NCBI GenBank assembly: GCA_001314865.1
Contig: LJZR01000020.1
Span: forward strand, 1 to 64,000
DNA from: Phormidesmis priestleyi Ana
GTDB lineage: Bacteria; Cyanobacteriota; Cyanobacteriia; Phormidesmidales; Phormidesmidaceae
Direction of reading: 5' to 3'
Length of the DNA stretch: 64,000 bases
Below the pieces are notes generated by a model. That model worked only from the letters and a program-made list of their open reading frames with translations. It had not been told where the DNA came from and made no database searches. Below, one piece after another: positions 1 to 64,000 of the stretch. Every line of letters begins with the position of its first letter. The first letter of the stretch is position 1. The translations under genes were made by a program, and so were the position numbers.

Positions 1-215
1 AGCACAGCATCGCTCTGGGGCAGAGTTCTCCTGCGCACATCGACAGAGCTACTATCGGCGGACTTTTTTCTCTGCTCGTAAACTTTCCAAGTCGTGTCAA
101 GACTGCTTCTTCTTAGGCTAAGTGCATACCTATAAGCAACAGTCTTCTCTTCAACAGCAGTCCTCTCTGTTTGGGTGCTACGACTACTGGCTAAACCGAT
201 TTTAAGTTGTTCCTA
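1..215. other. Left edge, no gene recognised
   Basis: This stretch lies downstream of the minus-strand glycosyltransferase. I see no reading frame with recognisable protein content on either strand and no clear terminator hairpin. A gene entering from the left edge cannot be excluded. Confidence 0.4.
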
Positions 216-1409
216 TCACACTGTTGTTTTATAGGTGGTACGAGCCGTATTCCCAGGCGTTGCTGAGTTTGAAACAGGTGTTGATTGGCTTGAAAAATGA
301 CCATTGAGAGCTTGTTCTAGTAGTCTCTCATAGGCATGACATTCAATTTCAGCAGAGAAGCCTTCTGTGAATCTTGTGAGGCTGGCCTGCTTCATTCGAC
401 CCAGTTCATCTGGGTTGTTAAGCAAATTGTCAAAGGCATTGGCACAGTCGCGTGTGTTGCTAAAGTAATGCGCTCCTGGGCCAGCTACCCATTGGTTAAA
501 ATGGTTGTTGTGCGCTAAAACGGATGCGCCTGCGCCCATGGCTTCTACCAAGGAAGGATTCGTGCCGCCGACTGAGTGTCCATGAACATAGAGGGTCGCA
601 TAGTATCGAAGTGCGCCGACGGTCTCTGGGTCATAAATACCGCCCGGAAAAACAACCTCGTCACTGGCAGCTGCTAAAACTTTCTGGTGATATTCGTTTT
701 GGTTAGGGCGATAGTTACCGAGAACTACCAGCTTGGAATTTCTTCGTTGGCTAGAGAATGCCGATACAATCTCTAAAATGTTGTTTTCGGGTTCGGGTCT
801 AGCAATGATGATGGAATAGTTGTCTGGTGTGAGGCCGTAGGGCTTTAGCAGGCTGGCATTCGCTTTGCCAACGCGCTCAGCCCCGTAGGGAATCATAGTG
901 ATTTTGTGACGGGAGACTCGGGTTGCCAGATGGTTTTCAATTTCTGGATGGTCGGCTACCAGGTGATTGCCAAACCAGCAGCCCAGCCGCTCATTGAGAT
1001 AGAGCCATGCTTTCTCGGGGGTGCTCCACTTTTGCCGGCGCCATTCTAGACCATCCATGTTGATAACGTTGGTTAGCCCTTTGAGGCGATACAAGGCGCA
1101 AAAAATGGCTGTGTTGTAGCCTAGGGTTAATATAAGGTTGCCTTGCTTGCTGGCATGCAGAGTGGATTTCCAGTCGAACAGAATTGTGGCAGCGGCGCTG
1201 GCTTTGGCAACCGGAATATGAATGAGGTGAATACCATTCCAGTATTCTTCAGAGATGCTTTTCCCAACGTAGTCTTCGCAGTATACGGTTACATCCCAGC
1301 CCTGGCCGACTAGATAACGAGAGAGCCTTTCTGCGAAGGTTTCAAATCCGCCATGATTTCCAGGGATTCCGCGACAGCCGAGTATTGATAGTTTTTTCAC
1401 TAAATGCAT
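216..1409 (-). CDS. Glycosyltransferase family 4-like protein with DUF1972-type N-terminus
   Basis: A 397-aa GT-B fold glycosyltransferase that probably transfers a sugar from a nucleotide-sugar donor during exopolysaccharide or O-antigen assembly on the cytoplasmic face. The N-terminus reads ILGCRGIPGNHGGFETFAE (about residues 8-28), typical of the DUF1972/rhamnosyltransferase subgroup. Near residue 285 the sequence GGTNPSLVEAMGAGASVLA matches the donor-binding EX7E-type region of GT4 enzymes. The C-terminal 25 residues are Ser/Thr rich and look disordered. The start at 1409 places MHLVKK directly before the first beta strand, so it is likely right. No other polysaccharide genes lie beside it, so donor and acceptor are unknown. 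Confidence 0.85.
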   Translation of the reverse strand: MHLVKKLSILGCRGIPGNHGGFETFAERLSRYLVGQGWDVTVYCEDYVGKSISEEYWNGIHLIHIPVAKASAAATILFDWKSTLHASKQGNLILTLGYNTAIFCALYRLKGLTNVINMDGLEWRRQKWSTPEKAWLYLNERLGCWFGNHLVADHPEIENHLATRVSRHKITMIPYGAERVGKANASLLKPYGLTPDNYSIIIARPEPENNILEIVSAFSSQRRNSKLVVLGNYRPNQNEYHQKVLAAASDEVVFPGGIYDPETVGALRYYATLYVHGHSVGGTNPSLVEAMGAGASVLAHNNHFNQWVAGPGAHYFSNTRDCANAFDNLLNNPDELGRMKQASLTRFTEGFSAEIECHAYERLLEQALNGHFSSQSTPVSNSATPGNTARTTYKTTV

Positions 1410-2117
1410 ATGCCTGATTTAAGCACGGTTAAAGATGGACGAAACAGGTAATGAACTATGGAAGAGCAACAGCATTAAATAGGGGGGGTGCTATAGAGAG
1501 CCGTGACTGTAATATCCTGGTTGGTAAGTGTGTTGGGTTGGCAAGTGTGATTTGATGGTGTGCCTACGTCTTTATACGTAATGGGTAGCACTAGATACGC
1601 TTTCTAAGATGAAGGATTTGCGCTACATATGTACATTCAACTAATCATTTCTACTGATTGAAAGGGCCTCAGGAGATTTTTACACGGGCTTTATCAGCCT
1701 AGAAGATTGTGTAGATCTTCGTTAAAGAAGCCGTAGCCCCATCGTCATGGGCATTTGGCGTATTTGAATTTAATATTGCTCGTTCTAGAATAGAGGTGGG
1801 GCAAAATTGCTAAGTTTGAAGGCTAGAAATAAAGTCCTAGTCTTTGCTTTAATAGCGTTTGATAGCGGTTTAATGGTGTCCGCACTTTGTCCAACAGTTG
1901 CTTTAGGCGCTGTATAAACCCTGATCGTTCTTTAAACATATCAGCGATGGTTGAGCGATGATTGAGCAATGACTGAGCAATGATATTAAGAACAATCGAC
2001 AACTTAGGATAAGCTATCTTTTTTCATTTTTATAGATGCAAAATTTGTAGATATGCAAAAAATCTAGCAAGTACTGATGACATATTCAGTGATTTTGTCC
2101 CAGCTATCAAATTTTTT
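1410..2117. other. Intergenic region of about 700 bp, no gene seen
   Basis: An AT-rich stretch between two minus-strand genes. It contains a degenerate 11-nt direct repeat (unit like CGATGATTGAG, three copies, about 1945-1980). I found no recognisable small protein or RNA. The part nearest 1410 should hold the promoter of the glycosyltransferase. Confidence 0.4.
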
Positions 2118-3446
2118 TTAGGACGCTACCGATAATTGGCAGCGTTGCCTAACTTTTTTAGACTGATTTTGAAGCCGGGCAGTCATTCCTACTGATGGGC
2201 TGCGATAAAGCCGGTCAAATTCACGGCTGAAGTGGGCTGCAACGGTTTCATTCTGAATGACCAAAAGGTTTTCATCGTTTTGTGTGTTGGCTGCATGGCT
2301 CCAGTTATGAGAGCCCACGATGACCGTTTGCTGGTCAATGACGGCGAATTTGTGGTGGAGCTTATCACCTGGCGGTAGTTGGGGAAAGCCAACTGAGGTG
2401 ATGGGGTTTTTCCAAGGACGATTGTCCGCTTCTATTTTGCAGCGTTGGTCGGGGTGAGCAACGCCTAGCATGTCGAGCGCTTCGCTATAGCTGCGATAGG
2501 TAAACCTAGGGTCAATAAGAACACGGATTTGAGCGCCTTTTTGAGCTTGGGTTTCTAGCTGGTTGGCGATTAGTTGCTCTGAAAATACAAAAAGGGCTAG
2601 GTCGATAGTGCGATCGCCCTGGCTAATGGTTTTGCGGATGAGTCCATTGACGCTACGTTCCCAAGGTTGTGTAGGTGAGAGGGGCGAAAACTGTAGGGCT
2701 ACGGTGCCATTGCCCAATGAGAGGGTGCTGGTGGAGTGATTACGCTTTTTTAAGCCAAATAAACTGTTCGGCTGGCCGTCGGGACCATCTCCCCACATTT
2801 GATTAAATTCTTCCGCAAACTGGCTGGCCAGTTCTGGGCTATTTATTTTGAGTAGGACGTTCGCATTGCCCCGGCTATCGGGCGTATCGAGATCGCCGTG
2901 GATGCCAGAGAAGGTAAAGTTGGCTGATCCGGTGAGTACCTGCTGACCGTCAATGACTAAAAATTTGTGATGCATCAGGCCGCTGCCTTTAGATCCATCG
3001 GCGGTGTCATCTATCAGCGGAATGCGGGCGCTGCGCAAAATTTTCAGGGCCTCGGTGGCGGGGACGATATTGGCGTACTGGTTTTCTAGGATGAGGCGAA
3101 CGCCGATGCCGCGCTGCGCGCTGCTGACGAGTGCTTCTGCTATGCGGGGCAAGTTTAAGTCTTGAACGGCGATATCCACTGTTTGGCTGGCGCTATTGAT
3201 AGCGGTGACAATCACCTGTTCGAGGTCATCTCCGTAGCGTTGGATATGGCGATAGGGATCGGTGTATACGTTGGCTTCGGATTGATTGAAAAATACTTGA
3301 ATGTGGCTGTCTTGAGGGAGGGGTGCGATCGCTGGGCGTAGCGACGGCGTTGTGGTGATGCGCCAAATGCTGCTGCCGATGGTTAAAAGAAGCACAGCCG
3401 CAAACAGAATTAGCCATCGCCGCTGGCGAAATCGAAAAAAGATCAC
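2118..3446 (-). CDS. Phospholipase D-like protein with two HKD motifs
   Basis: A 442-aa protein of the PLD superfamily, which breaks phosphodiester bonds through a covalent phospho-histidine intermediate. Both catalytic HxKxxxxD motifs are present: HHKFLVIDGQQVLTGSANFT at about residues 157-176 and HHKFAVIDQQTVIVGSHNW at about 363-381. Each is followed by the usual G-S-x-N. A hydrophobic segment at residues 9-28 after an Arg-rich start suggests a signal anchor, so the enzyme probably acts outside the plasma membrane or in the periplasm. The arrangement resembles PLD-type nucleases and cardiolipin-synthase-like enzymes. Substrate (nucleic acid or phospholipid) cannot be told from the sequence. 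Confidence 0.88.
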   Translation of the reverse strand: MIFFRFRQRRWLILFAAVLLLTIGSSIWRITTTPSLRPAIAPLPQDSHIQVFFNQSEANVYTDPYRHIQRYGDDLEQVIVTAINSASQTVDIAVQDLNLPRIAEALVSSAQRGIGVRLILENQYANIVPATEALKILRSARIPLIDDTADGSKGSGLMHHKFLVIDGQQVLTGSANFTFSGIHGDLDTPDSRGNANVLLKINSPELASQFAEEFNQMWGDGPDGQPNSLFGLKKRNHSTSTLSLGNGTVALQFSPLSPTQPWERSVNGLIRKTISQGDRTIDLALFVFSEQLIANQLETQAQKGAQIRVLIDPRFTYRSYSEALDMLGVAHPDQRCKIEADNRPWKNPITSVGFPQLPPGDKLHHKFAVIDQQTVIVGSHNWSHAANTQNDENLLVIQNETVAAHFSREFDRLYRSPSVGMTARLQNQSKKVRQRCQLSVAS

Positions 3447-3605
3447 GGGTAGTTAACTTTATAAGGATGAAAACTTCAGGTGTAAAAACTTTAGGCATGA
3501 ACCGAAAGCTGCTACATCCTTAGTTATCCCCAGAGTGGTTCTCAGCTTGTTTCTCTGCTTTCTATTGAGTTCATTGCTTGAATTTTTGCTGTCTACAATT
3601 TTTGT

Positions 3606-3645
3606 GATGAACCGCGTGATGAACCGCGCGATGAACCGTGTGATG
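3606..3645. repeat. 12-nt tandem array (GATGAACCGCGT type)
   Basis: Three consecutive near-identical 12-mers plus a partial fourth, lying in the roughly 300-bp gap between the PLD-like gene and ycf51. No convincing gene lies in this gap. Confidence 0.85.
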
Positions 3646-3742
3646 GAAACGCGGGCAGGTTGCCTTGGCTTAATCAATTCATCTCGCTTGGGCCAGTTAG
3701 AACCTTATACTTGTAGGCAGTTAACTACCCCCGCGCTTTTTT

Positions 3743-4264
3743 ATGCTTTCTCCTGAACAGTTCCTACAGGCCACCGGATGGTTTGCAATCGGCACGCTGG
3801 TTTTTGGTGGAGTCACAGCGATCGCGTTTTTGCTTAAGTGGGGCATCCGGTTCCGCTTGGTGGGCGCAACCGGATTTATGGGTGTGCTGACCGTTGGTTT
3901 CTTGGGCCTGAGTTTTCAGCCGCTGGTGCGTACGGTGATTCCGGGTGCGGTTCCTTACGAAACGGTATTTGATTCAGGGTCGGCGCAGGTGGTAATTGCT
4001 GTGCCCAATGCAATTACCGAAACTGAACTAGAAGCAACCTTGCGGCAGGCGGCTAGTAATTTGCTAAAGCCTAGCCGCTTAGGTGGGATGGGCCAAGTTA
4101 AGCCTACGATTAGAGCAAGGGCGATTGTTCATCAGCCGGGGATATCGGAGCTGGTGTATGTGGGTCAGGTGACGCCAGGAACAGGCAATAGTGCTGAGGG
4201 GAAAGCGCCCGTTATCGAAATTTATACTGATCAGCTCGCAAAGATAAATCAAGCTGAGTCATAA
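3743..4264 (+). CDS. ycf51: Ycf51 family membrane protein
   Basis: A 173-aa protein matching the Ycf51 (DUF2518) family of cyanobacteria and some plastids, of unknown function. Two hydrophobic segments near residues 11-31 and 38-58 are followed by a soluble domain with the family-typical run SGSAQVVIAVPNAITETELE and a late VYVGQVTPG. The length fits the family. The ATG at 3743 comes directly before the first membrane segment. It is followed 47 nt later by the dehydrogenase gene on the same strand, so the two may share a transcript. The assignment rests on remembered family sequence. Confidence 0.8.
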   Translation: MLSPEQFLQATGWFAIGTLVFGGVTAIAFLLKWGIRFRLVGATGFMGVLTVGFLGLSFQPLVRTVIPGAVPYETVFDSGSAQVVIAVPNAITETELEATLRQAASNLLKPSRLGGMGQVKPTIRARAIVHQPGISELVYVGQVTPGTGNSAEGKAPVIEIYTDQLAKINQAES

Positions 4265-4311
4265 TTAAATACTCAGTATTGAGTAAAGTCATTGAACAGC
4301 AGGTATTTGCC

Positions 4312-5457
4312 ATGCCCTCCTCGATTTTGCCGGTTGTAAGCTTGCCGACGCCTCTGCCGATTCTCAACATTGCGCCTGCTCAGGTTATTCGAGGAAATAG
4401 CGTACTCAAGACCCAGCGGGGTCTCTTTGCTCGCCTCGGTCAGCGTCCTTTAGTGGTGGGTGGGTCGCATTCTTTAGCTGCGGCTGAGCCTTTTTTGGCG
4501 GTGCCGCTTGCTGATGTTTCGGCGGCGAATGCCACTTACGAAAAGGACTGTAGTGAGGCCGCTTTGGCTGCCTTGAACCAGGCGGCAGATGGGCATGGAG
4601 CTGACTTTATTATTGGCGTGGGTGGCGGCAAGGCGTTGGATTCAGCGAAGCTGCTGGCTCATCAGCGGCAGATTCCCATTGCCACTGTGCCGACTTCGGC
4701 GGCTACCTGCGCAGGCTGGACGGCGTTGTCTAATGTGTATTCTGACGAAGGCGCTTTTTTGTACGATGTAGGCTTACCTCGCTGCCCTGACATGATTGTG
4801 TTGGATTATGATTTGGTCGCGACTGCGCCTCAGCGAACGCTGGTAGCGGGCATTGGTGATGCGATCGCCAAGTGGTACGAAGCCTCAGTGAGCAGCGGCC
4901 ACTCTAGTCACACGATGGTCATTGGCGCGGTACAGCAGGCCCGAGTGCTCAGAGATATTTTGTTTCAAAAGTCAGTAGCGGCGCTGCAAAAACCAGGCGG
5001 TGATGACTGGCGCGAAGTGGTCGATGCCTCGGTGCTGATGGCCGGAGTGATTGGCGGCATGGGAGGGGCGCAGTGTAGAACGGTAGCTGCTCATGCGGTG
5101 CATAATGGTCTAACTCATGTGGCCGCACATGGCACCTTGCATGGCGAAAAAGTGGCCTATGGGATACTCGTGCAGCTGCGGCTTGAAGAGCTAGGCCCTG
5201 GCAATGCGCTAGCAGAAACGGCTCGACAGCAGCTATTGCAGTTTTACAGCGAGCTAGGACTACCGACCTGTTTGGCCGATATGGGTATGGATGGGCTAAC
5301 GGTGGCTGATCTCCATCAGGCGGCGACGGTCGCCTGCCAACCCGATTCAGATATTCACCACCTTCCCTTCTCGGTTCAGGCCCATCAGGTGATGGCAGCG
5401 ATGCTATCAACAACAGCGCCGATAGCCGATCTAAAGAAAGTGAGCAGCACCGTATAA
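4312..5457 (+). CDS. Iron-containing/GldA-like alcohol dehydrogenase
   Basis: A dehydroquinate-synthase-fold NAD(P)-dependent dehydrogenase close to the glycerol dehydrogenase group. The nucleotide-binding glycine motif IIGVGGGKALDSAKLLAH begins near residue 100. The metal ligands are visible: Asp in AGIGDAIAKWYEA (about 183), His in AAHAVHNGLTH (about 262) and His in HGTLHGEKVAYG (about 273), the same spacing as in bacterial GldA. I place the start at the ATG at 4312, giving 381 aa; an in-frame TTG at 4279 would add 11 residues. It sits between ycf51 and an aminotransferase. The substrate is unknown, since cyanobacterial members of this group are often annotated only generically. Confidence 0.82.
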   Translation: MPSSILPVVSLPTPLPILNIAPAQVIRGNSVLKTQRGLFARLGQRPLVVGGSHSLAAAEPFLAVPLADVSAANATYEKDCSEAALAALNQAADGHGADFIIGVGGGKALDSAKLLAHQRQIPIATVPTSAATCAGWTALSNVYSDEGAFLYDVGLPRCPDMIVLDYDLVATAPQRTLVAGIGDAIAKWYEASVSSGHSSHTMVIGAVQQARVLRDILFQKSVAALQKPGGDDWREVVDASVLMAGVIGGMGGAQCRTVAAHAVHNGLTHVAAHGTLHGEKVAYGILVQLRLEELGPGNALAETARQQLLQFYSELGLPTCLADMGMDGLTVADLHQAATVACQPDSDIHHLPFSVQAHQVMAAMLSTTAPIADLKKVSSTV

Positions 5458-5515
5458 TGCCCTCACGATATTTGCTGCGATATTCACTTTAAAAACGCCT
5501 TGATGAGGTAGTCTC

Positions 5516-6718
5516 ATGACTTTAGATTGGTTGAAACCCGCTGAGCGGTTAGGTTCGTTGCCACCTTACGTATTTGCACGGCTAGATGAGCTGAAGGCCA
5601 ATGCTAGGGCCGAAGGCGTCGATTTGATCGATTTGGGGATGGGTAACCCTGGTGGACCTACGCCTGCGCCCGTGGTGGAGGCCGCGATCGCCGCAATCAA
5701 AGATGAGCGCAATCATGGCTACCCCCCGTTTGAAGGCACGGCCAGCTTTCGCCAAACCATCACGCGCTGGTATCACCGTCGCTACGGTGTCACACTAGAT
5801 CCTGACGGTGAAGCGCTACCGTTGATGGGCTCTAAAGAAGGGCTGGGTCACTTGGCGATGGCCTATATTGACCCTGGCGATGTGGTACTGGTTCCAACGC
5901 CTTCTTATCCGGCACATTTTCGGGGGCCTGCGATCGCCGGAGCCGATATTCATACGATTCCGCTGTACGCCAAAAACGACTGGATTATTGACTTTAACGA
6001 CATTCCTCCAGACCTAGCACGCCGTGCCAAGGTTCTGTACTTCAACTATCCCAACAACCCGACAGGTGCAGTCGCACCCCGCTCATTTTTTGAGGAGATG
6101 GTCGCCTTTGCTCGCCACTATCAAATCTTGCTCATTCACGACCTTTGCTATGCAGAGCTGGCCTTTGATGGCTATCAGCCGACGAGCCTACTTGAAATTC
6201 CAGGGGCCAAAGAGATCAGCGTAGAGTTTCATACGCTCTCTAAAACCTACAATATGGCGGGTTGGCGAGTTGGGTTTGTGGTGGGCAACCGCCATGTTAT
6301 TCAAGGGCTACGCACGCTCAAAACCAATCTGGACTATGGCATTTTTTCGGCGCTGCAAAAGGCGGCGGAAGCGGCATTAGAGTTGCCCGACCACTATCTA
6401 GAAGAAGTGCAGCTACGCTATCGTACGCGCCGTGATTTTTTGATTGAGGAGCTGGCGACTTTGGGTTGGCAGGTGACCAAGCCGGTGGCTGCAATGTATC
6501 TGTGGGTGCCTTGCCTGCCAGGTATGAGCGCTGCCGACTTTGCCTTCTTACTGCTGCAAAAGACAGGTGTGGTGGTAACGCCTGGAACGGCCTTTGGCGA
6601 AGGGGGCGAGGGCTATGTGCGAATTAGTCTTATTGAGGATTGCGATCGCCTTGCCGAAGCCGTCGATCGATTAAGGCAGGCCAATATTCGCTATAGCAGC
6701 GTTCCTGCGAGTGTGTAA
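5516..6718 (+). CDS. Class I PLP-dependent aminotransferase (AlaC/aspartate aminotransferase-like)
   Basis: A 400-aa fold-type I aminotransferase. The PLP-binding lysine is K243 in TLSKTYNMAGWRVGF. N-terminal IDLGMGNPGGPTPAPVVEA and the central YFNYPNNPTGAVAP are typical of the AlaC / LL-diaminopimelate aminotransferase-like subgroup. The C-terminal GYVRISLIED carries the arginine that binds the substrate carboxylate. It probably moves amino groups between alanine, aspartate or glutamate and 2-oxoacids in the cytoplasm. The last 48 nt overlap tail-to-tail with the pentapeptide-repeat gene on the other strand. Exact substrate is not decidable from sequence. Confidence 0.88.
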   Translation: MTLDWLKPAERLGSLPPYVFARLDELKANARAEGVDLIDLGMGNPGGPTPAPVVEAAIAAIKDERNHGYPPFEGTASFRQTITRWYHRRYGVTLDPDGEALPLMGSKEGLGHLAMAYIDPGDVVLVPTPSYPAHFRGPAIAGADIHTIPLYAKNDWIIDFNDIPPDLARRAKVLYFNYPNNPTGAVAPRSFFEEMVAFARHYQILLIHDLCYAELAFDGYQPTSLLEIPGAKEISVEFHTLSKTYNMAGWRVGFVVGNRHVIQGLRTLKTNLDYGIFSALQKAAEAALELPDHYLEEVQLRYRTRRDFLIEELATLGWQVTKPVAAMYLWVPCLPGMSAADFAFLLLQKTGVVVTPGTAFGEGGEGYVRISLIEDCDRLAEAVDRLRQANIRYSSVPASV

Positions 6719-7504
6719 TAGGCCCCTTGGATGCGGCTGTAGAGGGGTTAGTGTCGGTGTTACCGATGGCTCAAACCCCTTCATGGGCTGGCTATTGTCA
6801 GCGCCGCTGGTTGGCTGGGCGCGCTTTTTACCGGGGTCTTCGGCTCGCGTTTGGGCTAGTTGATGATTAAGGGCGTTGTCAAAGGATGCTAAATGGCATC
6901 CTTTGGCGCAGATAATTTGGGCGATGGTGAGGTCTAAGCTGGTCGTGAAATCAGCTTCGGTGATGTTGGCGTTGACCAAAACTGCATGAGTAAGTAGGGC
7001 TGAGGTGAGGTCTGCTTTTTGCAAGTAAGCACCGGTTAGGTTGGCGTTGCTTAAATCGCTTTGCGCTAAATAGACGCACTGCATCACTGCGCCTGACAAG
7101 TTGGCCTTGTGCAGGTTTGAGCCAATGAGGCCAGCGCGGGTGAGGTTGGCTTTGCGCAGATTGGCTTCCTGAAAGTCGGCTTCATACAGGTAGGCTTTAG
7201 CCAAGTTGGCACCCTGTAGGTCGGCCCGACAAAAGTTGATATTTTCTAGATGAAATCCTCTGAGGTCAGTGTTTCTGAGGTTGGGGATGGTGAAGGGTTC
7301 GCTTGCTCGCCACTCGTTCCAAATGGATACACCAAGTTTGAGGATATCGTAGTGAGTTTCGGTTGGATCTTGAGATGGCGAATGTAGGTGAGACGTATGG
7401 GGATGTGTTGCCTGTAGAGCGTTTGCAGGCAGCTGCCGTTTAGAGGGTGGCCTTAGAAAAGATGACCTTAGAAAAGGTGTCCTCAGAAGTGTCTTCTTGA
7501 ACAT
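6671..7504 (-). CDS. Pentapeptide-repeat protein
   Basis: A 277-aa protein whose middle (about residues 85-175) is a run of A(D/N)LxX pentapeptides, such as ADLQGANLAKAYLYEADFQEANL, predicted to form a right-handed quadrilateral beta helix. The N-terminal 50 residues are Arg/Pro/Ser rich and the C-terminal 60 are low complexity. The function is unknown, as for most of the many cyanobacterial members. Its 3' end overlaps the aminotransferase gene by 48 nt in the convergent orientation, so the C-terminal residues (about 262-277) are read from the antisense strand of that gene. The start at 7504 is uncertain, because the conserved part begins near residue 50. Confidence 0.85.
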   Translation of the reverse strand: MFKKTLLRTPFLRSSFLRPPSKRQLPANALQATHPHTSHLHSPSQDPTETHYDILKLGVSIWNEWRASEPFTIPNLRNTDLRGFHLENINFCRADLQGANLAKAYLYEADFQEANLRKANLTRAGLIGSNLHKANLSGAVMQCVYLAQSDLSNANLTGAYLQKADLTSALLTHAVLVNANITEADFTTSLDLTIAQIICAKGCHLASFDNALNHQLAQTRAEDPGKKRAQPTSGADNSQPMKGFEPSVTPTLTPLQPHPRGLLHTRRNAAIANIGLP

Positions 7505-7750
7505 GTGATCTTGCTACACAATGTTTTTACCAGCAGCAGAGATGCAAAATTGCCTGCTCCGTACAAACTCATGAAATATATATGAAATATATGAGCTGAT
7601 CCGAAGATACTCAATCTCTTCCGTAAAATTACTGAGCTGCTATGTGATTAGAGATAGCGATCGCGCGTGCGATGTTTCCGGCGATCGCCACTTTAATAAA
7701 AACTTGAGCCTGAAAACTTCAATGACCTGACTAGGACTCCCTCGGTAGGA

Positions 7751-8329
7751 CTATCCAATCGGTAGATGAATTGCCGACCAGCTGAGCGTAGGCCACTGGA
7801 CGGTTGACCAGGTGGTTGCGATAAAGACCACAATAGCGCTCAGTGCCAGCAGCCCTTCGAGTAGCGTGCCAATCAGCGAACTGACGACCACTGCGATACT
7901 GACCTTTCCGGAAAAGCTCAACCGCTGAGCAATCTTCAGGTCTTTTCTATAAAGAAATTCTCCCGTAAACGCGCCTAGCATCGTACCTAGCAAAATGCCT
8001 AGCAGTGGCCCACCGACGGGTAATGCAGGCAAAAGGCCCAAAAACCCAACGACCAGTCCAATCACTGCGCCTATTTGACCCCAGTTGCTAGCACCCACCT
8101 GTTTTGCACCCAGGTAAGTGGCTGCATAGTTCACGACTAGGCTCAGGACGAGGGCTACAATGGCGGTTCCTAAAGCCCAGTTAGCGATCGCGCCCCCCGT
8201 GGCCAGCGTCCACACCAAAATAGCGACTACGATTAAACCAATGCCCGGTAGCGCAGGCACAAAAGCGCCTACGAAGCCTACCAGCATGACGATGAGAAGC
8301 GCGCAGTACAAGAGAAAGAGGGACGACAT
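7751..8329 (-). CDS. DUF456 family membrane protein
   Basis: A 192-aa, very hydrophobic protein with about five membrane segments. The N-terminus FVGAFVPALPGIGLIVVAIL and the mid-protein GPLLGILLGTMLGAFTGEF glycine-rich segments are typical of DUF456 proteins. No enzymatic residues are evident and the function is unknown. It follows the DUF1995 gene by 88 nt on the same strand and may be cotranscribed with it. Confidence 0.82.
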   Translation of the reverse strand: MSSLFLLYCALLIVMLVGFVGAFVPALPGIGLIVVAILVWTLATGGAIANWALGTAIVALVLSLVVNYAATYLGAKQVGASNWGQIGAVIGLVVGFLGLLPALPVGGPLLGILLGTMLGAFTGEFLYRKDLKIAQRLSFSGKVSIAVVVSSLIGTLLEGLLALSAIVVFIATTWSTVQWPTLSWSAIHLPIG

Positions 8330-8417
8330 GGTGAAAGCCGAAAAGAGGGCTGACTGAAAAGGGGGTTGAAAGAGGACGGACTAAAAAAGACGAGCTAGCT
8401 GAAATTTATTGACAAAG

Positions 8418-9200
8418 TTACTGCGAAAGCGCTTTGAGAAACTGCTGGAGTTCTGCCAAGAGCCCCTTTTTGCGGGGATTCGTTTTTGTCTTGCCGGTGT
8501 TTGGACTGCTATTTGAACGGCTCGCTTCGCCATTGGCGAGGTTTTCGGCTGTGTCATTGGTCGCATTCAGAATGCGATCAATATCTTCGCCAGAGGGTTT
8601 GCTCGCGACATCGCTGACCCATTCATATTCGCCAGGGGCCGTTTCGCGCCAAACTTGCCAGGGGCCGGGGTAACAGCGATAAACGGCAGCATTGTCGAGA
8701 GGGCGAACATAGTAGCAGGATTCAATTTGGCTGAGGAATCGCTCTCGCAGCTGTCGGGCCGCATAGCCGATGCCGACCACGGCCACGTCTTCGAGCTGCG
8801 GATTGAGCAATACAACCGGACGGTCGGCAGCTTCGTTGCACAGCGCTTCGACACTGCCCACCTCAATGGAAGAGGGATTGACGATGAGATACAAATCATC
8901 GTCAGCTTCGATTGGCTCAGTGAGTTCGCCTAGTCCACGAACGACAAAGTCAGGATTTTGCCAGTCTCTGCGAGCCAGTGCCGCAGCGCCAGCATCGGGA
9001 AAAAAGACTTTGAACTGCTGATCGGCAAATATGGTAAGGAACTGCTCAGCGATGGGCTGATGTTTGATTTCAGGGATGACCATTTCTACCTGAAGGCGAG
9101 TGTAGCCGTCTTGAAGCGCTGCTTGGACGGCGCTTTGAGCCTGTTCGGTGGCCTCTGTCAGGCTGCTGGGAATGTGAGAAGAAAGTGGGGGCATGGGCAA
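8418..9200 (-). CDS. DUF1995 family protein
   Basis: A 260-aa soluble protein. The body (residues about 8-215) fits DUF1995, a family shared by cyanobacteria and chloroplasts that includes the plant LPA3-like photosystem assembly factors. Recognisable features are SLTEATEQAQSAVQAALQDG, the central DDLYLIVNPSSIEVGSVEAL and VVLLNPQLEDVAVVGIGYAAR, and a Trp-rich C-terminal part (PGPWQVWRETAPGEYEW). The last 45 residues are polar and probably disordered. A role in photosystem biogenesis is inferred from plant relatives only. It lies between the DUF456 gene and the cysteine desulfurase gene on the same strand. Confidence 0.75.
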   Translation of the reverse strand: MPMPPLSSHIPSSLTEATEQAQSAVQAALQDGYTRLQVEMVIPEIKHQPIAEQFLTIFADQQFKVFFPDAGAAALARRDWQNPDFVVRGLGELTEPIEADDDLYLIVNPSSIEVGSVEALCNEAADRPVVLLNPQLEDVAVVGIGYAARQLRERFLSQIESCYYVRPLDNAAVYRCYPGPWQVWRETAPGEYEWVSDVASKPSGEDIDRILNATNDTAENLANGEASRSNSSPNTGKTKTNPRKKGLLAELQQFLKALSQ

Positions 9201-9274
9201 AAGAGACGCCTTTTGTCTTAACTGAGGTCTATTTGGGTCTTAATTTAGTGGTTATTTTAGCGATATTTTGGAAC

Positions 9275-9326
9275 GGTAATTCAGGGTGGTAATTCAGGGT
9301 GGTAATTCAGGCCAATAATTCAGGGC
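9275..9326. repeat. 13-nt tandem array (GGTAATTCAGGGT)
   Basis: Two perfect 13-mers followed by two diverged copies, in the short gap between the cysteine desulfurase stop and the DUF1995 start. It lies in the presumed leader of the DUF1995 gene. Confidence 0.85.
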
Positions 9327-9332
9327 AGTCTT

Positions 9333-10532
9333 TCAAGCATGGATGGGGTCTCGGGTATTCGCGGTAGGCGTCGCTAGCGATGAGGCTGCTAAGGTGCGGG
9401 AGAGCACTTGCTGGAGAACCAGCGCAGTCCAGTCGATGTCGGCTTCGGCTGTGTGGCGACCCAGCGTAAGGCGGATACCGCTAGTGGCGGGGCGATCGCT
9501 AAACCCCATCGCCTGCAAAATTGGGCTAGGACTCAGCTTACCGCTATGGCAGGCCGAACCCGCACTGATGCCAATGCCAGCGAGGTTCATTTGGCGAACC
9601 AGGGTTTTGCCGGTGACTTCACCTTCGGCTAAACAAAAGCTGACATGGTGAGGCAGTCGGTGGCGCGAGTCACCCGTGGGGACAAGGCCAGGAACATCTT
9701 TGAGCAGGGCGAAGAGGCGATCGCGCAAACGAATCAACCTGAGTGTTTCTGTCGGCATTTCAGCGGCGGCTAGCTCAGCGGCTACGCCAAATCCGACAAT
9801 ATTCGCGATCGCCTGCGTCCCTGATCGTAGCCCGCGCTCTTGGCCGCCCCCATAAATAATAGGCAGTAGCTGCGCTGACGAGACATGCGGGCTCACGTAC
9901 AGCGCACCTGCGCCTTGAGGGCCGTAGATTTTGTGGCTAGAGAGCGACAGAAAATCGACTGGTAGCTGCTGGACATTAATCGGTAGGCGACCGGCAACCT
10001 GGACGGCATCGGTGTGAAATAGGCTGCCATGAGCGCGGGCGATTTTGCCGAGTTCAGCCACGGGCTGAAGGGTGCCAACCTCGCTTTGGCCATAGATAAT
10101 AGAAACTAAGACGGTATTGGGCCGCAACGCTGCTTGCAGGTCTTTAGGGTGAAGGGCACCGCTGCGGTCTACCGGTAGGCGAGTCACTTGCCATCCCTGA
10201 CGCTCTAGCTGGCGGGCGGGTTCGGTGATCGCTGAGTGCTCTACCGCTGAAATAATTAGGTGCTGAGGCGCTAAGAATTGCTTAGCAACGCCAAAAATAG
10301 CCAGGTTATTGGCTTCGCTGCCACCGCCGGTAAAAATAATAGACTCGGCAACAGAGGCGTTGATGAGGTCTGCGACTTGTTGGCGCGATCGCTCCAAAGC
10401 GGTTGCGGATCTGTTTCCCCAATCATGCAAGCTTGATGCGTTACCCCAATGCTGCTGCATAGCCACTTGCATCGCGGCTAGGGCCTCCTCTCTAATCGGA
10501 GTGGTGGCGCTATAGTCCAGATATATCTGCAT
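9333..10532 (-). CDS. Cysteine desulfurase (NifS/IscS type)
   Basis: A 399-aa PLP enzyme that takes sulfur from L-cysteine for Fe-S clusters and thiolated cofactors. The N-terminus MQIYLDYSATTPIREEAL is classical. The PLP lysine lies in SLSSHKIYGPQGAGALYV, and the persulfide-forming cysteine is in SAGSACHSGKLSPSPIL near residue 330. The GGSEANNLAI and RSGTQAIANIVGFG motifs are also present. It belongs to the NifS/IscS group (group I), not SufS. No isc scaffold genes are adjacent, so it is a stand-alone copy. It sits 111 nt downstream of the MocR-type regulator on the same strand. Confidence 0.93.
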   Translation of the reverse strand: MQIYLDYSATTPIREEALAAMQVAMQQHWGNASSLHDWGNRSATALERSRQQVADLINASVAESIIFTGGGSEANNLAIFGVAKQFLAPQHLIISAVEHSAITEPARQLERQGWQVTRLPVDRSGALHPKDLQAALRPNTVLVSIIYGQSEVGTLQPVAELGKIARAHGSLFHTDAVQVAGRLPINVQQLPVDFLSLSSHKIYGPQGAGALYVSPHVSSAQLLPIIYGGGQERGLRSGTQAIANIVGFGVAAELAAAEMPTETLRLIRLRDRLFALLKDVPGLVPTGDSRHRLPHHVSFCLAEGEVTGKTLVRQMNLAGIGISAGSACHSGKLSPSPILQAMGFSDRPATSGIRLTLGRHTAEADIDWTALVLQQVLSRTLAASSLATPTANTRDPIHA

Positions 10533-10643
10533 AGTTAGGAAAAGGGCACATACCTTATAGGATATCGCTCAGCGGTGTCGCTGTAGTCTTTCTATAGATG
10601 GCTTACCAGCGATAGTAGAGTGCTTATATAGATGAAAGACTGG

Positions 10644-12311
10644 TTAAAGCAGCGGGCTGATACGGGCGATCGCCGCCTGAATCTCTGACTCGTCAATATT
10701 GCCAAACCCAAAAATAAATTCGCCTTGGCCTTGTTGACCGGCAATATCTGGCCTTTCAACATCTGGCCTTTCAACATCTGGCCTTTCAACATCTGGCTTT
10801 TCAACATCTGGCCAGTAATTCGGCTGAGCGCTAAATAGGCTCACCCCTTTGGCTTGGGCTTGGGCAACTACCGCATCGTTGCTGCGCAGCGTCGGTAAGC
10901 GAGCCATAACATGCAGCCCAGACTCATCGCCCAAAATTTCGACTGGACTGTGTGACTCAGAGGCTTGGGGCGCTGCGAGACTGCTTAAACCCTCAACAAG
11001 CGATCGCCGTCTGCGGTCATAAATGCTGCGCATTCGCCTCACATGCTTGGCCAAATGCCCTTCGCTAATAAAGGTTGTAAGCGCCCGCTGATCAATCAGC
11101 GAACATTGGCGATCGCTCAACCATTTGGCGTATCTAAAAATAGGCACCAAAGCAGGTGGTAGCACCATGTAGCCTAGCCGCAGACCTGGAAACATCACCT
11201 TAGAAAAAGTGCCCAGGTACAAAACGCGGTTCTCCGAATCTAGTCCCTGAAGCGCCGGAACGGGCCTGCCGCTATAGCGAAATTCGCTGTCATAATCATC
11301 TTCAATAATCAGGGCGTTAGCCTGTTGCGCCCACTGTAAAAGCGCCAGTCGCCTCGCTAGAGACATCAGCACGCCCGTCGGAAACTGATGAGAAGGCGTA
11401 ACGTAAACGAGCTTGGCTGATAATTTTGCAAGGCCATGGGGACCGGCCATTTGCAGACCTTCTGTGTCTACGGGGATAGGCAGAACGGCTGCACCGCTAC
11501 TGACGAAGATTCGTCTGGCGCTGATGTAGCTGGGATTTTCAATGGCGATCGCATCGCCCGGATCGATCATTAACCGCGTAATCAAGCTCAGCGCCTGCTG
11601 CGTTCCGTGGGTGATCAAAATTTGACCGGGTTGGCAGCGAATGGCTCTAGCGTGAGAAATGTAAGTCGCAATCTGTTCGCGTAGTGGCCAATATCCCATG
11701 GCGTCGTCACTGTAGTTCATCCAGTGAGTATTGGCAGTGCGATAGCGGTTGGTTAGCCGTTGCCACTGCTGTGTCGGAAACAGCGCGATCGCTGGAATGC
11801 CACAGCGAAAGCTTAGTTTGCAGTCGGTTTGGTGTTGACGCTCTGCTGATGTGTTTTGAATGCGATCGCCATAGTCTGAGAGCTTGATCTTGGCTGCATT
11901 TTCTTCAGGTATCTCTGCTTCCGCAGATAGTTTAGATAGTGTCAGGTGGTTCTTAGCTTCATGATTTTTAGCGCCATTTACTGCTGTTAAATTTTGAGCT
12001 AAAACTCGTTTTGCCTGAAGCAGTTCGTCGGGAATCTGCGCGCAGACAAACGTGCCTGCGCCTTGGTGCGTTTGCAAATATCCTTCGCTAACCAGTTGGT
12101 CATAGCTTTGAGTCACGGTAGTGCGAGAAATGCCTAAAGACTTAGCCAACTCGCGGCTGGCCGGAAGGCGCTGATGCGACTTCAACCGACCGCTCAAAAT
12201 AGCGGCTCGAATCTGCTCATAAACCTGCCGGTGGAGCGGTTGATCAATATCGGTTTGAATCTGTAGAGCCAGCTCCACTTGTAAAAAGCTCCTTTTTAAC
12301 CAACAACCCAA
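10644..12311 (-). CDS. MocR/PdxR-type regulator (GntR HTH plus aminotransferase domain)
   Basis: A 555-aa chimeric transcription factor. Residues about 17-85 form a GntR-type winged helix (QPLHRQVYEQIRAAILSGRL, LAKSLGISRTTVTQSYDQL). Residues about 165-545 are an aminotransferase-like domain with a PLP lysine in TFSKVMFPGLRLGY near 372. Proteins of this family sense PLP or amino-acid aldimines and often control vitamin B6 or GABA genes. A linker of about 80 residues joins the domains. Near the C-terminus a 15-nt tandem expansion encodes PDVE(K/R) repeats. The gene is divergent from a PNPOx-like gene, a classic regulator-target layout, with palindromic candidates in between. Confidence 0.92.
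   Translation of the reverse strand: MGCWLKRSFLQVELALQIQTDIDQPLHRQVYEQIRAAILSGRLKSHQRLPASRELAKSLGISRTTVTQSYDQLVSEGYLQTHQGAGTFVCAQIPDELLQAKRVLAQNLTAVNGAKNHEAKNHLTLSKLSAEAEIPEENAAKIKLSDYGDRIQNTSAERQHQTDCKLSFRCGIPAIALFPTQQWQRLTNRYRTANTHWMNYSDDAMGYWPLREQIATYISHARAIRCQPGQILITHGTQQALSLITRLMIDPGDAIAIENPSYISARRIFVSSGAAVLPIPVDTEGLQMAGPHGLAKLSAKLVYVTPSHQFPTGVLMSLARRLALLQWAQQANALIIEDDYDSEFRYSGRPVPALQGLDSENRVLYLGTFSKVMFPGLRLGYMVLPPALVPIFRYAKWLSDRQCSLIDQRALTTFISEGHLAKHVRRMRSIYDRRRRSLVEGLSSLAAPQASESHSPVEILGDESGLHVMARLPTLRSNDAVVAQAQAKGVSLFSAQPNYWPDVEKPDVERPDVERPDVERPDIAGQQGQGEFIFGFGNIDESEIQAAIARISPLL
10748..10812. repeat. 15-nt tandem array inside the MocR gene
   Basis: Four near-identical 15-mers (unit like ATCTGGCCTTTCAAC) read on the minus strand as PDVE(K/R). 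The repeat lies in the C-terminal aminotransferase-like domain between recognisable conserved blocks, so it is an insertion relative to the family. Confidence 0.88.
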
Positions 12312-12389
12312 ACACTGGTCTAACCAAAAACCTGTCTAACCACCGATCCAAAACAGATTCAAGCCGCAGTCAGCTAAATTGGACTTATT

Positions 12390-12426
12390 ATTTTGGCCAA
12401 AATTGGCTCTTGGAGACAGCCAATTT
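12390..12426. promoter_or_regulatory. Candidate MocR operator: two inverted repeats in the divergent promoter
   Basis: A perfect 14-bp palindrome ATTTTGGCCAAAAT lies at 12390-12403. It overlaps a second inverted repeat, AAATTGGCT at 12400-12408 with AGCCAATTT at 12418-12426 (9-nt spacer). A further AAATTGG direct copy lies at 12377. The cluster sits 79 nt upstream of the MocR start and about 126 nt upstream of the ATG of the PNPOx-like gene. The role as operator is inferred from position and symmetry. Confidence 0.5.
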
Positions 12427-12462
12427 ATTGATTACCTTAGCAGCAACCAAATTTTTCCCACC

Positions 12463-12534
12463 CATTTTTCTCACCCATTTTTCTCACCAATTTCTCTCAC
12501 CAATTTCTCTCACCAATTTCTCTCTTGGCGAGGA
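12463..12534. repeat. 13-nt tandem array (CTCACCCATTTTT / CTCACCAATTTCT)
   Basis: Five to six 13-mers in the leader of the PNPOx-like gene. The frame happens to stay open upstream of the ATG at 12553, which would give a repetitive N-terminal extension, but a non-coding leader is more likely. Confidence 0.8.
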
Positions 12535-12552
12535 CTCCTCGCCGTGCTAGCT

Positions 12553-13245
12553 ATGGAAACATCTTTAAAGACCGCGACCACGCAGGTAAACAGAGCGCCT
12601 AAGCGCGGCCATTATGACTTTGAAACCGTCGCCCAAATTTTAGATGAGGGGCTAGTATGCCATATCGGCTTTGTCGCTGAGGGGAAGCCGTTTGTGATTC
12701 CAACCGCTTACGGACGGATTGGCGACAAGGTATACATTCATGGTGCGCCAGCTAGCCGAATGCTAAAGTCGCTACTCACTGGCATTGATATATGCCTGAC
12801 AGTAACGTTGCTAGATGGCTTAGTGCTGGCGCGTTCGGCTTATCATCACTCCATGAACTATCGCTCTGTGGTGCTATTTGGCCAGGCCAGGGCAGTCACT
12901 GAGACGCAGGAGAAAATGACCGCACTCAAGGCTTTTACCGAGCATGTGATGCCAGGGCGATGGGACGATGTGCGATCGCCAAATACAGCTGAGCTAGCTG
13001 CGACTTTGGTACTCAGCCTACCGATTGCTGAAGCCTCGGCCAAAATTCGCACCGGGCCACCTATCGACAATGCGGCTGACTATGACCTACCAGTATGGGC
13101 TGGGGTTTTACCGCTGATGTCTATACCGGGCCAGCCAATTGCCGATCCAAAGCTGCCTGAAGAAATAGCGATTCCTAAAAATGTGGTTCATTATGATCGG
13201 AATTTATATAGCCGTCATCGGACGCATTCGAACGACGACGGCTAA
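12553..13245 (+). CDS. Pyridoxamine 5'-phosphate oxidase-related flavin-binding protein
   Basis: A 230-aa split-barrel flavoprotein of the PNPOx-like family. Key stretches are GLVCHIGFVAEGKPFVIPTA (substrate/FMN strand), KVYIHGAPASRML, and SMNYRSVVLFGQAR, as in the subgroup annotated flavin-nucleotide-binding proteins. It probably binds FMN or F420-like cofactor and reduces or oxidises a small substrate; true PNP oxidase activity is not shown. I chose the ATG at 12553 because homology starts soon after it; an upstream in-frame TTG at 12379 would add 58 low-complexity residues covering a tandem repeat and the operator. It is divergent from the MocR regulator that probably controls it. Confidence 0.82.
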   Translation: METSLKTATTQVNRAPKRGHYDFETVAQILDEGLVCHIGFVAEGKPFVIPTAYGRIGDKVYIHGAPASRMLKSLLTGIDICLTVTLLDGLVLARSAYHHSMNYRSVVLFGQARAVTETQEKMTALKAFTEHVMPGRWDDVRSPNTAELAATLVLSLPIAEASAKIRTGPPIDNAADYDLPVWAGVLPLMSIPGQPIADPKLPEEIAIPKNVVHYDRNLYSRHRTHSNDDG

Positions 13246-13299
13246 GGGGCCACCGCTATAGCAGAATTCGCGGGATTTGCCTCCGTTCCAAAAGCCCAA

Positions 13300-13345
13300 A
13301 GCAAAAAGCCCAGCAATACATAGTGGTACTGCTGGGCTTTTTGCT
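13300..13345. terminator. Rho-independent terminator, bidirectional
   Basis: A perfect 16-bp stem, AGCAAAAAGCCCAGCA with TGCTGGGCTTTTTGCT, and a 14-nt loop. It lies between the convergent PNPOx-like gene (+) and ycf66 (-). The A-run and T-run flanks let it work in both directions. Confidence 0.88.
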
Positions 13346-13452
13346 ATTGTGAGCGGCTGTTATAAACGCCTGTTATGAAGGGCGATCGCGATGGGCTAGT
13401 CATTGCGATCGCAAATTTTGTCCTACCTTCTATTCTGCCTTTTATCCGGATT

Positions 13453-14520
13453 TTATCCGGCAGAGGGCGAGCCTTCTGTACTGCCCGATTCAGCAGGTGG
13501 GCGACGGCTAGGATCTCTGGGCAGGTTGAGCTTAGGCGCTTCGCTGTATGGCCGGATGTTAAGGGATCTATCTGAACTGGCAGGGGCGTTGCTAGATGTA
13601 TTGCCAGATGCATTACCAGAAGGCCTTACAGGAGAATCTTCTGAAAAATTAGCAGGATTTTCAGGACGTCTCTCTGGCCGTTGCTGAAGGTCTTGAGGCC
13701 CTCTGTCAATTGCTCTGTCAACTGCTCTGTCAATTGCTCTGTCAGAAGATCTGTCTACAGGGCGATCGCCTGAACGGTCAGCCGGACGGGTTGCGGGGGG
13801 GCGAGCGGGCGGTCTTTCGCCATAGCGACCATTGCTATAGTCAGCCGGGGGATAGTCAGCTGAGGGATATCTGTCATCGCGAGGCCTACTAGCCGTTCTG
13901 TCGTTGCTGTTATTGGCGTCGCTAGGCTGTAGCCGACCGACAGGGCCGCGATATTCTTCATATGGTTGACGGGGCATGGTGCGGCCATCGTTGTACTCTT
14001 CACGATAGTCTTCGCGCCAGTATTCGCCAGCGGCGTTACGAGCCTGGGCCATCCTGGGGTCAGGCGCAGGGGCCATGCGCGGAGGCCGATTGCGCTCTGC
14101 CGGAAAGGTGCCATTGGGTTGCATAGGCGCGCCGCCCTGGAGGGGGATACCTCGATCATCTAGCTCGGCCCGGTACACTCGGCGGCTTGGCGGACGATTA
14201 TCGTACCGAGGGCGCGAGGGGCGGTTGTCAAAGCGGTTGTCGGCAGGCGGTGCTACTTCAGCCCGAGGAAGCCTGTTGCGAATGCTTTCAATCAGAAGCG
14301 CTGTGAGCATTCCAGCCATCAGTAACTGCTGAAACGAAGCCAGCAGCTCCATGTCTAAATGGGCCAGTAAAAACAGGCCAGAAATTAGCAGCAGTACCGC
14401 ATATACTTTGTCAGAATCGCGCTCGTAGCCAGGCCTGAACTTTTCCAGAAAGAACAGCGCCAGCGCCCCAAGAATCAAAATAATTCCAATGAGTAGCGGA
14501 ACGGGAGTACCGAAATTCAC
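13453..14520 (-). CDS. ycf66: Ycf66 family protein
   Basis: A 355-aa protein. The N-terminal about 95 residues carry two or three hydrophobic segments (LLIGIILILGALALFFLEKF, VYAVLLLISGLFLLAHLDME) and match Ycf66, a family of cyanobacteria and some plastids with unknown function. The remaining 260 residues are Arg/Pro/Asp rich, of very low complexity and probably disordered, including an alternating DRAIDRAVDRAIDR block produced by a 15-nt tandem repeat. It lies beside psbX on the same strand, a neighbourhood I recall from other cyanobacteria, hinting at a role near photosystem II. Confidence 0.82.
   Translation of the reverse strand: MNFGTPVPLLIGIILILGALALFFLEKFRPGYERDSDKVYAVLLLISGLFLLAHLDMELLASFQQLLMAGMLTALLIESIRNRLPRAEVAPPADNRFDNRPSRPRYDNRPPSRRVYRAELDDRGIPLQGGAPMQPNGTFPAERNRPPRMAPAPDPRMAQARNAAGEYWREDYREEYNDGRTMPRQPYEEYRGPVGRLQPSDANNSNDRTASRPRDDRYPSADYPPADYSNGRYGERPPARPPATRPADRSGDRPVDRSSDRAIDRAVDRAIDRGPQDLQQRPERRPENPANFSEDSPVRPSGNASGNTSSNAPASSDRSLNIRPYSEAPKLNLPRDPSRRPPAESGSTEGSPSAG
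13704..13748. repeat. Roughly 12-15-nt tandem repeats inside ycf66
   Basis: Three near-identical units such as TCAATTGCTCTG TCA are read on the minus strand as alternating DRAIDR/DRAVDR. They lie in the disordered tail of Ycf66. Confidence 0.8.
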
Positions 14521-14927
14521 AACCGAGTCCTCGTTAAATGGCAGCCAATCTGCCCTTTACAACTAGCCAGTGTATTGGCTATCAAGCTATAGCTGCACAA
14601 TACCAGAGTTGAGCAAAGGTGATCTTGCTGCTGTGTATAGATAATGCGCATCTGTATATTTTATTTTAGCCTTGACAGGACGAGACTGTTCCGATACGGC
14701 CTTAAATCTGGGAATACAAATCTAAAAATACAAAAAAGTTGGGAGTGCAAAGATTTACTCTCCCAACTGAGATAAAAGATTTGAGAAAAAAGATTCTGAA
14801 CAGCTCGTGCAAATCAATCTCGTAGTACAGACCATTTTGTGCAAATCGATCTCATGCAAATTGACGAGACGCCGGTAGGCTGTGGACGCCTGTGAATATT
14901 ACACCTTGAGATATGACTACTCTATGA
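14521..14927. other. Gap between psbX and ycf66
   Basis: About 400 nt containing the psbX terminator hairpin (14731-14768) and then the likely promoter region of ycf66. No further small gene was recognised. Confidence 0.5.
14731..14768 (-). terminator. Rho-independent terminator of psbX
   Basis: Read on the minus strand, AGTTGGGAG and CTCCCAACT form a 9-bp stem with a 14-nt loop. A run of six T follows. It lies about 160 nt downstream of the psbX stop and would keep psbX transcription out of ycf66. Confidence 0.75.
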
Positions 14928-15047
14928 CTATTTACGGACAACCTGATCGCGCTGGCTGATGAAAATTAGGGCGATGGTCGCAGGCACGACCAAAATGAGA
15001 AGACCAGCGAGTAGGCTGAGTAGAAAATTGGTTAAAGAAGGGGTCAT
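14928..15047 (-). CDS. psbX: Photosystem II reaction centre protein X (PsbX)
   Basis: A 39-aa single-span membrane protein starting MTPSLTNFLLSLLAGLLI and ending with SQRDQVVRK. This matches cyanobacterial PsbX (typically MTPSLxNFLxSLLAG at the start, FISQxD after the span) in length, start and motifs. PsbX is a peripheral small subunit of photosystem II near cytochrome b559 and helps quinone exchange at the QB site. The reading frame is bounded by the ATG at 15047 and a TAG at 14928-14930. It is followed by its own terminator and then ycf66. Confidence 0.92.
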   Translation of the reverse strand: MTPSLTNFLLSLLAGLLILVVPATIALIFISQRDQVVRK

Positions 15048-15101
15048 GACAGTTTGCCTTAGTGGGGTATACGCCTTGGCTTGGGCTATTAACTAACCTT
15101 C

Positions 15102-15130
15102 ATAATATCGATAATTGCCTTCCTTGCAAA
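15102..15130 (-). promoter_or_regulatory. Possible psbX promoter
   Basis: On the minus strand TATTAT (15102-15107) is preceded at a 17-nt spacing by TTTGCA (15125-15130). It lies 55 nt upstream of the psbX ATG. The -10 element is good and the -35 weak. Confidence 0.35.
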
Positions 15131-15239
15131 GATGAGAAAGGTATTAAGCTAATGAGATACTGGTTTTCTGGCTGTCTTTTTTGGTTGCTCTGATGAGTGG
15201 CTACTGTGACATTACCTGTAACATCCATCTTGAAATATC

Positions 15240-15524
15240 ATGCTCAACGCTGCCAACACTGCTCTGCTGCTCAACGTTTTTCTTAGCCTTTATACGCTGC
15301 TGTTTCTGTTCCGGATTATTTTGACCTGGTATCCCGAGGCCAATCTCAATAAGTTTCCGTTTGCGATCGCAGCTTGGCCGACTGAAGTGTTTTTGATTCC
15401 TGTTCGTAAGGTGGTGCCCCCGATTGGCGGCGTGGATATCTCGCCCATTATCTGGGTGGGCATTGTGAGTTTTTTAAGGGAGATTTTAGTCGGGCAGCAG
15501 GGCGTGTTGAGAATGCTGGGCTAG
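15240..15524 (+). CDS. ycf19: YggT family / Ycf19 membrane protein
   Basis: A 94-aa protein with two membrane segments (FLSLYTLLFLFRIILTWYP and DISPIIWVGIVSFLREILV). The F-R-I-I-L-T-W-Y-P and PVRKVVPPIGGVDISPI stretches are diagnostic of YggT/Ycf19. Cyanobacterial and plastid members are linked to thylakoid biogenesis and nucleoid or cell-division placement, but the mechanism is unknown. It is divergent from psbX with a 190-nt shared upstream region. Confidence 0.85.
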   Translation: MLNAANTALLLNVFLSLYTLLFLFRIILTWYPEANLNKFPFAIAAWPTEVFLIPVRKVVPPIGGVDISPIIWVGIVSFLREILVGQQGVLRMLG

Positions 15525-15561
15525 TGTCTATTTCTATCTGTCTATTTGTGTCTATTTCTAT

Positions 15562-16458
15562 CTATAGGTCTACGCCTGTTTCAGCGGGCGTGCCCAGGGC
15601 CAGGCGAATCAACGACAGCGTTAGGACAATTAAAAACAGTGTGAGCCCGATGGTGCAGGCATATTCCAAATTGAGATCGCTGCTTTGAAAGGCGGTTTCG
15701 TAGATGTAATAGACAACTGTTTTAGACGCATTGAGCGGGCCGCCTCGGGTCATCACATATACTTCTTCAAAGACTTTGGTTGCTGCGATCGCACTGATCA
15801 CCGATACCAAAAATATATAGGGACGCATTAGCGGTAGCGTAATGTCCCAATGCTTTTTCCAACCGTCAGAACCATCAATCGCTGCGGCTTCGTACAGGTC
15901 GGCAGGCACACCCTGCAACCCCGCTAAATAAATCACCATGTAATAGCCTAGCCCCTTCCACACAGTGACTGCCATGACGCTAAAGAGCGCCCAGTCGGGG
16001 CTAGTGAGCCATGGAATGCTGATGTTGCTGAAGGTCACAGTCGATACTAAGTAGTTCAGCAAACCTTTGTCGGCATAGAGCCACTTCCAGGCGATGCCCG
16101 CAACGACCATAGAGACCACTACAGGCGTGTAGTAGGCCACTCGAAACCAGTGAATACCACGCAGCTTTTGATTGACCAATATGGCCAAAACAAGAGGTGC
16201 GATCGCCAAAATAGGCACCACACAAACAAGATAGACAATCGTATTTTTGAGTGTTTGCCAGAAGGTTTGATCCCTGAGCAACCGTTGGAAATTCTCAAGA
16301 CCAACCCAGGTGGGTGCCTGAGTCAGGTCGTAGCCGTATTCCATAAAGCTGAGTCGGAATGCCTGAACCGCAGGCCAAAACACGGAAAGCACCAGCACAA
16401 AAAGGGCCGGTGCCAAAAATAGATAGGGCGTCAACGACTGCTTGAGACGAGGGGCCAT
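15562..16458 (-). CDS. ABC transporter permease, sugar type (MalF/UgpA family)
   Basis: A 298-aa inner-membrane permease with six predicted spans. It starts PYLFLAPALFVLVLSVFWPA, typical of the MalF/UgpA group (CUT1). The cytoplasmic EAA loop that contacts the ATPase is EAAAIDGSDGWKKHWDITLP (about residues 189-208). It imports a sugar, glycerol phosphate or compatible solute. No binding protein, second permease or ATPase is adjacent, so partners must be encoded elsewhere. The next gene upstream is unrelated. Possible substrates include glucosylglycerol or sn-glycerol-3-phosphate; sequence alone does not decide. Confidence 0.9.
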   Translation of the reverse strand: MAPRLKQSLTPYLFLAPALFVLVLSVFWPAVQAFRLSFMEYGYDLTQAPTWVGLENFQRLLRDQTFWQTLKNTIVYLVCVVPILAIAPLVLAILVNQKLRGIHWFRVAYYTPVVVSMVVAGIAWKWLYADKGLLNYLVSTVTFSNISIPWLTSPDWALFSVMAVTVWKGLGYYMVIYLAGLQGVPADLYEAAAIDGSDGWKKHWDITLPLMRPYIFLVSVISAIAATKVFEEVYVMTRGGPLNASKTVVYYIYETAFQSSDLNLEYACTIGLTLFLIVLTLSLIRLALGTPAETGVDL

Positions 16459-16681
16459 AACTGAGGAGACTCGCTTGCGGATTGGCAGATCTAAACTTTG
16501 GATGCTTGCAGATCTTACGCGAAGGCGGTCTCATTAAGATGACTCTCCTTAAAACAACGCCCAGCTATGCTTGATTACTCTATTTGTTGAGGCGCTTTCT
16601 ATTGGCTGCTCTATCTATTGGGGTTTTATATGCGTTCCCAATAGAAGAAGTTCCCGACAGGAATGCTTCCAAAGAATTTTT

Positions 16682-17437
16682 CTAAAGAAAATTGTAGAAA
16701 TCTTCGCCTAAGAAAAGCGCTCGTTCTGCCTGTCTTCGGCGAGTAAGCCCTGCTAGGATCTGGCCGCCTGCTCGGTTCCACCGCGGAAACTCATCCGATA
16801 CCTTCCGCAGGTCTGTGCGAGCATTTAGCAGCCTCAAAAGTGTAGAGCTGCGAAGCGCCCCAGACCCAACATTGTAGGTAAACGACACCAGTGCTGAAAA
16901 CTGATTGTCGTTAACAGGGACTGTTACCGCCTCATGAATTGCCTTCTCAAATCGAGCAAGGTCTTCTTGTAAAAACTGCTCAGCCTGCGCTTCAGAAATG
17001 CGCATATTCGGCTGTACGCCTCGGGTGGTGCCATAGCCAATCGTCCAAATGCCTACGGCATCTTGATAGGCTTGTAGCCTTAGCCCTTCAAAAGACTTAA
17101 TCAGCAGCAGGCCATTTTTATTAATCCGCTTAAGCGTATCGACCGCTATGGCTTCGACCGCTGTTGATTTTTCGGCGACGGGGGTGGCGGGTAGAGATAT
17201 CGAGTTAGCGACGGGTGAATTCGTTGGTTTAGGCAGCGGCTCTATGCCGTCTTTGATAATCGAGATGGTTATTCCGCGAGGGGCATCTGCTCTGGTAAAC
17301 CAGGCTCTCATGCCGGTTATGTTGGCGACTTGCTCGGCCGGATTATGGCTAGAAGGATACTTGGAAATTTTTGAAATGTAGTGTCCCCCTTCCATTAAAT
17401 AAAACGCGATTTCTGTTTCTTTGATCCACGTTCCCAT
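16682..17437 (-). CDS. GH24 (T4-type) lysozyme with unknown N-terminal domain
   Basis: A 251-aa protein. Residues about 104-250 form a phage-type lysozyme of glycoside hydrolase family 24, which cleaves the MurNAc-GlcNAc bond. The catalytic triad pattern is E117 (SFEGLR), D126 (AYQDAVG) and T132 (WTIGYGTTRG), with the later NQFSALVSFTYNVGSGAL and LTRRRQAERALFL motifs. Residues 1-65 form a separate, unrecognised domain (WIKETEIAFYLMEGGHYIS), joined by a Pro/Ser linker. No signal peptide and no holin or other phage gene is nearby. It could be a domesticated phage endolysin or a secreted defence enzyme. Confidence 0.88.
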   Translation of the reverse strand: MGTWIKETEIAFYLMEGGHYISKISKYPSSHNPAEQVANITGMRAWFTRADAPRGITISIIKDGIEPLPKPTNSPVANSISLPATPVAEKSTAVEAIAVDTLKRINKNGLLLIKSFEGLRLQAYQDAVGIWTIGYGTTRGVQPNMRISEAQAEQFLQEDLARFEKAIHEAVTVPVNDNQFSALVSFTYNVGSGALRSSTLLRLLNARTDLRKVSDEFPRWNRAGGQILAGLTRRRQAERALFLGEDFYNFL

Positions 17438-17715
17438 TGATTCGCCGCCTATAACCTGATGACTTCAAGCCTTATATAACCCCTATTCTGCTGAATTGTT
17501 AACCGATGTGCCGAACTATACAGATTTCTAGTGAAAGTGCTGAGTTTATAGACCTAGTGACGATGCAAATACAATGCAAATCAAGGTGAGATCAGCGGTG
17601 CCTTGGCTGAGATGCTCGGCGGCGATATGACTGCAACAGCTCAACTGGACATTGCCGCATAAAGTCATCGGTCTGAAAGTTATACAATGAGTAAACTTAG
17701 AAATAGCAATTGTTT

Positions 17716-19164
17716 ATGCCAACTTCGACAGCCGCAAGCTCAGCCAAACCTTTTCGTCCATCGCCTGCTCGGCCTGCATCTGGCGCTTTACCTGCTCCTG
17801 TGATTCGGACCTTGCCTAATGGGCTTACCATCATCGCTGAGCAAATGCCGATTGAGGCTGTTAACCTCAGCCTATGGCTGAATATGGGCTCTTGCGTAGA
17901 GTCAGATGCAATTAATGGCATGGCTCACTTTTTAGAGCACATGATTTTTAAGGGCACGCCGCAAATTGACTGTGGTGAGTTTGAACGCCTGATTGAGGAG
18001 CGTGGCGCCGTTACGAATGCTGCTACGAGTCAGGACTATACGCATTACTACATCACAACCGCGCCGCAGGACTTTAAAACGCTAGCGCCATTACAAATAG
18101 AGCTTGTGCTGAACTCAAGTTTGGCAGATGACCATTTTGATCGTGAGCGTCCAGTAATTTTAGAAGAGATTCGTCGAGCCCAGGACAGTCCTCGAAGACG
18201 ACTGTTTTACCGCTCTATGGAAATGTGCTTTGATCGCCTGCCCTATCGCCGTCCGGTATTGGGGCCTACTGCTGTTGTAGAAAAACTGACTGCTGAGCAA
18301 ATGCGGGCTTTTCATCGGACTTGGTATCAGCCCCAAAATATGACGGCGGTGGCGGTCGGTAATTTACCGGTAGAAGAGCTCATTCAGGTCGTTGAAGAAG
18401 GCTTTGAACAGGCGATGAGTCGGCGCGATCGCAGCGCAGATCACCATACCGATCGCAGCGCCCTAGTGAACGAGAAACTCAATGCCTCATTTACACCTAA
18501 CTTGCAAATCCCTTCAACGCTGCCTGAAAAGCCTTTTGCTGAGGTGCGTCGAACCGAGCTGATAGATACCGCTTTGCAGCAGGCTCGGCTGCTAATTAGC
18601 TGGCGGGTGCCAGGCATGCGCCAGCTTGAAGCAACTTACCCCTTGGATGTGGTCACTTCTGTGCTCAGCCATGGTCGGAGCGCCCGGCTGACTGCCGATC
18701 TGCGAGAGCGTCAGCATTTGGTTAATAGTATTTCGACTCGTAATATGCGCTTCTGTGCTCAGGGTGTGTTTTATATTTCGGCGCGGGTGAACGTGGCTAA
18801 TTTAGCCGAGGCTAAGGCGGCTATTTTGGCGCATATTCAGCAGTTGCACACGGAGCCTATAACCGCCGAGGAGCTTCGTCGAGTGCAAACTCAGGTGACC
18901 AACCGCTACATTTTTGGCAGTGAAAAGCCGAGCGATCGCGCTAACTTATATGGCTATTACCAGGCGATGACGGGTGACATTCGCCATGCACTTGACTATC
19001 CAGAACGGATTCGTCAAGTAAGTATAGATGATGTCAGCCAAGCCGTCAGAACATATCTACCTTTAGATGCCTACGGCATGGTCGTACTGAAGCCCGACGA
19101 AGCGCAGCCTGACCTATCATCTATTGCCCCAGTGCCTGCTCAAGTGCCGTCAGAGGTGTCGTAA
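17716..19164 (+). CDS. M16 (insulinase/pitrilysin) family zinc peptidase
   Basis: A 482-aa protein with the inverted zinc motif HFLEH at residues 71-75 (MAHFLEHMIFKGT), followed by the usual downstream ligand region and the conserved ERPVILEEIRRAQDSP. The C-terminal inactive half carries the R/Y pair region (ISARVNV, YGYYQAMTG). Bacterial single-domain members cleave short peptides and are like mitochondrial processing peptidase. The start is ATG at 17716; a TTG two codons upstream is possible. Its stop TAA overlaps the ATG of the next gene (TAATG), so the two are translationally coupled. Confidence 0.9.
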   Translation: MPTSTAASSAKPFRPSPARPASGALPAPVIRTLPNGLTIIAEQMPIEAVNLSLWLNMGSCVESDAINGMAHFLEHMIFKGTPQIDCGEFERLIEERGAVTNAATSQDYTHYYITTAPQDFKTLAPLQIELVLNSSLADDHFDRERPVILEEIRRAQDSPRRRLFYRSMEMCFDRLPYRRPVLGPTAVVEKLTAEQMRAFHRTWYQPQNMTAVAVGNLPVEELIQVVEEGFEQAMSRRDRSADHHTDRSALVNEKLNASFTPNLQIPSTLPEKPFAEVRRTELIDTALQQARLLISWRVPGMRQLEATYPLDVVTSVLSHGRSARLTADLRERQHLVNSISTRNMRFCAQGVFYISARVNVANLAEAKAAILAHIQQLHTEPITAEELRRVQTQVTNRYIFGSEKPSDRANLYGYYQAMTGDIRHALDYPERIRQVSIDDVSQAVRTYLPLDAYGMVVLKPDEAQPDLSSIAPVPAQVPSEVS

Positions 19165-20141
19165 TGCCGCCGCTTGCCCCAGAAATTGCCCGCCAAGTTG
19201 CTCAGCAAATTTCTGAGGTGACGGGTGTATCCTTCGAGGTTAAAAATCAGCGCTCGGTAGGGGGTGGCTGTATTAACCAGGCGCTCAAAGTGTCTGACTT
19301 GCAGCGCAGCTTTTTTGTGAAGTTTAACCAAAGCCAGCCAGTCGCGACTCAGCTAGCGATGTTTGAAGCTGAGTACGAAGGCTTGAGCGCAATGTATGAC
19401 ACTCAGACCATTCGAGTGCCGCAACCGCTGTGCTGCGGAACGGCTGAGGATTGTGCCTTTATCGTGACCGAATGGCTAGATTTGGCCAGCCGGGGGAATG
19501 AAGCTGCATGGCAGCGCATGGGCGAGCAGCTAGCGGCGATGCACCAGTATGCGACGCCTCAATTCAAGCTTACTCAATCCGAGCTCACTCAATCTAGGAT
19601 CAAGGAGGGGCCTAAAAGCGAGAGTCCATTAGGATTTGGCTGGCATCGAGACAATACAATTGGGGCCACGCCGCAGCAGAATGGCTGGCTAGAGAGTTGG
19701 GTAGAGTTTTGGCGCGATCGCCGCCTTGGCCCTCAATTTGAATTGGCCCATGACCGAGGCGGCATTTTCCCCCGACGAGATGAGCTCATGAGTGCGGTCC
19801 CTCGCCTGCTGCAAGGCCACAACCCCAAACCTGCCTTACTACATGGCGACTTATGGTCGGGCAATGCGGCTGTCAACGAATCAGGCGAGCCTGTCATTCT
19901 CGATCCGGCAACCTACTATGGCGACTCCGAAACAGACTTAGCCATGACGGAGCTATTTGGTCGCTTCCCAGCCGCGTTTTACTCGGCCTACGATTCCGTA
20001 AAAGCAATCCCTGTCGGCTATGAGCAGCGCAAAGTGCTCTACAACCTGTACCACATCCTAAATCACTTCAACTTGTTTGGTGGGAGCTACAGCAGCCAAG
20101 CAAACCGCATGATCGATCAAATTCTAAACGCGGATAAGTAG
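19164..20141 (+). CDS. Fructosamine kinase family protein
   Basis: A 325-aa protein-kinase-like-fold enzyme of the fructosamine-3-kinase / ketosamine kinase family, which phosphorylates sugars attached to amines so the adducts fall apart (deglycation). Diagnostic motifs are SVGGGCINQALKV (glycine loop), FVKFN (ATP lysine), LLHGDLWSGNAAV near residue 228 (catalytic Asp), and VILDPATYYGDSETDLAM (metal-binding Asp). Length is slightly above average because of a QSELTQSRI-type insertion around residue 137. It overlaps the M16 peptidase stop by one base, suggesting the two cooperate, for example in handling damaged proteins. Confidence 0.9.
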   Translation: MPPLAPEIARQVAQQISEVTGVSFEVKNQRSVGGGCINQALKVSDLQRSFFVKFNQSQPVATQLAMFEAEYEGLSAMYDTQTIRVPQPLCCGTAEDCAFIVTEWLDLASRGNEAAWQRMGEQLAAMHQYATPQFKLTQSELTQSRIKEGPKSESPLGFGWHRDNTIGATPQQNGWLESWVEFWRDRRLGPQFELAHDRGGIFPRRDELMSAVPRLLQGHNPKPALLHGDLWSGNAAVNESGEPVILDPATYYGDSETDLAMTELFGRFPAAFYSAYDSVKAIPVGYEQRKVLYNLYHILNHFNLFGGSYSSQANRMIDQILNADK

Positions 20142-20267
20142 GTAGATAAGTCAGCAGATAAGTAGATAGACTAAGTCGGCGTATAAACAATCAGCTGAGG
20201 CGGTTTAGTCCGTGACGACGATCCGTCATCAATAACATACAAAAGTTTGATATATTAGTGCTTCAAT

Positions 20268-20338
20268 GGCGGCATGGCCAAGTGGTAAGGCAGAGGATTG
20301 CAAATCCTTTACCCCCAGTTCGAATCTGGGTGCCGCCT
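20268..20338 (+). tRNA. tRNA-Cys (GCA)
   Basis: A 71-nt cloverleaf. The acceptor stem GGCGGCA pairs with TGCCGCC, the D arm is GCC..GGC, the anticodon loop is TTGCAAA with anticodon GCA, and the T arm is CCCAG-TTCGAAT-CTGGG. The CCA end is not encoded. Confidence 0.95.
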
Positions 20339-20398
20339 TTTGTTTTGAGCAGTTGTTTTAAGCTAATTGTCTTTAGCAAAAGCATCTTTAGCAAAAGC

Positions 20399-20436
20399 AA
20401 AAGCCCGCAGCTTCACCAGGAAGACAGCGGGCTTTT
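20399..20436 (+). terminator. Rho-independent terminator after tRNA-Cys
   Basis: AAAAGCCCGC pairs perfectly with GCGGGCTTTT (10 bp, 18-nt loop), 60 nt downstream of the tRNA. The T-run ends the right arm. Confidence 0.8.
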
Positions 20437-20705
20437 ACTTTATAGTGGGTTCGTTATAAATGCTGACCTAATAAGTGATTTAAAGACTCACAATAAATGA
20501 GCGCCTAAACCATCGGCCAGTCGGTGTCATAGAAGTTTTGAGTATAGCAATGTTGCCCACTCTGTACATCGAGTCAACATTTTCCTTACGTAACAAATAT
20601 ACTTGAATCAAGTACTGGCTAACTTAGCCCCAAATCTACGGATATCAAGGTCTGTAGGCTTTGTGATATCGGCGTGATGGGGATGTGACATGGGTCACGA
20701 AGCCC

Positions 20706-21410
20706 TCACGAATGGTAGTCGCAGGGCGAAGGCGGGTAGTCGTAGTAATTGGGTCGGCGAGGCCTAACTTGGGCCGGTGGCAGGAAGGTTTGATCGTAGT
20801 ACTGATAGGGTGATGCAGGCGGCATATGTAGCGGCGGCGGCATCGGCATCGGGCGAACAGCAGAGCGCCGCTGAGATTGCAAGATCAAGAGTGCCACACA
20901 GACAATAAGACCGCCACCCCCTAAAAATAAAACAATGACGACGCCAGCACCCAGAAAAATTAGAGAGGTAGGAGTGCTAGAAACGGGCTCAATCGGACGA
21001 CTAGCAGCGGCAATCTTTCCGTCTATTTCCATATCTTCAACGGAGCGCTGATAGTCCTGAATCTTGGCAAGCAGTTCTGTGGTCTTGTCTTCCTGCTCTT
21101 TGAGTTGCTCTTCTAGGCTGCTAGAAAGGGTCTCTTGCTGTACGAGCTGGGATTCTAGCTTTTGGGTGAGCTCTTTTTGCTTGTCTAGCTCGCGGCGGAT
21201 CTCGCCTTCTAGCTTTTGGGTGGCAGCGCCTGCCGTATTCGATTCCAATGATGGTGTGGTAGCTTCAATCTGAGCGAGTCTGTCATCTAGCTGACGCACA
21301 CGCGCATTATCCGGGTTCGCAGAAACCATGCCAACCCGAGCGACTAACAATACTAAGGCGGCGACCCCGGTCGTTGCGCAGCCTGCTAAATATGCGGTGG
21401 TATCGCTCAT
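20706..21410 (-). CDS. Hypothetical membrane-anchored coiled-coil protein
   Basis: A 234-aa protein that I do not recognise. It has a short hydrophobic start (GVAALVLLVARVGMV), a charged helical stretch with heptads at about residues 38-125 (for example LEGEIRRELDKQKELTQKLE), a strong membrane segment at about 150-178 (LIFLGAGVVIVLFLGGGGLI) and a Pro/Tyr-rich tail. The tail repeats Y-Y-D and P-P motifs. The layout suggests a membrane-tethered scaffold. The neighbours, tRNA-Cys and petE, give no functional hint. Confidence 0.6.
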   Translation of the reverse strand: MSDTTAYLAGCATTGVAALVLLVARVGMVSANPDNARVRQLDDRLAQIEATTPSLESNTAGAATQKLEGEIRRELDKQKELTQKLESQLVQQETLSSSLEEQLKEQEDKTTELLAKIQDYQRSVEDMEIDGKIAAASRPIEPVSSTPTSLIFLGAGVVIVLFLGGGGLIVCVALLILQSQRRSAVRPMPMPPPLHMPPASPYQYYDQTFLPPAQVRPRRPNYYDYPPSPCDYHS

Positions 21411-21920
21411 AGGTCGTTTACCTTAGCGATCGCTCCTTAACTTGTACATAAATACGCTGATAAATATAAATATCCTGAAATATCTGGTGACAGACAGTTG
21501 CCCGAAAGCTTTCGACCTCGACCTCCTATTCTTATTTCCGCTCTTATACTCCACATCTGGCTACTCTACATCTGGCTACTCTACATCTGGCTACTCTACA
21601 TCTGGTGCCTATGCTGGGTCTACCTTTTGGGTGTACTTGTAAGCCAAGGTATCTGTGCTAAAGACTAGCATAGACACTTGTAATCTTTGTCCGTATCTAA
21701 AAATAGTGGCGGGCAAAGTATAACACCTGTCATAGCAGTAGATACAGGCACTATGACCCTCTTACATCTGCTTTTTAATAAAACAGGCGCAGTCGGAGTA
21801 TTTTCCGACCACGCCAAATTTGCCTACTTTAACTTACCTATTTTAATTCTCTAGCTTTCAGTTGACTAAAATAGTCCGCTACAAATAGTCAGCTAAAGCA
21901 TAACCCTGCGATGGTAAAAG
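21411..21920. other. Intergenic region with tandem array between petE and the coiled-coil gene
   Basis: About 500 nt. It contains a 15-nt array (21548-21607) and otherwise AT-rich sequence with no recognised gene. The part nearest 21920 should hold the petE 3' end; I see no strong terminator there. Confidence 0.45.
21548..21607. repeat. 15-nt tandem array (ACTCTACATCTGGCT)
   Basis: Four consecutive 15-mers, the first and last with one or two changes. It is intergenic, so a codon constraint cannot explain the 15-nt period. Confidence 0.92.
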
Positions 21921-22328
21921 CTACTTAACGATGATCTTGCCAACCATGCCCGCGCCACGGTGAGGCGCGCAGTAATAGGTATACTCACCGGGCTCAACGT
22001 CAAACTTGCTGCCGTAAGATTCGCCTGGAGAAAAGGTTAGCTGAGAGTGGCTAAGCGAATCGGCTACTGATTTGCCACCGGGGATGCTATTTGCATCGAA
22101 GACAACGTTGTGGGGAGCCATTTTGTTGTTTTCCCAAGTAACGGTATCGCCTTTGTCAATGGTGATAGTTGCGGGTTCAAAAACGAGCAAACCGCCGTCA
22201 GAGCCCATTTTAACGGTGTGATCTGCGGCGAGTGCAGGCGTAGCGAGCATCGCACAGCTGCTGATAACGAGAGCGGCAATCGCAAAGACGGTGCCTAATT
22301 TGCGGAAAGCGTTAGCGATCAATTTCAT
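21921..22328 (-). CDS. petE: Plastocyanin
   Basis: A 135-aa precursor of the blue copper protein that carries electrons from cytochrome b6f to photosystem I or cytochrome oxidase in the thylakoid lumen. A twin-purpose signal peptide (about residues 1-35, ending ATPALAA) leads to a 100-residue mature domain. All four copper ligands are present: H73 (APHNVVF), C120 and H123 ([11 protein letters not shown]) and M128. The mature part is rich in acidic residues. A TATAAT -10 element lies 47 nt upstream. Copper control, known for petE in other cyanobacteria, is not visible in the sequence. Confidence 0.97.
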
Positions 22329-22374
22329 AAAACCTCTGGCGGCTAAACGTATAGTTTTGTGCAGTTCTTTAAGG

Positions 22375-22380
22375 ATTATA
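22375..22380 (-). promoter_or_regulatory. Likely -10 element of petE
   Basis: TATAAT on the minus strand, 47 nt upstream of the petE ATG. No good -35 hexamer is found at 16-18 nt spacing. Confidence 0.4.
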
Positions 22381-22629
22381 GATCGCCGCGTGAAGGTTTT
22401 GACGACCTGTCGTTTTTGCCTAATTTACCTACTAGATTTGCCTAATGGCTTGCCTAATTGATAAAGTCTTAAATCCTAGACGGCCTTAAACTCTGGGCGA
22501 CCTTGGAAACCCTAGGTAACATTTATGGTCAAACCGCCAATGACCAAAGGTTAAATGATTAGGTGCGTCAGCCCACAATGGCAAAATTTATTCCTAGAAT
22601 TAAGAAAAATTAATGACACGGCTGCCCTT

Positions 22630-23004
22630 ATGGCTACAAACGTTGTAGAAAAGCAAGTGCTTGAACTGAGTAACAAAGTCGATACGCTCCATCAATTGTT
22701 AGAGCAACTAACAGAGCAGGTGAGCAGCATTGCTTTGATGCAAAGTCATTCGTCTGGCAATAGCTTGATGTCTGATGCACTTGCTAATGCGTCGCCTAGG
22801 GCTGTTCAGCGCTCGGTCGATTTAACGATGACACATAAAGACATTTTGAGCGACGAGCCCAACCGGTTAGAGGGCGATAAGTCGGGCTCGCCTCATAACC
22901 TGTCTCCTGAGATTCAAATTCAGCGGTTGACTGCGCAGCTAACGGCTGCCTATAACCGGATGGCCGCTTTAGAAGAGCAGATTTTAGCCTGTCGGTTTCA
23001 GTAA
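22630..23004 (+). CDS. Hypothetical coiled-coil protein
   Basis: A 124-aa polar protein with two helical segments, KQVLELSNKVDTLHQLLEQL (about residues 8-27) and EIQIQRLTAQLTAAYNRMAA (about 93-112), separated by a Ser/Asn-rich linker. I do not recognise a family. The ATG at 22630 is preferred because the heptad pattern starts right after it; an in-frame ATG at 22555 would add 25 residues without obvious structure. It stands alone between petE and the CobT-like gene. Confidence 0.6.
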   Translation: MATNVVEKQVLELSNKVDTLHQLLEQLTEQVSSIALMQSHSSGNSLMSDALANASPRAVQRSVDLTMTHKDILSDEPNRLEGDKSGSPHNLSPEIQIQRLTAQLTAAYNRMAALEEQILACRFQ

Positions 23005-23026
23005 AGACCGTTCAGCAAAGCTTGTT

Positions 23027-23057
23027 CAGCAAAGCCTCTTCACTAAAGGCTTTGCTG
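23027..23057. terminator. Hairpin between convergent genes
   Basis: CAGCAAAGCCT pairs perfectly with AGGCTTTGCTG (11 bp, 9-nt loop). It lies between the ends of the coiled-coil gene (+) and the CobT-like gene (-). There is no clean T-run, so its efficiency is uncertain. Confidence 0.5.
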
Positions 23058-23109
23058 TAGTGCAATGCTGTGAAATTAGCAAGACTGTAGAAAGACTGCG
23101 GAATTGAAA

Positions 23110-24288
23110 TTACAGCGCGTATTTTAGCTCTGATTCTACTGCGTGCCTTAGTTGCGATCCGTTCCATCCTTTGTACAGATGAGCGGCGATCGCGCATCCG
23201 CCTGCCCCCATACCTTCTTTTACAAAGCCGCGTTCGTAAGCCCGTAGCTGAAAGTAGCGCGACTGGCTAAAGTTTATTTCGCTGGCAATATAGGTTGCGC
23301 CGATATCACGGGCGATCGCACTCGTATCGGCAGTCGCATCTTCTATGACCCACCGGGTAGTACCGACGACGACCTGTTCAGGATTCCAAGTCAGTTTACT
23401 GTCAGCATAAGCTGGCGTGGTTGGCGGGGTACAGAGGGCTTGGGCAATTTTGTAAACTGCTAGCATTTGAGCGCCCCCAGCTAGTAGCACGCCGACCTGT
23501 TGGCTCGCTGCAATTGTCATACCCGCTGCCACTATTTGCATCGGGTCGCCTAGCTGTGCAATCACCTGCAAAGGCTCGTTTTTGCCTGACAGACGATAGT
23601 GGCTGTCCTGCTGCTGCCAGCGCCTCAACCCTTGTCTCACGATGGCCTGCTTTTGGCAGTGATTGCTGTGCTGATGACTGCTGCTCATACGCCCGGCGAC
23701 GTCATAGCCGAGGGCGGTAAGCACTGCCTGCGCAGTCGTTGTACCACCGACGACACATTCACCCACTATCAAGTAGCTACTTTTGCATTGCATGGCTAAC
23801 TGATGCCCCCATCGCAGCCCGCTTTCTAGCAGTGCTGTCACCTGCGCCAGCGACATGGCTTGTTTGTGATGGATAGCTTTGGCTATCACAGGATGCATGA
23901 GGCGGTTGTCAGTACCGTCAGGAAGTGGGGTATGTTCCGCCTTGAGTCGATCCGGTAGGCCAGTACTAAATAGGCGAAAAGGAATGGCCTGCTGCGTCAG
24001 GATAGCCCGAGAGATAATTGCTGGGGAGACGCCCGCCCTTAACGGCGGTAGCCGGTGAGTTAGTTGATGAGTTAACCCTTGACTGAAAGGGTAATAATCT
24101 GGTTTGGCTGCAAGCAGCTCAGCATCTGCAAGTGCAGTGTATTGACGAGCCTGGGTGGTCATACCCGCAGCTGAGATATCGGGTATTAGGCCTGTTTCGG
24201 TAAAGCTGAGAATGCAGGCAAAGAGCGGTCTTTTGCCGCGGTGCCGATGGAGCCAGTCAGTGGGGTCTCCAGCGCAGATACGAATCAT
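23110..24288 (-). CDS. CobT-like phosphoribosyltransferase family protein (UPF0284)
   Basis: A 392-aa protein resembling nicotinate-nucleotide-dimethylbenzimidazole phosphoribosyltransferase (CobT), the enzyme that activates the lower base of cobalamin. The conserved segments are LIVGECVVGGTTTAQAVLTA (about residues 172-191), PLQVIAQLGDPMQIVAAGM and VGVLLAGGAQMLAVYKIA. It corresponds to the UPF0284/TIGR00303 group, distinct from bacterial CobT proper. Cyanobacteria usually make pseudocobalamin with adenine as lower base, so the true substrate may differ. It is followed upstream by the DUF2232 gene, with 35 nt between, and the two are probably cotranscribed. Confidence 0.8.
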   Translation of the reverse strand: MIRICAGDPTDWLHRHRGKRPLFACILSFTETGLIPDISAAGMTTQARQYTALADAELLAAKPDYYPFSQGLTHQLTHRLPPLRAGVSPAIISRAILTQQAIPFRLFSTGLPDRLKAEHTPLPDGTDNRLMHPVIAKAIHHKQAMSLAQVTALLESGLRWGHQLAMQCKSSYLIVGECVVGGTTTAQAVLTALGYDVAGRMSSSHQHSNHCQKQAIVRQGLRRWQQQDSHYRLSGKNEPLQVIAQLGDPMQIVAAGMTIAASQQVGVLLAGGAQMLAVYKIAQALCTPPTTPAYADSKLTWNPEQVVVGTTRWVIEDATADTSAIARDIGATYIASEINFSQSRYFQLRAYERGFVKEGMGAGGCAIAAHLYKGWNGSQLRHAVESELKYAL

Positions 24289-24323
24289 GATGCACTTTTA
24301 TTCGTCACGCTTACTCATCGCTC

Positions 24324-25322
24324 TTATTCATCAATGAGTGCCTGTACCCAGCCAGGGGGCTCAGGCATGGCAACACCCAAGCGCTCTAACACCAGCCATG
24401 CGGCTAAATGCACCGTGAATAGATACACCATGCTAGAAAAGAGCACAGTGACCACAGCGGCAGCGGCGATCACGCCCATACTGGGCTCACCCAGCACGCC
24501 TAGGCCAATCCAGCCCCAGTTCGTGAGTAACCGCACGCCCCAGTCTATAAACTGGGTTATTTGAGCGATTAAATAGCCCCATAGGTCTTCGCCTGCGAGT
24601 AGGGATAGTAGCCAAAGTCGAAAGAAGGTGCCCAAGGCGACCAGGATGCCACCTGTGAAGATGGATAGTTCCCAACTCGCCCGCCGTCGCCATAAACAAC
24701 CTAGCTGCACGCCTAAAAATCCATACGGCATGACAAAAAAGATACTGCGAGTAGGGCCTAATAAAATGGTGAGCAGTAGCCCCGATACGACGGCTGCCAT
24801 CCAGGCAGAGCGTAGGTTCCACCGCAAATACACCAGTGCTATTGGCAGTGGAAATAAAATTCGCAGCAGTGGGCCAGGCGGAAAGTACATGTTGATCAGC
24901 CACATCAGGCTCGCTGCGCTGGCCAAAAAAGCGGTTTCTACCAGGGGTAGCGGGCCAATGGTAGATGGGTAGGAAAGCGATGAGGCAGGCGAGGGGTGTG
25001 TTGCTGCGATCGCCTCGTCGGAGTCTACTGCAGACTTTGACTGAGCAGGTGGAATGGGAAAAAGCTCAGCTGAGTGCTTTTTAGACGGCGGTGGATTTGA
25101 GTGGGGCGGTTTTCGGGAGCGGCGGGTTCTAACGTTGGCCGCTGTACTGCTTGGAATCCAATCGTCGGGAATCCAGTCGCCTGAATTCTGTAGGTCTGAA
25201 TCCTGTATGTCTGAATTCTGTGGGTCTGAATCCTGAATATCTAAATTCTGTGGGTCTGAATTCTGTGGGTCTGAATCCTGTGGGTCTGAATCCTGTGTAT
25301 GAGAAGGGTCAGGGAGGCTCAT
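24324..25322 (-). CDS. DUF2232 family membrane protein with repetitive N-terminal tail
   Basis: A 332-aa protein. Residues about 125-325 contain six or so membrane segments and match DUF2232 (LVETAFLASAASLMWLINMY, FPLPIALVYLRWNLRSAWM, WVQALIDE). The fold resembles S-components of ECF-type transporters, so a role in moving a small molecule is possible, interesting next to a CobT-like gene. Residues 1-50 are a hydrophilic tail made by a 15-nt expansion (DSDPQ/NSDPQ/NSDIQ units), and 50-120 is a polar linker. The start at 25322 lies 9 nt from the Crp-like stop. Confidence 0.8.
   Translation of the reverse strand: MSLPDPSHTQDSDPQDSDPQNSDPQNLDIQDSDPQNSDIQDSDLQNSGDWIPDDWIPSSTAANVRTRRSRKPPHSNPPPSKKHSAELFPIPPAQSKSAVDSDEAIAATHPSPASSLSYPSTIGPLPLVETAFLASAASLMWLINMYFPPGPLLRILFPLPIALVYLRWNLRSAWMAAVVSGLLLTILLGPTRSIFFVMPYGFLGVQLGCLWRRRASWELSIFTGGILVALGTFFRLWLLSLLAGEDLWGYLIAQITQFIDWGVRLLTNWGWIGLGVLGEPSMGVIAAAAVVTVLFSSMVYLFTVHLAAWLVLERLGVAMPEPPGWVQALIDE
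25180..25306. repeat. 15-nt tandem array encoding the DUF2232 protein tail
   Basis: About eight near-identical 15-mers (TCTGAATCCTGTGGG type) read on the minus strand as DSDPQ, NSDPQ and similar. The array makes up most of the N-terminal tail ahead of the membrane domain. Confidence 0.88.
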
Positions 25323-25331
25323 GGGTAAAAG

Positions 25332-26021
25332 CTATACCAGCAGATTTTCTAGCGCTTCTATGTCAATGATTTTGAGGATATCGCGATCGCGCTCAATCAA
25401 TCCTTTCTTCTCTAGCTTACTCAAAACCCGAGTGACCGTTTCACGCGCTAGCCCACTTAGCCCGCTCAGCTCTCGGTGCGGTAGGTTCGGAATTTCCATT
25501 CCCTGACCGGCTACTGTGCCTTGCCCATCGGCCAAAAACAGCAAAATATCAGCCACCCGAGATTGACTGTCTGACTCGCGCAGTCGCAGCCGCCGGTTTA
25601 CCTGACGTAGTCGCTTGGCCATTAAACGAGCCAAGTACAGCCCCGACAATGGCTCTGTATGTAGCAGTTTGACAAATTGCTGGGCGGGCATACTGCCAAT
25701 CACCGTAGGCACCAGTGTGATGACATCGGTAGAGCGAGGAATTTCTTCTAGCGGAGCCATTTCTCCAAAAATTTCTCCCTTCCCTAAAATATTAAGGGTC
25801 ACCTCTTTGCCATCTAAGTTATAAGTGCGTATTTTGACCCAACCTTCGAGAATGAAATAAACCGAATTACCCCAGTCATTCTCTAATAAAATGACCTGAT
25901 TTGCCGGGTGTCGGCGTGTAACTACTTGAGCGGCTGCCTGCTCGGCCGATTCAGGGGTCAGTTCCGAAAAAAAAGGAGTCATCCGAATCAGTTCGTTTTT
26001 GTCGAAAGGGCGAACGTCCAT
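25332..26021 (-). CDS. Crp/Fnr family transcription regulator
   Basis: A 229-aa regulator with an N-terminal cyclic-nucleotide-binding-like beta barrel (ANQVILLENDWGNSVYFILE, GEIFGEMAPLEEIPRSTDV) and a C-terminal winged helix (LSGLSGLARETVTRVLSKLE). It is not NtcA: the NtcA recognition helix is absent. The barrel lacks an obvious cAMP-type phosphate cassette with the R-S/T pair in canonical form (EIPRSTDV is only similar), so the ligand is open. The start is ATG at 26021 (MDVRPFDKNEL), as in relatives; an upstream ATG at 26105 would add 28 residues. It shares a divergent upstream region with the giant Hsp70-like gene. Confidence 0.85.
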   Translation of the reverse strand: MDVRPFDKNELIRMTPFFSELTPESAEQAAAQVVTRRHPANQVILLENDWGNSVYFILEGWVKIRTYNLDGKEVTLNILGKGEIFGEMAPLEEIPRSTDVITLVPTVIGSMPAQQFVKLLHTEPLSGLYLARLMAKRLRQVNRRLRLRESDSQSRVADILLFLADGQGTVAGQGMEIPNLPHRELSGLSGLARETVTRVLSKLEKKGLIERDRDILKIIDIEALENLLV

Positions 26022-26458
26022 AGGCAAGCGATAAATGCTGGGGAAGCAAAGTAAAAGGCCGTCAATAATTAAAGACCTATTCCTAGGACTTTTACTAGCA
26101 GACAAATGAGTGAATTGGCCGTATGCTAGCTTCCGAACTTTAGCACCGAAGCAGTCTTCCCGAAGCAGTCTCCCCGAAGCAGCCGTCCCAACTCAATAAG
26201 CGGTATCACTCATAATCCATGATTATTCGTGCATTTAACTAAAAAAACGTGAGAATATTTTAGTTTTCCAATTGTTTGGTTTTCATACGCTTGAGTTCCG
26301 TGAGCTGTGCTTTTTAACGTCTACTATCTTAAACTTTGTGCATTTACTGTATGAGAGTACTTTATTAGGCAGGATCATTAGCTGTTCAATTGAAGACGTT
26401 TAATTAGGACTTTTAACGGCTAACCTATTTCATCGCTGACTACTAACAGGCATCCATT
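26022..26458. other. Divergent promoter region with 14-nt array
   Basis: About 430 nt between the Crp-like (-) and Hsp70-like (+) genes. It contains three 14-mers (CCGAAGCAGTCTTC type, 26146-26187) and an AT-rich half nearer the + gene. No small gene was recognised. Confidence 0.45.
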
Positions 26459-29400
26459 GTGACTTCCCAGAAGGATCAAATTCAATCGCTGATTGCTGAT
26501 ATTGAGGCTGCTCTAGGCTCAGAGAAGCCTCGAAAGCTTTGGGTAAGGGCCAGTGAGGCTGAGGCTCAACGGCAGACACTCGCTAGGGCTCAGGACTATT
26601 TAAGATCATTACAGCAGGTGTTTGATGCACCTGGGGGATGGGGCCCGGTAGACCCAAGTACAGGACAGGTGACAGGCACGGCGGCATCAGGCCCCGCTCC
26701 ATCGGGCACCACAGGTTCTTTCTCGGGACAGTTGGCTCAGCCGCCAGAGGCTTCGGGGGATTCGCCAGAGGATGTTTTGCAGGCTTTGCTCACTGAGATG
26801 ACGTTTTTACGTTCGAGTGCGCTAGAGCCGCTGAGGCTGGAGATGGATAGTCTGAGAGTAGAGCGTGATCGGCTAAAGCAAGAAATTGACATGCTCGCTC
26901 ATGAACGCAGCTCGCTGGCGATTTCTACGCAGGATTCAATGCCCAGCCAGGTGCCCGTTAGTGAGGATCAGCTCAACCAGTTTTTGGCGGCCCTGATGGA
27001 CCGCTTACAAGAAAGGCTTTCGGTGCAGGTGACCCAGACCTTGAACCAGCTAGAGAGCGACCATGCCGAGGCGGTTGCCAAGCTGTCGTCAGCCTCCTCG
27101 GATTCGGAGGTGCTTCAGCTGCGGCCTAGAGGTCAGCTAGAGGATAGTAGGCTTGCAGAAGTACGCGAGCTTCAGTCTCGTTCAGATCAGCTGTTGGTCA
27201 ATATTGAGTCTACGTTGCAGGGCATGTTTGAGACGCTGCAACGCAATATTGACAGCTATCAAGTTTCTTTGAACGAGGGCATTGAAAATATGCACAGTCT
27301 CGGTCGTCAGGGTGAGGTCATTGTGCGATCGCTCGTCGATCATTTGACTCAACAGCTCGGCCAAACTGTACCGCCAGAGCCCGCATTCTCTCAGCCCCGT
27401 TTGGTAGAGTCTGATAGCAACGCAATACCTGAGAGCCTTGAGAACCCTGCAAACTCGGACAGCGAAATAAATACGGTGACTTCGCTGGATGACATTTTGC
27501 CTGAGGGCTCCTATGAGCTTTATACGGCTGAGTTTGGAGCCGAGAGCGCCGCGGACAAAGGCGCTTATGCAGACGAGCCTTCACTGGTAGATGCGGCTGA
27601 TGCTGCAATGACTGCGCCAGAAGACTGTATTCGGGAAGATGGCACCATTGATTTAGATCTGCTGACGCTGGATATTGATCGAGATGATGAAAATGCTGAT
27701 CTGTCGCCAGATGAGGTAATGGTAGATGCTGCGATCGCCGATGCCGCGATCGCAGCCATTGAGGCGGAAGATCCTGAGATTGAAGCCAAGGTAGTGCCCA
27801 CTGCCGATGCTGCCTACCTGGCAGATTTGACAATAGATGACTTAACAGGTGACTTCACGGAAGATGACTTCACGGAAGATGACTTAGCGGAAGACGACCC
27901 CACAGCAGATGACTTAGCGGAAGACGACTTAGCGGAAGATAACTTATCGGGAATGAACGCCGATCAGCCACTGCCCGAAAGTGAGTCGCTAGATAGTTTA
28001 GAACCTGATTTTCAGTCCACTGTTGAGATTGATCGAGCCAATGCATTGCCCGCCCTAGACTTGCAAGCCGACGAGCTTAGTCTCTCAGATCAGGTCGCCA
28101 CGAATGAGGTATCAGAAGAAGCGGTATCAGAAGAAGTGGTATCAGAAGACGCCTTCAACCATGAGACATCAGACAATTCAGCCTCTGAAGATATCTCTGT
28201 AAATAACAGCTCTGCCGATAGCTTTGCAGATAATCGGGAGAATGTTGCCGCTGTGCTAGCCGCCGCTGCCCTAGGCGCAGCGGTAGCGAGTCGCACTGAG
28301 ACCAATGAACAGGCTGAGGCGTCGCCAATATCGGATGTCCCTGAAGGCGACACTTTAGACCAAAACGATTCGGACGAGGCAGTAATCAGTGACACAATGC
28401 CAGATGATTTGGCAGCAGAGTTAGACGCAAACAACCAAACGGCAGCGCAGATCGCAACAGCATCTGCGCTCACCGGACAAAGTGCGTTTTCTCCAGATGC
28501 AAGTTTGGCCTCAGATTTAGAAGAAGATATCGTTTCTGACGCCGACGAGCCGTTGCCCGAAAGACTCACCGAAGGGTCTGAGCCCTTAGAGTCTGCCGCT
28601 ATCCCAGATGCGCCCGATGTGTTTGCCGATTTGTCTGCTGATGTGTCTGCTGATGCGTCTGTAGGTGAGGCAGCGGCTGACAACTTATCTGGTGACGAGC
28701 CATTCAACGAGCCATCCGACGAGCCATCCGACGAGCCATCCGACGAGCCATCCGACGAGCCATCCAACGAGCCATCCGACGAGCCCTTTGAGGTATCTCT
28801 ACTAGATTTAGAAGAAGATAACGACGATTCAGACGGTTCGTTGTCGGACGGTTTGTTGCCGACAAACGCAGGCGCTAACGCTTCGGCTGATATTTTGGCT
28901 GAGGCAGCCCTGCTATCTGAAGAAGACCTTTGGGCAGATGCACCGGAGGAGATGACAGATGAAGCGTCATCCTACAGGGAAAGCATCGACAATTGGCCCG
29001 AGGAAAGTTCGTCAGACCGTGGCTTATCAAACTATGGCTTATCAAACCATGGCCTAACGGTAGCGCCGCCGCTAGACTTTGACGACGATCTGGAATTCTA
29101 TACTGCTAGAACGGAAATTTCTGAGCAAAATGGTGAATTAAATGGCGAATTGATAGAGTCGCTATCGGCAGAGGCGCTTGAAGATGCGACAGCTGATGGC
29201 TCGGTAGAAGTCGCTGCCGATGACGCGTTTACTGATATGCAGGCCTCGGCGGCTGCGGTAAGGTTGCCTGATTTGCCTGTGATGCCGCCCCTGTCCGAAA
29301 TGCAAGCGCCATCTGCTGTTGATGCGGCTGCCGCTGATGACGGTGCTGAATTGCTCAACGGCAATGAGGGTAATGAGAGCAATGAAGGCGATGAGGACGA

Positions 29401-31192
29401 TGATGATCCGACGGGTGGTCAGCCTGCGGCTTGGTTCTTAGGCCTTGATATTGGAACTAGCGGGCTCTCTGCTGTGTTGATGAATCAGCTAGGCGATCAA
29501 GTCTATCCGCTGTGCTGGAATATACCAGGCGACGATGAGGCTGATCGGTTTCGGTTACCGGCTGTTTTACAAATGGCCGAGCAACCTGGTGTAGAAGTGG
29601 GCTCGGCGAGTACTGTGGGTCCTGTGGTTTTGCAGCAGGGCGCCCACTTACTGCGTACCCTTAAGCCACTGTTAAAAGTGGGCATTCCGCGTAGCACAGG
29701 CGAGCCTTGGATTCAGTGGTCTGACTATCAGACCATTCCGCTGCAAACGTTGCAGACAGCACTCACAAGCCTGCTGAAGACGATGAGTGTCAAGGACGAC
29801 CAGATGCTGTTTTGTCAGGCGGTGGGACTGAGTGAGAGGGCCTTGCGTCAAGCGCTGAGCGACTTGAAAGGCGTGATTGTGGGCTATCCTTACAACTGGC
29901 CAGATACCTACAGCTTTAATATTCGAGAGGCGCTGCTGTCAGCGGGGATTGTGTCTCAGCCTGAGCAGGTGTTTTTTGTCGAGGAAGCGATCGCGGCTCT
30001 CCTATCCGCGCTGCCCGATCCTAAAACAGCGAGCGAAGCGCTAGACAGCCAGCAGCCTGGGCTTTACAACTGCAATTGGGAAGGCGGCACGATTGTGATT
30101 AGCGCCGGGGTAACGCTGACGGAATCGGCGATTGTAGACTTACCTAAATCGCTCGATCAGCTCATTTATCGTGACTTTGCGCTGCGTAGCTTTACCTATG
30201 CAGGCGATAGCCTAGATCAGGACATTATTTGCCAATTGCTGCATCCTTCGGCACAGGCGCAGATAGCCGCAAATGGAAACAAAGAAAGTGCTTCAGCAGA
30301 GGGCGACTGGCAAAGCTTAGGGCTAGAGAAGCTTCAGCTGCCTCAGGCAGGCGAGGCTGACCGGGCTAAAAGACATCGGTTACGTCAGCGGCTAAACAGT
30401 ACGCCGCTAGGTCGATCTGCCATTGTTGCAGCGCGTCAGCTCAAGCTGGTGCTACAGGAAGAAGCTCAGGTGGATCTGAGCATGGGTAGTCATACCTGGG
30501 TAGTGAAGCGTAAGGATTTAGAAGCTAAGGTATTTTTGCCTTACATTCAGCGGATTAACCGGCAGGTCAATGGGCTGTTGAGTCAAAAGGGGCTCTCTGC
30601 GCAGGCGGTGAAGCAGGTGGTGTGTACGGGTGGGTCGGCTTCTTTGGGCGCGATCGCCCGCTGGCTGCGCCAAAAATTCCCCAATGCCACCATCATTCAA
30701 GACACTTATAGCGGCGAATATTCTAATAGCTGTAGCCGAGTTGCCTATGGCCTTGCTAACCTGTGCCACTATTTCCATGTGTTAGATACGCACCGTCATC
30801 AGTACAGCGACTACTTTTTGCTGCTAGAGCTGCTGCGCGTGCTGCCCGATCAGCCATTACCGGCAGGCGGAATTTTACACCTGCTAGAGCAGCGCGGGAT
30901 TAATACTCAGGCCTGTCAGGCACATATTTTGGCCTTGATTGAAGGGCATTTGCCGCCTGGATTAGTACCAACTTCAGGCGATCGCCCCCTTATTAGCGCT
31001 CAGTCTCCCGATATTGGAGCCTACCAGATGCTAGCGGAGCTCCCACTATTTAAAAAGCAGGGAGGGCAAATCTACATCGCTGACCAGCAGCAAGGCGAGC
31101 GCTTGCGGAATCATTTAGAAACACTTCTGGCCACTAAGTCCCAGCTATTGATGGAGCCACTCACTGCTGAGCTAGCCCCTGAGGTCGTGTAG
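26459..31192 (+). CDS. Giant acidic protein with C-terminal actin/Hsp70-like ATPase fold
   Basis: A 1577-aa protein starting with GTG. Residues 1-55 hold a short helical module (IQSLIADIEAALGSEKPRKL), 95-175 and 220-300 are coiled-coil, and about 310-985 are a very acidic, repeat-rich linker (DDFTEDDLAEDD, DEPSDEPSDEPS). From residue 991 an Hsp70/actin-like domain begins: WFLGLDIGTSGLSAVLMNQ (phosphate 1 loop), GVIVGYPYNWPDTYSFN near 1137, and VVCTGGSASLGAIARWLRQ near 1388 (adenosine loop). It is not DnaK: the peptide-binding domain is absent. The role is unknown; a cytoskeletal or chaperone-like scaffold is possible. It is monocistronic. Confidence 0.72.
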   Translation: MTSQKDQIQSLIADIEAALGSEKPRKLWVRASEAEAQRQTLARAQDYLRSLQQVFDAPGGWGPVDPSTGQVTGTAASGPAPSGTTGSFSGQLAQPPEASGDSPEDVLQALLTEMTFLRSSALEPLRLEMDSLRVERDRLKQEIDMLAHERSSLAISTQDSMPSQVPVSEDQLNQFLAALMDRLQERLSVQVTQTLNQLESDHAEAVAKLSSASSDSEVLQLRPRGQLEDSRLAEVRELQSRSDQLLVNIESTLQGMFETLQRNIDSYQVSLNEGIENMHSLGRQGEVIVRSLVDHLTQQLGQTVPPEPAFSQPRLVESDSNAIPESLENPANSDSEINTVTSLDDILPEGSYELYTAEFGAESAADKGAYADEPSLVDAADAAMTAPEDCIREDGTIDLDLLTLDIDRDDENADLSPDEVMVDAAIADAAIAAIEAEDPEIEAKVVPTADAAYLADLTIDDLTGDFTEDDFTEDDLAEDDPTADDLAEDDLAEDNLSGMNADQPLPESESLDSLEPDFQSTVEIDRANALPALDLQADELSLSDQVATNEVSEEAVSEEVVSEDAFNHETSDNSASEDISVNNSSADSFADNRENVAAVLAAAALGAAVASRTETNEQAEASPISDVPEGDTLDQNDSDEAVISDTMPDDLAAELDANNQTAAQIATASALTGQSAFSPDASLASDLEEDIVSDADEPLPERLTEGSEPLESAAIPDAPDVFADLSADVSADASVGEAAADNLSGDEPFNEPSDEPSDEPSDEPSDEPSNEPSDEPFEVSLLDLEEDNDDSDGSLSDGLLPTNAGANASADILAEAALLSEEDLWADAPEEMTDEASSYRESIDNWPEESSSDRGLSNYGLSNHGLTVAPPLDFDDDLEFYTARTEISEQNGELNGELIESLSAEALEDATADGSVEVAADDAFTDMQASAAAVRLPDLPVMPPLSEMQAPSAVDAAAADDGAELLNGNEGNESNEGDEDDDDPTGGQPAAWFLGLDIGTSGLSAVLMNQLGDQVYPLCWNIPGDDEADRFRLPAVLQMAEQPGVEVGSASTVGPVVLQQGAHLLRTLKPLLKVGIPRSTGEPWIQWSDYQTIPLQTLQTALTSLLKTMSVKDDQMLFCQAVGLSERALRQALSDLKGVIVGYPYNWPDTYSFNIREALLSAGIVSQPEQVFFVEEAIAALLSALPDPKTASEALDSQQPGLYNCNWEGGTIVISAGVTLTESAIVDLPKSLDQLIYRDFALRSFTYAGDSLDQDIICQLLHPSAQAQIAANGNKESASAEGDWQSLGLEKLQLPQAGEADRAKRHRLRQRLNSTPLGRSAIVAARQLKLVLQEEAQVDLSMGSHTWVVKRKDLEAKVFLPYIQRINRQVNGLLSQKGLSAQAVKQVVCTGGSASLGAIARWLRQKFPNATIIQDTYSGEYSNSCSRVAYGLANLCHYFHVLDTHRHQYSDYFLLLELLRVLPDQPLPAGGILHLLEQRGINTQACQAHILALIEGHLPPGLVPTSGDRPLISAQSPDIGAYQMLAELPLFKKQGGQIYIADQQQGERLRNHLETLLATKSQLLMEPLTAELAPEVV
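28700..28794. repeat. 12-nt tandem array encoding (DEPS)n
   Basis: About eight 12-mers of GACGAGCCATCC type. Copies are almost identical at third codon positions, so the expansion is recent. Confidence 0.9.
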
Positions 31193-31320
31193 TTGAGCAG
31201 CTAGCAAATTTTGAGCACCCGTTTTGAGGCGCTAATCGTTTGGGGCTTGACCAGCTGTCTTTTGATTAAGCGCTGCTGAGTAGATTAGGCTCTTGGGAGC
31301 CCCTATGTAAAATTTAGTCT

Positions 31321-31695
31321 ATGACTGTTTTGCCCTCTGAAAGCCTCTCTAAAAGCCTACCTGCCGAAACCGTCGAGGCTGTTGCCAAGCGAAAAATTTT
31401 CTCTGTTGGAATCGGCGCTCATGGCATTGTTGCAGTCGGCGTTACAGCCCATGGTGTTTTTTCTGTCGGCATTATTTCCCACGGCATTGTTTCCATTGGC
31501 GTCATCTCTATGGGCGTCTTTTCAGCCGGACTAGTGTCAATGGGTGTGCTCGTCGCTGGCCTAGTTTCGATGGGCGTCATTGCGTCAGGCCCTTCTAACA
31601 TGAGCCTAATGGAGCATCATCGAGAAGACCACAAGATGCTTGAGATGGAAGAAGGAAAACTAAACAAGCAAGACCACGATGCAATGGGACATTAG
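31321..31695 (+). CDS. Glycine-pentad repeat protein with His/Met-rich tail
   Basis: A 124-aa protein I do not recognise by name. From residue 26 to 90 a glycine occurs at every fifth position without exception (G30, 35, 40 ... 90; 13 glycines), with units such as IFSVG, IGAHG, VFSVG, IVSIG and LVSMG. The other positions are mostly V/I/F, S/A, and A/S/M/H. This differs from classic A(D/N)LxX pentapeptides and suggests a compact beta-solenoid or a tightly packed membrane structure. The 34-residue tail has five His (99, 100, 104, 119, 124) and five Met (94, 97, 106, 109, 122), a composition typical of copper or other soft-metal binding. It has no operon partner. Confidence 0.65.
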   Translation: MTVLPSESLSKSLPAETVEAVAKRKIFSVGIGAHGIVAVGVTAHGVFSVGIISHGIVSIGVISMGVFSAGLVSMGVLVAGLVSMGVIASGPSNMSLMEHHREDHKMLEMEEGKLNKQDHDAMGH

Positions 31696-31731
31696 CTGTT
31701 TTTGATCACTTGGCTGGAATACGGCAACATC

Positions 31732-33237
31732 TCATTCACGAGGCTGCTGTGGTCCAAAATATTGAGACGTGAAGCTACCATGTAAGCCATAGGGCACATG
31801 GTGCTTGAGATTTAGCTTGGCGATGGGGCCGGTGGTAATATCCTGCGCGTTGAATATGGCAAGTTCAGTATTGTGACCTACTGCATTGTACAGCCATAGC
31901 AGCACCCAGCCGTCATCTTCGGCAGTTCCGTTAGGTTTGGCGATAAATAACGGCTCCCCGCCAAACCCTCTCGGTGCGGCGCTCCAGGTTTGTTCTGCCC
32001 CGGTTTGCATGTCTCGTTTTATCAGTCCTTGTAGTGGCGCGCTGCCCGTTTGGTCATGGGCGATGCCGATATATAGGTAGCGATATTCTTGGCCAACGTT
32101 GCCAGGATGGATGGTCGGGAATTCGCAGTAGCGCTCAATGGGTACGGTCACATCTACTTTTGCAGTAGCCAAATCGATGGTGAATCGCCATAGCTGGCTA
32201 GCGGGTACATGGTCAAAGTCTACTTCGCTGTAATCTTTGGCGTCCCCGATGTCTGGAAATTCGTTGTAGCAGATAGAGTCGAGGATGAGCTGGCCGTCTT
32301 TTTCAAAGGCATTGGCGTGATGAAACACAAAACAAGGGTCGGTTTCAAAGAATTGAACTTTGCCCTGGCCGTTACGAGGAATGACGATAATCTTTGTAGG
32401 CGCTTCGGGGTTGAATTGGATGCATTCGGCCGCACCTTGAAAGCCTGCGACGAAGGGGAGGGGGTTGAAGCTGACAGGGTTTTGGACAAAGACGCAGTAG
32501 TTGGGTGTGATAGCAAAGTCATGCAGAAAGGCGAAGCCTGGTACGGTATGTCGGTGATCTTTGGCAAGGGTCCCGTCGGGATGGAACTCGAAGATTCTGA
32601 GGGTGCTCGATAGTCCGCTTTTGACACCAAAAGTGACCATTCTCTCTTCGCTTTTGCCAGTGGCCGTAGGGCAGTTGGCATCAAACTTAGGATGTGCGGC
32701 AAAGGGTTCGCCCTTTGTCAGGATGCCGTCTAAATTGTCTAGGCCGAGGGTGGCTAATGTGTTGGGATCTAGCCTGTGGGGCTGAGCGGCTTCCCAGAGG
32801 GCGAGCAGCTTGCCGCCCCAATATACAACATGGGTATTTGCAATGTTTTTAAGCTTGATGTCAAAGGCATTGGCCAGCCAACCGCCAGGTTTTTGGGTGC
32901 CAAAGACGCCTCTATATTCAGGTTTACCGCTTTTTTGTTCTTTCAGGTAGCCTTCGGTACGAACAAAGCGGTTGCGGTAGTAGGCTTGGCCTTGTGCGAT
33001 CGCAATCGAGTTAATCATGCCATCCCCATCAAACGGATGACGTAGCCTATAGCCATTAATATCTGTCAGGCCAGGGCCATTGCGAAACACCGTACCCGAC
33101 AGTTCAGCTGGAATTTCGCCTTCAATATCCTCTATCCAATAGTCAAATTCTTGAGGTTGCGATTCGTAGCCCTGTTTCCAGTCTTCTCGGGTGTAGGCAA
33201 TGGCTGCGTTTGAGTTAGGGGAAGAAAGCGTTTGCAT
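31732..33237 (-). CDS. Carotenoid oxygenase (retinal pigment epithelial membrane protein family)
   Basis: A 501-aa seven-bladed propeller Fe(II) dioxygenase that cleaves carotenoids or apocarotenals. The four iron-binding histidines are in EPFAAHPKFD, FAFLHDFAITPNY, CFVFHHANAFEKDG and PYGLHGSFTSQYFG, all in the expected order. The N-terminal GTVFRNGPGLTDING is typical. Similar length to cyanobacterial apocarotenal 15,15'-oxygenase (which makes retinal), but the substrate is not settled. It follows the BT1/FBT transporter gene on the same strand across a 182-nt gap containing a 15-nt array. Confidence 0.92.
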   Translation of the reverse strand: MQTLSSPNSNAAIAYTREDWKQGYESQPQEFDYWIEDIEGEIPAELSGTVFRNGPGLTDINGYRLRHPFDGDGMINSIAIAQGQAYYRNRFVRTEGYLKEQKSGKPEYRGVFGTQKPGGWLANAFDIKLKNIANTHVVYWGGKLLALWEAAQPHRLDPNTLATLGLDNLDGILTKGEPFAAHPKFDANCPTATGKSEERMVTFGVKSGLSSTLRIFEFHPDGTLAKDHRHTVPGFAFLHDFAITPNYCVFVQNPVSFNPLPFVAGFQGAAECIQFNPEAPTKIIVIPRNGQGKVQFFETDPCFVFHHANAFEKDGQLILDSICYNEFPDIGDAKDYSEVDFDHVPASQLWRFTIDLATAKVDVTVPIERYCEFPTIHPGNVGQEYRYLYIGIAHDQTGSAPLQGLIKRDMQTGAEQTWSAAPRGFGGEPLFIAKPNGTAEDDGWVLLWLYNAVGHNTELAIFNAQDITTGPIAKLNLKHHVPYGLHGSFTSQYFGPQQPRE

Positions 33238-33340
33238 AGGAGGAAAAATTTAGTTATGTAAGCAGCTAAAGGGAAAATGAACACGCAAGCATGTAAAAAC
33301 GCCATTCAGTTCAAGGTATTGAGTACAGCGTCGGGCGTTA

Positions 33341-33400
33341 CAGAGTCGAGCATTACAGAGTCGAGCATTACAGAGTCGAGCATTACAGAGTCGAGCGTCA
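33341..33400. repeat. 15-nt tandem array (CAGAGTCGAGCATTA)
   Basis: Three perfect and one variant 15-mer, just 19 nt beyond the stop of the BT1/FBT transporter gene (33420). Intergenic. Confidence 0.93.
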
Positions 33401-33419
33401 GCCGATAGCGCATGACTGC

Positions 33420-34985
33420 CTAAAGCGTAATATCCAGTCTGGCGGCAACATCATCTGCGACTTCGGGCGAGGCCAGCGCCAACGCTAACTGTCTATCAGC
33501 GGATTCAGCGGATTTCACAGATGCTCGATCAGAACCGCTCTCTATTCTGTCCAACTCGGACTGGGGTGACTCGGCGCTATTGATGGCTGAGGTGGTTGGC
33601 AGCAAGCCCAGCAAAGGCAAGGGTAACAGCGTAGAGGCATTAGTAAGGAGCACCAGTAACCAGAGGTTGCTAAAGTCAGTTTCGCTGACTTTAAGCCAGT
33701 GCGTGAGCAATGCGCCTAGCTCATGTGAGAGTAGCCCCGACAAATTGACAACCGACATGAGCAAGGCAAACAATGTGGCTTCGACACCCGGTGGACACAG
33801 CCGTGCCGAAAGTACCAGTACAGGCATGAAGGCAATTTGCCCTGCTACCGTGAGCACCAAGCTATCGCCTAGACTAAACCAATGATCGTCAATGCCCAGT
33901 GAGCGGTTGGCATGAGTCACCAGCAGCAACGAGGTCATACCCAATACAGCCGAAATAACCGTTGACCAGCCAAAGATTTTACGGAAAGAGACTTCTTTGA
34001 GAAAACGCTGAAACACCCAAATGCCGATGAGGGAGGCAAAGCTAGTGACTAGGCGCACGCGACCCAAAAACTCGGGCTTGAACCCAAGCTCATTGGTTGA
34101 AAAGAAGAAAAAGGCTGAGTCAGCAGTGGGCGTGGCCTGCCACAAAAATAGGAACAACGCAGGCATCCAGATGGCCTTTTGAGACACGGCTCCTTTCAGC
34201 AGCTTGATTTGGTCGGTGACCACTTTAAGGTTTGACTTGGCAGTGACGGGGTCTTCGGCAATCAGCCAGGCTACGCCACATACCACTAGTGGAAAGGTGG
34301 CGGTAATCCCAAAGATGACCTGGGTGCTGGTGCGCTCTAGCAGGAGACCACCAAGGTAGGCGGTAATTAGGCCACCCATGGCTGACGCTCCCCACGCGAG
34401 TGATTGCAGCGTACCGGCTTCGCCCTGCCCTTCGTTGCGGACGCGCTCTACTACGAGCGAGTCTACAATCACATCAGAGATAGCAACTGAGAGTGAGGTT
34501 AGGAGGATGGTAAGAGTGGCTTTAAGGGGGGTGTCTACAACGGTGGCCATGGCTAACCAAGCGATCGCACCTAAAATTCCACTTAAAACAAGATAAGGCC
34601 GCCGCCGATATCGAAAAATTGGCAGTCCGTCAGACATAAAGCCAAACACTGGCTTAATTGTCCAGGGTAGGGCGGCAATGCCCATCAGCGCCGAAACTTC
34701 TGCGGGAGTGAGCGCAATAGTATCTTTCAGGAAAAAGCTTACGGCCAAGCGAGCTAAGCCCAAGATGCCCTGAACAAAATACACGAGCAAAATCGCGCTA
34801 AGTTCTAAGGTGAGCGACTGCCCTAGCAGAAGCCGCTGCTCCACAAATCCCTTCAGGCGTCCTTTTAGGTTTTCTGTTAGGTTTTTTGTCGGCTCAGTGA
34901 GCGGTGACTCTGTCATGTTAAGAAATGTAATTATGCTCTTTATCATAGCCGGGTTCTCAGAATCCGTTGGCTCAATTGATCCCAA
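33420..34985 (-). CDS. BT1/FBT family (folate-biopterin) transporter
   Basis: A 521-aa membrane protein with about twelve spans. The motifs LVYFVQGILGLARLAVSFFLKD, LMGIAALPWTIKPVFGFMSDG and FRYRRRPYLVLSGILGA match the folate-biopterin transporter family found in cyanobacteria, plastids and trypanosomatids. Cyanobacterial members move folates. Residues about 455-521 form a polar, repetitive tail; the transport core ends near 460. The start is either here at 34985 or at an internal Met near residue 14. It is upstream of the carotenoid oxygenase gene. Confidence 0.88.
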   Translation of the reverse strand: MGSIEPTDSENPAMIKSIITFLNMTESPLTEPTKNLTENLKGRLKGFVEQRLLLGQSLTLELSAILLVYFVQGILGLARLAVSFFLKDTIALTPAEVSALMGIAALPWTIKPVFGFMSDGLPIFRYRRRPYLVLSGILGAIAWLAMATVVDTPLKATLTILLTSLSVAISDVIVDSLVVERVRNEGQGEAGTLQSLAWGASAMGGLITAYLGGLLLERTSTQVIFGITATFPLVVCGVAWLIAEDPVTAKSNLKVVTDQIKLLKGAVSQKAIWMPALFLFLWQATPTADSAFFFFSTNELGFKPEFLGRVRLVTSFASLIGIWVFQRFLKEVSFRKIFGWSTVISAVLGMTSLLLVTHANRSLGIDDHWFSLGDSLVLTVAGQIAFMPVLVLSARLCPPGVEATLFALLMSVVNLSGLLSHELGALLTHWLKVSETDFSNLWLLVLLTNASTLLPLPLLGLLPTTSAINSAESPQSELDRIESGSDRASVKSAESADRQLALALASPEVADDVAARLDITL

Positions 34986-35322
34986 TCGGTCATAGATCCC
35001 TCAATAGAGCATTTATTTAGAGGCTGCACTCTCACAAAAGTGACGACTTTTTAATGTCTTGGGTCTAGTGTTTTGGGTTTAGTATTTTGGGTCTGAATGT
35101 TTGGGTCTGAATATTTTAGGTTTGAATGTTTTGGATTTATTTTTGGCTTGCTCGGTGATTCTTTGCTTTTTCAATGTTAGTTTTGGTTAGTTTTGGCTTG
35201 CTACAGATTGATAGATCGATTTTGATCGCCGAGGCTCAAGGTTTGCAAAATCCTTGGCAATGGTGTCAGTATTACCCAATCAACTCACGTCATGATGCCA
35301 TCTGAAATTGGAGTCAGCCGTT
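34986..35322. other. Intergenic region, no gene seen
   Basis: About 340 nt between divergent genes. It contains degenerate copies of a TTTTGGGTCTGAAT-like unit (about 35060-35130) and no small gene or hairpin that I can support. Confidence 0.4.
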
Positions 35323-35676
35323 ATGCCCCTAATCAAAGTGCAAACCTCTGTCGAAGCGCCCGCTCAGACTACTGTTGAAGACTTGCTCAAGCAGCTGTCT
35401 GCTAGTCTAGCGAAGCATTTAGGAAAGCCTGAATCTTATGTAATGACTGCTTTTGAGCCCGGTATTGCTATGACATTTGGTGGCACGACTGCTCCCACTT
35501 GCTATATCCAAATCAAAAGCGTTGGCACCATGGGCAGTGATAGAACCCAAACCATGAGTCAGGACTTTTGCGCCAAAGTTCAGGCGGCTCTAGGCATCCC
35601 GCCCAATCGTACCTATATTGAATTTGCTGATGCTCCGGGCGCAATGTGGGGCTGGAACGGTACTACTTTTGGTTAG
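35323..35676 (+). CDS. MIF-like tautomerase family protein
   Basis: A 117-aa protein of the macrophage-migration-inhibitory-factor/phenylpyruvate tautomerase family. The start at ATG 35323 gives MPLIKVQTS, so removal of Met exposes the catalytic proline at the N-terminus; an in-frame TTG at 35308 would hide it. Other markers are ESYVMTAFEPGIAMTFGGT and PPNRTYIEFADAPGAMWGWNG. Members catalyse keto-enol tautomerisation as trimers. Cyanobacterial function is unknown. It stands alone. Confidence 0.9.
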   Translation: MPLIKVQTSVEAPAQTTVEDLLKQLSASLAKHLGKPESYVMTAFEPGIAMTFGGTTAPTCYIQIKSVGTMGSDRTQTMSQDFCAKVQAALGIPPNRTYIEFADAPGAMWGWNGTTFG

Positions 35677-35774
35677 CGCTGGTATTAGCAGGATATTGGC
35701 TAGTCGGTACTGGCTAGCTGGCTGAGGCTCACCTGATTCTTGGTGCGCTCTACTTGCGCTCTACTTGCGCTCTG

Positions 35775-37589
35775 CTATGGTGTGACAGCCGTTGGTTCTT
35801 CTTCTTTTTTTACGCCAAAGTACTGATCTAGCATTTGTTTAACCATGGGTGCGGCAAATGATCCTCCACCCCCACCAGAATGCTCGCCAAAGGCGACGAT
35901 GACAATTTCGGGCTTATCGCTTGGACCGTAGGCGCCAAACCAGGTGTGGTTTTCGCCTGGGGGCGCTTCAGCCGTTCCACTTTTGCCTGAAATTGGCGGC
36001 AATGCCGGGTCGTTCAGGGCTCCGCCCGTACCATCGGTGATTACTTCACGTAAACCGTCTTGCAGTACTTTTATAGTGACCGCTTGCATTCCTACCGACT
36101 TTCTCCACTGCTTTTTATCTTCGTCGTCCATGACGAGGTGAGGCGTTACCAAATCGCCCCCATTAGCAACAGCAGCGAACATCACTGCAACTTGCAGCGG
36201 CGTAGATAGCACATTGCCCTGGCCAATAGAGGCATTAATTGTATCGCCCAGATACCAGGGCTCATCTAGGACTTCTCGCTTCCATTGCTCATCAGGCACG
36301 AGGCCGACGTCTTCTTCTTCTTCGAGTTCAATGCCAGTGTGCTGACCTAATCCGAAGTTTCTCATCCAAGTTTGCAGGCTTTTTTCACCGACGCTGCGAC
36401 CCACCTGGTAAAAAAAGGTGTCACTACTCATTGCCATTGCACCTCTAAAGCCTAATGGTCCAAAGCCAGCGTTGTTCCAATCCCAAAACTGAATGCCGCC
36501 AATATTTAAAAAAGCATAGGTAGGCAATACGACATCAGGAGAAAATTTGCCTGACTCTATTCCCGCTGCGGTTGTAACAATCTTAAAGGTGCTAGCCGGG
36601 GCATAGGCTCTCATTGCCCGGTTAACAAGGGGATAGCCGTTTTGGGTGAATTGATCCCACTGGGCCTGGGTGATGCGCGTGGAAAAAATGTTGGGATCAA
36701 AGGTAGGGCGGCTGACCATGGCTCTTACGGCACCGTTTCGCGGATCAATAGCGACAATCGCACCGATATGATTGCCTAGGGCTTTTTCGGCAGCCTGCTG
36801 AAGCTCTAAATCCAGCGTAACTTGCACATCTTGCCCAGATATAGAGGGCTTTTCGCCAATTACACGGATAACCCGGCCACTGCTGTCTACTTCTACTTGT
36901 TGGCCGCCCCATTGCCCTCTCAGGGTTGATTCTAGGGCGGCTTCTAGGCCCATTTTGCCAATCACATCGCCGAGCCGATAGTCTTCATCTTCGCGTGCTT
37001 TGAGTTCTTCGTCGCTAAGTTCGCCTGTATAGCCGAGGACATGAGCCGCTAAGTCGCCACGCGGATAGTTGCGCACGGCTTCGGCTTCTACTCGGACCCC
37101 AGGGAGCATTTGATCATATTCTGCGATCGCAGTGGTCTGAGCCGAATTGACCCCTCGGGCAATGGGTACGGACTTATTCAGGTTGTAGCTACTTTGCGCA
37201 AGACGCTTGTTAATTTCTTCAACCGGCACGTCTAGGATTTGAGCCAGGCGAGAAATGACCTCTGCCCGCTTGTCGTCTTGTTTCGGTAGCGCAATGGGCC
37301 AGATAGAAACCGAGTGAGAAAGCCGGGAGTCTACTAGGATTTTGCCATTGCGATCGCGAATGTTGCCTCTAGCAGGGCGACGCGGTAGTAGCAAAATGCG
37401 GTTGTCTTCGGCAAGCTCTCGGTTACGCTCGCCTTGAATCAGCTGCAGATAGGCCAGTCGGCTACCAATACCGCCGACCATTACAAGGCTTAGTAGCAAC
37501 ATAATAAAGACCGACTGATACTGTCGGCCTACGGTGCGGCCACCTTTCTTTTCACTAAAGTTAGAAGCGCGCTGAGAAGAAAAAGACAT
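35775..37589 (-). CDS. mrdA: Penicillin-binding protein 2 (class B PBP, elongation)
   Basis: A 604-aa peptidoglycan DD-transpeptidase. A membrane anchor (SVFIMLLLSLVMVGGIGSRL) near residue 30 is followed by the dimerisation domain (RPARGNIRDRNGKILVDSRL) and the transpeptidase domain with S333 in ASTFKIV, SSD (about residue 390) and KSGT near 535. It cross-links sidewall peptidoglycan, usually with RodA. I use the ATG at 37589; an upstream ATG adds 12 residues. The C-terminal residues are polar. It follows the PBP1A gene on the same strand, with a 12-nt tandem array in the 260-nt gap. Confidence 0.9.
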   Translation of the reverse strand: MSFSSQRASNFSEKKGGRTVGRQYQSVFIMLLLSLVMVGGIGSRLAYLQLIQGERNRELAEDNRILLLPRRPARGNIRDRNGKILVDSRLSHSVSIWPIALPKQDDKRAEVISRLAQILDVPVEEINKRLAQSSYNLNKSVPIARGVNSAQTTAIAEYDQMLPGVRVEAEAVRNYPRGDLAAHVLGYTGELSDEELKAREDEDYRLGDVIGKMGLEAALESTLRGQWGGQQVEVDSSGRVIRVIGEKPSISGQDVQVTLDLELQQAAEKALGNHIGAIVAIDPRNGAVRAMVSRPTFDPNIFSTRITQAQWDQFTQNGYPLVNRAMRAYAPASTFKIVTTAAGIESGKFSPDVVLPTYAFLNIGGIQFWDWNNAGFGPLGFRGAMAMSSDTFFYQVGRSVGEKSLQTWMRNFGLGQHTGIELEEEEDVGLVPDEQWKREVLDEPWYLGDTINASIGQGNVLSTPLQVAVMFAAVANGGDLVTPHLVMDDEDKKQWRKSVGMQAVTIKVLQDGLREVITDGTGGALNDPALPPISGKSGTAEAPPGENHTWFGAYGPSDKPEIVIVAFGEHSGGGGGSFAAPMVKQMLDQYFGVKKEEEPTAVTP

Positions 37590-37696
37590 GATAATCGCGA
37601 TCGCTGAAAGACCAGAGGGTGCCATGAATTCGTCATTAGTCTAGCGCTTTGGCTAGCGACTAACTTGGCTAGCGACTAGAGCAATCAAACGACGCC

Positions 37697-37804
37697 CCAG
37701 TAATCTAGCCAGTAATCTAGCCAGTAATCTAGCCAGTAATCTAGCCAGTAATCTAGCCAGTAATCTAGCCAGTGATCTAGCCAGTGATCTGGCCAGTAAT
37801 CTAG
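37697..37804. repeat. 12-nt tandem array (CCAGTAATCTAG)
   Basis: Nine consecutive 12-mers, six perfect. It fills half the gap between the PBP1A stop and the PBP2 start, in the PBP2 leader or promoter. Confidence 0.95.
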
Positions 37805-37853
37805 ACAGTCAGTAGGCGATGATTCAAACATATTCGCTCGTTAAACATATTCG

Positions 37854-40382
37854 CTAGTTGCTTAATACGCTAGGGCGAGGGGGCTCCTCAGCAGGAACCT
37901 CGGGCGGCGGTGGCGGCGGTGGCGGTGGCGGTGGCGGTGGCGCGATGACTGGAGGCGGTGCAGGCGCGGGGGCTAGAACAGGCGCGGGGGCAGGGGCAGG
38001 GGCATTATTACTACCGTCTCCATCAAAGTATCCACCGCCATCGCTGTAATCGGACTCGGGTTCGCTGTAATCGGGCTCGGGTTCGCTGTAATCGGGCTCG
38101 GGCTCCCACTGCGGAGTAGGTTCAGAGTCGGGCTCGGGCTCTTCATAATACGATTCAGTGCTACGACGACTTGATTCTTCTTCTCTGGGGGCACCTACTT
38201 TTTCAGCAATGACGCGCCTAGGGTTAATAGGCTTTGCCTTGAGGGTGCCTTCGCGGCCACTGAGTGGAGGCAGCTCTGGAAACTTCTCGTTAGGTAGGTC
38301 ATCAATAAACTGACTGACGAATTTGTACCAGGCCAAGGCTGCGGTGGAACTTGCCCCACTCGTGGGGCTACTGTCGTCGTTACCCATCCATACGCCGGTC
38401 ACGAGTTGGGGAGTATAGCCAATAAACCACAGGTCTCGGTTTTTTTCAGAGGTACCTGTTTTACCAGCAACCTGTCTGCCAGAAATTGCCGCATTGCTGC
38501 CTGATCCGCCCTGAACAACGGCTTCTAGCATCCAGGTCATAATCGAAGCAGTATCTTCGTCTATGGCCTGCTTGGGTTGCTCGTCAAATTCATACATGAC
38601 ATCACCCTGAGTGTTGGTGATGCGGGTAATGCCATGGGGTGCAACATGACTGCCTTCGGCGGCAAAGGCACCGTAAGCACTGGTGAGCTCTAGCAGATTA
38701 ACCTCAGAGGAACCTAAGGCAAGTGAATACGCTGACAGTAGGTCGGACTCAATACCCATGCGATGAGCTAGGGCGATGACTGGATCAAAGCCGACATCGA
38801 CCAAGAGCTTAACAGCGACGATATTGACAGAGCGAGCAAGCGCAGTTTTAAGATCAACATTGCCTCTGAAACTGCCACCGTAGTTTTTGGGTTCGTAGCC
38901 GTCAACGACGTAGCGGGCGTCTTCGTACCCTTTGTAGGGAGACATCCCCGTGGCGATCGCAGTCGCATACACAAACGCCTTAAACGTTGATCCTGGTTGC
39001 CTTTGGGCCTGCGTAACTCGGTTGAACTGACTTTCGTCAAAGTCATTGCCGCCAACCATCGCTTTGATTTCACCCGTTTTAGGGTCAATGGCCACCAAAG
39101 ATGCCTGCTCAAAGCTTTGCCATTGACCGTAATCCTCAATAATTTCCTCAACGGTCTTTTCCGCCGCAGTTTGCCATTCGGTATTCAGCGTTGTTTCAAC
39201 GACCAGGCCGCCTGCCTCAATTTCTTCAGGCGTCAAAAGCTGATCTAACTGCTTCTTGATATAAATCGTGAAGTAGGGGAACTGACTGTACAGGTACTTA
39301 GGTTCTTGAGGTTCTAGCGTGACCTCTGCCTGATAGGCACTACTGGCCTGGGCGGCAGTAATCACGCCGTTGGCTTCCATGCGACTGATCACTTTATCTC
39401 GCTGCTGGCGAGCGATTTCTGGGTTGACCAACGGTGAATATAAGCTAGGGGCAGGGGCCATCCCCGCAATTAGGGCAATTTCTGCCACGCTGAGCTTATC
39501 GACCGTTTTGCCAAAGTAAATCCAGGCGGCATCTGCTACGCCGTAGGCTCCGGCACCCAGATACACCAAATTTAGGTAGCGCTCTAGCACCTTCTCTTTG
39601 CCTAGCTCTTTTTCAAGCCTTTGAGCCAAAATAGCTTCTTTGAACTTACGCTTAAAGCTTCTGTCCTGATTGAGAAAGGTCAGGCGAGCGAGCTGCTGGG
39701 TAATGGTGCTAGCTCCTTCTACTACGCCACCGCTCGTAAGGTTAGCAACGCTTGCACGCGCGATGGAGCGATAGTCTACACCGTTGTGCTCGTAGTAGCG
39801 GCGGTCTTCAGCTGCGATGAAAGCCTGAGAGACCACTTCTGGAATTTCATCGTATGACAAGCTCTCTTGAGCTGTCGGGCCAACTTTTTGCAAAATTTTG
39901 CCATTGCCAGATTTCAGGGTGATGGTACCACTGCGCTCGTAGGTCAGCGCTTTGGTTACGTCTGGAACCGCTTCGTTGACCTCTGCCCATATTTGATAAA
40001 AACGAGCGCTTGGGCCAGCAATGCTTGCGCCCAAAAATATGAGCAGCCAAAACAATGGCTTTTTGTAAGGGGCCTGAATGGCGATGCTTTTAGCCAGTGG
40101 GCTGGCTGGCTCTGTTAAGGTTTTGGCTGATGCTTTTGAACTATTTACTCTGCCATTTTGCTTTGATGCGATCTCGCTGGCAGTTGCCTCAAAACTGCTG
40201 AGGTCTCTGCCAATATTGTGAGGAGTATGGTTAGGCCTCGCGCTTCCATTGCCATTATGATTATTCCGAATCGCGCTTCTGGTATGAGACCTTCTTTGCT
40301 GAGTAGTTCTGGCCGCTGAGTTTGACGATGTGTTTCTTACTCTGTCAGACCATTGCTTTAATTGTGAAAAAAGATTGGCCAC
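37854..40382 (-). CDS. Class A penicillin-binding protein (PBP1A-like)
   Basis: An 842-aa bifunctional peptidoglycan synthase. After a cytoplasmic low-complexity tail of about 110 residues and one membrane anchor comes a GT51 glycosyltransferase (EDRRYYEHNGVDYRSI, E191 being the catalytic Glu; GASTITQQLARL) and a transpeptidase with S464 in GSTFKAFVY, SVN and KTGT near 640. The last about 140 residues are disordered: repeats of (E/S)PEPDYS and a 13-proline run. It extends and cross-links glycan strands. The proline tail could dock partners. It lies upstream of the PBP2 gene. Confidence 0.92.
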   Translation of the reverse strand: MANLFSQLKQWSDRVRNTSSNSAARTTQQRRSHTRSAIRNNHNGNGSARPNHTPHNIGRDLSSFEATASEIASKQNGRVNSSKASAKTLTEPASPLAKSIAIQAPYKKPLFWLLIFLGASIAGPSARFYQIWAEVNEAVPDVTKALTYERSGTITLKSGNGKILQKVGPTAQESLSYDEIPEVVSQAFIAAEDRRYYEHNGVDYRSIARASVANLTSGGVVEGASTITQQLARLTFLNQDRSFKRKFKEAILAQRLEKELGKEKVLERYLNLVYLGAGAYGVADAAWIYFGKTVDKLSVAEIALIAGMAPAPSLYSPLVNPEIARQQRDKVISRMEANGVITAAQASSAYQAEVTLEPQEPKYLYSQFPYFTIYIKKQLDQLLTPEEIEAGGLVVETTLNTEWQTAAEKTVEEIIEDYGQWQSFEQASLVAIDPKTGEIKAMVGGNDFDESQFNRVTQAQRQPGSTFKAFVYATAIATGMSPYKGYEDARYVVDGYEPKNYGGSFRGNVDLKTALARSVNIVAVKLLVDVGFDPVIALAHRMGIESDLLSAYSLALGSSEVNLLELTSAYGAFAAEGSHVAPHGITRITNTQGDVMYEFDEQPKQAIDEDTASIMTWMLEAVVQGGSGSNAAISGRQVAGKTGTSEKNRDLWFIGYTPQLVTGVWMGNDDSSPTSGASSTAALAWYKFVSQFIDDLPNEKFPELPPLSGREGTLKAKPINPRRVIAEKVGAPREEESSRRSTESYYEEPEPDSEPTPQWEPEPDYSEPEPDYSEPESDYSDGGGYFDGDGSNNAPAPAPAPVLAPAPAPPPVIAPPPPPPPPPPPPPEVPAEEPPRPSVLSN

Positions 40383-40598
40383 TACCTTACATTCTCCAGG
40401 CGCTCGCCGCCGTTAACAAACGTTAGAAGTTAAAGAAGCATTCATCAGGCGGCATGTTCCGATGAGCGCTTTGGTTTCATCCCGAGTGCATGTCCGAGCT
40501 GAAATAGCGACTAAAATGCTACCACGGCAGCACCGGACTTAATAAATAGGTCACCTTATCGGTCACCTTGCCGTCAGTTCTTTTAACCTCGACTCATT

Positions 40599-40650
40599 AG
40601 CCTCAACTGATTGGTTAGCCTCAACTGATTGGTTAGCCTCAACTAACTAG
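40599..40650. repeat. 18-nt tandem array across the chlG stop codon
   Basis: Two perfect 18-mers (AGCCTCAACTGATTGGTT) and a partial third. The TGA stop of chlG (complement of 40639-40641) lies in the partial copy. Confidence 0.9.
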
Positions 40651-41658
40651 ATTGCTATGCCCCAGGGCTAGTGCTGTTACCAGCATGCCTAGCACTAAAA
40701 ACGGCTGAGCACTGGCTTGGTACTTCACGTCATTTTCCAACGGATTACGTAGGAAATACATGTCTTGGAATGTAATTTGCGGAATAATTAGGAAAATCAG
40801 CAGCACTGCATACAGATTTTTATGAATAGCAATGAGATAGGCTGCCATTCCACCCTGAAAGATATCGATCATTAGGACGCAAATCCAGGCTGCTGTCTGT
40901 ACGCCAAACATGACGGGTAAGGATTGAAGCCCTAGTTGGCGATCGCCTTCTACCGCTTTAAAGTCATTCACGACCGCAATGCCCAATCCGGCCATACTGT
41001 AGATCAAAGTTAAAACCACGATTGTCCAGTTCAATTCACCAAACAGCGCATGACCGGCCCACCAAGGCAGCGCGATGTAACTTGCACCCAAGGCATAGTT
41101 ACCTGCCCAGCCATTTTGCTTAAGCTTGAGGGGTGGGGCGGAATAAATATAAGAAACCAATGAGCCGCCACAGGCCAGCGAAAATAGAACCGGAAACGTA
41201 TGACCTGCCCAAATATCTAACCCGTAGGACACCGCTAGACCACCCAACAGCAGCACCCAAATTTGAACTTGCACCTGATTTAGAGAAATTGCGCCCGAAG
41301 GAATGGGCCGGTTAGGCTCGTTAATAGCGTCTAACTCGCGGTCGTAATAGTCGTTAATCGTTTGAGTGTAGCCCGTGAGCAACGGGCCAGACATCAGCAT
41401 ACAGGCGGCGGCAATCAAGACATTTTCAACCGTCCAAACATATCTGCCTGAAGAAGCCGCCCCACAGACAACGCCCCAGATGAGGGGAATCCAGGTGATG
41501 GGCTTCATCAATTGGAGGCGAATTTTCCAAATCGAGGTTTCGCCCGCTTGGGCGCCCTTCATGCCCAGCAGCTGTCTGGCCTTACTGCCTTTACTCCCTG
41601 CTGTTTCAGCGATTTTAGACGTAGATAAATCTACTGTCGGTACTTGTTCTTCAGCCAT
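40639..41658 (-). CDS. chlG: Chlorophyll synthase (ChlG)
   Basis: A 339-aa UbiA-superfamily prenyltransferase that attaches phytyl or geranylgeranyl diphosphate to chlorophyllide a in the thylakoid membrane. Eight or nine spans. The Mg-diphosphate motifs are INDYYDRELDAINEPNRPIP (first Asp-rich motif) and NDFKAVEGDRQLGLQS (second). The rest matches cyanobacterial ChlG throughout. The start is ATG at 41658 (MAEEQVPTVDL); an upstream in-frame ATG at 41748 is less likely. It is the last gene of a minus-strand cluster petP-get3d-chlG. Its last residues are encoded in a tandem repeat. Confidence 0.95.
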   Translation of the reverse strand: MAEEQVPTVDLSTSKIAETAGSKGSKARQLLGMKGAQAGETSIWKIRLQLMKPITWIPLIWGVVCGAASSGRYVWTVENVLIAAACMLMSGPLLTGYTQTINDYYDRELDAINEPNRPIPSGAISLNQVQVQIWVLLLGGLAVSYGLDIWAGHTFPVLFSLACGGSLVSYIYSAPPLKLKQNGWAGNYALGASYIALPWWAGHALFGELNWTIVVLTLIYSMAGLGIAVVNDFKAVEGDRQLGLQSLPVMFGVQTAAWICVLMIDIFQGGMAAYLIAIHKNLYAVLLIFLIIPQITFQDMYFLRNPLENDVKYQASAQPFLVLGMLVTALALGHSNLVS

Positions 41659-41846
41659 GTTTTTCCAGCCATATAGAGCTTCTGTGTAATGAAAATGTTT
41701 GCAAGCGCTGCTCAAGGGGGGCTTGAGGAGATAAATGCAACAAGCCAATGTTGAGGAGTGAATGCGAGACTTGAATGTGAGGAGTGAATGCGCTTAATTT
41801 AGAATGCTTATCTGTATATTATCTGCATAAATCTAGTCTGCAAAAG

Positions 41847-41891
41847 TCTAGCCAAAAGACATCTAGCCAAAAGACATCTAGCCAAAAGACA
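41847..41891. repeat. 15-nt tandem array across the get3d stop codon
   Basis: Three perfect 15-mers (TCTAGCCAAAAGACA). The get3d TAG (complement of 41878-41880) lies in the third copy, and each copy contains the same in-frame stop. Confidence 0.92.
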
Positions 41892-43005
41892 CGATCAAGT
41901 AGCCGTCTTGAAACTTAGCCCCCGTGACCGCGCGGCCATTAAGTGCTGGTGGGAGAGATAGGTTATGTCGCTGATCGCCTGCCTGTACGGTGACTTCTGG
42001 GCCATACTGAGTGAGCTTGACCTGCGTTTTGTCAAAGCCAGGTAAAAAGAGTTTGACGGTGCTGGCGTTGATATCTACACTCATTGCGCTAGGGACGCTA
42101 ACTGGCTCTGTTAGGGTGGGCAGTGCTTGCGCTAAGGTTTGCCAGCGATGCTCTCCTAGGGCTGTAGGCAGCGTTGTGATCGACAGCGGGGAAAAGGCTA
42201 CGTCAGGAGTTGTTGAAGCAGCTTGGCCGCTGCTGCCCACGGCATTGACGAATGCGCCCGCAACGGTAAGCCCGATTTGTTGGGCGGCGCTCCATAGGTA
42301 CTTGCCTTGGGCGATCGCTACATCATCAGGCGTAGTCACCACATAGGCCCTTAGCTGCATGGGGTCGCTCACCATCGCTTTGCCTTTAGCGACCATGCTT
42401 TCTACGCTCTGAGTCTCTGGTTGGTTCCAAATATCGCCCGACATTCCATTGCTCAAAATCGCACCGGTAATAGGTGCAATAAAGGGTGAAATAGAGCGAT
42501 AGAACTGAGAGTCTTGAAAGACCTTTTTGAAGCGGCGGAAGTACCAGTCTATACCGCCGATAGCGCCCCACATCCGCAGGCTAGACTGATCGCCAGGGCC
42601 GTCATGAACAATCACATCATACTGGTTGCTCTCGGTATACTCACGAATAGCGTTGAGCGCTAAAAAATCGTCCATGCCTGGAATGACACTGAGTTCTTGG
42701 CCATAAACTGCCTTAAAAAAGGGATCTCTGAGATATTGCGCTTCAAAGTTTTTAAGTTTTTCCCAGTTTTGATCTAACAGCACGGTTGTTTGCAGCTGCA
42801 CGGCTTGAAAGCTGCTACCGCTGAGGGTAACTGTGCTTGCTTCTGAACCAATTGCTAATCCCAACAGCATTGAAAGGGCAGGACCCGCTTCTTGGGAAAA
42901 GAGCAAAACCCGTTTCCCCTCATCAGCGAGCTTTTGAGCAACGGCAATCGCCGCTGTCGTGCGACCTGTGCCGCCCTTACCTAGAAACGTAATAATCAGC
43001 GTCAT
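41878..43005 (-). CDS. Get3d-type ArsA/Get3 ATPase with C-terminal HSP20-like domain
   Basis: A 375-aa dimeric SIMIBI-class ATPase of the ArsA/Get3 family. The deviant P-loop is LGKGGTGRTT at residues 8-17, with the signature K10 retained but R15 where Get3 normally has K. An HDGPGD switch segment follows around 135. Residues about 305-375 form an alpha-crystallin-like beta sandwich (VKLFLPGFDKTQVKLTQYG, DGYLIVSFG), the hallmark of the Get3d clade in cyanobacteria and plastids. Its client is unknown; relatives carry tail-anchored membrane proteins. It lies 8 nt downstream of petP and upstream of chlG. Confidence 0.85.
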   Translation of the reverse strand: MTLIITFLGKGGTGRTTAAIAVAQKLADEGKRVLLFSQEAGPALSMLLGLAIGSEASTVTLSGSSFQAVQLQTTVLLDQNWEKLKNFEAQYLRDPFFKAVYGQELSVIPGMDDFLALNAIREYTESNQYDVIVHDGPGDQSSLRMWGAIGGIDWYFRRFKKVFQDSQFYRSISPFIAPITGAILSNGMSGDIWNQPETQSVESMVAKGKAMVSDPMQLRAYVVTTPDDVAIAQGKYLWSAAQQIGLTVAGAFVNAVGSSGQAASTTPDVAFSPLSITTLPTALGEHRWQTLAQALPTLTEPVSVPSAMSVDINASTVKLFLPGFDKTQVKLTQYGPEVTVQAGDQRHNLSLPPALNGRAVTGAKFQDGYLIVSFG

Positions 43006-43013
43006 ACTCTTTC

Positions 43014-43223
43014 CTATTCGACGGCGCGCAGCTCGTCTTCAAAAAACCAGGTGGTGTATTCATCAGCGTCAAACTCAATGAGCGCACCAATGTTCATTCC
43101 ATCTAGTATTTTAAGGTTTTTGACAACACCGGTTTTTCCTAGACGAGATGCCAGCGACTTTGCAACGCGATCACGCATCCGGTATACCTGAACTCGCTGT
43201 CCAATTTCCAAATCCATATTCAA
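43014..43223 (-). CDS. petP: PetP-like protein (DUF2862), cytochrome b6f subunit
   Basis: A 69-aa SH3-like soluble protein. LEIGQRVQVYRMRDRVAKSL, LGKTGVVKNLKILDGMNIGA and TTWFFEDELRAVE match the DUF2862 family, whose member PetP is a stromal peripheral subunit of the cyanobacterial cytochrome b6f complex. That role comes from family knowledge. The start is MNMDLEIG; the third-codon Met is an alternative. It is the first gene of a likely operon with get3d (8-nt gap) and chlG and is divergent from hisF. Confidence 0.8.
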   Translation of the reverse strand: MNMDLEIGQRVQVYRMRDRVAKSLASRLGKTGVVKNLKILDGMNIGALIEFDADEYTTWFFEDELRAVE

Positions 43224-43302
43224 TAACAGTATCCTTAACTGAGTGATCTCTGGCTTGATTACCAGTCATCAGTTTATCAGCGCTTTGTGCTTCTACTGCT
43301 TC

Positions 43303-43400
43303 TAACGCTCTAACGTTTCTAACGCTCTAACGCTCTAACGCTCTAACGCTCTAACGCTCTAACGCTCTAACGTTTCTAACGCTTCTAACGCGCCCAACGC
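43303..43400. repeat. 8-nt tandem array (TAACGCTC) before hisF
   Basis: Seven perfect octamers, six of them consecutive (43320-43367), with 9-nt variants (TAACGTTTC) at both sides. It ends about 10 nt before the hisF ATG and occupies the hisF 5' leader and the petP-hisF divergent promoter. Confidence 0.95.
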
Positions 43401-43410
43401 GCCTAAAAAT

Positions 43411-44247
43411 ATGCTCGCTAAAAGAATTCTGCCTTGCCTAGATGTGAAAGCTGGGCGGGTAGTCAAGGGAATTAACTTTGTCGATCTCAAAGATGCTGGT
43501 GACCCGGTGGAGCTGGCCAAGGCATACAACGAGGCCGGGGCCGATGAGCTGGTGTTTTTAGATATCACCGCTACGCATGAGGATCGTGATGTGATTTATG
43601 ACGTGGTATATCGCACTGCCGAGCAGGTGTTTATTCCACTCACGGTCGGGGGCGGCATTAGTTCATTAGAAACGATTAAAAAGCTGCTGCGAGCTGGGGC
43701 CGATAAAATCAGTATTAATTCTGCGGCGGTGCGCGATCCTGATCTAATTGACCGGGCGAGCGATCGCTTTGGGGCACAGTGCATTGTGGTGGCTATTGAT
43801 GCGCGACGCCGTCCAACTTCGGCCACTACGCCAGATCAGCACTCGCAGAAAAATACTGAAAAAAGCACGGGTGCTTCTGATCTAACAGGTGAGCTAGCGG
43901 GATGGGACGTATTTGTTCGGGGTGGCCGAGAAAATACCGGGCTCGACGCGGTGGAATGGGCCTGTGAGGTTGTCCGCCGAGGAGCGGGCGAGCTGTTGAT
44001 TACCAGCATGGATGCCGATGGGACTCAAGCGGGCTACGACCTGACGCTGACGGAGGCGATCGCTAGCCGAGTAGATGTGCCGGTAATTGCTTCGGGCGGT
44101 GCAGGCACCTGTGAGCATATCTATCAGGCGCTGACCACTGGCAAAGCCGAAGCGGCGCTGCTGGCCTCGCTACTGCACTACGGTCAGCTAAGCGTCAGCG
44201 AAATCAAAGACTATTTGCACAGTCACGATATCAGGGTTCGTCAATAA
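43411..44247 (+). CDS. hisF: Imidazole glycerol phosphate synthase cyclase subunit HisF
   Basis: A 278-aa TIM barrel that, with HisH, makes imidazole glycerol phosphate and AICAR in histidine synthesis. It begins [20 protein letters not shown] with catalytic D11, and D130 is in [28 protein letters not shown] and [17 protein letters not shown] bind substrate phosphates. Length exceeds the usual 250-258 by about 20 residues, from a polar insertion after residue 133 ([16 protein letters not shown]) in the loop after strand 5. No Shine-Dalgarno is visible, because a tandem array precedes the start. Confidence 0.96.
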
Positions 44248-44730
44248 AGCCGAGTAAGCGATTGTTTACAAAAAATTATAAAAGTTAGGGTTTCCTGAAG
44301 TAAGCGCTATGGTTATAGCCAGTAAGGAATCCTACGAAATTGTTGTGCAATAGGTACTGTGAGCCGTCATACTCTCTGCTTGATGCCTCTAGATGCCTTT
44401 AATTGGTCTCTAAATTTGTGAGTACGGTCAAATGCAAATTTCGTCAAATAATGAGATTGCTGTTACGATATGTAAACGCTATCTTATTTATGTGAATGCC
44501 TCTGTTTTGTCAGATCTGACAAAATCAAACAAAACCAAAGTTGAGGCTCTAAATCTAAAGACTGCTGAAGGCTTTGAAGCTAGCGAAAGCTGGCAATAAA
44601 TCTATTCTATCAACGCTCTTTAGACTACTTTTTTATATTTCGCTCTTGTGCATCTAGGTTCTTTGAAGGTTCTTTGAATTTTAGATTGCTTGGGCTCTCG
44701 GCCCTTATCTGCTCAGGTTTTTTAGCTCGA
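44248..44730. other. Intergenic region with perfect palindrome
   Basis: About 480 nt after hisF. It contains an imperfect inverted repeat (TAGGGTTTCCT, AGGAATCCTA, about 44286-44335) and the 20-bp palindrome listed separately. No other gene was recognised. Confidence 0.45.
44505..44524. promoter_or_regulatory. Perfect 20-bp palindrome, candidate operator
   Basis: TTTTGTCAGATCTGACAAAA is fully self-complementary. It lies about 225 nt upstream of the small membrane protein gene and 260 nt beyond hisF. It suits a dimeric repressor or activator. The lack of a loop and T-run argues against a terminator. Confidence 0.5.
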
Positions 44731-44982
44731 ATGATTTTTCTTACATTGACAATTGTAATTAGTCTGGTCTTTTGGGCACTGCGTCTGATGGATAGGGCTG
44801 TCGAGAATCAAGAATTTTCTTTGATGCTAGCAGGCTTTTTAGTAGCTTCATCTGCAGCGGCGATGGTCGGCGTCTATTTTTTGATGAGCGACTACCTCAA
44901 CCTAATTACTCAGGCAGATGCGGCTTTTAATAGCTATGACTCAGCCATGTTAGAGAGCGAGTTTCCAGTTTGGTTTGATTAA
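44731..44982 (+). CDS. Hypothetical small membrane protein
   Basis: An 83-aa protein with two membrane segments (IFLTLTIVISLVFWALRLM and LMLAGFLVASSAAAMVGVYF) and an acidic C-terminal tail ending ESEFPVWFD. I do not recognise a family. The ATG at 44731 is assumed; an in-frame TTG at 44674 would add 19 residues and extend the first hydrophobic stretch. A 20-bp palindrome lies upstream. It could be a regulator of a membrane complex, but nothing in the sequence says which. Confidence 0.5.
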   Translation: MIFLTLTIVISLVFWALRLMDRAVENQEFSLMLAGFLVASSAAAMVGVYFLMSDYLNLITQADAAFNSYDSAMLESEFPVWFD

Positions 44983-45059
44983 GATTCTGGATTGAGATTT
45001 TAGATTGAGATTTTACTCAGGCATCTTACTTAGGTATAGGTTGCTGAAAGCGTTTTAAT

Positions 45060-45857
45060 TTACATTTCTAGGGCTCTAGACAGTGCGTCCCAGGTTGACT
45101 GTCCAACGATGCCATCTACCAAAAGCTGCCGATCAGTTTGAAACTTCTTCACAGCTACCAGCGTTTGTGCGCCAAAGTTGCCGTCTATTACGCCGTCATA
45201 ATAGCCCAAGGCTTGTAGTTCTCTTTGCAGTTGGGCAACGGCTGAGCCGGATGACTCTGCCATCAAAACAGGTGGGCCAGCGGGCTCTGCCGAATTTTCT
45301 GGGGTTGTGGTCGCACTGGGCGGCGCAACGGGCGTTGATGCAGGAGGGGCTGCCATGGTGACACTTTCATCTTCGGGGGCAGGCAGTAGCTTTTGCCAGG
45401 TGGCAGAACCTGTGATGCCATCGGCTAAAATGCCTGCGGCTGACTGGAACTGGGCAACCGCTTTGGCGGTGGGTTCGCTGTAAGTTCCATCTATAGGGCC
45501 CTGATAGAATCCTAGCAGCTGTAGCGTGGCCTGCAATTGGCTGACGGTCTCACCCGTGCTACCGATATTGAGCAGTGGATAGTCTGCTAGAGGTGGTACT
45601 TGGGCTTGAGCGGGTATGTCGTTTATGCTGGCGGCGATCGCACTGCAAACCAGTGTTCCGGCGACAACCGTGACTACTTTCTTCAAGGTGACTACTTTCT
45701 TCAATAGGTTGGCGGCTGATAGTCTGCTTATGCATGTTTTTGCTAGGTTTTGTTTCAATTCTTGGTTCCTCATCGGATGATTGTCAGGGGGTGCTTGTAT
45801 AGCAGGTTGTAGATGTTTGTGCGATTGGGGTAGCCCTGATGGGTCAATTCGCCCCAT
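45060..45857 (-). CDS. Peptidoglycan-binding protein with two PG_binding_1 domains
   Basis: A 265-aa protein. A hydrophobic stretch near residues 62-79 followed by PAQAQV (signal peptide end) suggests export. Two peptidoglycan-binding modules follow: LLNIGSTGETVSQLQATLQL...DGITGSATWQKLL (about 96-155) and LMAESSGSAVAQLQRELQAL...DGIVGQSTWDALS (about 198-260). A Pro/Ala linker separates them. No catalytic domain is present. It should sit in the periplasm bound to the wall, perhaps as an anchor. The start may be the Met at residue 29 rather than at 45857. Confidence 0.85.
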   Translation of the reverse strand: MGRIDPSGLPQSHKHLQPAIQAPPDNHPMRNQELKQNLAKTCISRLSAANLLKKVVTLKKVVTVVAGTLVCSAIAASINDIPAQAQVPPLADYPLLNIGSTGETVSQLQATLQLLGFYQGPIDGTYSEPTAKAVAQFQSAAGILADGITGSATWQKLLPAPEDESVTMAAPPASTPVAPPSATTTPENSAEPAGPPVLMAESSGSAVAQLQRELQALGYYDGVIDGNFGAQTLVAVKKFQTDRQLLVDGIVGQSTWDALSRALEM

Positions 45858-46035
45858 TTTAGTCTCCTTATAATTTATGCAAGCAATGCTTTAAGCCCTA
45901 TCAATAAAATAAGAAATAAGCAAAATTTCAATTCTTGCAAGTAAGTCGATACTAATTCTTGCCGCCAAATGTGTAAAAAAACAACCGTTCCCGATTGATG
46001 AAAGCAATGATAAAGCAGGCGAATAGATTGAATCT

Positions 46036-46965
46036 ATGAAAGAAAGCGTACTGTTACAGCGTCGTTTTCGGGGGGCATTGCTGGGCCTAATGAGGGGTCT
46101 AGAGGCTGGCATAAGTACGAATCTAAGTAAGTGCCTAATGACAAGTGCCTATGGAAACCTGAGCACTATTCCCGACATGGCTAAGTTGTGTGCTGCTGTA
46201 GACGATAGTGCTGGCTACAGGGCACTATCTGCGACCATGCTGGTGGCTGCTGTGCCTGGGCTCTTACGCAATCATGATAGCTGGCAGCGCCGATGGGCTT
46301 GGTTGGGCTCGAACACTACAGATGCAATCGTACCGATTTTGGTGCTGGGTGATGTTTTAGAAATTGTGCTTTGCAGCCATACGCCCGTAGGTTTAGACGG
46401 TGTTAGTTTAGACGGCTTGCTGAGTGAGTTTACGCGTTTGCAAAGTGGCCCAACGCGATACGATCTCTCAAGCAGCCACCAGCGATACTATCAAAGGACG
46501 CTGGCCAGTATTTCATCGGGCATTTTGTCAGGTGGTTTATCAAATGCAAACTTGTCAGATGCAAACTTGTCAGATGCAAACTTGTCAGATGCAAACTTGT
46601 CAGATGCAAACTTGTCAGATGCAAACTTGTCAGATGCAAACTTTCCGCAGACTGCTTTTGAGGGAAGTGTTGTGAATGCACTGCGGCATCCCGAGAGCTG
46701 TGTGCTGCCTGTTCGGCTGTCTGCACAGATGTTTGTGCATAATCTGGGTTCAGGAGGGCCTGTTTCAGCGCTCAGGGTTGCACCGGCTATTGCGGGTCTG
46801 GTGGGAGGTGCGATGGGTTCTCAGTCGTCTTTATCCGTACTGTGGCAGGTTCGCTTAGGGCAGGATAGGGCAAATGAAGAAAATGTAAGCCGCTCAGAAA
46901 TCATGGCGATCGCCGACTATCTGTACACCCAATGGGCAGGCATTCATCTCGCCAGCGAGTCGTAA
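46036..46965 (+). CDS. Degenerate ADP-ribosylglycohydrolase-like protein with NLSDA repeat insertion
   Basis: A 309-aa protein. The opening RRFRGALLGLMRGLEAG and the late VAPAIAGLVGGAMGSQSS resemble the first and last helices of the ADP-ribosylglycohydrolase (DraG/ARH) fold. The metal-binding motifs are changed: a DDS at about residue 52 in place of T-D-D-T, and no D-T-D-T near the end. Enzymatic activity is therefore doubtful. A 15-nt tandem array (46541-46645) inserts seven NLSDA-like pentapeptides at about 169-203. Family membership is a tentative judgement. It is upstream of the 7TM-HD gene with 149 nt between. Confidence 0.5.
   Translation: MKESVLLQRRFRGALLGLMRGLEAGISTNLSKCLMTSAYGNLSTIPDMAKLCAAVDDSAGYRALSATMLVAAVPGLLRNHDSWQRRWAWLGSNTTDAIVPILVLGDVLEIVLCSHTPVGLDGVSLDGLLSEFTRLQSGPTRYDLSSSHQRYYQRTLASISSGILSGGLSNANLSDANLSDANLSDANLSDANLSDANLSDANFPQTAFEGSVVNALRHPESCVLPVRLSAQMFVHNLGSGGPVSALRVAPAIAGLVGGAMGSQSSLSVLWQVRLGQDRANEENVSRSEIMAIADYLYTQWAGIHLASES
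46541..46645. repeat. 15-nt tandem array encoding NLSDA
   Basis: Seven 15-mers (CAGATGCAAACTTGT); five are perfect, the first and last vary by one or a few bases. Identity extends to third codon positions. The array stays open in several reading frames on both strands. Confidence 0.96.
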
Positions 46966-47114
46966 TCCACTCCAAAATCTTCACCTTATAATGGCAAGAT
47001 GATGCATCTTTTGACCCTTGTCAGCATCTTTGATCGAGTTCACGATATTTTTTTCCATACTGTTGCTAGTAGCGCTGCTACGGCGGCTAGTTAGTAAGGG
47101 CTCCGGTAGCGCTC

Positions 47115-49871
47115 ATGAGTGTTCTTCGTCGTATGGCTAAGCGAGCTAGCCGGATCTTTTCACGGTTGGATACGAGTTTGCAAAAAGCTATCGTGATTTG
47201 TAGGCAAATTCGACAAAACACGGGTCGGCGCTGTTCCCTTTGGGTCGCTGAGGCGCGAAACTTTTTTGTGATGGATGGGTTTGCGAACGCCCTTTCTAAG
47301 CCAGAGGTGCAACCCGCGACCAGTGCCCGACGACGCAGTGCAGCCCAGAATGGCGCTCCCACGACTACCCATGTCAAGCGTTCAACCGCGCAGATTTTGC
47401 TCTCAGCTGGGCTATCTAGGCAGGTCGTTAGGCGCACTTGGATAGTGACGCTGCTTGCGATCTTTTTGCTGAGCGCTAGTTTTGGTCAGCGATTTTACAA
47501 TCAGCCTGGGTTGGATGTTAAGTCAGTGGCTCCACAAACATTCTATGTGCCTGAGACGGTTGTTTTTGAGGATAAGCACGAGACCGAAAGGCGTCGAAAT
47601 GATGTGCGAGACGGTGTTATTCCCATGCTCCGGCTTGACGATGATCTCACCGATGAGGCGACTCGCTCTTTGAAGATGCTGCTGCAACAGGGGCGTGAGC
47701 TTCGTGCTCAGGCGGGCAGTCCGCCGTTTATCAATTTGCAGGTGCTATCAAGGCTGACTCAAGACTATTTGTTTCAGGCTTCAGATGAGGAGTGGAATAC
47801 TATCTGGCGTTTGGCTGAAGCAAAACAGCTCTCCTCTAATGCGATCGCACTTTTTGCTGCCACTACAGCAGAGACCCCGACCCATTCTGAAAGCCTCTCT
47901 CCAGCCAATGATTCTGCTGATTCTTCAGAAAGTTCTTTAGAAAATATTCCTGAGCGCTCCCTGCGCGCATTGGCTGCGCGATCGCCCAAACTAGCCGCTC
48001 AGCTGCGTAGTTTTAGACTCAATCAAATAGCGGCTTTACAAGAGCTAGTGGCCTATCGTGAGCTATCAGGAGACCAGGGACTAGCTCAGCTCAAAGTGCG
48101 GATAAACACGCCTCGGCAGCAATATCGTAAGGCGGCAGCCGAGCTAGCCCGAGCCGCCAGTACAGAAGGACAGCCTTTGTATAACTACCGGCTGTTTGAG
48201 CTGAGTGAGGAACAGTGGCGGACATTGGAAAGCGATGCTGAGCATGTGTTTGCTCAAACGATGATGCAGGGTGTGCCGCAGGGGATGCCGCCCGAGCTGC
48301 TGCGCCATGCTATTGAGACCCGTGTTAAGGACCGGATAGAGTCGCGTGAGGCGGTGCCATTACCGGTGAGTGCAGCGGCTCAGCAGCTAACAGCGGATGT
48401 CGTCGCGGCGGCGATCGCACCCAACTTAGTATTAGATGAGGCACGAACCAAGCAGAGAGCTGAGCAGGCAGTGAGAGAAATTAAGCCGGTAATGGTCTCT
48501 GTGCAAAAAGGCGATCTGATCGTGCGAGGCGGTGAAACGATTGATGAAGCAGACTTTGTGCGGCTCGATTATTTTGGCTTTTCGGGGCGCTACTTTAACT
48601 GGATTGGGCTCTGCGGCTTTAGCCTGCTCATTGCTGTGGGCGTTGCGTTTTACCTGTGGATAGACCACTATCAGGCGCATCATCTCAAGCGGCGCGATCA
48701 TCTTTTGGTCTTAGTACTGTGTTTGGTCGTAGCTTTGCTAGCGGCGCTGCAAGTGCCCACAATGGGCATTCCGGCGGTGGGCATATTGGTAGCCAGCTTT
48801 TATGGCTCGGCAATGGGGCTGACAGTGGTTGGACTGCTAACGCTGTTGTTACCCATGGGCCTGCCAGTAGAGATCATTGCGCTGATTTCGGGAGCTATTG
48901 CCGCCATGCTAGGCGCTTGGATTGCGCCTCAGCTACGCGCGCGCGAAGAGTTTGCGCTACTGGGTGGCTTTGTGGGGCTCTCTCAGGCGAGTGTACATTT
49001 GGTGCTAACGCTGATTCGCTCGACAGCTGCGGCTCCGCTATGGAAAGTTGTATTTTTGGGCTCGGCGATGCATGGCTTATATGGCATTGCCTGGAGCGTG
49101 GTGGCTTTGGGGGTGAGTCCCTATTTGGAGCACTTTTTTGATGTGGTGACGCCGATTCGGCTTGCTGAGCTGGCCAATCCTAACAGGCCGTTGCTGAAGC
49201 GTTTAGCCGCTGAGGCCCCTGGGACTTTTCAGCATACGATGTTTGTCGCTAATCTAGCCGAGGCGGCGGCCCAGGCTGTGGGGCAAAACGTAGAATTAGT
49301 GAGAGCTGGAACTTTGTATCATGACATCGGCAAAATGCATGATCCGCAGGGGTTTATTGAGAACCAGATGGGCGGGGTTAACAAGCACACAGTGATTGAT
49401 GATCCATGGCAGAGTGCCAGCATTATCAAAAAGCATGTGACCCAAGGCTTGGTGATGGCTCGCAAGTACCGACTGCCTAAGGCTATACAGGCGTTTATTC
49501 CTGAGCATCAGGGCGATATGAGAATTAGCTACTTTTACCAGCAGGCCAAAGAACGGCAGAAAGCCCAGCCCAGCTTAGTGGTGGATGAAGCGGATTTTCG
49601 ATATGACGGCCCCATTCCACAGAGTCCGGAAACTGGAATTACTATGCTGGCTGATTCCTGCGAGGCGGCGCTGCGATCGCTCTCGCCAGAAGCCTCCATG
49701 GATGAGGCTTATAGCATGGTAGATAGAATTTTGCGGGCGCGTTGGCGCAGCCGTCAACTGATCGACAGTGGCCTCACCAGAGATGATATGGACGCGATCG
49801 CCAGCGTTTTTATTCAGGTATGGCAGCAGCACAACCACAAGCGAATTGCCTACCCTAAGGACATTGCATAA
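47115..49871 (+). CDS. 7TM-HD family phosphohydrolase (PgpH-like)
   Basis: A 918-aa membrane protein. One span near residue 105 leads to an extracytoplasmic 7TMR-HDED domain (about 130-480; VPETVVFEDKHETERRRNDV, VQKGDLIVRGGETIDEADFV). Then seven spans (about 490-680) and a cytoplasmic HD domain (H at about 706 in FQHTMFVANLAE, HD at 735-736 in TLYHDIGKMHDP, IPEHQGDMRISYFY). Gram-positive relatives (PgpH) degrade c-di-AMP to pApA; cyanobacteria also use c-di-AMP. The extracellular domain would sense an unknown ligand. Monocistronic. Confidence in fold is high, in substrate moderate. Confidence 0.92.
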   Translation: MSVLRRMAKRASRIFSRLDTSLQKAIVICRQIRQNTGRRCSLWVAEARNFFVMDGFANALSKPEVQPATSARRRSAAQNGAPTTTHVKRSTAQILLSAGLSRQVVRRTWIVTLLAIFLLSASFGQRFYNQPGLDVKSVAPQTFYVPETVVFEDKHETERRRNDVRDGVIPMLRLDDDLTDEATRSLKMLLQQGRELRAQAGSPPFINLQVLSRLTQDYLFQASDEEWNTIWRLAEAKQLSSNAIALFAATTAETPTHSESLSPANDSADSSESSLENIPERSLRALAARSPKLAAQLRSFRLNQIAALQELVAYRELSGDQGLAQLKVRINTPRQQYRKAAAELARAASTEGQPLYNYRLFELSEEQWRTLESDAEHVFAQTMMQGVPQGMPPELLRHAIETRVKDRIESREAVPLPVSAAAQQLTADVVAAAIAPNLVLDEARTKQRAEQAVREIKPVMVSVQKGDLIVRGGETIDEADFVRLDYFGFSGRYFNWIGLCGFSLLIAVGVAFYLWIDHYQAHHLKRRDHLLVLVLCLVVALLAALQVPTMGIPAVGILVASFYGSAMGLTVVGLLTLLLPMGLPVEIIALISGAIAAMLGAWIAPQLRAREEFALLGGFVGLSQASVHLVLTLIRSTAAAPLWKVVFLGSAMHGLYGIAWSVVALGVSPYLEHFFDVVTPIRLAELANPNRPLLKRLAAEAPGTFQHTMFVANLAEAAAQAVGQNVELVRAGTLYHDIGKMHDPQGFIENQMGGVNKHTVIDDPWQSASIIKKHVTQGLVMARKYRLPKAIQAFIPEHQGDMRISYFYQQAKERQKAQPSLVVDEADFRYDGPIPQSPETGITMLADSCEAALRSLSPEASMDEAYSMVDRILRARWRSRQLIDSGLTRDDMDAIASVFIQVWQQHNHKRIAYPKDIA

Positions 49872-50805
49872 TCGAGCCTTCCAGGCACAGGCTAGTGACT
49901 TGATTAGGGAGTGGGTCGTGGCCTATAGGTTTGGTGCTACTAGGTTTGGCGCTACTAGGTTTGGCGCTAGGTTTGGCACTAGGTTTGAGGGCTGCACCAG
50001 CAGGTTTGTATTGAATAGCTTAGTAGAATGCATGTTCTAGTAAAACCCTAGCAAGACTTGAAAATAGTACAAAAAAACTATATATTGGCAACCTATCAGC
50101 GGTGCTTTTGTAATTCTTCTATCCTGATTGCCTAAAGAGCAGTGGCCGAAGAGTGGTCGCTGAAGAGTGGTGACTGAAGAGTAGTGACTGAAGAAGTAGT
50201 GATTGATGGTTGCCTCCAACCGGACCCAGATATTGAGTTTAACCTTCACTGAACCTTCACTAAACCTTCAGTAATAGTGTTCATGCGAACAAAATATGTC
50301 TGAGGGCCCATGTATCGTTTGTCAAAACAGTTGTTAATGTGTTTACAAACATTTGCATGGTTTTTTAATAATCTTTTCCTTTTCTAGGAAGGAAATAACG
50401 ATAATCTTTTCCTTAAGCAAGGCTTTTTTCATCTTTTCTAGTCCTTAAACCAACCGCCGCTGCTGATATCGGTGAGCCTAATATCAATTTGACATCTCAA
50501 TTATGTCGTTTGCCTGTTAAAAACTTTTTCTAAAAAATAAAGCAAACGCTCTCATAAAAGTTATAATACTTTACATAAACAGAGCTTATGTTGATTGTTG
50601 CGTTTTAAGCGTAAGGTCTCTCAAGCACCTGTACATGTACAAATGAACTGACCTGAAAGTTGAGGAACAGGTAGTACGGACCTATGCTCACAAGGCTCAT
50701 GAAGCTTACAGGGCTCACAAAGCTGATAAAGCCTACTCATAAAGCTTCTGGTCTAAAGTTCTGTTCTTCTACTGGCGAGATTACTTTTTACCGCTGCGCG
50801 ATTCT
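49872..50805. other. Long region upstream of sigma factor with two tandem arrays
   Basis: About 930 nt. It holds a 15-nt array (49927-49989), a 14-nt array (GAAGAGTGGTGACT type, four units, 50148-50204), an AT-rich stretch with TATAAT at 50562-50567, and a 12-bp palindrome TGTACATGTACA at 50630-50641. No convincing gene. It probably carries the sigma factor promoter and a long 5' leader. Confidence 0.5.
49927..49989. repeat. 15/12-nt tandem array (AGGTTTGGCGCTACT)
   Basis: Two 15-mers, then two 12-mers that lack the ACT, then a partial. It begins 56 nt downstream of the 7TM-HD stop. Confidence 0.88.
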
Positions 50806-51762
50806 ATGAAAGCTGCTACTGCTTCAACTGATCTTGTCCGTACTTATCTCAAAGAGATTGGCCGTGTCCCTCTGCTGACCCACGAGGAAGAAATTGTTCT
50901 GGGTAAGCAGGTTAAGCAAATGATGGTGTTGCTAGGACTGCAAGCTGAACTGACTGAAACATTAGGCCGTGAGCCCAGTCAGGCTGAGTGGGCCGCTGCT
51001 GCCAAAATGCCTGAAACCGAGCTACAGCGCTTGGTCGCGGCTGGTGAGCATGCTAAGCGAAAAATGGTAGAGGCCAATTTGCGCCTAGTGGTGTCGGTCG
51101 CCAAAAAATACATCAAGCGCAATGTTGACCTGCTCGATTTGATTCAAGAGGGCACGATTGGCATGCAGCGAGGCGTAGAAAAGTTTGATCCATCTAAGGG
51201 ATATCGCTTTAGTACCTATGCTTACTGGTGGATTCGGCAGGCCATTACGCGAGCGATCGCCGAAAAAAGCCGCACCATTCGACTTCCTATTCACATCACC
51301 GAAAAGCTCAACAAAATCAAAAAGTCCCAGCGTCAATTTTCTCAGCGTACTGGCCGAGTCCCTACCATGGCAGAAATCGCTGATGATACGGGTCTGACCA
51401 TCCAGCAGGTACGCGACTATTTAGACAAATCTCGTCAGCCGCTGTCGCTAGACCTGCGCGTTGGTGACAACCAAGACACCCAGCTCAGCGACTTGCTCGA
51501 AGACGACGGCCCCACGCCAGATGACTTCGCTGTCCAGTCTTCACTCAAACGAGATCTCAATATGCTCTTAGCTGACCTCACCCCTCAGCAGCAGCGTGTC
51601 CTATCCCTTCGCTTTGGTCTTGACGATGGTAAAAATATGACCCTCGCCAAAATCGGTGCGGTTTTAGAAATTAGCCGTGAGCGCGTTCGCCAAATTGAGC
51701 GGGAGGCCCTCACTAAGTTACGTAAGCGCCGAGGCGATATGCGCGAATATATCGCAGGCTAA
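50806..51762 (+). CDS. RNA polymerase sigma factor, group 2 (RpoD/SigA-like)
   Basis: A 318-aa sigma-70 protein. Region 1.2 is [20 protein letters not shown], region 2 is [20 protein letters not shown] and [20 protein letters not shown] (2.4), region 3 follows ([20 protein letters not shown]) and region 4.2 is [20 protein letters not shown]. It lacks the long N-terminal region 1.1 and non-conserved block of primary sigma factors, marking it as a non-essential group 2 factor of the SigB/C/D/E type. These respond to light, nutrients or stress. The region before it is unusually long. Which paralogue it is cannot be told here. Confidence 0.93.
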
Positions 51763-51958
51763 ACGCTCACAACTCACCCTACGGTCAGCTGTAGAAATGT
51801 CGAATCGCTTGGCAGTTGTCAGGCGATTTTGCTGTATGTGTAGTGCCGGTTGTTGTAGCGCTGGCTGCCTGCTGGTAATGGTGCCTCCGTAAGAATACGG
51901 CTCAATAAGCTGTCTGGCATGAGAGACGGTAAGCCCGCTTGTCTATATATTGAAGGGC

Positions 51959-53383
51959 ATGGTATTTCGAAAATGGCTTACTATGACTGCTCGCTCACGG
52001 ACTGCTGCTCGCTCAGGTCACTCATCGGATACAGGCTCGGCTAAAGGCTTGAATGCTTCGCCTACCTTTTATCCGCCAAAGCAGAAGCCGCTGATAGTAC
52101 GGCTGGTGCAAAGCGTGTCGTACTGGCTAGCAAGAATACTTTATAAGTTTAGAATTTCGGTTTCAGAATCAGATGTGGGCCGGGTGCGAGCGGTGGAGGA
52201 TGCTCGACTGGTCTTTGTCTGTAACCATCCTACGATGGAGGATGGCATTACATTGTTTGTGCTTTCAGCGCGGTTGGGGCAGCTGTTTCATTACATTGTG
52301 GCCTATGAGTCGTTTAGGGGGCTGATGGGGTGGTTTATTCAGCGATTGGGGTGCTATTCCATTCGTCGTGGGTTGGGCGATCGCGCCAGTATTAGCCAAA
52401 CCCTTTCCCTTCTTAAAGCGCCCCAGTGTCGCCTGGTTATTTTTCCAGAGGGTGGCTGCTCCTACCAAAACGACACGATTATGCCGTTTCGGGCGGGGGC
52501 GATTCAGCTGCCGATGTCTGTATTGGCTCAGCTGGCTAAGAATGCCGCCGATCCAGCGCAGGTGCCTGACTTTTATCTGGTGCCGCTGAGCTTAAAGTAT
52601 CGCTATCAGCAGCCCATGCGCCGAGTGATTGAATCTACTTTGGCTCGCTTAGAATCCAAGTTGGGCATTGCGGTGCCTTCTGATGCGGATGACTACCAAC
52701 GGCTAAGAAAGGTCGCGCATCAGGTGATTTTGAAAATTGAGGCAGAAGCGAATGTGCTAAATAAACCAGATGCTTTTGAGCCAGATACTTTTGAGCCAGA
52801 TACTTTTGAGCCAGATAATGTGCCAAACGTAGATGACTCTGATTGGAATCGACGAATTGAGCGGCTCAAGCAAATTTTTATTCAAAAGTGTGAAGCGGCT
52901 TTGAACATTGCGCCGACTGCAAACCTGCCACTACGTGAGCGTGTCTATAAAGTACAGGCAGTGCTGGATGATGCCGCGCTAGCGTTAGAGGTTGCTCGCG
53001 ATGGGCGGCTAGATGAAGATGGCCGGCTAGATGAGGACGGACGGCTAGATGAAAAGGTGCGAGAAGCGCTGTACTGGGATACGGTGCGACTCCTCAATTT
53101 TGATGCTATTTACGATGGCTATGTGGCCGAATCGCCGACTGCGGAGCGCTTTTTAGATACGCTCACTCGCTTGGAGCGGGAGGTGTTTCATGTGGAACAT
53201 GCTCAGCCCAAAGCGCCTCGCAAAGCTTGCTTTTATATCGGGGAGCCCATTAATTTGAAGAATTATTTGGCTGACTATCAGCGCGATCGCTCTGGCACGA
53301 TTGATCAACTCTCTGAGTATCTTCGCCAAACGATGCAGCATAATCTCAATCAAATGGCCCAAGCTAATAGCCCAGGCAGATAA
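51959..53383 (+). CDS. PlsC-type acyltransferase family protein with acidic insertions
   Basis: A 474-aa protein. An amphipathic N-terminus (LVQSVSYWLARILYKF) precedes the acyltransferase signature NHPTMEDG (the H-x4-D motif) at about residue 88 and the FPEGG block near 166, as in 1-acylglycerol-3-phosphate acyltransferases. The C-terminal 300 residues are unlike PlsC and carry two tandem expansions, (FEPDT)n at about 270-285 and (GRLDED)n at about 348-365. It probably acylates a lysophospholipid or related lipid at the membrane. The start is ATG at 51959; an in-frame TTG at 51950 is an alternative. Confidence 0.8.
   Translation: MVFRKWLTMTARSRTAARSGHSSDTGSAKGLNASPTFYPPKQKPLIVRLVQSVSYWLARILYKFRISVSESDVGRVRAVEDARLVFVCNHPTMEDGITLFVLSARLGQLFHYIVAYESFRGLMGWFIQRLGCYSIRRGLGDRASISQTLSLLKAPQCRLVIFPEGGCSYQNDTIMPFRAGAIQLPMSVLAQLAKNAADPAQVPDFYLVPLSLKYRYQQPMRRVIESTLARLESKLGIAVPSDADDYQRLRKVAHQVILKIEAEANVLNKPDAFEPDTFEPDTFEPDNVPNVDDSDWNRRIERLKQIFIQKCEAALNIAPTANLPLRERVYKVQAVLDDAALALEVARDGRLDEDGRLDEDGRLDEKVREALYWDTVRLLNFDAIYDGYVAESPTAERFLDTLTRLEREVFHVEHAQPKAPRKACFYIGEPINLKNYLADYQRDRSGTIDQLSEYLRQTMQHNLNQMAQANSPGR
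52772..52817. repeat. 15-nt tandem array encoding FEPDT
   Basis: Three near-identical copies of GAGCCAGATACTTTT in the acyltransferase-like gene, read as FEPDT units. Confidence 0.85.
53007..53059. repeat. 18-nt tandem array encoding GRLDED
   Basis: Three 18-nt copies (CGGCTAGATGAAGATGGC type) in the same gene, about 190 nt beyond the FEPDT array. Confidence 0.82.
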
Positions 53384-53510
53384 GTCAGGATGGTCCAGGA
53401 TTTAGATGACTCGCCTATCCTATTCAAGGCCATACCCACGTCGTAGACTGAGTCTGCGAGCGGCTATGCCTAGACAAGGCCCTATTGTGTTTGGGTTTCC
53501 GCAGTTCCGA

Positions 53511-53566
53511 ATCCCTATCTCCCTAATCCCTATCTCCCTAATCCCTATCTCCCTAATCCCTATCTT
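53511..53566. repeat. 15-nt tandem array abutting the LD-carboxypeptidase start
   Basis: Three perfect 15-mers (ATCCCTATCTCCCTA) and a partial fourth. It ends 4-5 nt before the ATG at 53570, where a ribosome binding site would normally sit. Confidence 0.94.
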
Positions 53567-53569
53567 TAC

Positions 53570-54529
53570 ATGACTCATTTTTTGGGCGCATCTGCTGCTT
53601 CAACTCGCGGTTGCTGTCAGGTGCCTACTCCGCTGAAGCCAGGTGATTTGCTGTATGTCATTTCGCCGAGCGGCGGACTGCAAGCCTCAGAGAATTTTCA
53701 GGCAGGGCTGGCAGTTTGGCGATCGCGCGGATATCGTCTGCATCTGTGCGAGGGCTACGACGCGCGCTGGGGATATTTGGCCGGTCGCGACGACCAGCGA
53801 CGGCAGCAATTACTCAGCGCCCTGAACGCTCCGGCCTGTCGTGGCGTTTTATGCTCGCGAGGTGGGTATGGGGGGACACGTCTGCTAGAAGGTTGGGAAT
53901 GGCCTGTATTGGAGGCTTCCGGGAAGTGGCTGATTGGGTTTTCGGATGTGACGAGCCTGCTGTGGAGTTTGAGCAATCAGGGAATTGCGGGGGTGCATGG
54001 GCCGGTACTCACGACGTTAGCCGATGAGCCCAAGTGGTCGGTGGATCGCCTGTTTGATTGGGTAGAGCAACATCGGATAGCGCCTTTGACCGGTCAGGGA
54101 TGGGGCCGCGTGGGGGCAGGTGGCAGAGCCACGGGCCTTTTGCTGCCAGGAAATTTGTGCGTAGCGACTCATTTATTGGGAACGTCGGCTGAACCGAATT
54201 TGACAGATGTGATTTTGGCCTTTGAGGATGTGGGTGAAGCACCCTATCGGTTGGATCGGATGCTAACGCAGTGGAGATCGATGGGGCGGTTTAAATCGGT
54301 CAAGGGAATTGCGCTGGGCCGGTTTAGCGGCTGGGAATCGGCCCAGCCGGGTTCGCTTACCTTGAGTGTGGATGAGGTGATGCGCGATCGCCTAGGCGAC
54401 TTGGGCATTCCCATCGTGTCGGGTTTGCCTTTTGGACACGATGGCGCGAATGCGACGTTACCAGTGGGTGTACCAGCAGTGCTAGATGCCAATGCTGGTA
54501 CGCTAACGGTTGAATCGTTAAATCCATAG
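53570..54529 (+). CDS. LD-carboxypeptidase (peptidase S66)
   Basis: A 319-aa serine peptidase that removes the terminal D-Ala from muropeptide tetrapeptides during cell-wall recycling (LdcA type). The catalytic triad is visible: S96 (CSRGGYGGTRLLE), E219 (ILAFEDVGEAPYR) and H290 (LPFGHDGANATLPVG). LKPGDLLYVISPSGG at the start is typical. Cytoplasmic, with no signal peptide. The leader is a 15-nt tandem array. Confidence 0.93.
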   Translation: MTHFLGASAASTRGCCQVPTPLKPGDLLYVISPSGGLQASENFQAGLAVWRSRGYRLHLCEGYDARWGYLAGRDDQRRQQLLSALNAPACRGVLCSRGGYGGTRLLEGWEWPVLEASGKWLIGFSDVTSLLWSLSNQGIAGVHGPVLTTLADEPKWSVDRLFDWVEQHRIAPLTGQGWGRVGAGGRATGLLLPGNLCVATHLLGTSAEPNLTDVILAFEDVGEAPYRLDRMLTQWRSMGRFKSVKGIALGRFSGWESAQPGSLTLSVDEVMRDRLGDLGIPIVSGLPFGHDGANATLPVGVPAVLDANAGTLTVESLNP

Positions 54530-54646
54530 TCAGCATTATTTTAAGGGTTATTTCGGAGGTTATCAGAGCTCGCTCGCGGTATTGAGTCAAGTGACTGTAT
54601 AGCAAGCGACTGTATAGAATGAGAGTATCCTTTTTCTCAAAATGCT

Positions 54647-55384
54647 GTGGTTCCTCTGAGAGATGACAATCCTGTTACGACAACGCCCGTTGTGGTGTAT
54701 GCCCTGATTTCACTAAACGTGGTGATTTTTTTATATGAGCTTTCGTTGGGAGATGAGGCGCTACAGCAGTTTGTCAATACCTGGGCAGTGGTGCCTGCTG
54801 AGCTAAGCTGCTCGCTACCAGGAGATGTGCTCAGGTCGGTTGCCAATCTCAGTTGTCCGGTGGGCGTCGGGGATATGCCGCCTCAAGGGGAGTGGATTAC
54901 GCTAGTGTCGTCTCAGTTTCTCCACGGAGGATTGCCTCATTTGGCAGGCAATATGCTGTTCCTATGGATCTTTGGCAACAACATTGAAGATCAACTGGGG
55001 TCGCTGAAGTTTTTGTTCTTTTATTTAGCTTGTGGTGCGCTGGCGGGTTTGAGCCAGTGGGTAATTGAGCCCGCTTCTTTGGTGCCGACTTTGGGAGCAA
55101 GTGGGGCGATCGCAGGGGTGATGGGTGCCTATATCATCCGCTTCCCTCGGGCAAAAATCATGACCTTTGTCGCGTTGTTTGTCATTCCGGTACCAGCCTA
55201 TTTATTTTTAGGCTGGTGGTTTATTCAGCAGTCGTTTTATAGCTACATGAGCATTGGCGCCAACGCAGATATGGGCGCTGGCGGTGTGGCTTACTGGGCG
55301 CATGCTGGCGGTTTTGTCTTTGGTGTGGTTTTAGGGCCGTTGTTAGGATTGTTTTCGCAGCGGGACGGCTACCGTGGTAGATGA
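54647..55384 (+). CDS. Rhomboid family intramembrane serine protease
   Basis: A 245-aa protease with six or seven spans. The catalytic dyad is S152 (LGASGAIAGVMGAY) and H219 (YWAHAGGFVFG). The oxyanion-region HLAGNMLFLWIFGNNIED is present. It starts with GTG at 54647, then VPLRDDNPVTTTPVVVYALI, like other bacterial rhomboids. The C-terminus is short. It cleaves single-span proteins within the membrane; substrates unknown. The DUF2301 gene follows after 54 nt on the same strand, probably cotranscribed. Confidence 0.93.
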   Translation: MVPLRDDNPVTTTPVVVYALISLNVVIFLYELSLGDEALQQFVNTWAVVPAELSCSLPGDVLRSVANLSCPVGVGDMPPQGEWITLVSSQFLHGGLPHLAGNMLFLWIFGNNIEDQLGSLKFLFFYLACGALAGLSQWVIEPASLVPTLGASGAIAGVMGAYIIRFPRAKIMTFVALFVIPVPAYLFLGWWFIQQSFYSYMSIGANADMGAGGVAYWAHAGGFVFGVVLGPLLGLFSQRDGYRGR

Positions 55385-55438
55385 TTATGATGATCAATAG
55401 ACAAATATTGGTATTCCTGTCGTTTTGGAGTTGAGCCC

Positions 55439-56107
55439 ATGACTGTTGGCAATGCAGGTTCATTAGAGAACGAGGTCTATGAAGGCCAGTTTGGTTCCTT
55501 CACTGTAGATCAGCACGATCGGCAAGAGGTGGTGCTGTACCGAGCTGGGCTAGCGATCGCGGCAGGAAGCTTTGCCATTGCTGTTCTTTGCGTGTTTTTT
55601 GCGGGTGCGCTAGCGCCTTGGGTTGCAACGGTTTGCTATGGGGTAATGTGGCTAGCATTGGGGCTGAGCTTTTTTAAGATTCATATTTATTTGCGGGCGC
55701 TGCATCGAACGCTGCAAGTTTTTTGGCTGATTGGCGGGATTGCAAGCTTGGCGATCGCCCTTCTGTACCCCACGCCACTCGCGCTCACTGCTTACGAGCA
55801 GCCGCTGACTATTTTCGGCATCGGTTTTACCTTTGCCGCGCTCACTGGCATCTTTTTTAAGGAAGCCTTTTGCTTTAATCGCTTTGAAACTAAGTTTTTG
55901 GTCTTTATCGTACCGGGGCTTTTACTGGGCCATATGTCAGGCATTTTATCCGCCAATACCGAGCGCGGAATGCTGGCGGTGTGGGCCGTTCTCTTTGTTG
56001 TGTTTGCCTTGCGTAAAGTGATTCAGCCAATTCCACCCGACATTGGCGACAAAAGCGTTTTTGAGTATTTGGAGAAAGAGCGACAGGCTGCAAAAGTTTC
56101 GCTCTAA
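55439..56107 (+). CDS. DUF2301 family membrane protein
   Basis: A 222-aa protein with about six membrane segments (GLAIAAGSFAIAVLCVFFAG, FLVFIVPGLLLGHMSGIL). FTFAALTGIFFKEAFCFNRFETK is the family-typical block. DUF2301 occurs in cyanobacteria and plants with unknown function. It follows a rhomboid protease and could be part of the same unit. Confidence 0.8.
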   Translation: MTVGNAGSLENEVYEGQFGSFTVDQHDRQEVVLYRAGLAIAAGSFAIAVLCVFFAGALAPWVATVCYGVMWLALGLSFFKIHIYLRALHRTLQVFWLIGGIASLAIALLYPTPLALTAYEQPLTIFGIGFTFAALTGIFFKEAFCFNRFETKFLVFIVPGLLLGHMSGILSANTERGMLAVWAVLFVVFALRKVIQPIPPDIGDKSVFEYLEKERQAAKVSL

Positions 56108-56146
56108 ATAGCTCTAAATAGTAGGTAAAACATATCGGTAAAACTG

Positions 56147-56203
56147 GCGATCCCTGCATTTTTAGGTAGTTCAAATTACTTGCCTAAAAAGTGCGGGGAT
56201 TGC
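56147..56203. repeat. Long hairpin after DUF2301
   Basis: GCGATCCCTGCATTTTTAGG (left) pairs with CCTAAAAAGTGCGGGGATTGC (right) through about 20 bp with G-U pairs, one bulge and a 9-nt loop. There is no terminal T-run. It could end transcription from DUF2301 or be a dispersed hairpin element. Confidence 0.6.
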
Positions 56204-56306
56204 TATGTGAACATGCAATTTTTGCATTTCATCTGTCTTAGGGTTGTTTTTTGTTCTGGGGATCGCTTACATAATATGATCCCGAACCTATTAAAGGCAC
56301 TGAGCG

Positions 56307-56606
56307 GTGGATAAACCTCCTGAAGCGTCTACACCCATGAAGATCTCGAACACCAGAGCAAAGCTTTCTGCGACAGATGCTTATTTGAATTGCTTGGACC
56401 CTAGCTCAAGAGATCCATTGGTGGTGCAAAGAGTACATTGTCCTACCTGTGGTAGTTTTGCTGACCGCTGCCACAACATTGCTCAAAATATTGTGCGAAC
56501 CCAATGCGATTGTTGTGACTATTTAATGGTGAGCTGTGCTCAAACGGGTCGTGTCATTGAGTCGTATGCACCAACCTTTTATAGCCTGCGCTCAGTCGTT
56601 CAATAA
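56307..56606 (+). CDS. Small zinc-ribbon protein
   Basis: A 99-aa protein beginning with GTG, or with ATG at 56337 giving 89 aa. Four cysteines in two knuckles, CPTCGS (about residue 45) and CDCCDY (about 67), should bind one zinc ion. RTQCDCCDYLMVSCAQTGRV resembles short cyanobacterial proteins that databases sometimes label PriA fragments, although they lack any helicase domain. DNA, RNA or protein binding is possible. A second zinc-knuckle gene follows 41 nt downstream. Confidence 0.7.
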   Translation: MDKPPEASTPMKISNTRAKLSATDAYLNCLDPSSRDPLVVQRVHCPTCGSFADRCHNIAQNIVRTQCDCCDYLMVSCAQTGRVIESYAPTFYSLRSVVQ

Positions 56607-56647
56607 GCAGCCGGTAGTCAACCCATACGCTAACCGGTCAAAGACCC

Positions 56648-56812
56648 ATGTACTCAGAACCATTACGAGCAGATTCGCTAAATACTCAGAATCTAAGCAG
56701 GGCTAGGTGCCCCATTTGCAACGACACACTGCTGCTGCACTTCCGAAAAGAATCGCTTTGTTGGCTATGCTTGAGCTGCCATCAAGAGATGCCAGCTTTA
56801 GACCGGCTTTAG
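56648..56812 (+). CDS. Very small zinc-knuckle protein
   Basis: A 54-aa protein with two CxxC motifs (C21-P-I-C24 and C38-W-L-C41), a further C44, and the end CHQEMPALDRL. It resembles a family I recall in many cyanobacteria, with the pattern CPxC...LLLRHIR...YWFCxxCxQEMP. The ATG at 56648 and TAG at 56810-56812 bound an open frame; the neighbouring zinc-ribbon gene has the same orientation. The function is unknown. The number of cysteines (five) leaves the metal site to be defined. Confidence 0.72.
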   Translation: MYSEPLRADSLNTQNLSRARCPICNDTLLLHFRKESLCWLCLSCHQEMPALDRL

Positions 56813-56858
56813 CGGCGCGTTGATATCTACCCTATGAGATGCTGCATCTCTCTCTGGC

Positions 56859-57983
56859 TCAGCCTGACTGACTGATTAAAGCTGCGATCGCATTGACAAC
56901 ATGCTGCGCACTTCCTTGAAGAAAAATAGAGTCCAACGTATCAGGCTTATCTTGGGCAGTGTGATAATGAGGATTGCGAAAGTTTGCTGTATCGCTGACG
57001 AGGACGGCAGGGATGTTTTTGTCCCAAAAAGGGGCGTGGTCACTGCGTAACAGATCGGGAAAAAAGTTAAGCATAGATTGAGGAACAGGCAGAGTCAGCA
57101 GCGTAGGCCCTATCCTTTGGGCGGAGAATGCAAAGGCCCCTAACAAGTCGGCATGATCCGAATCAGTCTGATCCAAATCAGTCTGGTTCAAATCAGTCTG
57201 GCCTGTGAGTCCAAGAACAGCGAGAAAATCGCCTGTATTCGGGAGATTCGGAATAGGTAAGCGAGGCGGATAAGCTTGGCAGCCAGGGTCGTGGCAAGCG
57301 TAGCCAATCATGTCGAGAATGATTGCGCCTTTAATATCAGCGATATTGCCCGGTTGTTGCGTGAAAGCTAGAGACCCTAAAAGGCCGCTGCCGTCAATCT
57401 GACGTTCTTCCTGATCAAAAAAAACCAGGCGAATGCTCTTAGGCGCAGTTAAGGGGTCAGCAGCAGCGGCTAAAACGTCGCTTTGACTGTCGGCCTGCGT
57501 GCTAAAAATGCGGGCCGTTTCTAACAATGTGGCGATCGCACTGCCGTTATCATCCGCACCGGGAGAACCGATTTCAGTATCGTAATGTGCACCCAAGACG
57601 ATGCTGCCAGCAGTCGGGTCGCTGCCGGGAATATTTGCAACGATATTCACGCCGCTAGCCACACCCGTGAGCCTTTCTTGTTCAATCCCGTAGGCCTGTC
57701 GTTCGGCCTGAATGCCGTAGTCCGCAAGGCGGCTGGTAATATATTGACGGGCCGCTTCTTTGCTAGATGGGCTATTGCGCGGTTGGGGCAATGAGCGGAC
57801 ATGGGCCATGAGCGCGCCTGCATCAATGCTTAACCCAGGGGTGGATAAAGAGAAGATGCTGGGCCTAACGGGTTCGCTAGGGGGTGCAAAGGCAGTCAGA
57901 ATATAGTTGAGAGGATTGCCCCAGATAATTAGGGTTATTGCGATCGCTGCGATCGTAAAAAAGAGTCCGCCGCTTTTTCTCAT
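56859..57983 (-). CDS. M28 family metallopeptidase (aminopeptidase)
   Basis: A 374-aa protein with an N-terminal anchor or signal (GGLFFTIAAIAITLIIWGN), so it acts outside the plasma membrane. The dizinc peptidase domain has H in LGAHYDTEIGSPGADDNGSA (His and bridging Asp), the E-E pair in LVFFDQEERQIDGSG, a later DMIGYACHD and SDHAPFWDKNIPAVLVSD. A 15-nt expansion encodes QTDLNQTDLDQTDSD at about residues 265-280. It probably removes N-terminal amino acids from peptides. Confidence 0.88.
   Translation of the reverse strand: MRKSGGLFFTIAAIAITLIIWGNPLNYILTAFAPPSEPVRPSIFSLSTPGLSIDAGALMAHVRSLPQPRNSPSSKEAARQYITSRLADYGIQAERQAYGIEQERLTGVASGVNIVANIPGSDPTAGSIVLGAHYDTEIGSPGADDNGSAIATLLETARIFSTQADSQSDVLAAAADPLTAPKSIRLVFFDQEERQIDGSGLLGSLAFTQQPGNIADIKGAIILDMIGYACHDPGCQAYPPRLPIPNLPNTGDFLAVLGLTGQTDLNQTDLDQTDSDHADLLGAFAFSAQRIGPTLLTLPVPQSMLNFFPDLLRSDHAPFWDKNIPAVLVSDTANFRNPHYHTAQDKPDTLDSIFLQGSAQHVVNAIAALISQSG
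57156..57203. repeat. 15-nt tandem array inside the M28 peptidase gene
   Basis: Three near-identical copies of GATCCAAATCAGTCT type, read on the minus strand as QTDLD and similar. Confidence 0.85.
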
Positions 57984-58067
57984 GCCTTGCTGGTGTAGCT
58001 AATAGCCTGAATCTAATGAATCCGAATCTGTTAAAAACAGAAAGAGTCCTTAATAGAAATAGTACTT

Positions 58068-58105
58068 AAAAAAAATAGCAGGCCACCGAGAAAAGGTAGC
58101 CTGCC
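58068..58105 (-). terminator. Rho-independent terminator of the 104-aa gene
   Basis: On the minus strand GCAGGCTACC pairs with GGTGGCCTGC (10 bp with one G-U; 7-nt loop), followed by TATTTTTTTT. It lies 93 nt beyond the stop at 58198. Confidence 0.85.
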
Positions 58106-58197
58106 AAAAAAGGAATATCAAAACGCCAGAAATCAGATGAACCATACAAGCTGGAATTTAAACAAGCTGAACTTAAAAAGCTGAACCGTTAGAAGGC

Positions 58198-58512
58198 TTA
58201 GATCATTCTGTCGTCTAGCTCGGGGCTACTTTCTTTTTGAAGCAGTTTAGAGAGTTGGCCTCGAATATCAGCCAGCTGGGGATTATTCATCTTGGGCACT
58301 ACGACCAAACGCACTTCGATTTCTGAAACATTGTCGATCCGAGTAGTCTTTTCCCAAATCTTACGCTCCGACTCAGATTCAGACTCATACCGAAATGTGA
58401 GGACATTGTCTCCCACTTCTAAAATCTCAACATTTTTGAACCAGCCTTGACTGCTTTGGATGTAAAGCCAAACACCGGGCTTGCCAACCAATTCCTTAAG
58501 CTTGCCTTCCAT
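58198..58512 (-). CDS. Conserved hypothetical protein (cyanobacterial, small beta-rich)
   Basis: A 104-aa protein. GVWLYIQSSQGWFKNVEILE and VLTFRYESESESERKIWEKTTRIDNVSEI are familiar from small proteins in many cyanobacteria with no assigned function. The beta-strand pattern suggests an SH3-like or OB-like fold. The tail (KLLQKESSPELDDRMI) is polar. It has its own terminator and divergent upstream region toward glpD. No operon partner. Confidence 0.7.
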   Translation of the reverse strand: MEGKLKELVGKPGVWLYIQSSQGWFKNVEILEVGDNVLTFRYESESESERKIWEKTTRIDNVSEIEVRLVVVPKMNNPQLADIRGQLSKLLQKESSPELDDRMI

Positions 58513-58827
58513 TTACCCTAGCCCCAACCCGATACTACGAAATCTAAGAGCGAGTCAATCAAAAAGCGACATCTTGCTAAAGACGCATCTTGATGACTCA
58601 CAATCTTAAATTATTATTTAATAATCTTACCATTCTGAGAAGTTTTGTCTCTAGTCGTTAACTAAAATATTAAAAAAATATGTACAAAACACTCTCAAAG
58701 AGCATGTTGATATATCTTTCCCGCCCCTTTTAGCTTTTCAACTCGAAGAAAAATAATAGTCTTTGTGTACAACGCTATGGGGCCGGTATTGGTTAGGATG
58801 TCGTCGTAGCTAGCCCCTTTGTTGAAA
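58513..58827. other. Divergent promoter region before glpD
   Basis: About 315 AT-rich nt between the 104-aa gene (-) and glpD (+). No small gene, operator or array that I can support. Confidence 0.4.
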
Positions 58828-60678
58828 ATGCCTCTCCCGTCTACTTCGCCGTCCACTTCACAGGCTTCTTTGGATCAAACCGCTGCTAATCCAAAGGCAA
58901 CTGCTCTTAGCCAGTCAGTTCGTGATTTTTCGGCGGTGGATGGTACAGCCTATGACCTCATTGTGATTGGAGGCGGTATCAATGGTGCGGCAACAGCCAG
59001 GGACGGTGCTTTGCGAGGGCTTAAGACCATTTTGATCGAAAAGGATGACTTTGCTGGCGGTACGACTAGCTGGTCATCGCGGCTAGTACATGGTGGGTTG
59101 CGGTATTTAGAATATTTTGAATTTAATTTAGTCCGTGAGTCACTCGCCGAGCGGGAAATACTGCTTAAAAGTGCGCCCCATTTAGTCCATCCGCTTCAGC
59201 TGACGATCCCGATTTATCAACAGGGCTCGCGAAGCTATTGGGAAATTTGGGCGGGGATGATTCTGTACGACATTCTTAGCTTTGATAAAACTCTGCTCAA
59301 CCATCGAATGCTACCTAAGGCAAAGCTCAGGCAGCTGTTTCGAGAGATCAACCCTGAAGGTGTGCAGGGTGCGGCGCAGTATTTTGACGGACAGGTGGAG
59401 TATGCGGAGCGACTGTGCCTAGAGATAGTGCTTTCAGCCCAGGCCGCTGGGGCCAACATGCTGAACTATGTACGCGTGAATAAGCTACATCGAAAAGACG
59501 ACCGGATTAATGCTTTAACTTGCGTAGACGAGCTTTCGGGGAAGGCATTTACGATCGCAGCCCATAGCAAAACGGTGGTGGTGAATACGACCGGCCCTTG
59601 GGTGGATGAGGTGTGCGATGAGGGCGTCAGAGATACTGCGCCTGCGCCGATTGGCGATACTCAGCGGATTGGCGGAACCAAAGGCAGCCACATTATCGTG
59701 GATGCCTTTCCTGGTGCGCCCGGTGCGGCGTTTTATGTCGAGGCGCTGAGCGACAATCGACCGTTTTTTATCCTGCCGTTTTTGGGTCGCTACCTCATCG
59801 GCACCACTGATATTCGTTTTGATGGTGATCTAGATCGGGTGAAGGCGAGCGATGCAGAAATTGACTACCTCCTGAAGGAAACGAACAAGGTGTTTCCAAC
59901 CGCCGGGCTAAGTCGTGCATCGGTGAAGTTTACCTATTCGGGGGTGAGGCCTTTGCCTTATGAAGTCGGTAAAAAGCCGGGAGCCGTGACCCGTAATCAT
60001 GTGCTGTATGACCACAGCGAAGAGGGTGTGGTTAACATGGTGTCGCTCATTGGCGGTAAGCTCACAACCCATCGGCGGGTGGGTGAAGAGATGGTGGACT
60101 GGGTGTATAAACGGCGCCAAGAACCCAAGCGGCCCTGCGAGACACGGGTGCAGCCATTGCCAGGGGCAATTTTGCCGACGGATGAGCGAATTGCAGCGGC
60201 GACGGCAGCATATGGCGATCGCCTGCCTTTAAAGACGCTAGAACATTTGTTTAGGCTGTATGGGGCGCGGGTGTTTAAGCTGCTGAGCCTGATAGATGAT
60301 GCGCCTGATTTGGCTGAGCCAATTGTATTGGGTTTACCAGATGTGAAGGCTCAGGTGGTGTACGCGGTGAAGTGGGAGATGGCCTGTACGGTAGCGGATA
60401 TTTGCCGGCGGCGGACGATGCTTTCGCTGCTGGCGAACTATGGCTTGGCGGGGTTGGATGCGATCGCTCAAACGCTCCAAACCCATTGCGGTTGGAGCAA
60501 GGCCCACTGCCAGGACTCCATCGCTCGCTATAAAAAGCTGATGGCCGAAAACTGTATTCCTGACTACGCACTGAGCGATGTGCTAGGCGAGTCGTTTGCA
60601 GGCGTATCGTCTCAGGAGGCTCCTATTGCGGTTGGGCGTTCTGCCGATGAGTCAAAATCTCAGCTTACGCTAGGCTGA
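58828..60678 (+). CDS. glpD: FAD-dependent glycerol-3-phosphate dehydrogenase
   Basis: A 616-aa membrane-associated flavoenzyme that oxidises sn-glycerol 3-phosphate to dihydroxyacetone phosphate and passes electrons to quinone. The FAD motif VIGGGINGAATARDGALRG is near residue 45, then FAGGTTSWSSRLVHGGLRYL, a hallmark of GlpD, and the substrate-binding RPLPYEVGKKPGAVTRNHV. The start is ATG at 58828 (MPLPSTSPSTS); an in-frame TTG at 58819 would add 3 residues. The first 40 residues are polar. It is 100 nt upstream of gpsA on the same strand. Confidence 0.94.
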   Translation: MPLPSTSPSTSQASLDQTAANPKATALSQSVRDFSAVDGTAYDLIVIGGGINGAATARDGALRGLKTILIEKDDFAGGTTSWSSRLVHGGLRYLEYFEFNLVRESLAEREILLKSAPHLVHPLQLTIPIYQQGSRSYWEIWAGMILYDILSFDKTLLNHRMLPKAKLRQLFREINPEGVQGAAQYFDGQVEYAERLCLEIVLSAQAAGANMLNYVRVNKLHRKDDRINALTCVDELSGKAFTIAAHSKTVVVNTTGPWVDEVCDEGVRDTAPAPIGDTQRIGGTKGSHIIVDAFPGAPGAAFYVEALSDNRPFFILPFLGRYLIGTTDIRFDGDLDRVKASDAEIDYLLKETNKVFPTAGLSRASVKFTYSGVRPLPYEVGKKPGAVTRNHVLYDHSEEGVVNMVSLIGGKLTTHRRVGEEMVDWVYKRRQEPKRPCETRVQPLPGAILPTDERIAAATAAYGDRLPLKTLEHLFRLYGARVFKLLSLIDDAPDLAEPIVLGLPDVKAQVVYAVKWEMACTVADICRRRTMLSLLANYGLAGLDAIAQTLQTHCGWSKAHCQDSIARYKKLMAENCIPDYALSDVLGESFAGVSSQEAPIAVGRSADESKSQLTLG

Positions 60679-60778
60679 AGAAGCATTATGTCGCGCTAGC
60701 TGAGATTAGTTAGGGCGATTTGTTACAGCCTGTTGCAACCTGTCGCAACCCTGTCGAAATTTACAAGAGGTCTTCGCC

Positions 60779-61780
60779 ATGCCATCTGCTACTGTTTCTG
60801 ATCGGTCTTCTGTCACTGATACTTCTGTCACTGATACAGTCCGGATCACTCAGACGCTGAGCTTAGCAGTGTTGGGCGCGGGTGCTTGGGGCTCGGCGCT
60901 CGCTCAACTCGCTGAGTACAACGGCCATCGCATCTCGGTGTGGTCGCGTCGCAACGGCAACGCATTGGGTGATGTGGTGGCAGGTGCCGATATGATTTTG
61001 TCGGCGATTTCGATGAAAGGCGTAGCGGCGTTGGCCAATCAGCTTAAGGCTTTGTCAATTCCAGAGTCGGTTATTTTAGTGACGGCAACCAAAGGGCTTG
61101 ATCCACAAACGACAAATACGCCTTCTCAAATTTTTCAGTCAGTGTTTCCTAACAATCCAGTAGCCGTGCTGTCAGGCCCTAATCTTTCTAAGGAGATTGA
61201 TCAGGGTTTGCCAGCAGCGACGGTGGTGGCCAGTAGCGATCAAGCAGCGGCAGAAAAGGTTCAGACGCTGTTTTCGTCGGATCAGTTTCGGGTGTATACC
61301 TGTCCTGATCCGTTGGGTGCTGAGCTAGGGGGAACGCTAAAGAACGTCATGGCGATCGCAGTGGGTGTTTGCGATGGCTTAAGCTTGGGGACAAATGCCA
61401 AATGTGCTTTGATGACTCGGGCGCTGCCGGAAGTGATTCGGATTGGGATGCATTTAGGCGCAACTGAGGTCGAAACGTTTTATGGCCTGAGCGGGCTGGG
61501 CGATATGCTGGCAACTTGTAGCAGTAGCCTAAGCCGGAACTATCGAGTTGGCTACGGGCTAGCGCAAGGAAAAACACTGGCTCAAATTTTGCAAGAGTTG
61601 GGCGGAACGGCTGAAGGGGTGAATACGGCAGATGTTTTGATTGCGATCGCCAATCGAGAAGGTATCCCAGTGCCTATTTCACGTCAGGTAGATCGGCTGC
61701 TGAAGGGCCGAATTACACCCCAAGAAGCCCTAGAAGCATTGATGGAAAGAGATCTAAAGCCGGAGGCTTGTGACTTATAG
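60779..61780 (+). CDS. gpsA: Glycerol-3-phosphate dehydrogenase [NAD(P)+]
   Basis: A 333-aa enzyme that reduces dihydroxyacetone phosphate to sn-glycerol 3-phosphate, the backbone for phospholipids. LAVLGAGAWGSALAQLA near residue 29 binds NAD(P)H, VLSGPNLSKEIDQGLPAAT and LKNVMAIAVGVCDGL hold the substrate-site lysines, and the C-terminal FYGLSGLGDMLATCSSSLSRN is diagnostic. The first 25 residues are polar and repeated (TDTSVTDTV). It follows the opposing enzyme GlpD, so the pair can interconvert glycerol 3-phosphate and DHAP. Cytoplasmic. Confidence 0.95.
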   Translation: MPSATVSDRSSVTDTSVTDTVRITQTLSLAVLGAGAWGSALAQLAEYNGHRISVWSRRNGNALGDVVAGADMILSAISMKGVAALANQLKALSIPESVILVTATKGLDPQTTNTPSQIFQSVFPNNPVAVLSGPNLSKEIDQGLPAATVVASSDQAAAEKVQTLFSSDQFRVYTCPDPLGAELGGTLKNVMAIAVGVCDGLSLGTNAKCALMTRALPEVIRIGMHLGATEVETFYGLSGLGDMLATCSSSLSRNYRVGYGLAQGKTLAQILQELGGTAEGVNTADVLIAIANREGIPVPISRQVDRLLKGRITPQEALEALMERDLKPEACDL

Positions 61781-61831
61781 CGCTAGCGGTAATAGCGGTA
61801 ATCGTAAAACAGAGGCGCTTAATCGGCAGTG

Positions 61832-63904
61832 TTAATCAGCAGAGTCTGGGGCGCTACTGTCGGGATTGAATCGAATTTCGTCAGAAAGATTAGGGAGGGG
61901 AAGCTCATCCAACGGATTGGTCGTTACCGGCACTTCAACAGTCACTTCTGGTTCTGTAACTTCCGAATCTATGACTTCCGAATCTATGACTTCCGAATCT
62001 ATGACTTCTGGATTGGTTGATGATTGTTCTGATGGCGATCGCGAATCTGCTGGCAAGGGTGAGCTAAGCTGCTGCCAGCGCGTTTGTAAGCGCTCAAAGA
62101 AGTTAGGGGTTTGTGTTTTTAAGAAACCTTCTGTCGATTCTTGAAACTCGTCAAGGGTCTCTTCTATCTGAGCCTCGGTTGATTCTCTCAAGTCCTTTAA
62201 GTTCTCTTCCAAGTCCTCAGAGGTATCTTCTAATGCATTCTCCAAAGACTGTTCTATTGATATGGAAGGTGAATCGATTTGAGGTTCTGTAAGTTCTTTC
62301 ACAGGCTCTATATTTGCAGGTTCAGCTTCTAAAGGCTCCGTTTCTACAGGCTCTGTTTCTACAGGCTCTGTTTCTACAGGCTCCGCTTCTACAGGCTCCG
62401 TTTCGTTTAGTTCCGCTTTAGTCGCGTCTGTCTCTTTCAGTTCTGCTCCAGTCGATTCCACAGATCGCTTGTTCGGTCGGTCTGCCGCAAAGCTGTCAAA
62501 GCTGTCAAAGCTGTTAACGGCTTCTTCGCTAGGGTGTTCTGAGGTGAGCTTGTCCTCGGAGGGAAGAAGTGTAGGGATGTCTGATTCTTGATCTAAAACG
62601 ATTTTGGACGGTGCAGCATCTTCTATTTCTGACGGGATAATGGGATCTTCATTAAGCAAAATGGGTGGTGTGCTTTTAGATTCTGCTGCGGTATCTTCTG
62701 CGTTGAGTTTATCGGTCTTTTCAACGGCATCATTAATTGTTTTAGTTGTGATAGTCGCTTGGCTGTCAGTGGTTTCAGTATCAGTGGCTTCTGGAACTTC
62801 TTCTGGAGTTTTTTCTGAGGCTTCTTCTGGAGTTTTTTCTGGAGTTTTTTCTGGGGCTACTTCTGGAACTTCTGGAACTTCTGGAACTTCAACCGGTGGC
62901 TCATAACTAGGATCTACTATCTGGCCCACTGCTTCAATTGAAAGCTCGCTGCGCGTTAGCTGAGCGAGCGTATCCCGTTGTTCTGGGTCGTAGTTGATTA
63001 GTCGAACGGTGCTATTGAAGGCGTTTTTAATGGGCTCGCCTTGTTCGTCTATTAACGTGATTTGCACCCAGTTTTGTCCTGGCTTAAAGCCTTTGAGGTA
63101 AATGGGCTGCCACTGATCGAAAATAAAGCTTTCACCGTTGATTTGGCAGCGAATTTTCCAGTCTGTAAGGGTGGGGTCGCTCTGAGCGAGGTCGTGCAGC
63201 GGTGCGTTGAGTAAATAAAAGTCGAGGAGAATGGGTTGAGCACCATAGGTGCCTTGAGGCTGAATATAGGCTAGCTGTGGCTGATTGGGATCAGGCGCGT
63301 TTGCGCCAGTATCAGCCAAGATGTGAAAGGTCGTTTGGGCATAGGCGGCTTCGTTTTTAAAGCTTTCACCCCAGGGCTTAACCGCGATCGCGCGAAGGGT
63401 ATGGGTGCCGGGAGAGAGGTCGCTGAATTCGATGGGCTCATCTAGGCTGTAAATAGACCGAGCTGGTTGGTCGTCGAGACTAACTTGTAAATGCGGACCA
63501 AGATTTAAATTTTCATCCTTATATATAGAGAGATCGCGCAGCTTGATAGTGGTGGTAAAGGACGTTGTGCCAATTACCTGGTTTGGCTTGGGATAGTTGA
63601 TCTCAAGTTGTGGTTGTTTGCCCGCTGTCAGCTCGTCTAAGTCTGAAAAAATAGCGGGCGGCGCGACTTCACTGATACTGCCATTTAGCCGCCGGACTTC
63701 TTTACCCTGTGGAATATCAGGCAGATCTAGCAGCTGCACTGGCTGAGAACGATTGGCACAGCTAAATAGCAGCAGAGCAACTAGCAAGCTGGCTAGCCCT
63801 TTGCTCAACTGGCGTATGTTCTGCCTTAACCACACCTTTAGCTGCCTTGTTATCTTCTCTTCGCCAGCCATGACCTTATCCAAATGCTCGTCGTTTCTAT
63901 TCAT
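61832..63904 (-). CDS. Large acidic repeat-rich lipoprotein-like protein
   Basis: A 690-aa protein. A basic start and hydrophobic core end in LLLFSC with C49, a possible lipobox (Phe at -2 is atypical). Residues about 50-315 are folded, with beta-rich stretches such as PQLEINYPKPNQVIGTTSFT and DLSPGTHTLRAIAVKPWGES, resembling Ig-like or FN3-like domains. Residues 320-690 are a highly acidic, low-complexity tail with expansions (PVETE, EVPEVPE, IDSEV). The function is unknown; a periplasmic, membrane-tethered role is inferred. A later Met (residue 12) is an alternative start. Convergent with gpsA. Confidence 0.65.
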   Translation of the reverse strand: MNRNDEHLDKVMAGEEKITRQLKVWLRQNIRQLSKGLASLLVALLLFSCANRSQPVQLLDLPDIPQGKEVRRLNGSISEVAPPAIFSDLDELTAGKQPQLEINYPKPNQVIGTTSFTTTIKLRDLSIYKDENLNLGPHLQVSLDDQPARSIYSLDEPIEFSDLSPGTHTLRAIAVKPWGESFKNEAAYAQTTFHILADTGANAPDPNQPQLAYIQPQGTYGAQPILLDFYLLNAPLHDLAQSDPTLTDWKIRCQINGESFIFDQWQPIYLKGFKPGQNWVQITLIDEQGEPIKNAFNSTVRLINYDPEQRDTLAQLTRSELSIEAVGQIVDPSYEPPVEVPEVPEVPEVAPEKTPEKTPEEASEKTPEEVPEATDTETTDSQATITTKTINDAVEKTDKLNAEDTAAESKSTPPILLNEDPIIPSEIEDAAPSKIVLDQESDIPTLLPSEDKLTSEHPSEEAVNSFDSFDSFAADRPNKRSVESTGAELKETDATKAELNETEPVEAEPVETEPVETEPVETEPLEAEPANIEPVKELTEPQIDSPSISIEQSLENALEDTSEDLEENLKDLRESTEAQIEETLDEFQESTEGFLKTQTPNFFERLQTRWQQLSSPLPADSRSPSEQSSTNPEVIDSEVIDSEVIDSEVTEPEVTVEVPVTTNPLDELPLPNLSDEIRFNPDSSAPDSAD
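61963..62009. repeat. 15-nt tandem array encoding IDSEV
   Basis: Three near-identical 15-mers (ACTTCCGAATCTATG) in the tail of the acidic lipoprotein gene, read as IDSEV. Confidence 0.9.
62327..62401. repeat. 15-nt tandem array encoding PVETE
   Basis: Five near-identical 15-mers (TCTACAGGCTCCGTT) in the same gene, read on the minus strand as ETEPV. Confidence 0.9.
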
Positions 63905-63950
63905 CCGATCATATGGGACGGCTGACCTGGAATGGCGGTTAACTTATATA

Positions 63951-64000
63951 TATCCGCATGTATCCGCAAAACATGTACCCGCAAAACATGTATCCGCAAA
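63951..64000. repeat. 15-nt tandem array at the right edge
   Basis: Three copies of about 15 nt (ACATGTATCCGCAAA), the last reaching the window end, so the array may continue. It lies upstream of the acidic lipoprotein gene. Confidence 0.88.

Follow-up and report, generated by a model that had tools for sequence, protein, structure and literature searches.

A gene in the window (the whole 64,000-nucleotide stretch of DNA analysed here) that joins a coiled coil, an acidic linker and an Hsp70-type nucleotide-binding domain belongs to a family with an Hsp70-type head in which, judging from comparison of relatives, one gene likely gives two forms by slippage. In the proposed mechanism, RNA polymerase would add or drop A residues on a linker run of nine to eleven adenines (A9-A11), yielding a short form, made up of coiled coil and linker, and a long one in which the nucleotide-binding domain follows. 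Such programmed slippage is likely the ancestral mode of expression, kept in many relatives, and the clade of the window gene is best read as having lost the run and as encoding the long form only. A previous sequence-only reading missed the relatives that have two open reading frames (ORFs) and a poly-A site, as these are not visible in this window.

Architecture, fold and family of the window protein

The ORF begins with a GTG codon and forms one fused frame with no A-run of 7 or more (Table 1); the gene is present as a single copy in its own genome. It is real rather than a chance open frame, since homologues of its C-terminal domain occur in 215 of the 390 sampled genomes of the class Cyanobacteriia. 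Both halves of the protein, N-terminal and ATPase, are under purifying selection (dN/dS 0.05-0.34 for each in close homologue pairs). A GTG start is found at the aligned N-terminus of 97 of 117 homologues, which makes it an unusually conserved non-ATG start.

Table 1. Positions in the window of the gene, its parts and its conserved neighbours
Feature	Position	Strand	Basis
CDS, 1577 aa, coiled coil - acidic linker - predicted Hsp70-type nucleotide-binding domain	26459..31192	+	ORF reading
N-terminal conserved helical/coiled-coil region, aa 1-303	26459..27367	+	alignment and AF2
Acidic low-complexity linker, aa 304-988	27368..29422	+	composition
Predicted C-terminal Hsp70-type nucleotide-binding domain with mostly helical C-terminal extension, aa 989-1577 (589 aa)	29423..31189	+	AF2, Foldseek
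Phosphate-1 loop DIGTSGLSAVLMNQ, from residue 997	29447..29488	+	motif and homologue alignment
Putative phosphate-2 position S1215	30101..30103	+	placed by AF2 hairpin; alignment
Adenosine motif CTGGSASLGAIARWL, from residue 1389	30623..30667	+	motif and homologue alignment
Divergent CRP-family transcription factor	25332..26105	-	top conserved neighbour, 82/110 loci
DUF2232 membrane protein	24324..25322	-	conserved neighbour, 68 loci
CobT-type phosphoribosyltransferase (TIGR00303)	23110..24288	-	conserved neighbour, 60 loci
Small 149-aa protein	22555..23004	+	conserved neighbour, 42 loci

The sequence-only reading had described a 1577-residue ORF with a coiled coil, a very acidic linker and two nucleotide-binding motifs. 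The ORF and both motifs are exact as it gave them, at the residues listed in Table 1, and the remaining features were borne out by the models and by composition. AF2 predicts long helices for residues 1-303 (pLDDT 72, pTM 0.31), and alignment of homologues places a conserved block, MHSLGRQGE, close to the end of this region. The linker that follows has a pI of 4.05, with 27.9% D+E, 1.9% K+R and only 2 lysines in 685 residues.

An AF2 model of the C-terminal domain built with 42 sequences (pLDDT 88.2, pTM 0.90) was compared with the PDB using Foldseek. Hsp70 nucleotide-binding domains (NBDs) ranked first, the best match being the DnaK NBD 7rax (E 1.1e-13, target-normalised TM 0.68), and target-normalised TM was highest for NBD-only chains. 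The domain is thus modelled as an Hsp70-type nucleotide-binding fold, which narrows the broader actin/Hsp70 superfamily assignment made before. We did not see an Hsp70 beta-sandwich substrate-binding domain and lid in the AF2 model, where residues 430-589 of the domain are mostly helical and conserved; the earlier statement that the protein has no substrate-binding domain agrees with this, as none is recognisable there.

The Hsp70-type phosphate-1 Asp/Gly and adenosine Gly-Gly motifs are present, and across 116 homologues D997, G999 and G1391 are invariant, while G1392 is found in 112, K1069 in 109 and E1175 in 108. G1217, two residues after the phosphate-2 position S1215, is likewise invariant. 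As hhalign gave a weak match between the homologue profile and DnaK (67 columns), this mapping of the ATP site rests on the AF2 model together with the motifs. Residue 1215, matched to Hsp70 D199 from a hairpin in the AF2 secondary structure rather than by superposition, is Ser in 52, Asn in 49 and Asp in 3 of the 116 homologues. Because the putative phosphate-2 Asp is replaced by Ser or Asn in 101 of 116, ATP binding seems likelier than ordinary hydrolysis for this domain, and its hydrolysis may be weak or absent. The name ATPase used in the sequence-only reading, which had taken loss of key ATP-binding residues in homologues as grounds for rejecting it, consequently survives in part: ATP binding is plausible with most ATP-site positions kept, but the presumed phosphate-2 Asp is mostly Ser or Asn.

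As had been suspected, no named family in Pfam, NCBIfam, PHROG or PADLOC covers the protein. Above the Pfam cut-off, the window protein matched nothing except a low-complexity repeat; Pfam HSP70 (PF00012) did not match it and was weak in 10 of 42 homologues. NCBIfam returned a single weak HscA match, PHROG and PADLOC returned zero matches, and a search of a viral fold library retrieved chiefly generic Hsp70s. We found no published report of this protein family or of the A-run site in the literature searched, which included few subscription papers. The searches therefore point to an uncharacterised cyanobacterial family. That the protein is a variant of an ordinary Hsp70 chaperone is improbable: the NBD fold would suit one, but the substrate-binding domain is absent, the putative phosphate-2 Asp is not conserved and the window protein lacks a Pfam HSP70 match.

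Other Hsp70-like genes were seen along the way. The same genome encodes a 577-aa single-domain Hsp70-like paralogue with a canonical DFGGGT motif (L217:1015-2748, minus strand, contig C118), and similar ORFs of ~530-570 aa recur as weak profile matches in most cyanobacteria searched. A fourth DnaK-like gene of this genome (L215, contig C45) may be disrupted or misassembled, as it carries an internal TAG and appears in two pieces.

Two-ORF relatives and the adenine run

When a homologue profile was run against 146 genomes of the phylum, matches were confined to the same class, with none among the rows listed from the small-genome family f2. Relatives include members of Leptolyngbya, Phormidesmis, Nodosilinea, Nostoc, Fischerella and Stenomitos. 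In L209 and L210 (family f31) the protein is compact, at 561-588 aa, with a helix motif, SLAEGLERMHNLGQQGEAKF, near the ATP-binding domain and no long acidic linker. The neighbourhood at 22555-26105 accompanies the gene in many cyanobacterial families (110 loci compared), and this synteny is common to fused and two-ORF loci. A CRP-site palindrome was not enriched in the divergent intergenic region relative to shuffles. The possibility that this locus or its neighbours correspond to CyDiv (All2320) was rejected, as all2320 adjoins glnB. Directly 3' of the gene lies a 124-aa ORF of the GLTT repeat family (PF01744; 31321-31695, plus strand).

In many lineages the gene consists of two ORFs, the first encoding the coiled coil and linker and the second, in another frame, the ATPase half, and these overlap or abut at an adenine run. 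The main survey set includes 55 two-ORF loci, and 45 of them have a sense run of A>=9 at the junction, where ~0.002 such runs per junction would be expected; the flanks hold 6 A/T runs of this length (>=9) in 609 kb. The run falls in the region that matches linker residues 304-988 of the window protein. Lysines are scarce in the linker (median 0.7% of residues), so that KKK is atypical of it. The 62 distinct sites comprise 45 runs of A10, 11 of A9 and 6 of A11, and the codon phase of the run is not fixed. The ATPase frame lies at -1 at 33 of these sites and at +1 at 9; 17 sites are in frame and 3 are unresolved.

The gene is a single ORF in the family of the window, in a family that we tentatively label Microcystis-like, and in Nostocales; the run is missing from the first two and from part of Nostocales. 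The distant families f3, f4, f9, f11 and f19 retain the two-ORF arrangement with its run. The state of the run changes just 11 times on a 113-row FastTree tree; some branches of this tree are long, so that the depth at which the run arose is uncertain, and with it the term ancestral. Four two-ORF loci (L046, L048, L171 and L203) have a junction without an A run and apparently reflect either genuine fission of the gene or loss of a slippage site.

We then analysed stop codons beside the run, using as controls positions inside the ATPase-coding region first and then positions in the linker. At two-ORF loci, the frame +1 to the ATPase frame reaches a stop at a median of 1 codon past the run, and within 6 codons in 95% of loci versus 26% of linker controls (p 9e-19). 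Fused loci that carry the run have this stop at a median of 2 codons (p 1e-4). The prompt stop is seen in all registers, even where the +1 frame is neither the default nor the ATPase frame. The other off-frame showed no significant stop proximity against linker controls (p 0.11), and our claim of a prompt stop is therefore limited to the +1 off-frame. All of these p-values are optimistic, because the loci share ancestry and the statistics ignore their phylogenetic non-independence. Where Nostocales loci have the run in frame, the nearby off-frame stop is mostly lost, and the slippage system may be decaying there. Finally, in 32 of 45 loci no in-frame ATG precedes the domain in the ATPase ORF, and 39 of 45 lack a start accompanied by a Shine-Dalgarno (SD)-like sequence.

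Predicted slippage and alternative explanations of the split

Programmed slippage should be marked by a stretch of at least 8-9 adenines at the junction, conserved in orthologues, and by a mixed direction of shift; the relatives display both. Mixed shift direction among orthologues is a criterion for transcriptional realignment (Antonov et al. 2013, PMC3711429), and is one of the grounds on which we favour transcriptional slippage over ribosomal frameshifting. Stable RNA structure downstream of the run was not enriched (mean z -0.4).

Programmed -1 ribosomal frameshifting on the A-run, in which the ribosome would produce the long form, is unlikely, although it is the best placed of the alternatives for the split. 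A -1 shift would suffice at 33 of the 42 resolved out-of-frame loci, the A10 run contains heptamers of the A_AAA_AAA/AAG type, E. coli dnaX provides a precedent (PMC3711429) and SD-like motifs occur upstream slightly more often than expected (24% vs 15%). However, nine loci need a +1 shift, 17 are in frame and yet keep the run, the run has no fixed codon phase and exceeds the length that a heptamer requires, while downstream structure is not enriched and the excess of SD-like motifs is slight. The loci thus depart from the expected signature of frameshifting, namely one direction, a fixed slippery phase and a stimulatory SD or structure.

A more doubtful alternative is phase variation, whereby slippage in DNA replication would switch the long form on and off within a population. 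Long homopolymers do mutate, and sister species (L041/L168 and L099/L136) do not share a register in this comparison of one genome per species. Nevertheless, length is held tightly at A9-A11, and at exactly A10 in 45 of 62 sites; out-of-frame sites outnumber in-frame ones by 42 to 17; the congeneric L044 and L151 share the same run and frame; and L041 and L168, though two bases apart at the run, are both out of frame. Simple gene fission, giving two proteins translated either independently or by translational coupling, has a slimmer chance again, as most run-bearing ATPase ORFs lack a usable start before the domain and fission leaves the run unexplained; it would best fit L046, L048, L171 and L203, whose separate ORFs without a run would need a start of their own. 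Lastly, it is scarcely credible that sequencing or assembly errors have split a normal fused gene, for while homopolymers are error-prone and L050, L053 and L104 have gaps, ambiguous bases or no clean ORFs, dozens of genomes, single-contig ones included, share this site, fused relatives without the run lack it and off-frame stops have been selected beside the run.

Transcriptional slippage is thus the reading we carry forward. The sequences show the architecture, the fold, the run with its conservation and mixed register, the promptly closed off-frame and purifying selection on both halves; we infer that slippage occurs in vivo and gives two stable products, that these co-assemble and that ATP switches the assembly. 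The N-terminal coiled coil would probably serve oligomerisation, with the long, acidic and disordered linker tethering the ATP-binding domain. As the coiled coil is common to both, short and long forms could co-assemble; the rate of slipping would then set the density of ATP-binding heads on an ATP-switched scaffold. Taken as a whole, the proposal that a register-independent slippage site, kept since early diversification of the Cyanobacteriia, sets the ratio of head-bearing to headless subunits of a coiled-coil scaffold, with selection keeping the run, the prompt off-frame stop maintained and the register free to drift between -1, +1 and in-frame, is a serious possibility that falls a little short of an even chance. 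The scaffold and co-assembly function, considered by itself and judged from the architecture, is more tentative, and the cytoskeletal or membrane-scaffold role suggested in the sequence-only reading is a possibility of the same speculative kind.

If true, this would be a case of dual expression by slippage in a protein-coding gene outside mobile elements that is conserved over many cyanobacterial families, with fused and run-free relatives as natural, built-in controls. Annotation probably presents many such genes as two unrelated hypothetical proteins or as a frameshifted pseudogene. The analysis also brings to attention an Hsp70-type protein that is widespread in cyanobacteria yet uncharacterised, and the length of the run in cDNA would offer a simple readout of slippage by cyanobacterial RNA polymerase.

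Comparison with known systems

With the DnaK/Hsp70 NBD, the window family shares the predicted fold and the phosphate-1, adenosine and other ATP-site loops. It differs in having no substrate-binding domain, in the change of the putative phosphate-2 Asp to Ser or Asn, and in the position of the NBD, which lies C-terminal of a coiled coil and bears a conserved C-terminal extension of ~130 residues; sequence similarity between the two is close to the detection limit. PilM and FtsA have the same actin-superfamily core, and Pfam PilM_2 matches 14 of 42 homologues weakly. However, the best Foldseek matches are Hsp70s, the genome has a separate PilM and the gene is not in a pilus operon. The family profile match plus pilus or division operon expected of a PilM/FtsA member was not found.

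The closest parallels to the proposed expression mechanism come from tssM and dnaX. Slippage has been measured on an out-of-frame run in Citrobacter rodentium tssM1, where it gives the long form, and on an in-frame run in Yersinia tssM3, where it gives the short form (PMC4256274). The A-run and two length variants are features shared with the family described here, in which both the out-of-frame and in-frame arrangements are seen. In contrast to the few tssM genes with such a site (PMC4256274), the run here spans many cyanobacterial families, and slippage is predicted rather than measured. In dnaX of Thermus and others, poly-A realignment on an A9/A10 run gives two products from one gene (PMC3711429). 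The same outcome is predicted for the A-run here, although the protein is unrelated to DnaX and the direction of the shift varies among the cyanobacterial orthologues.
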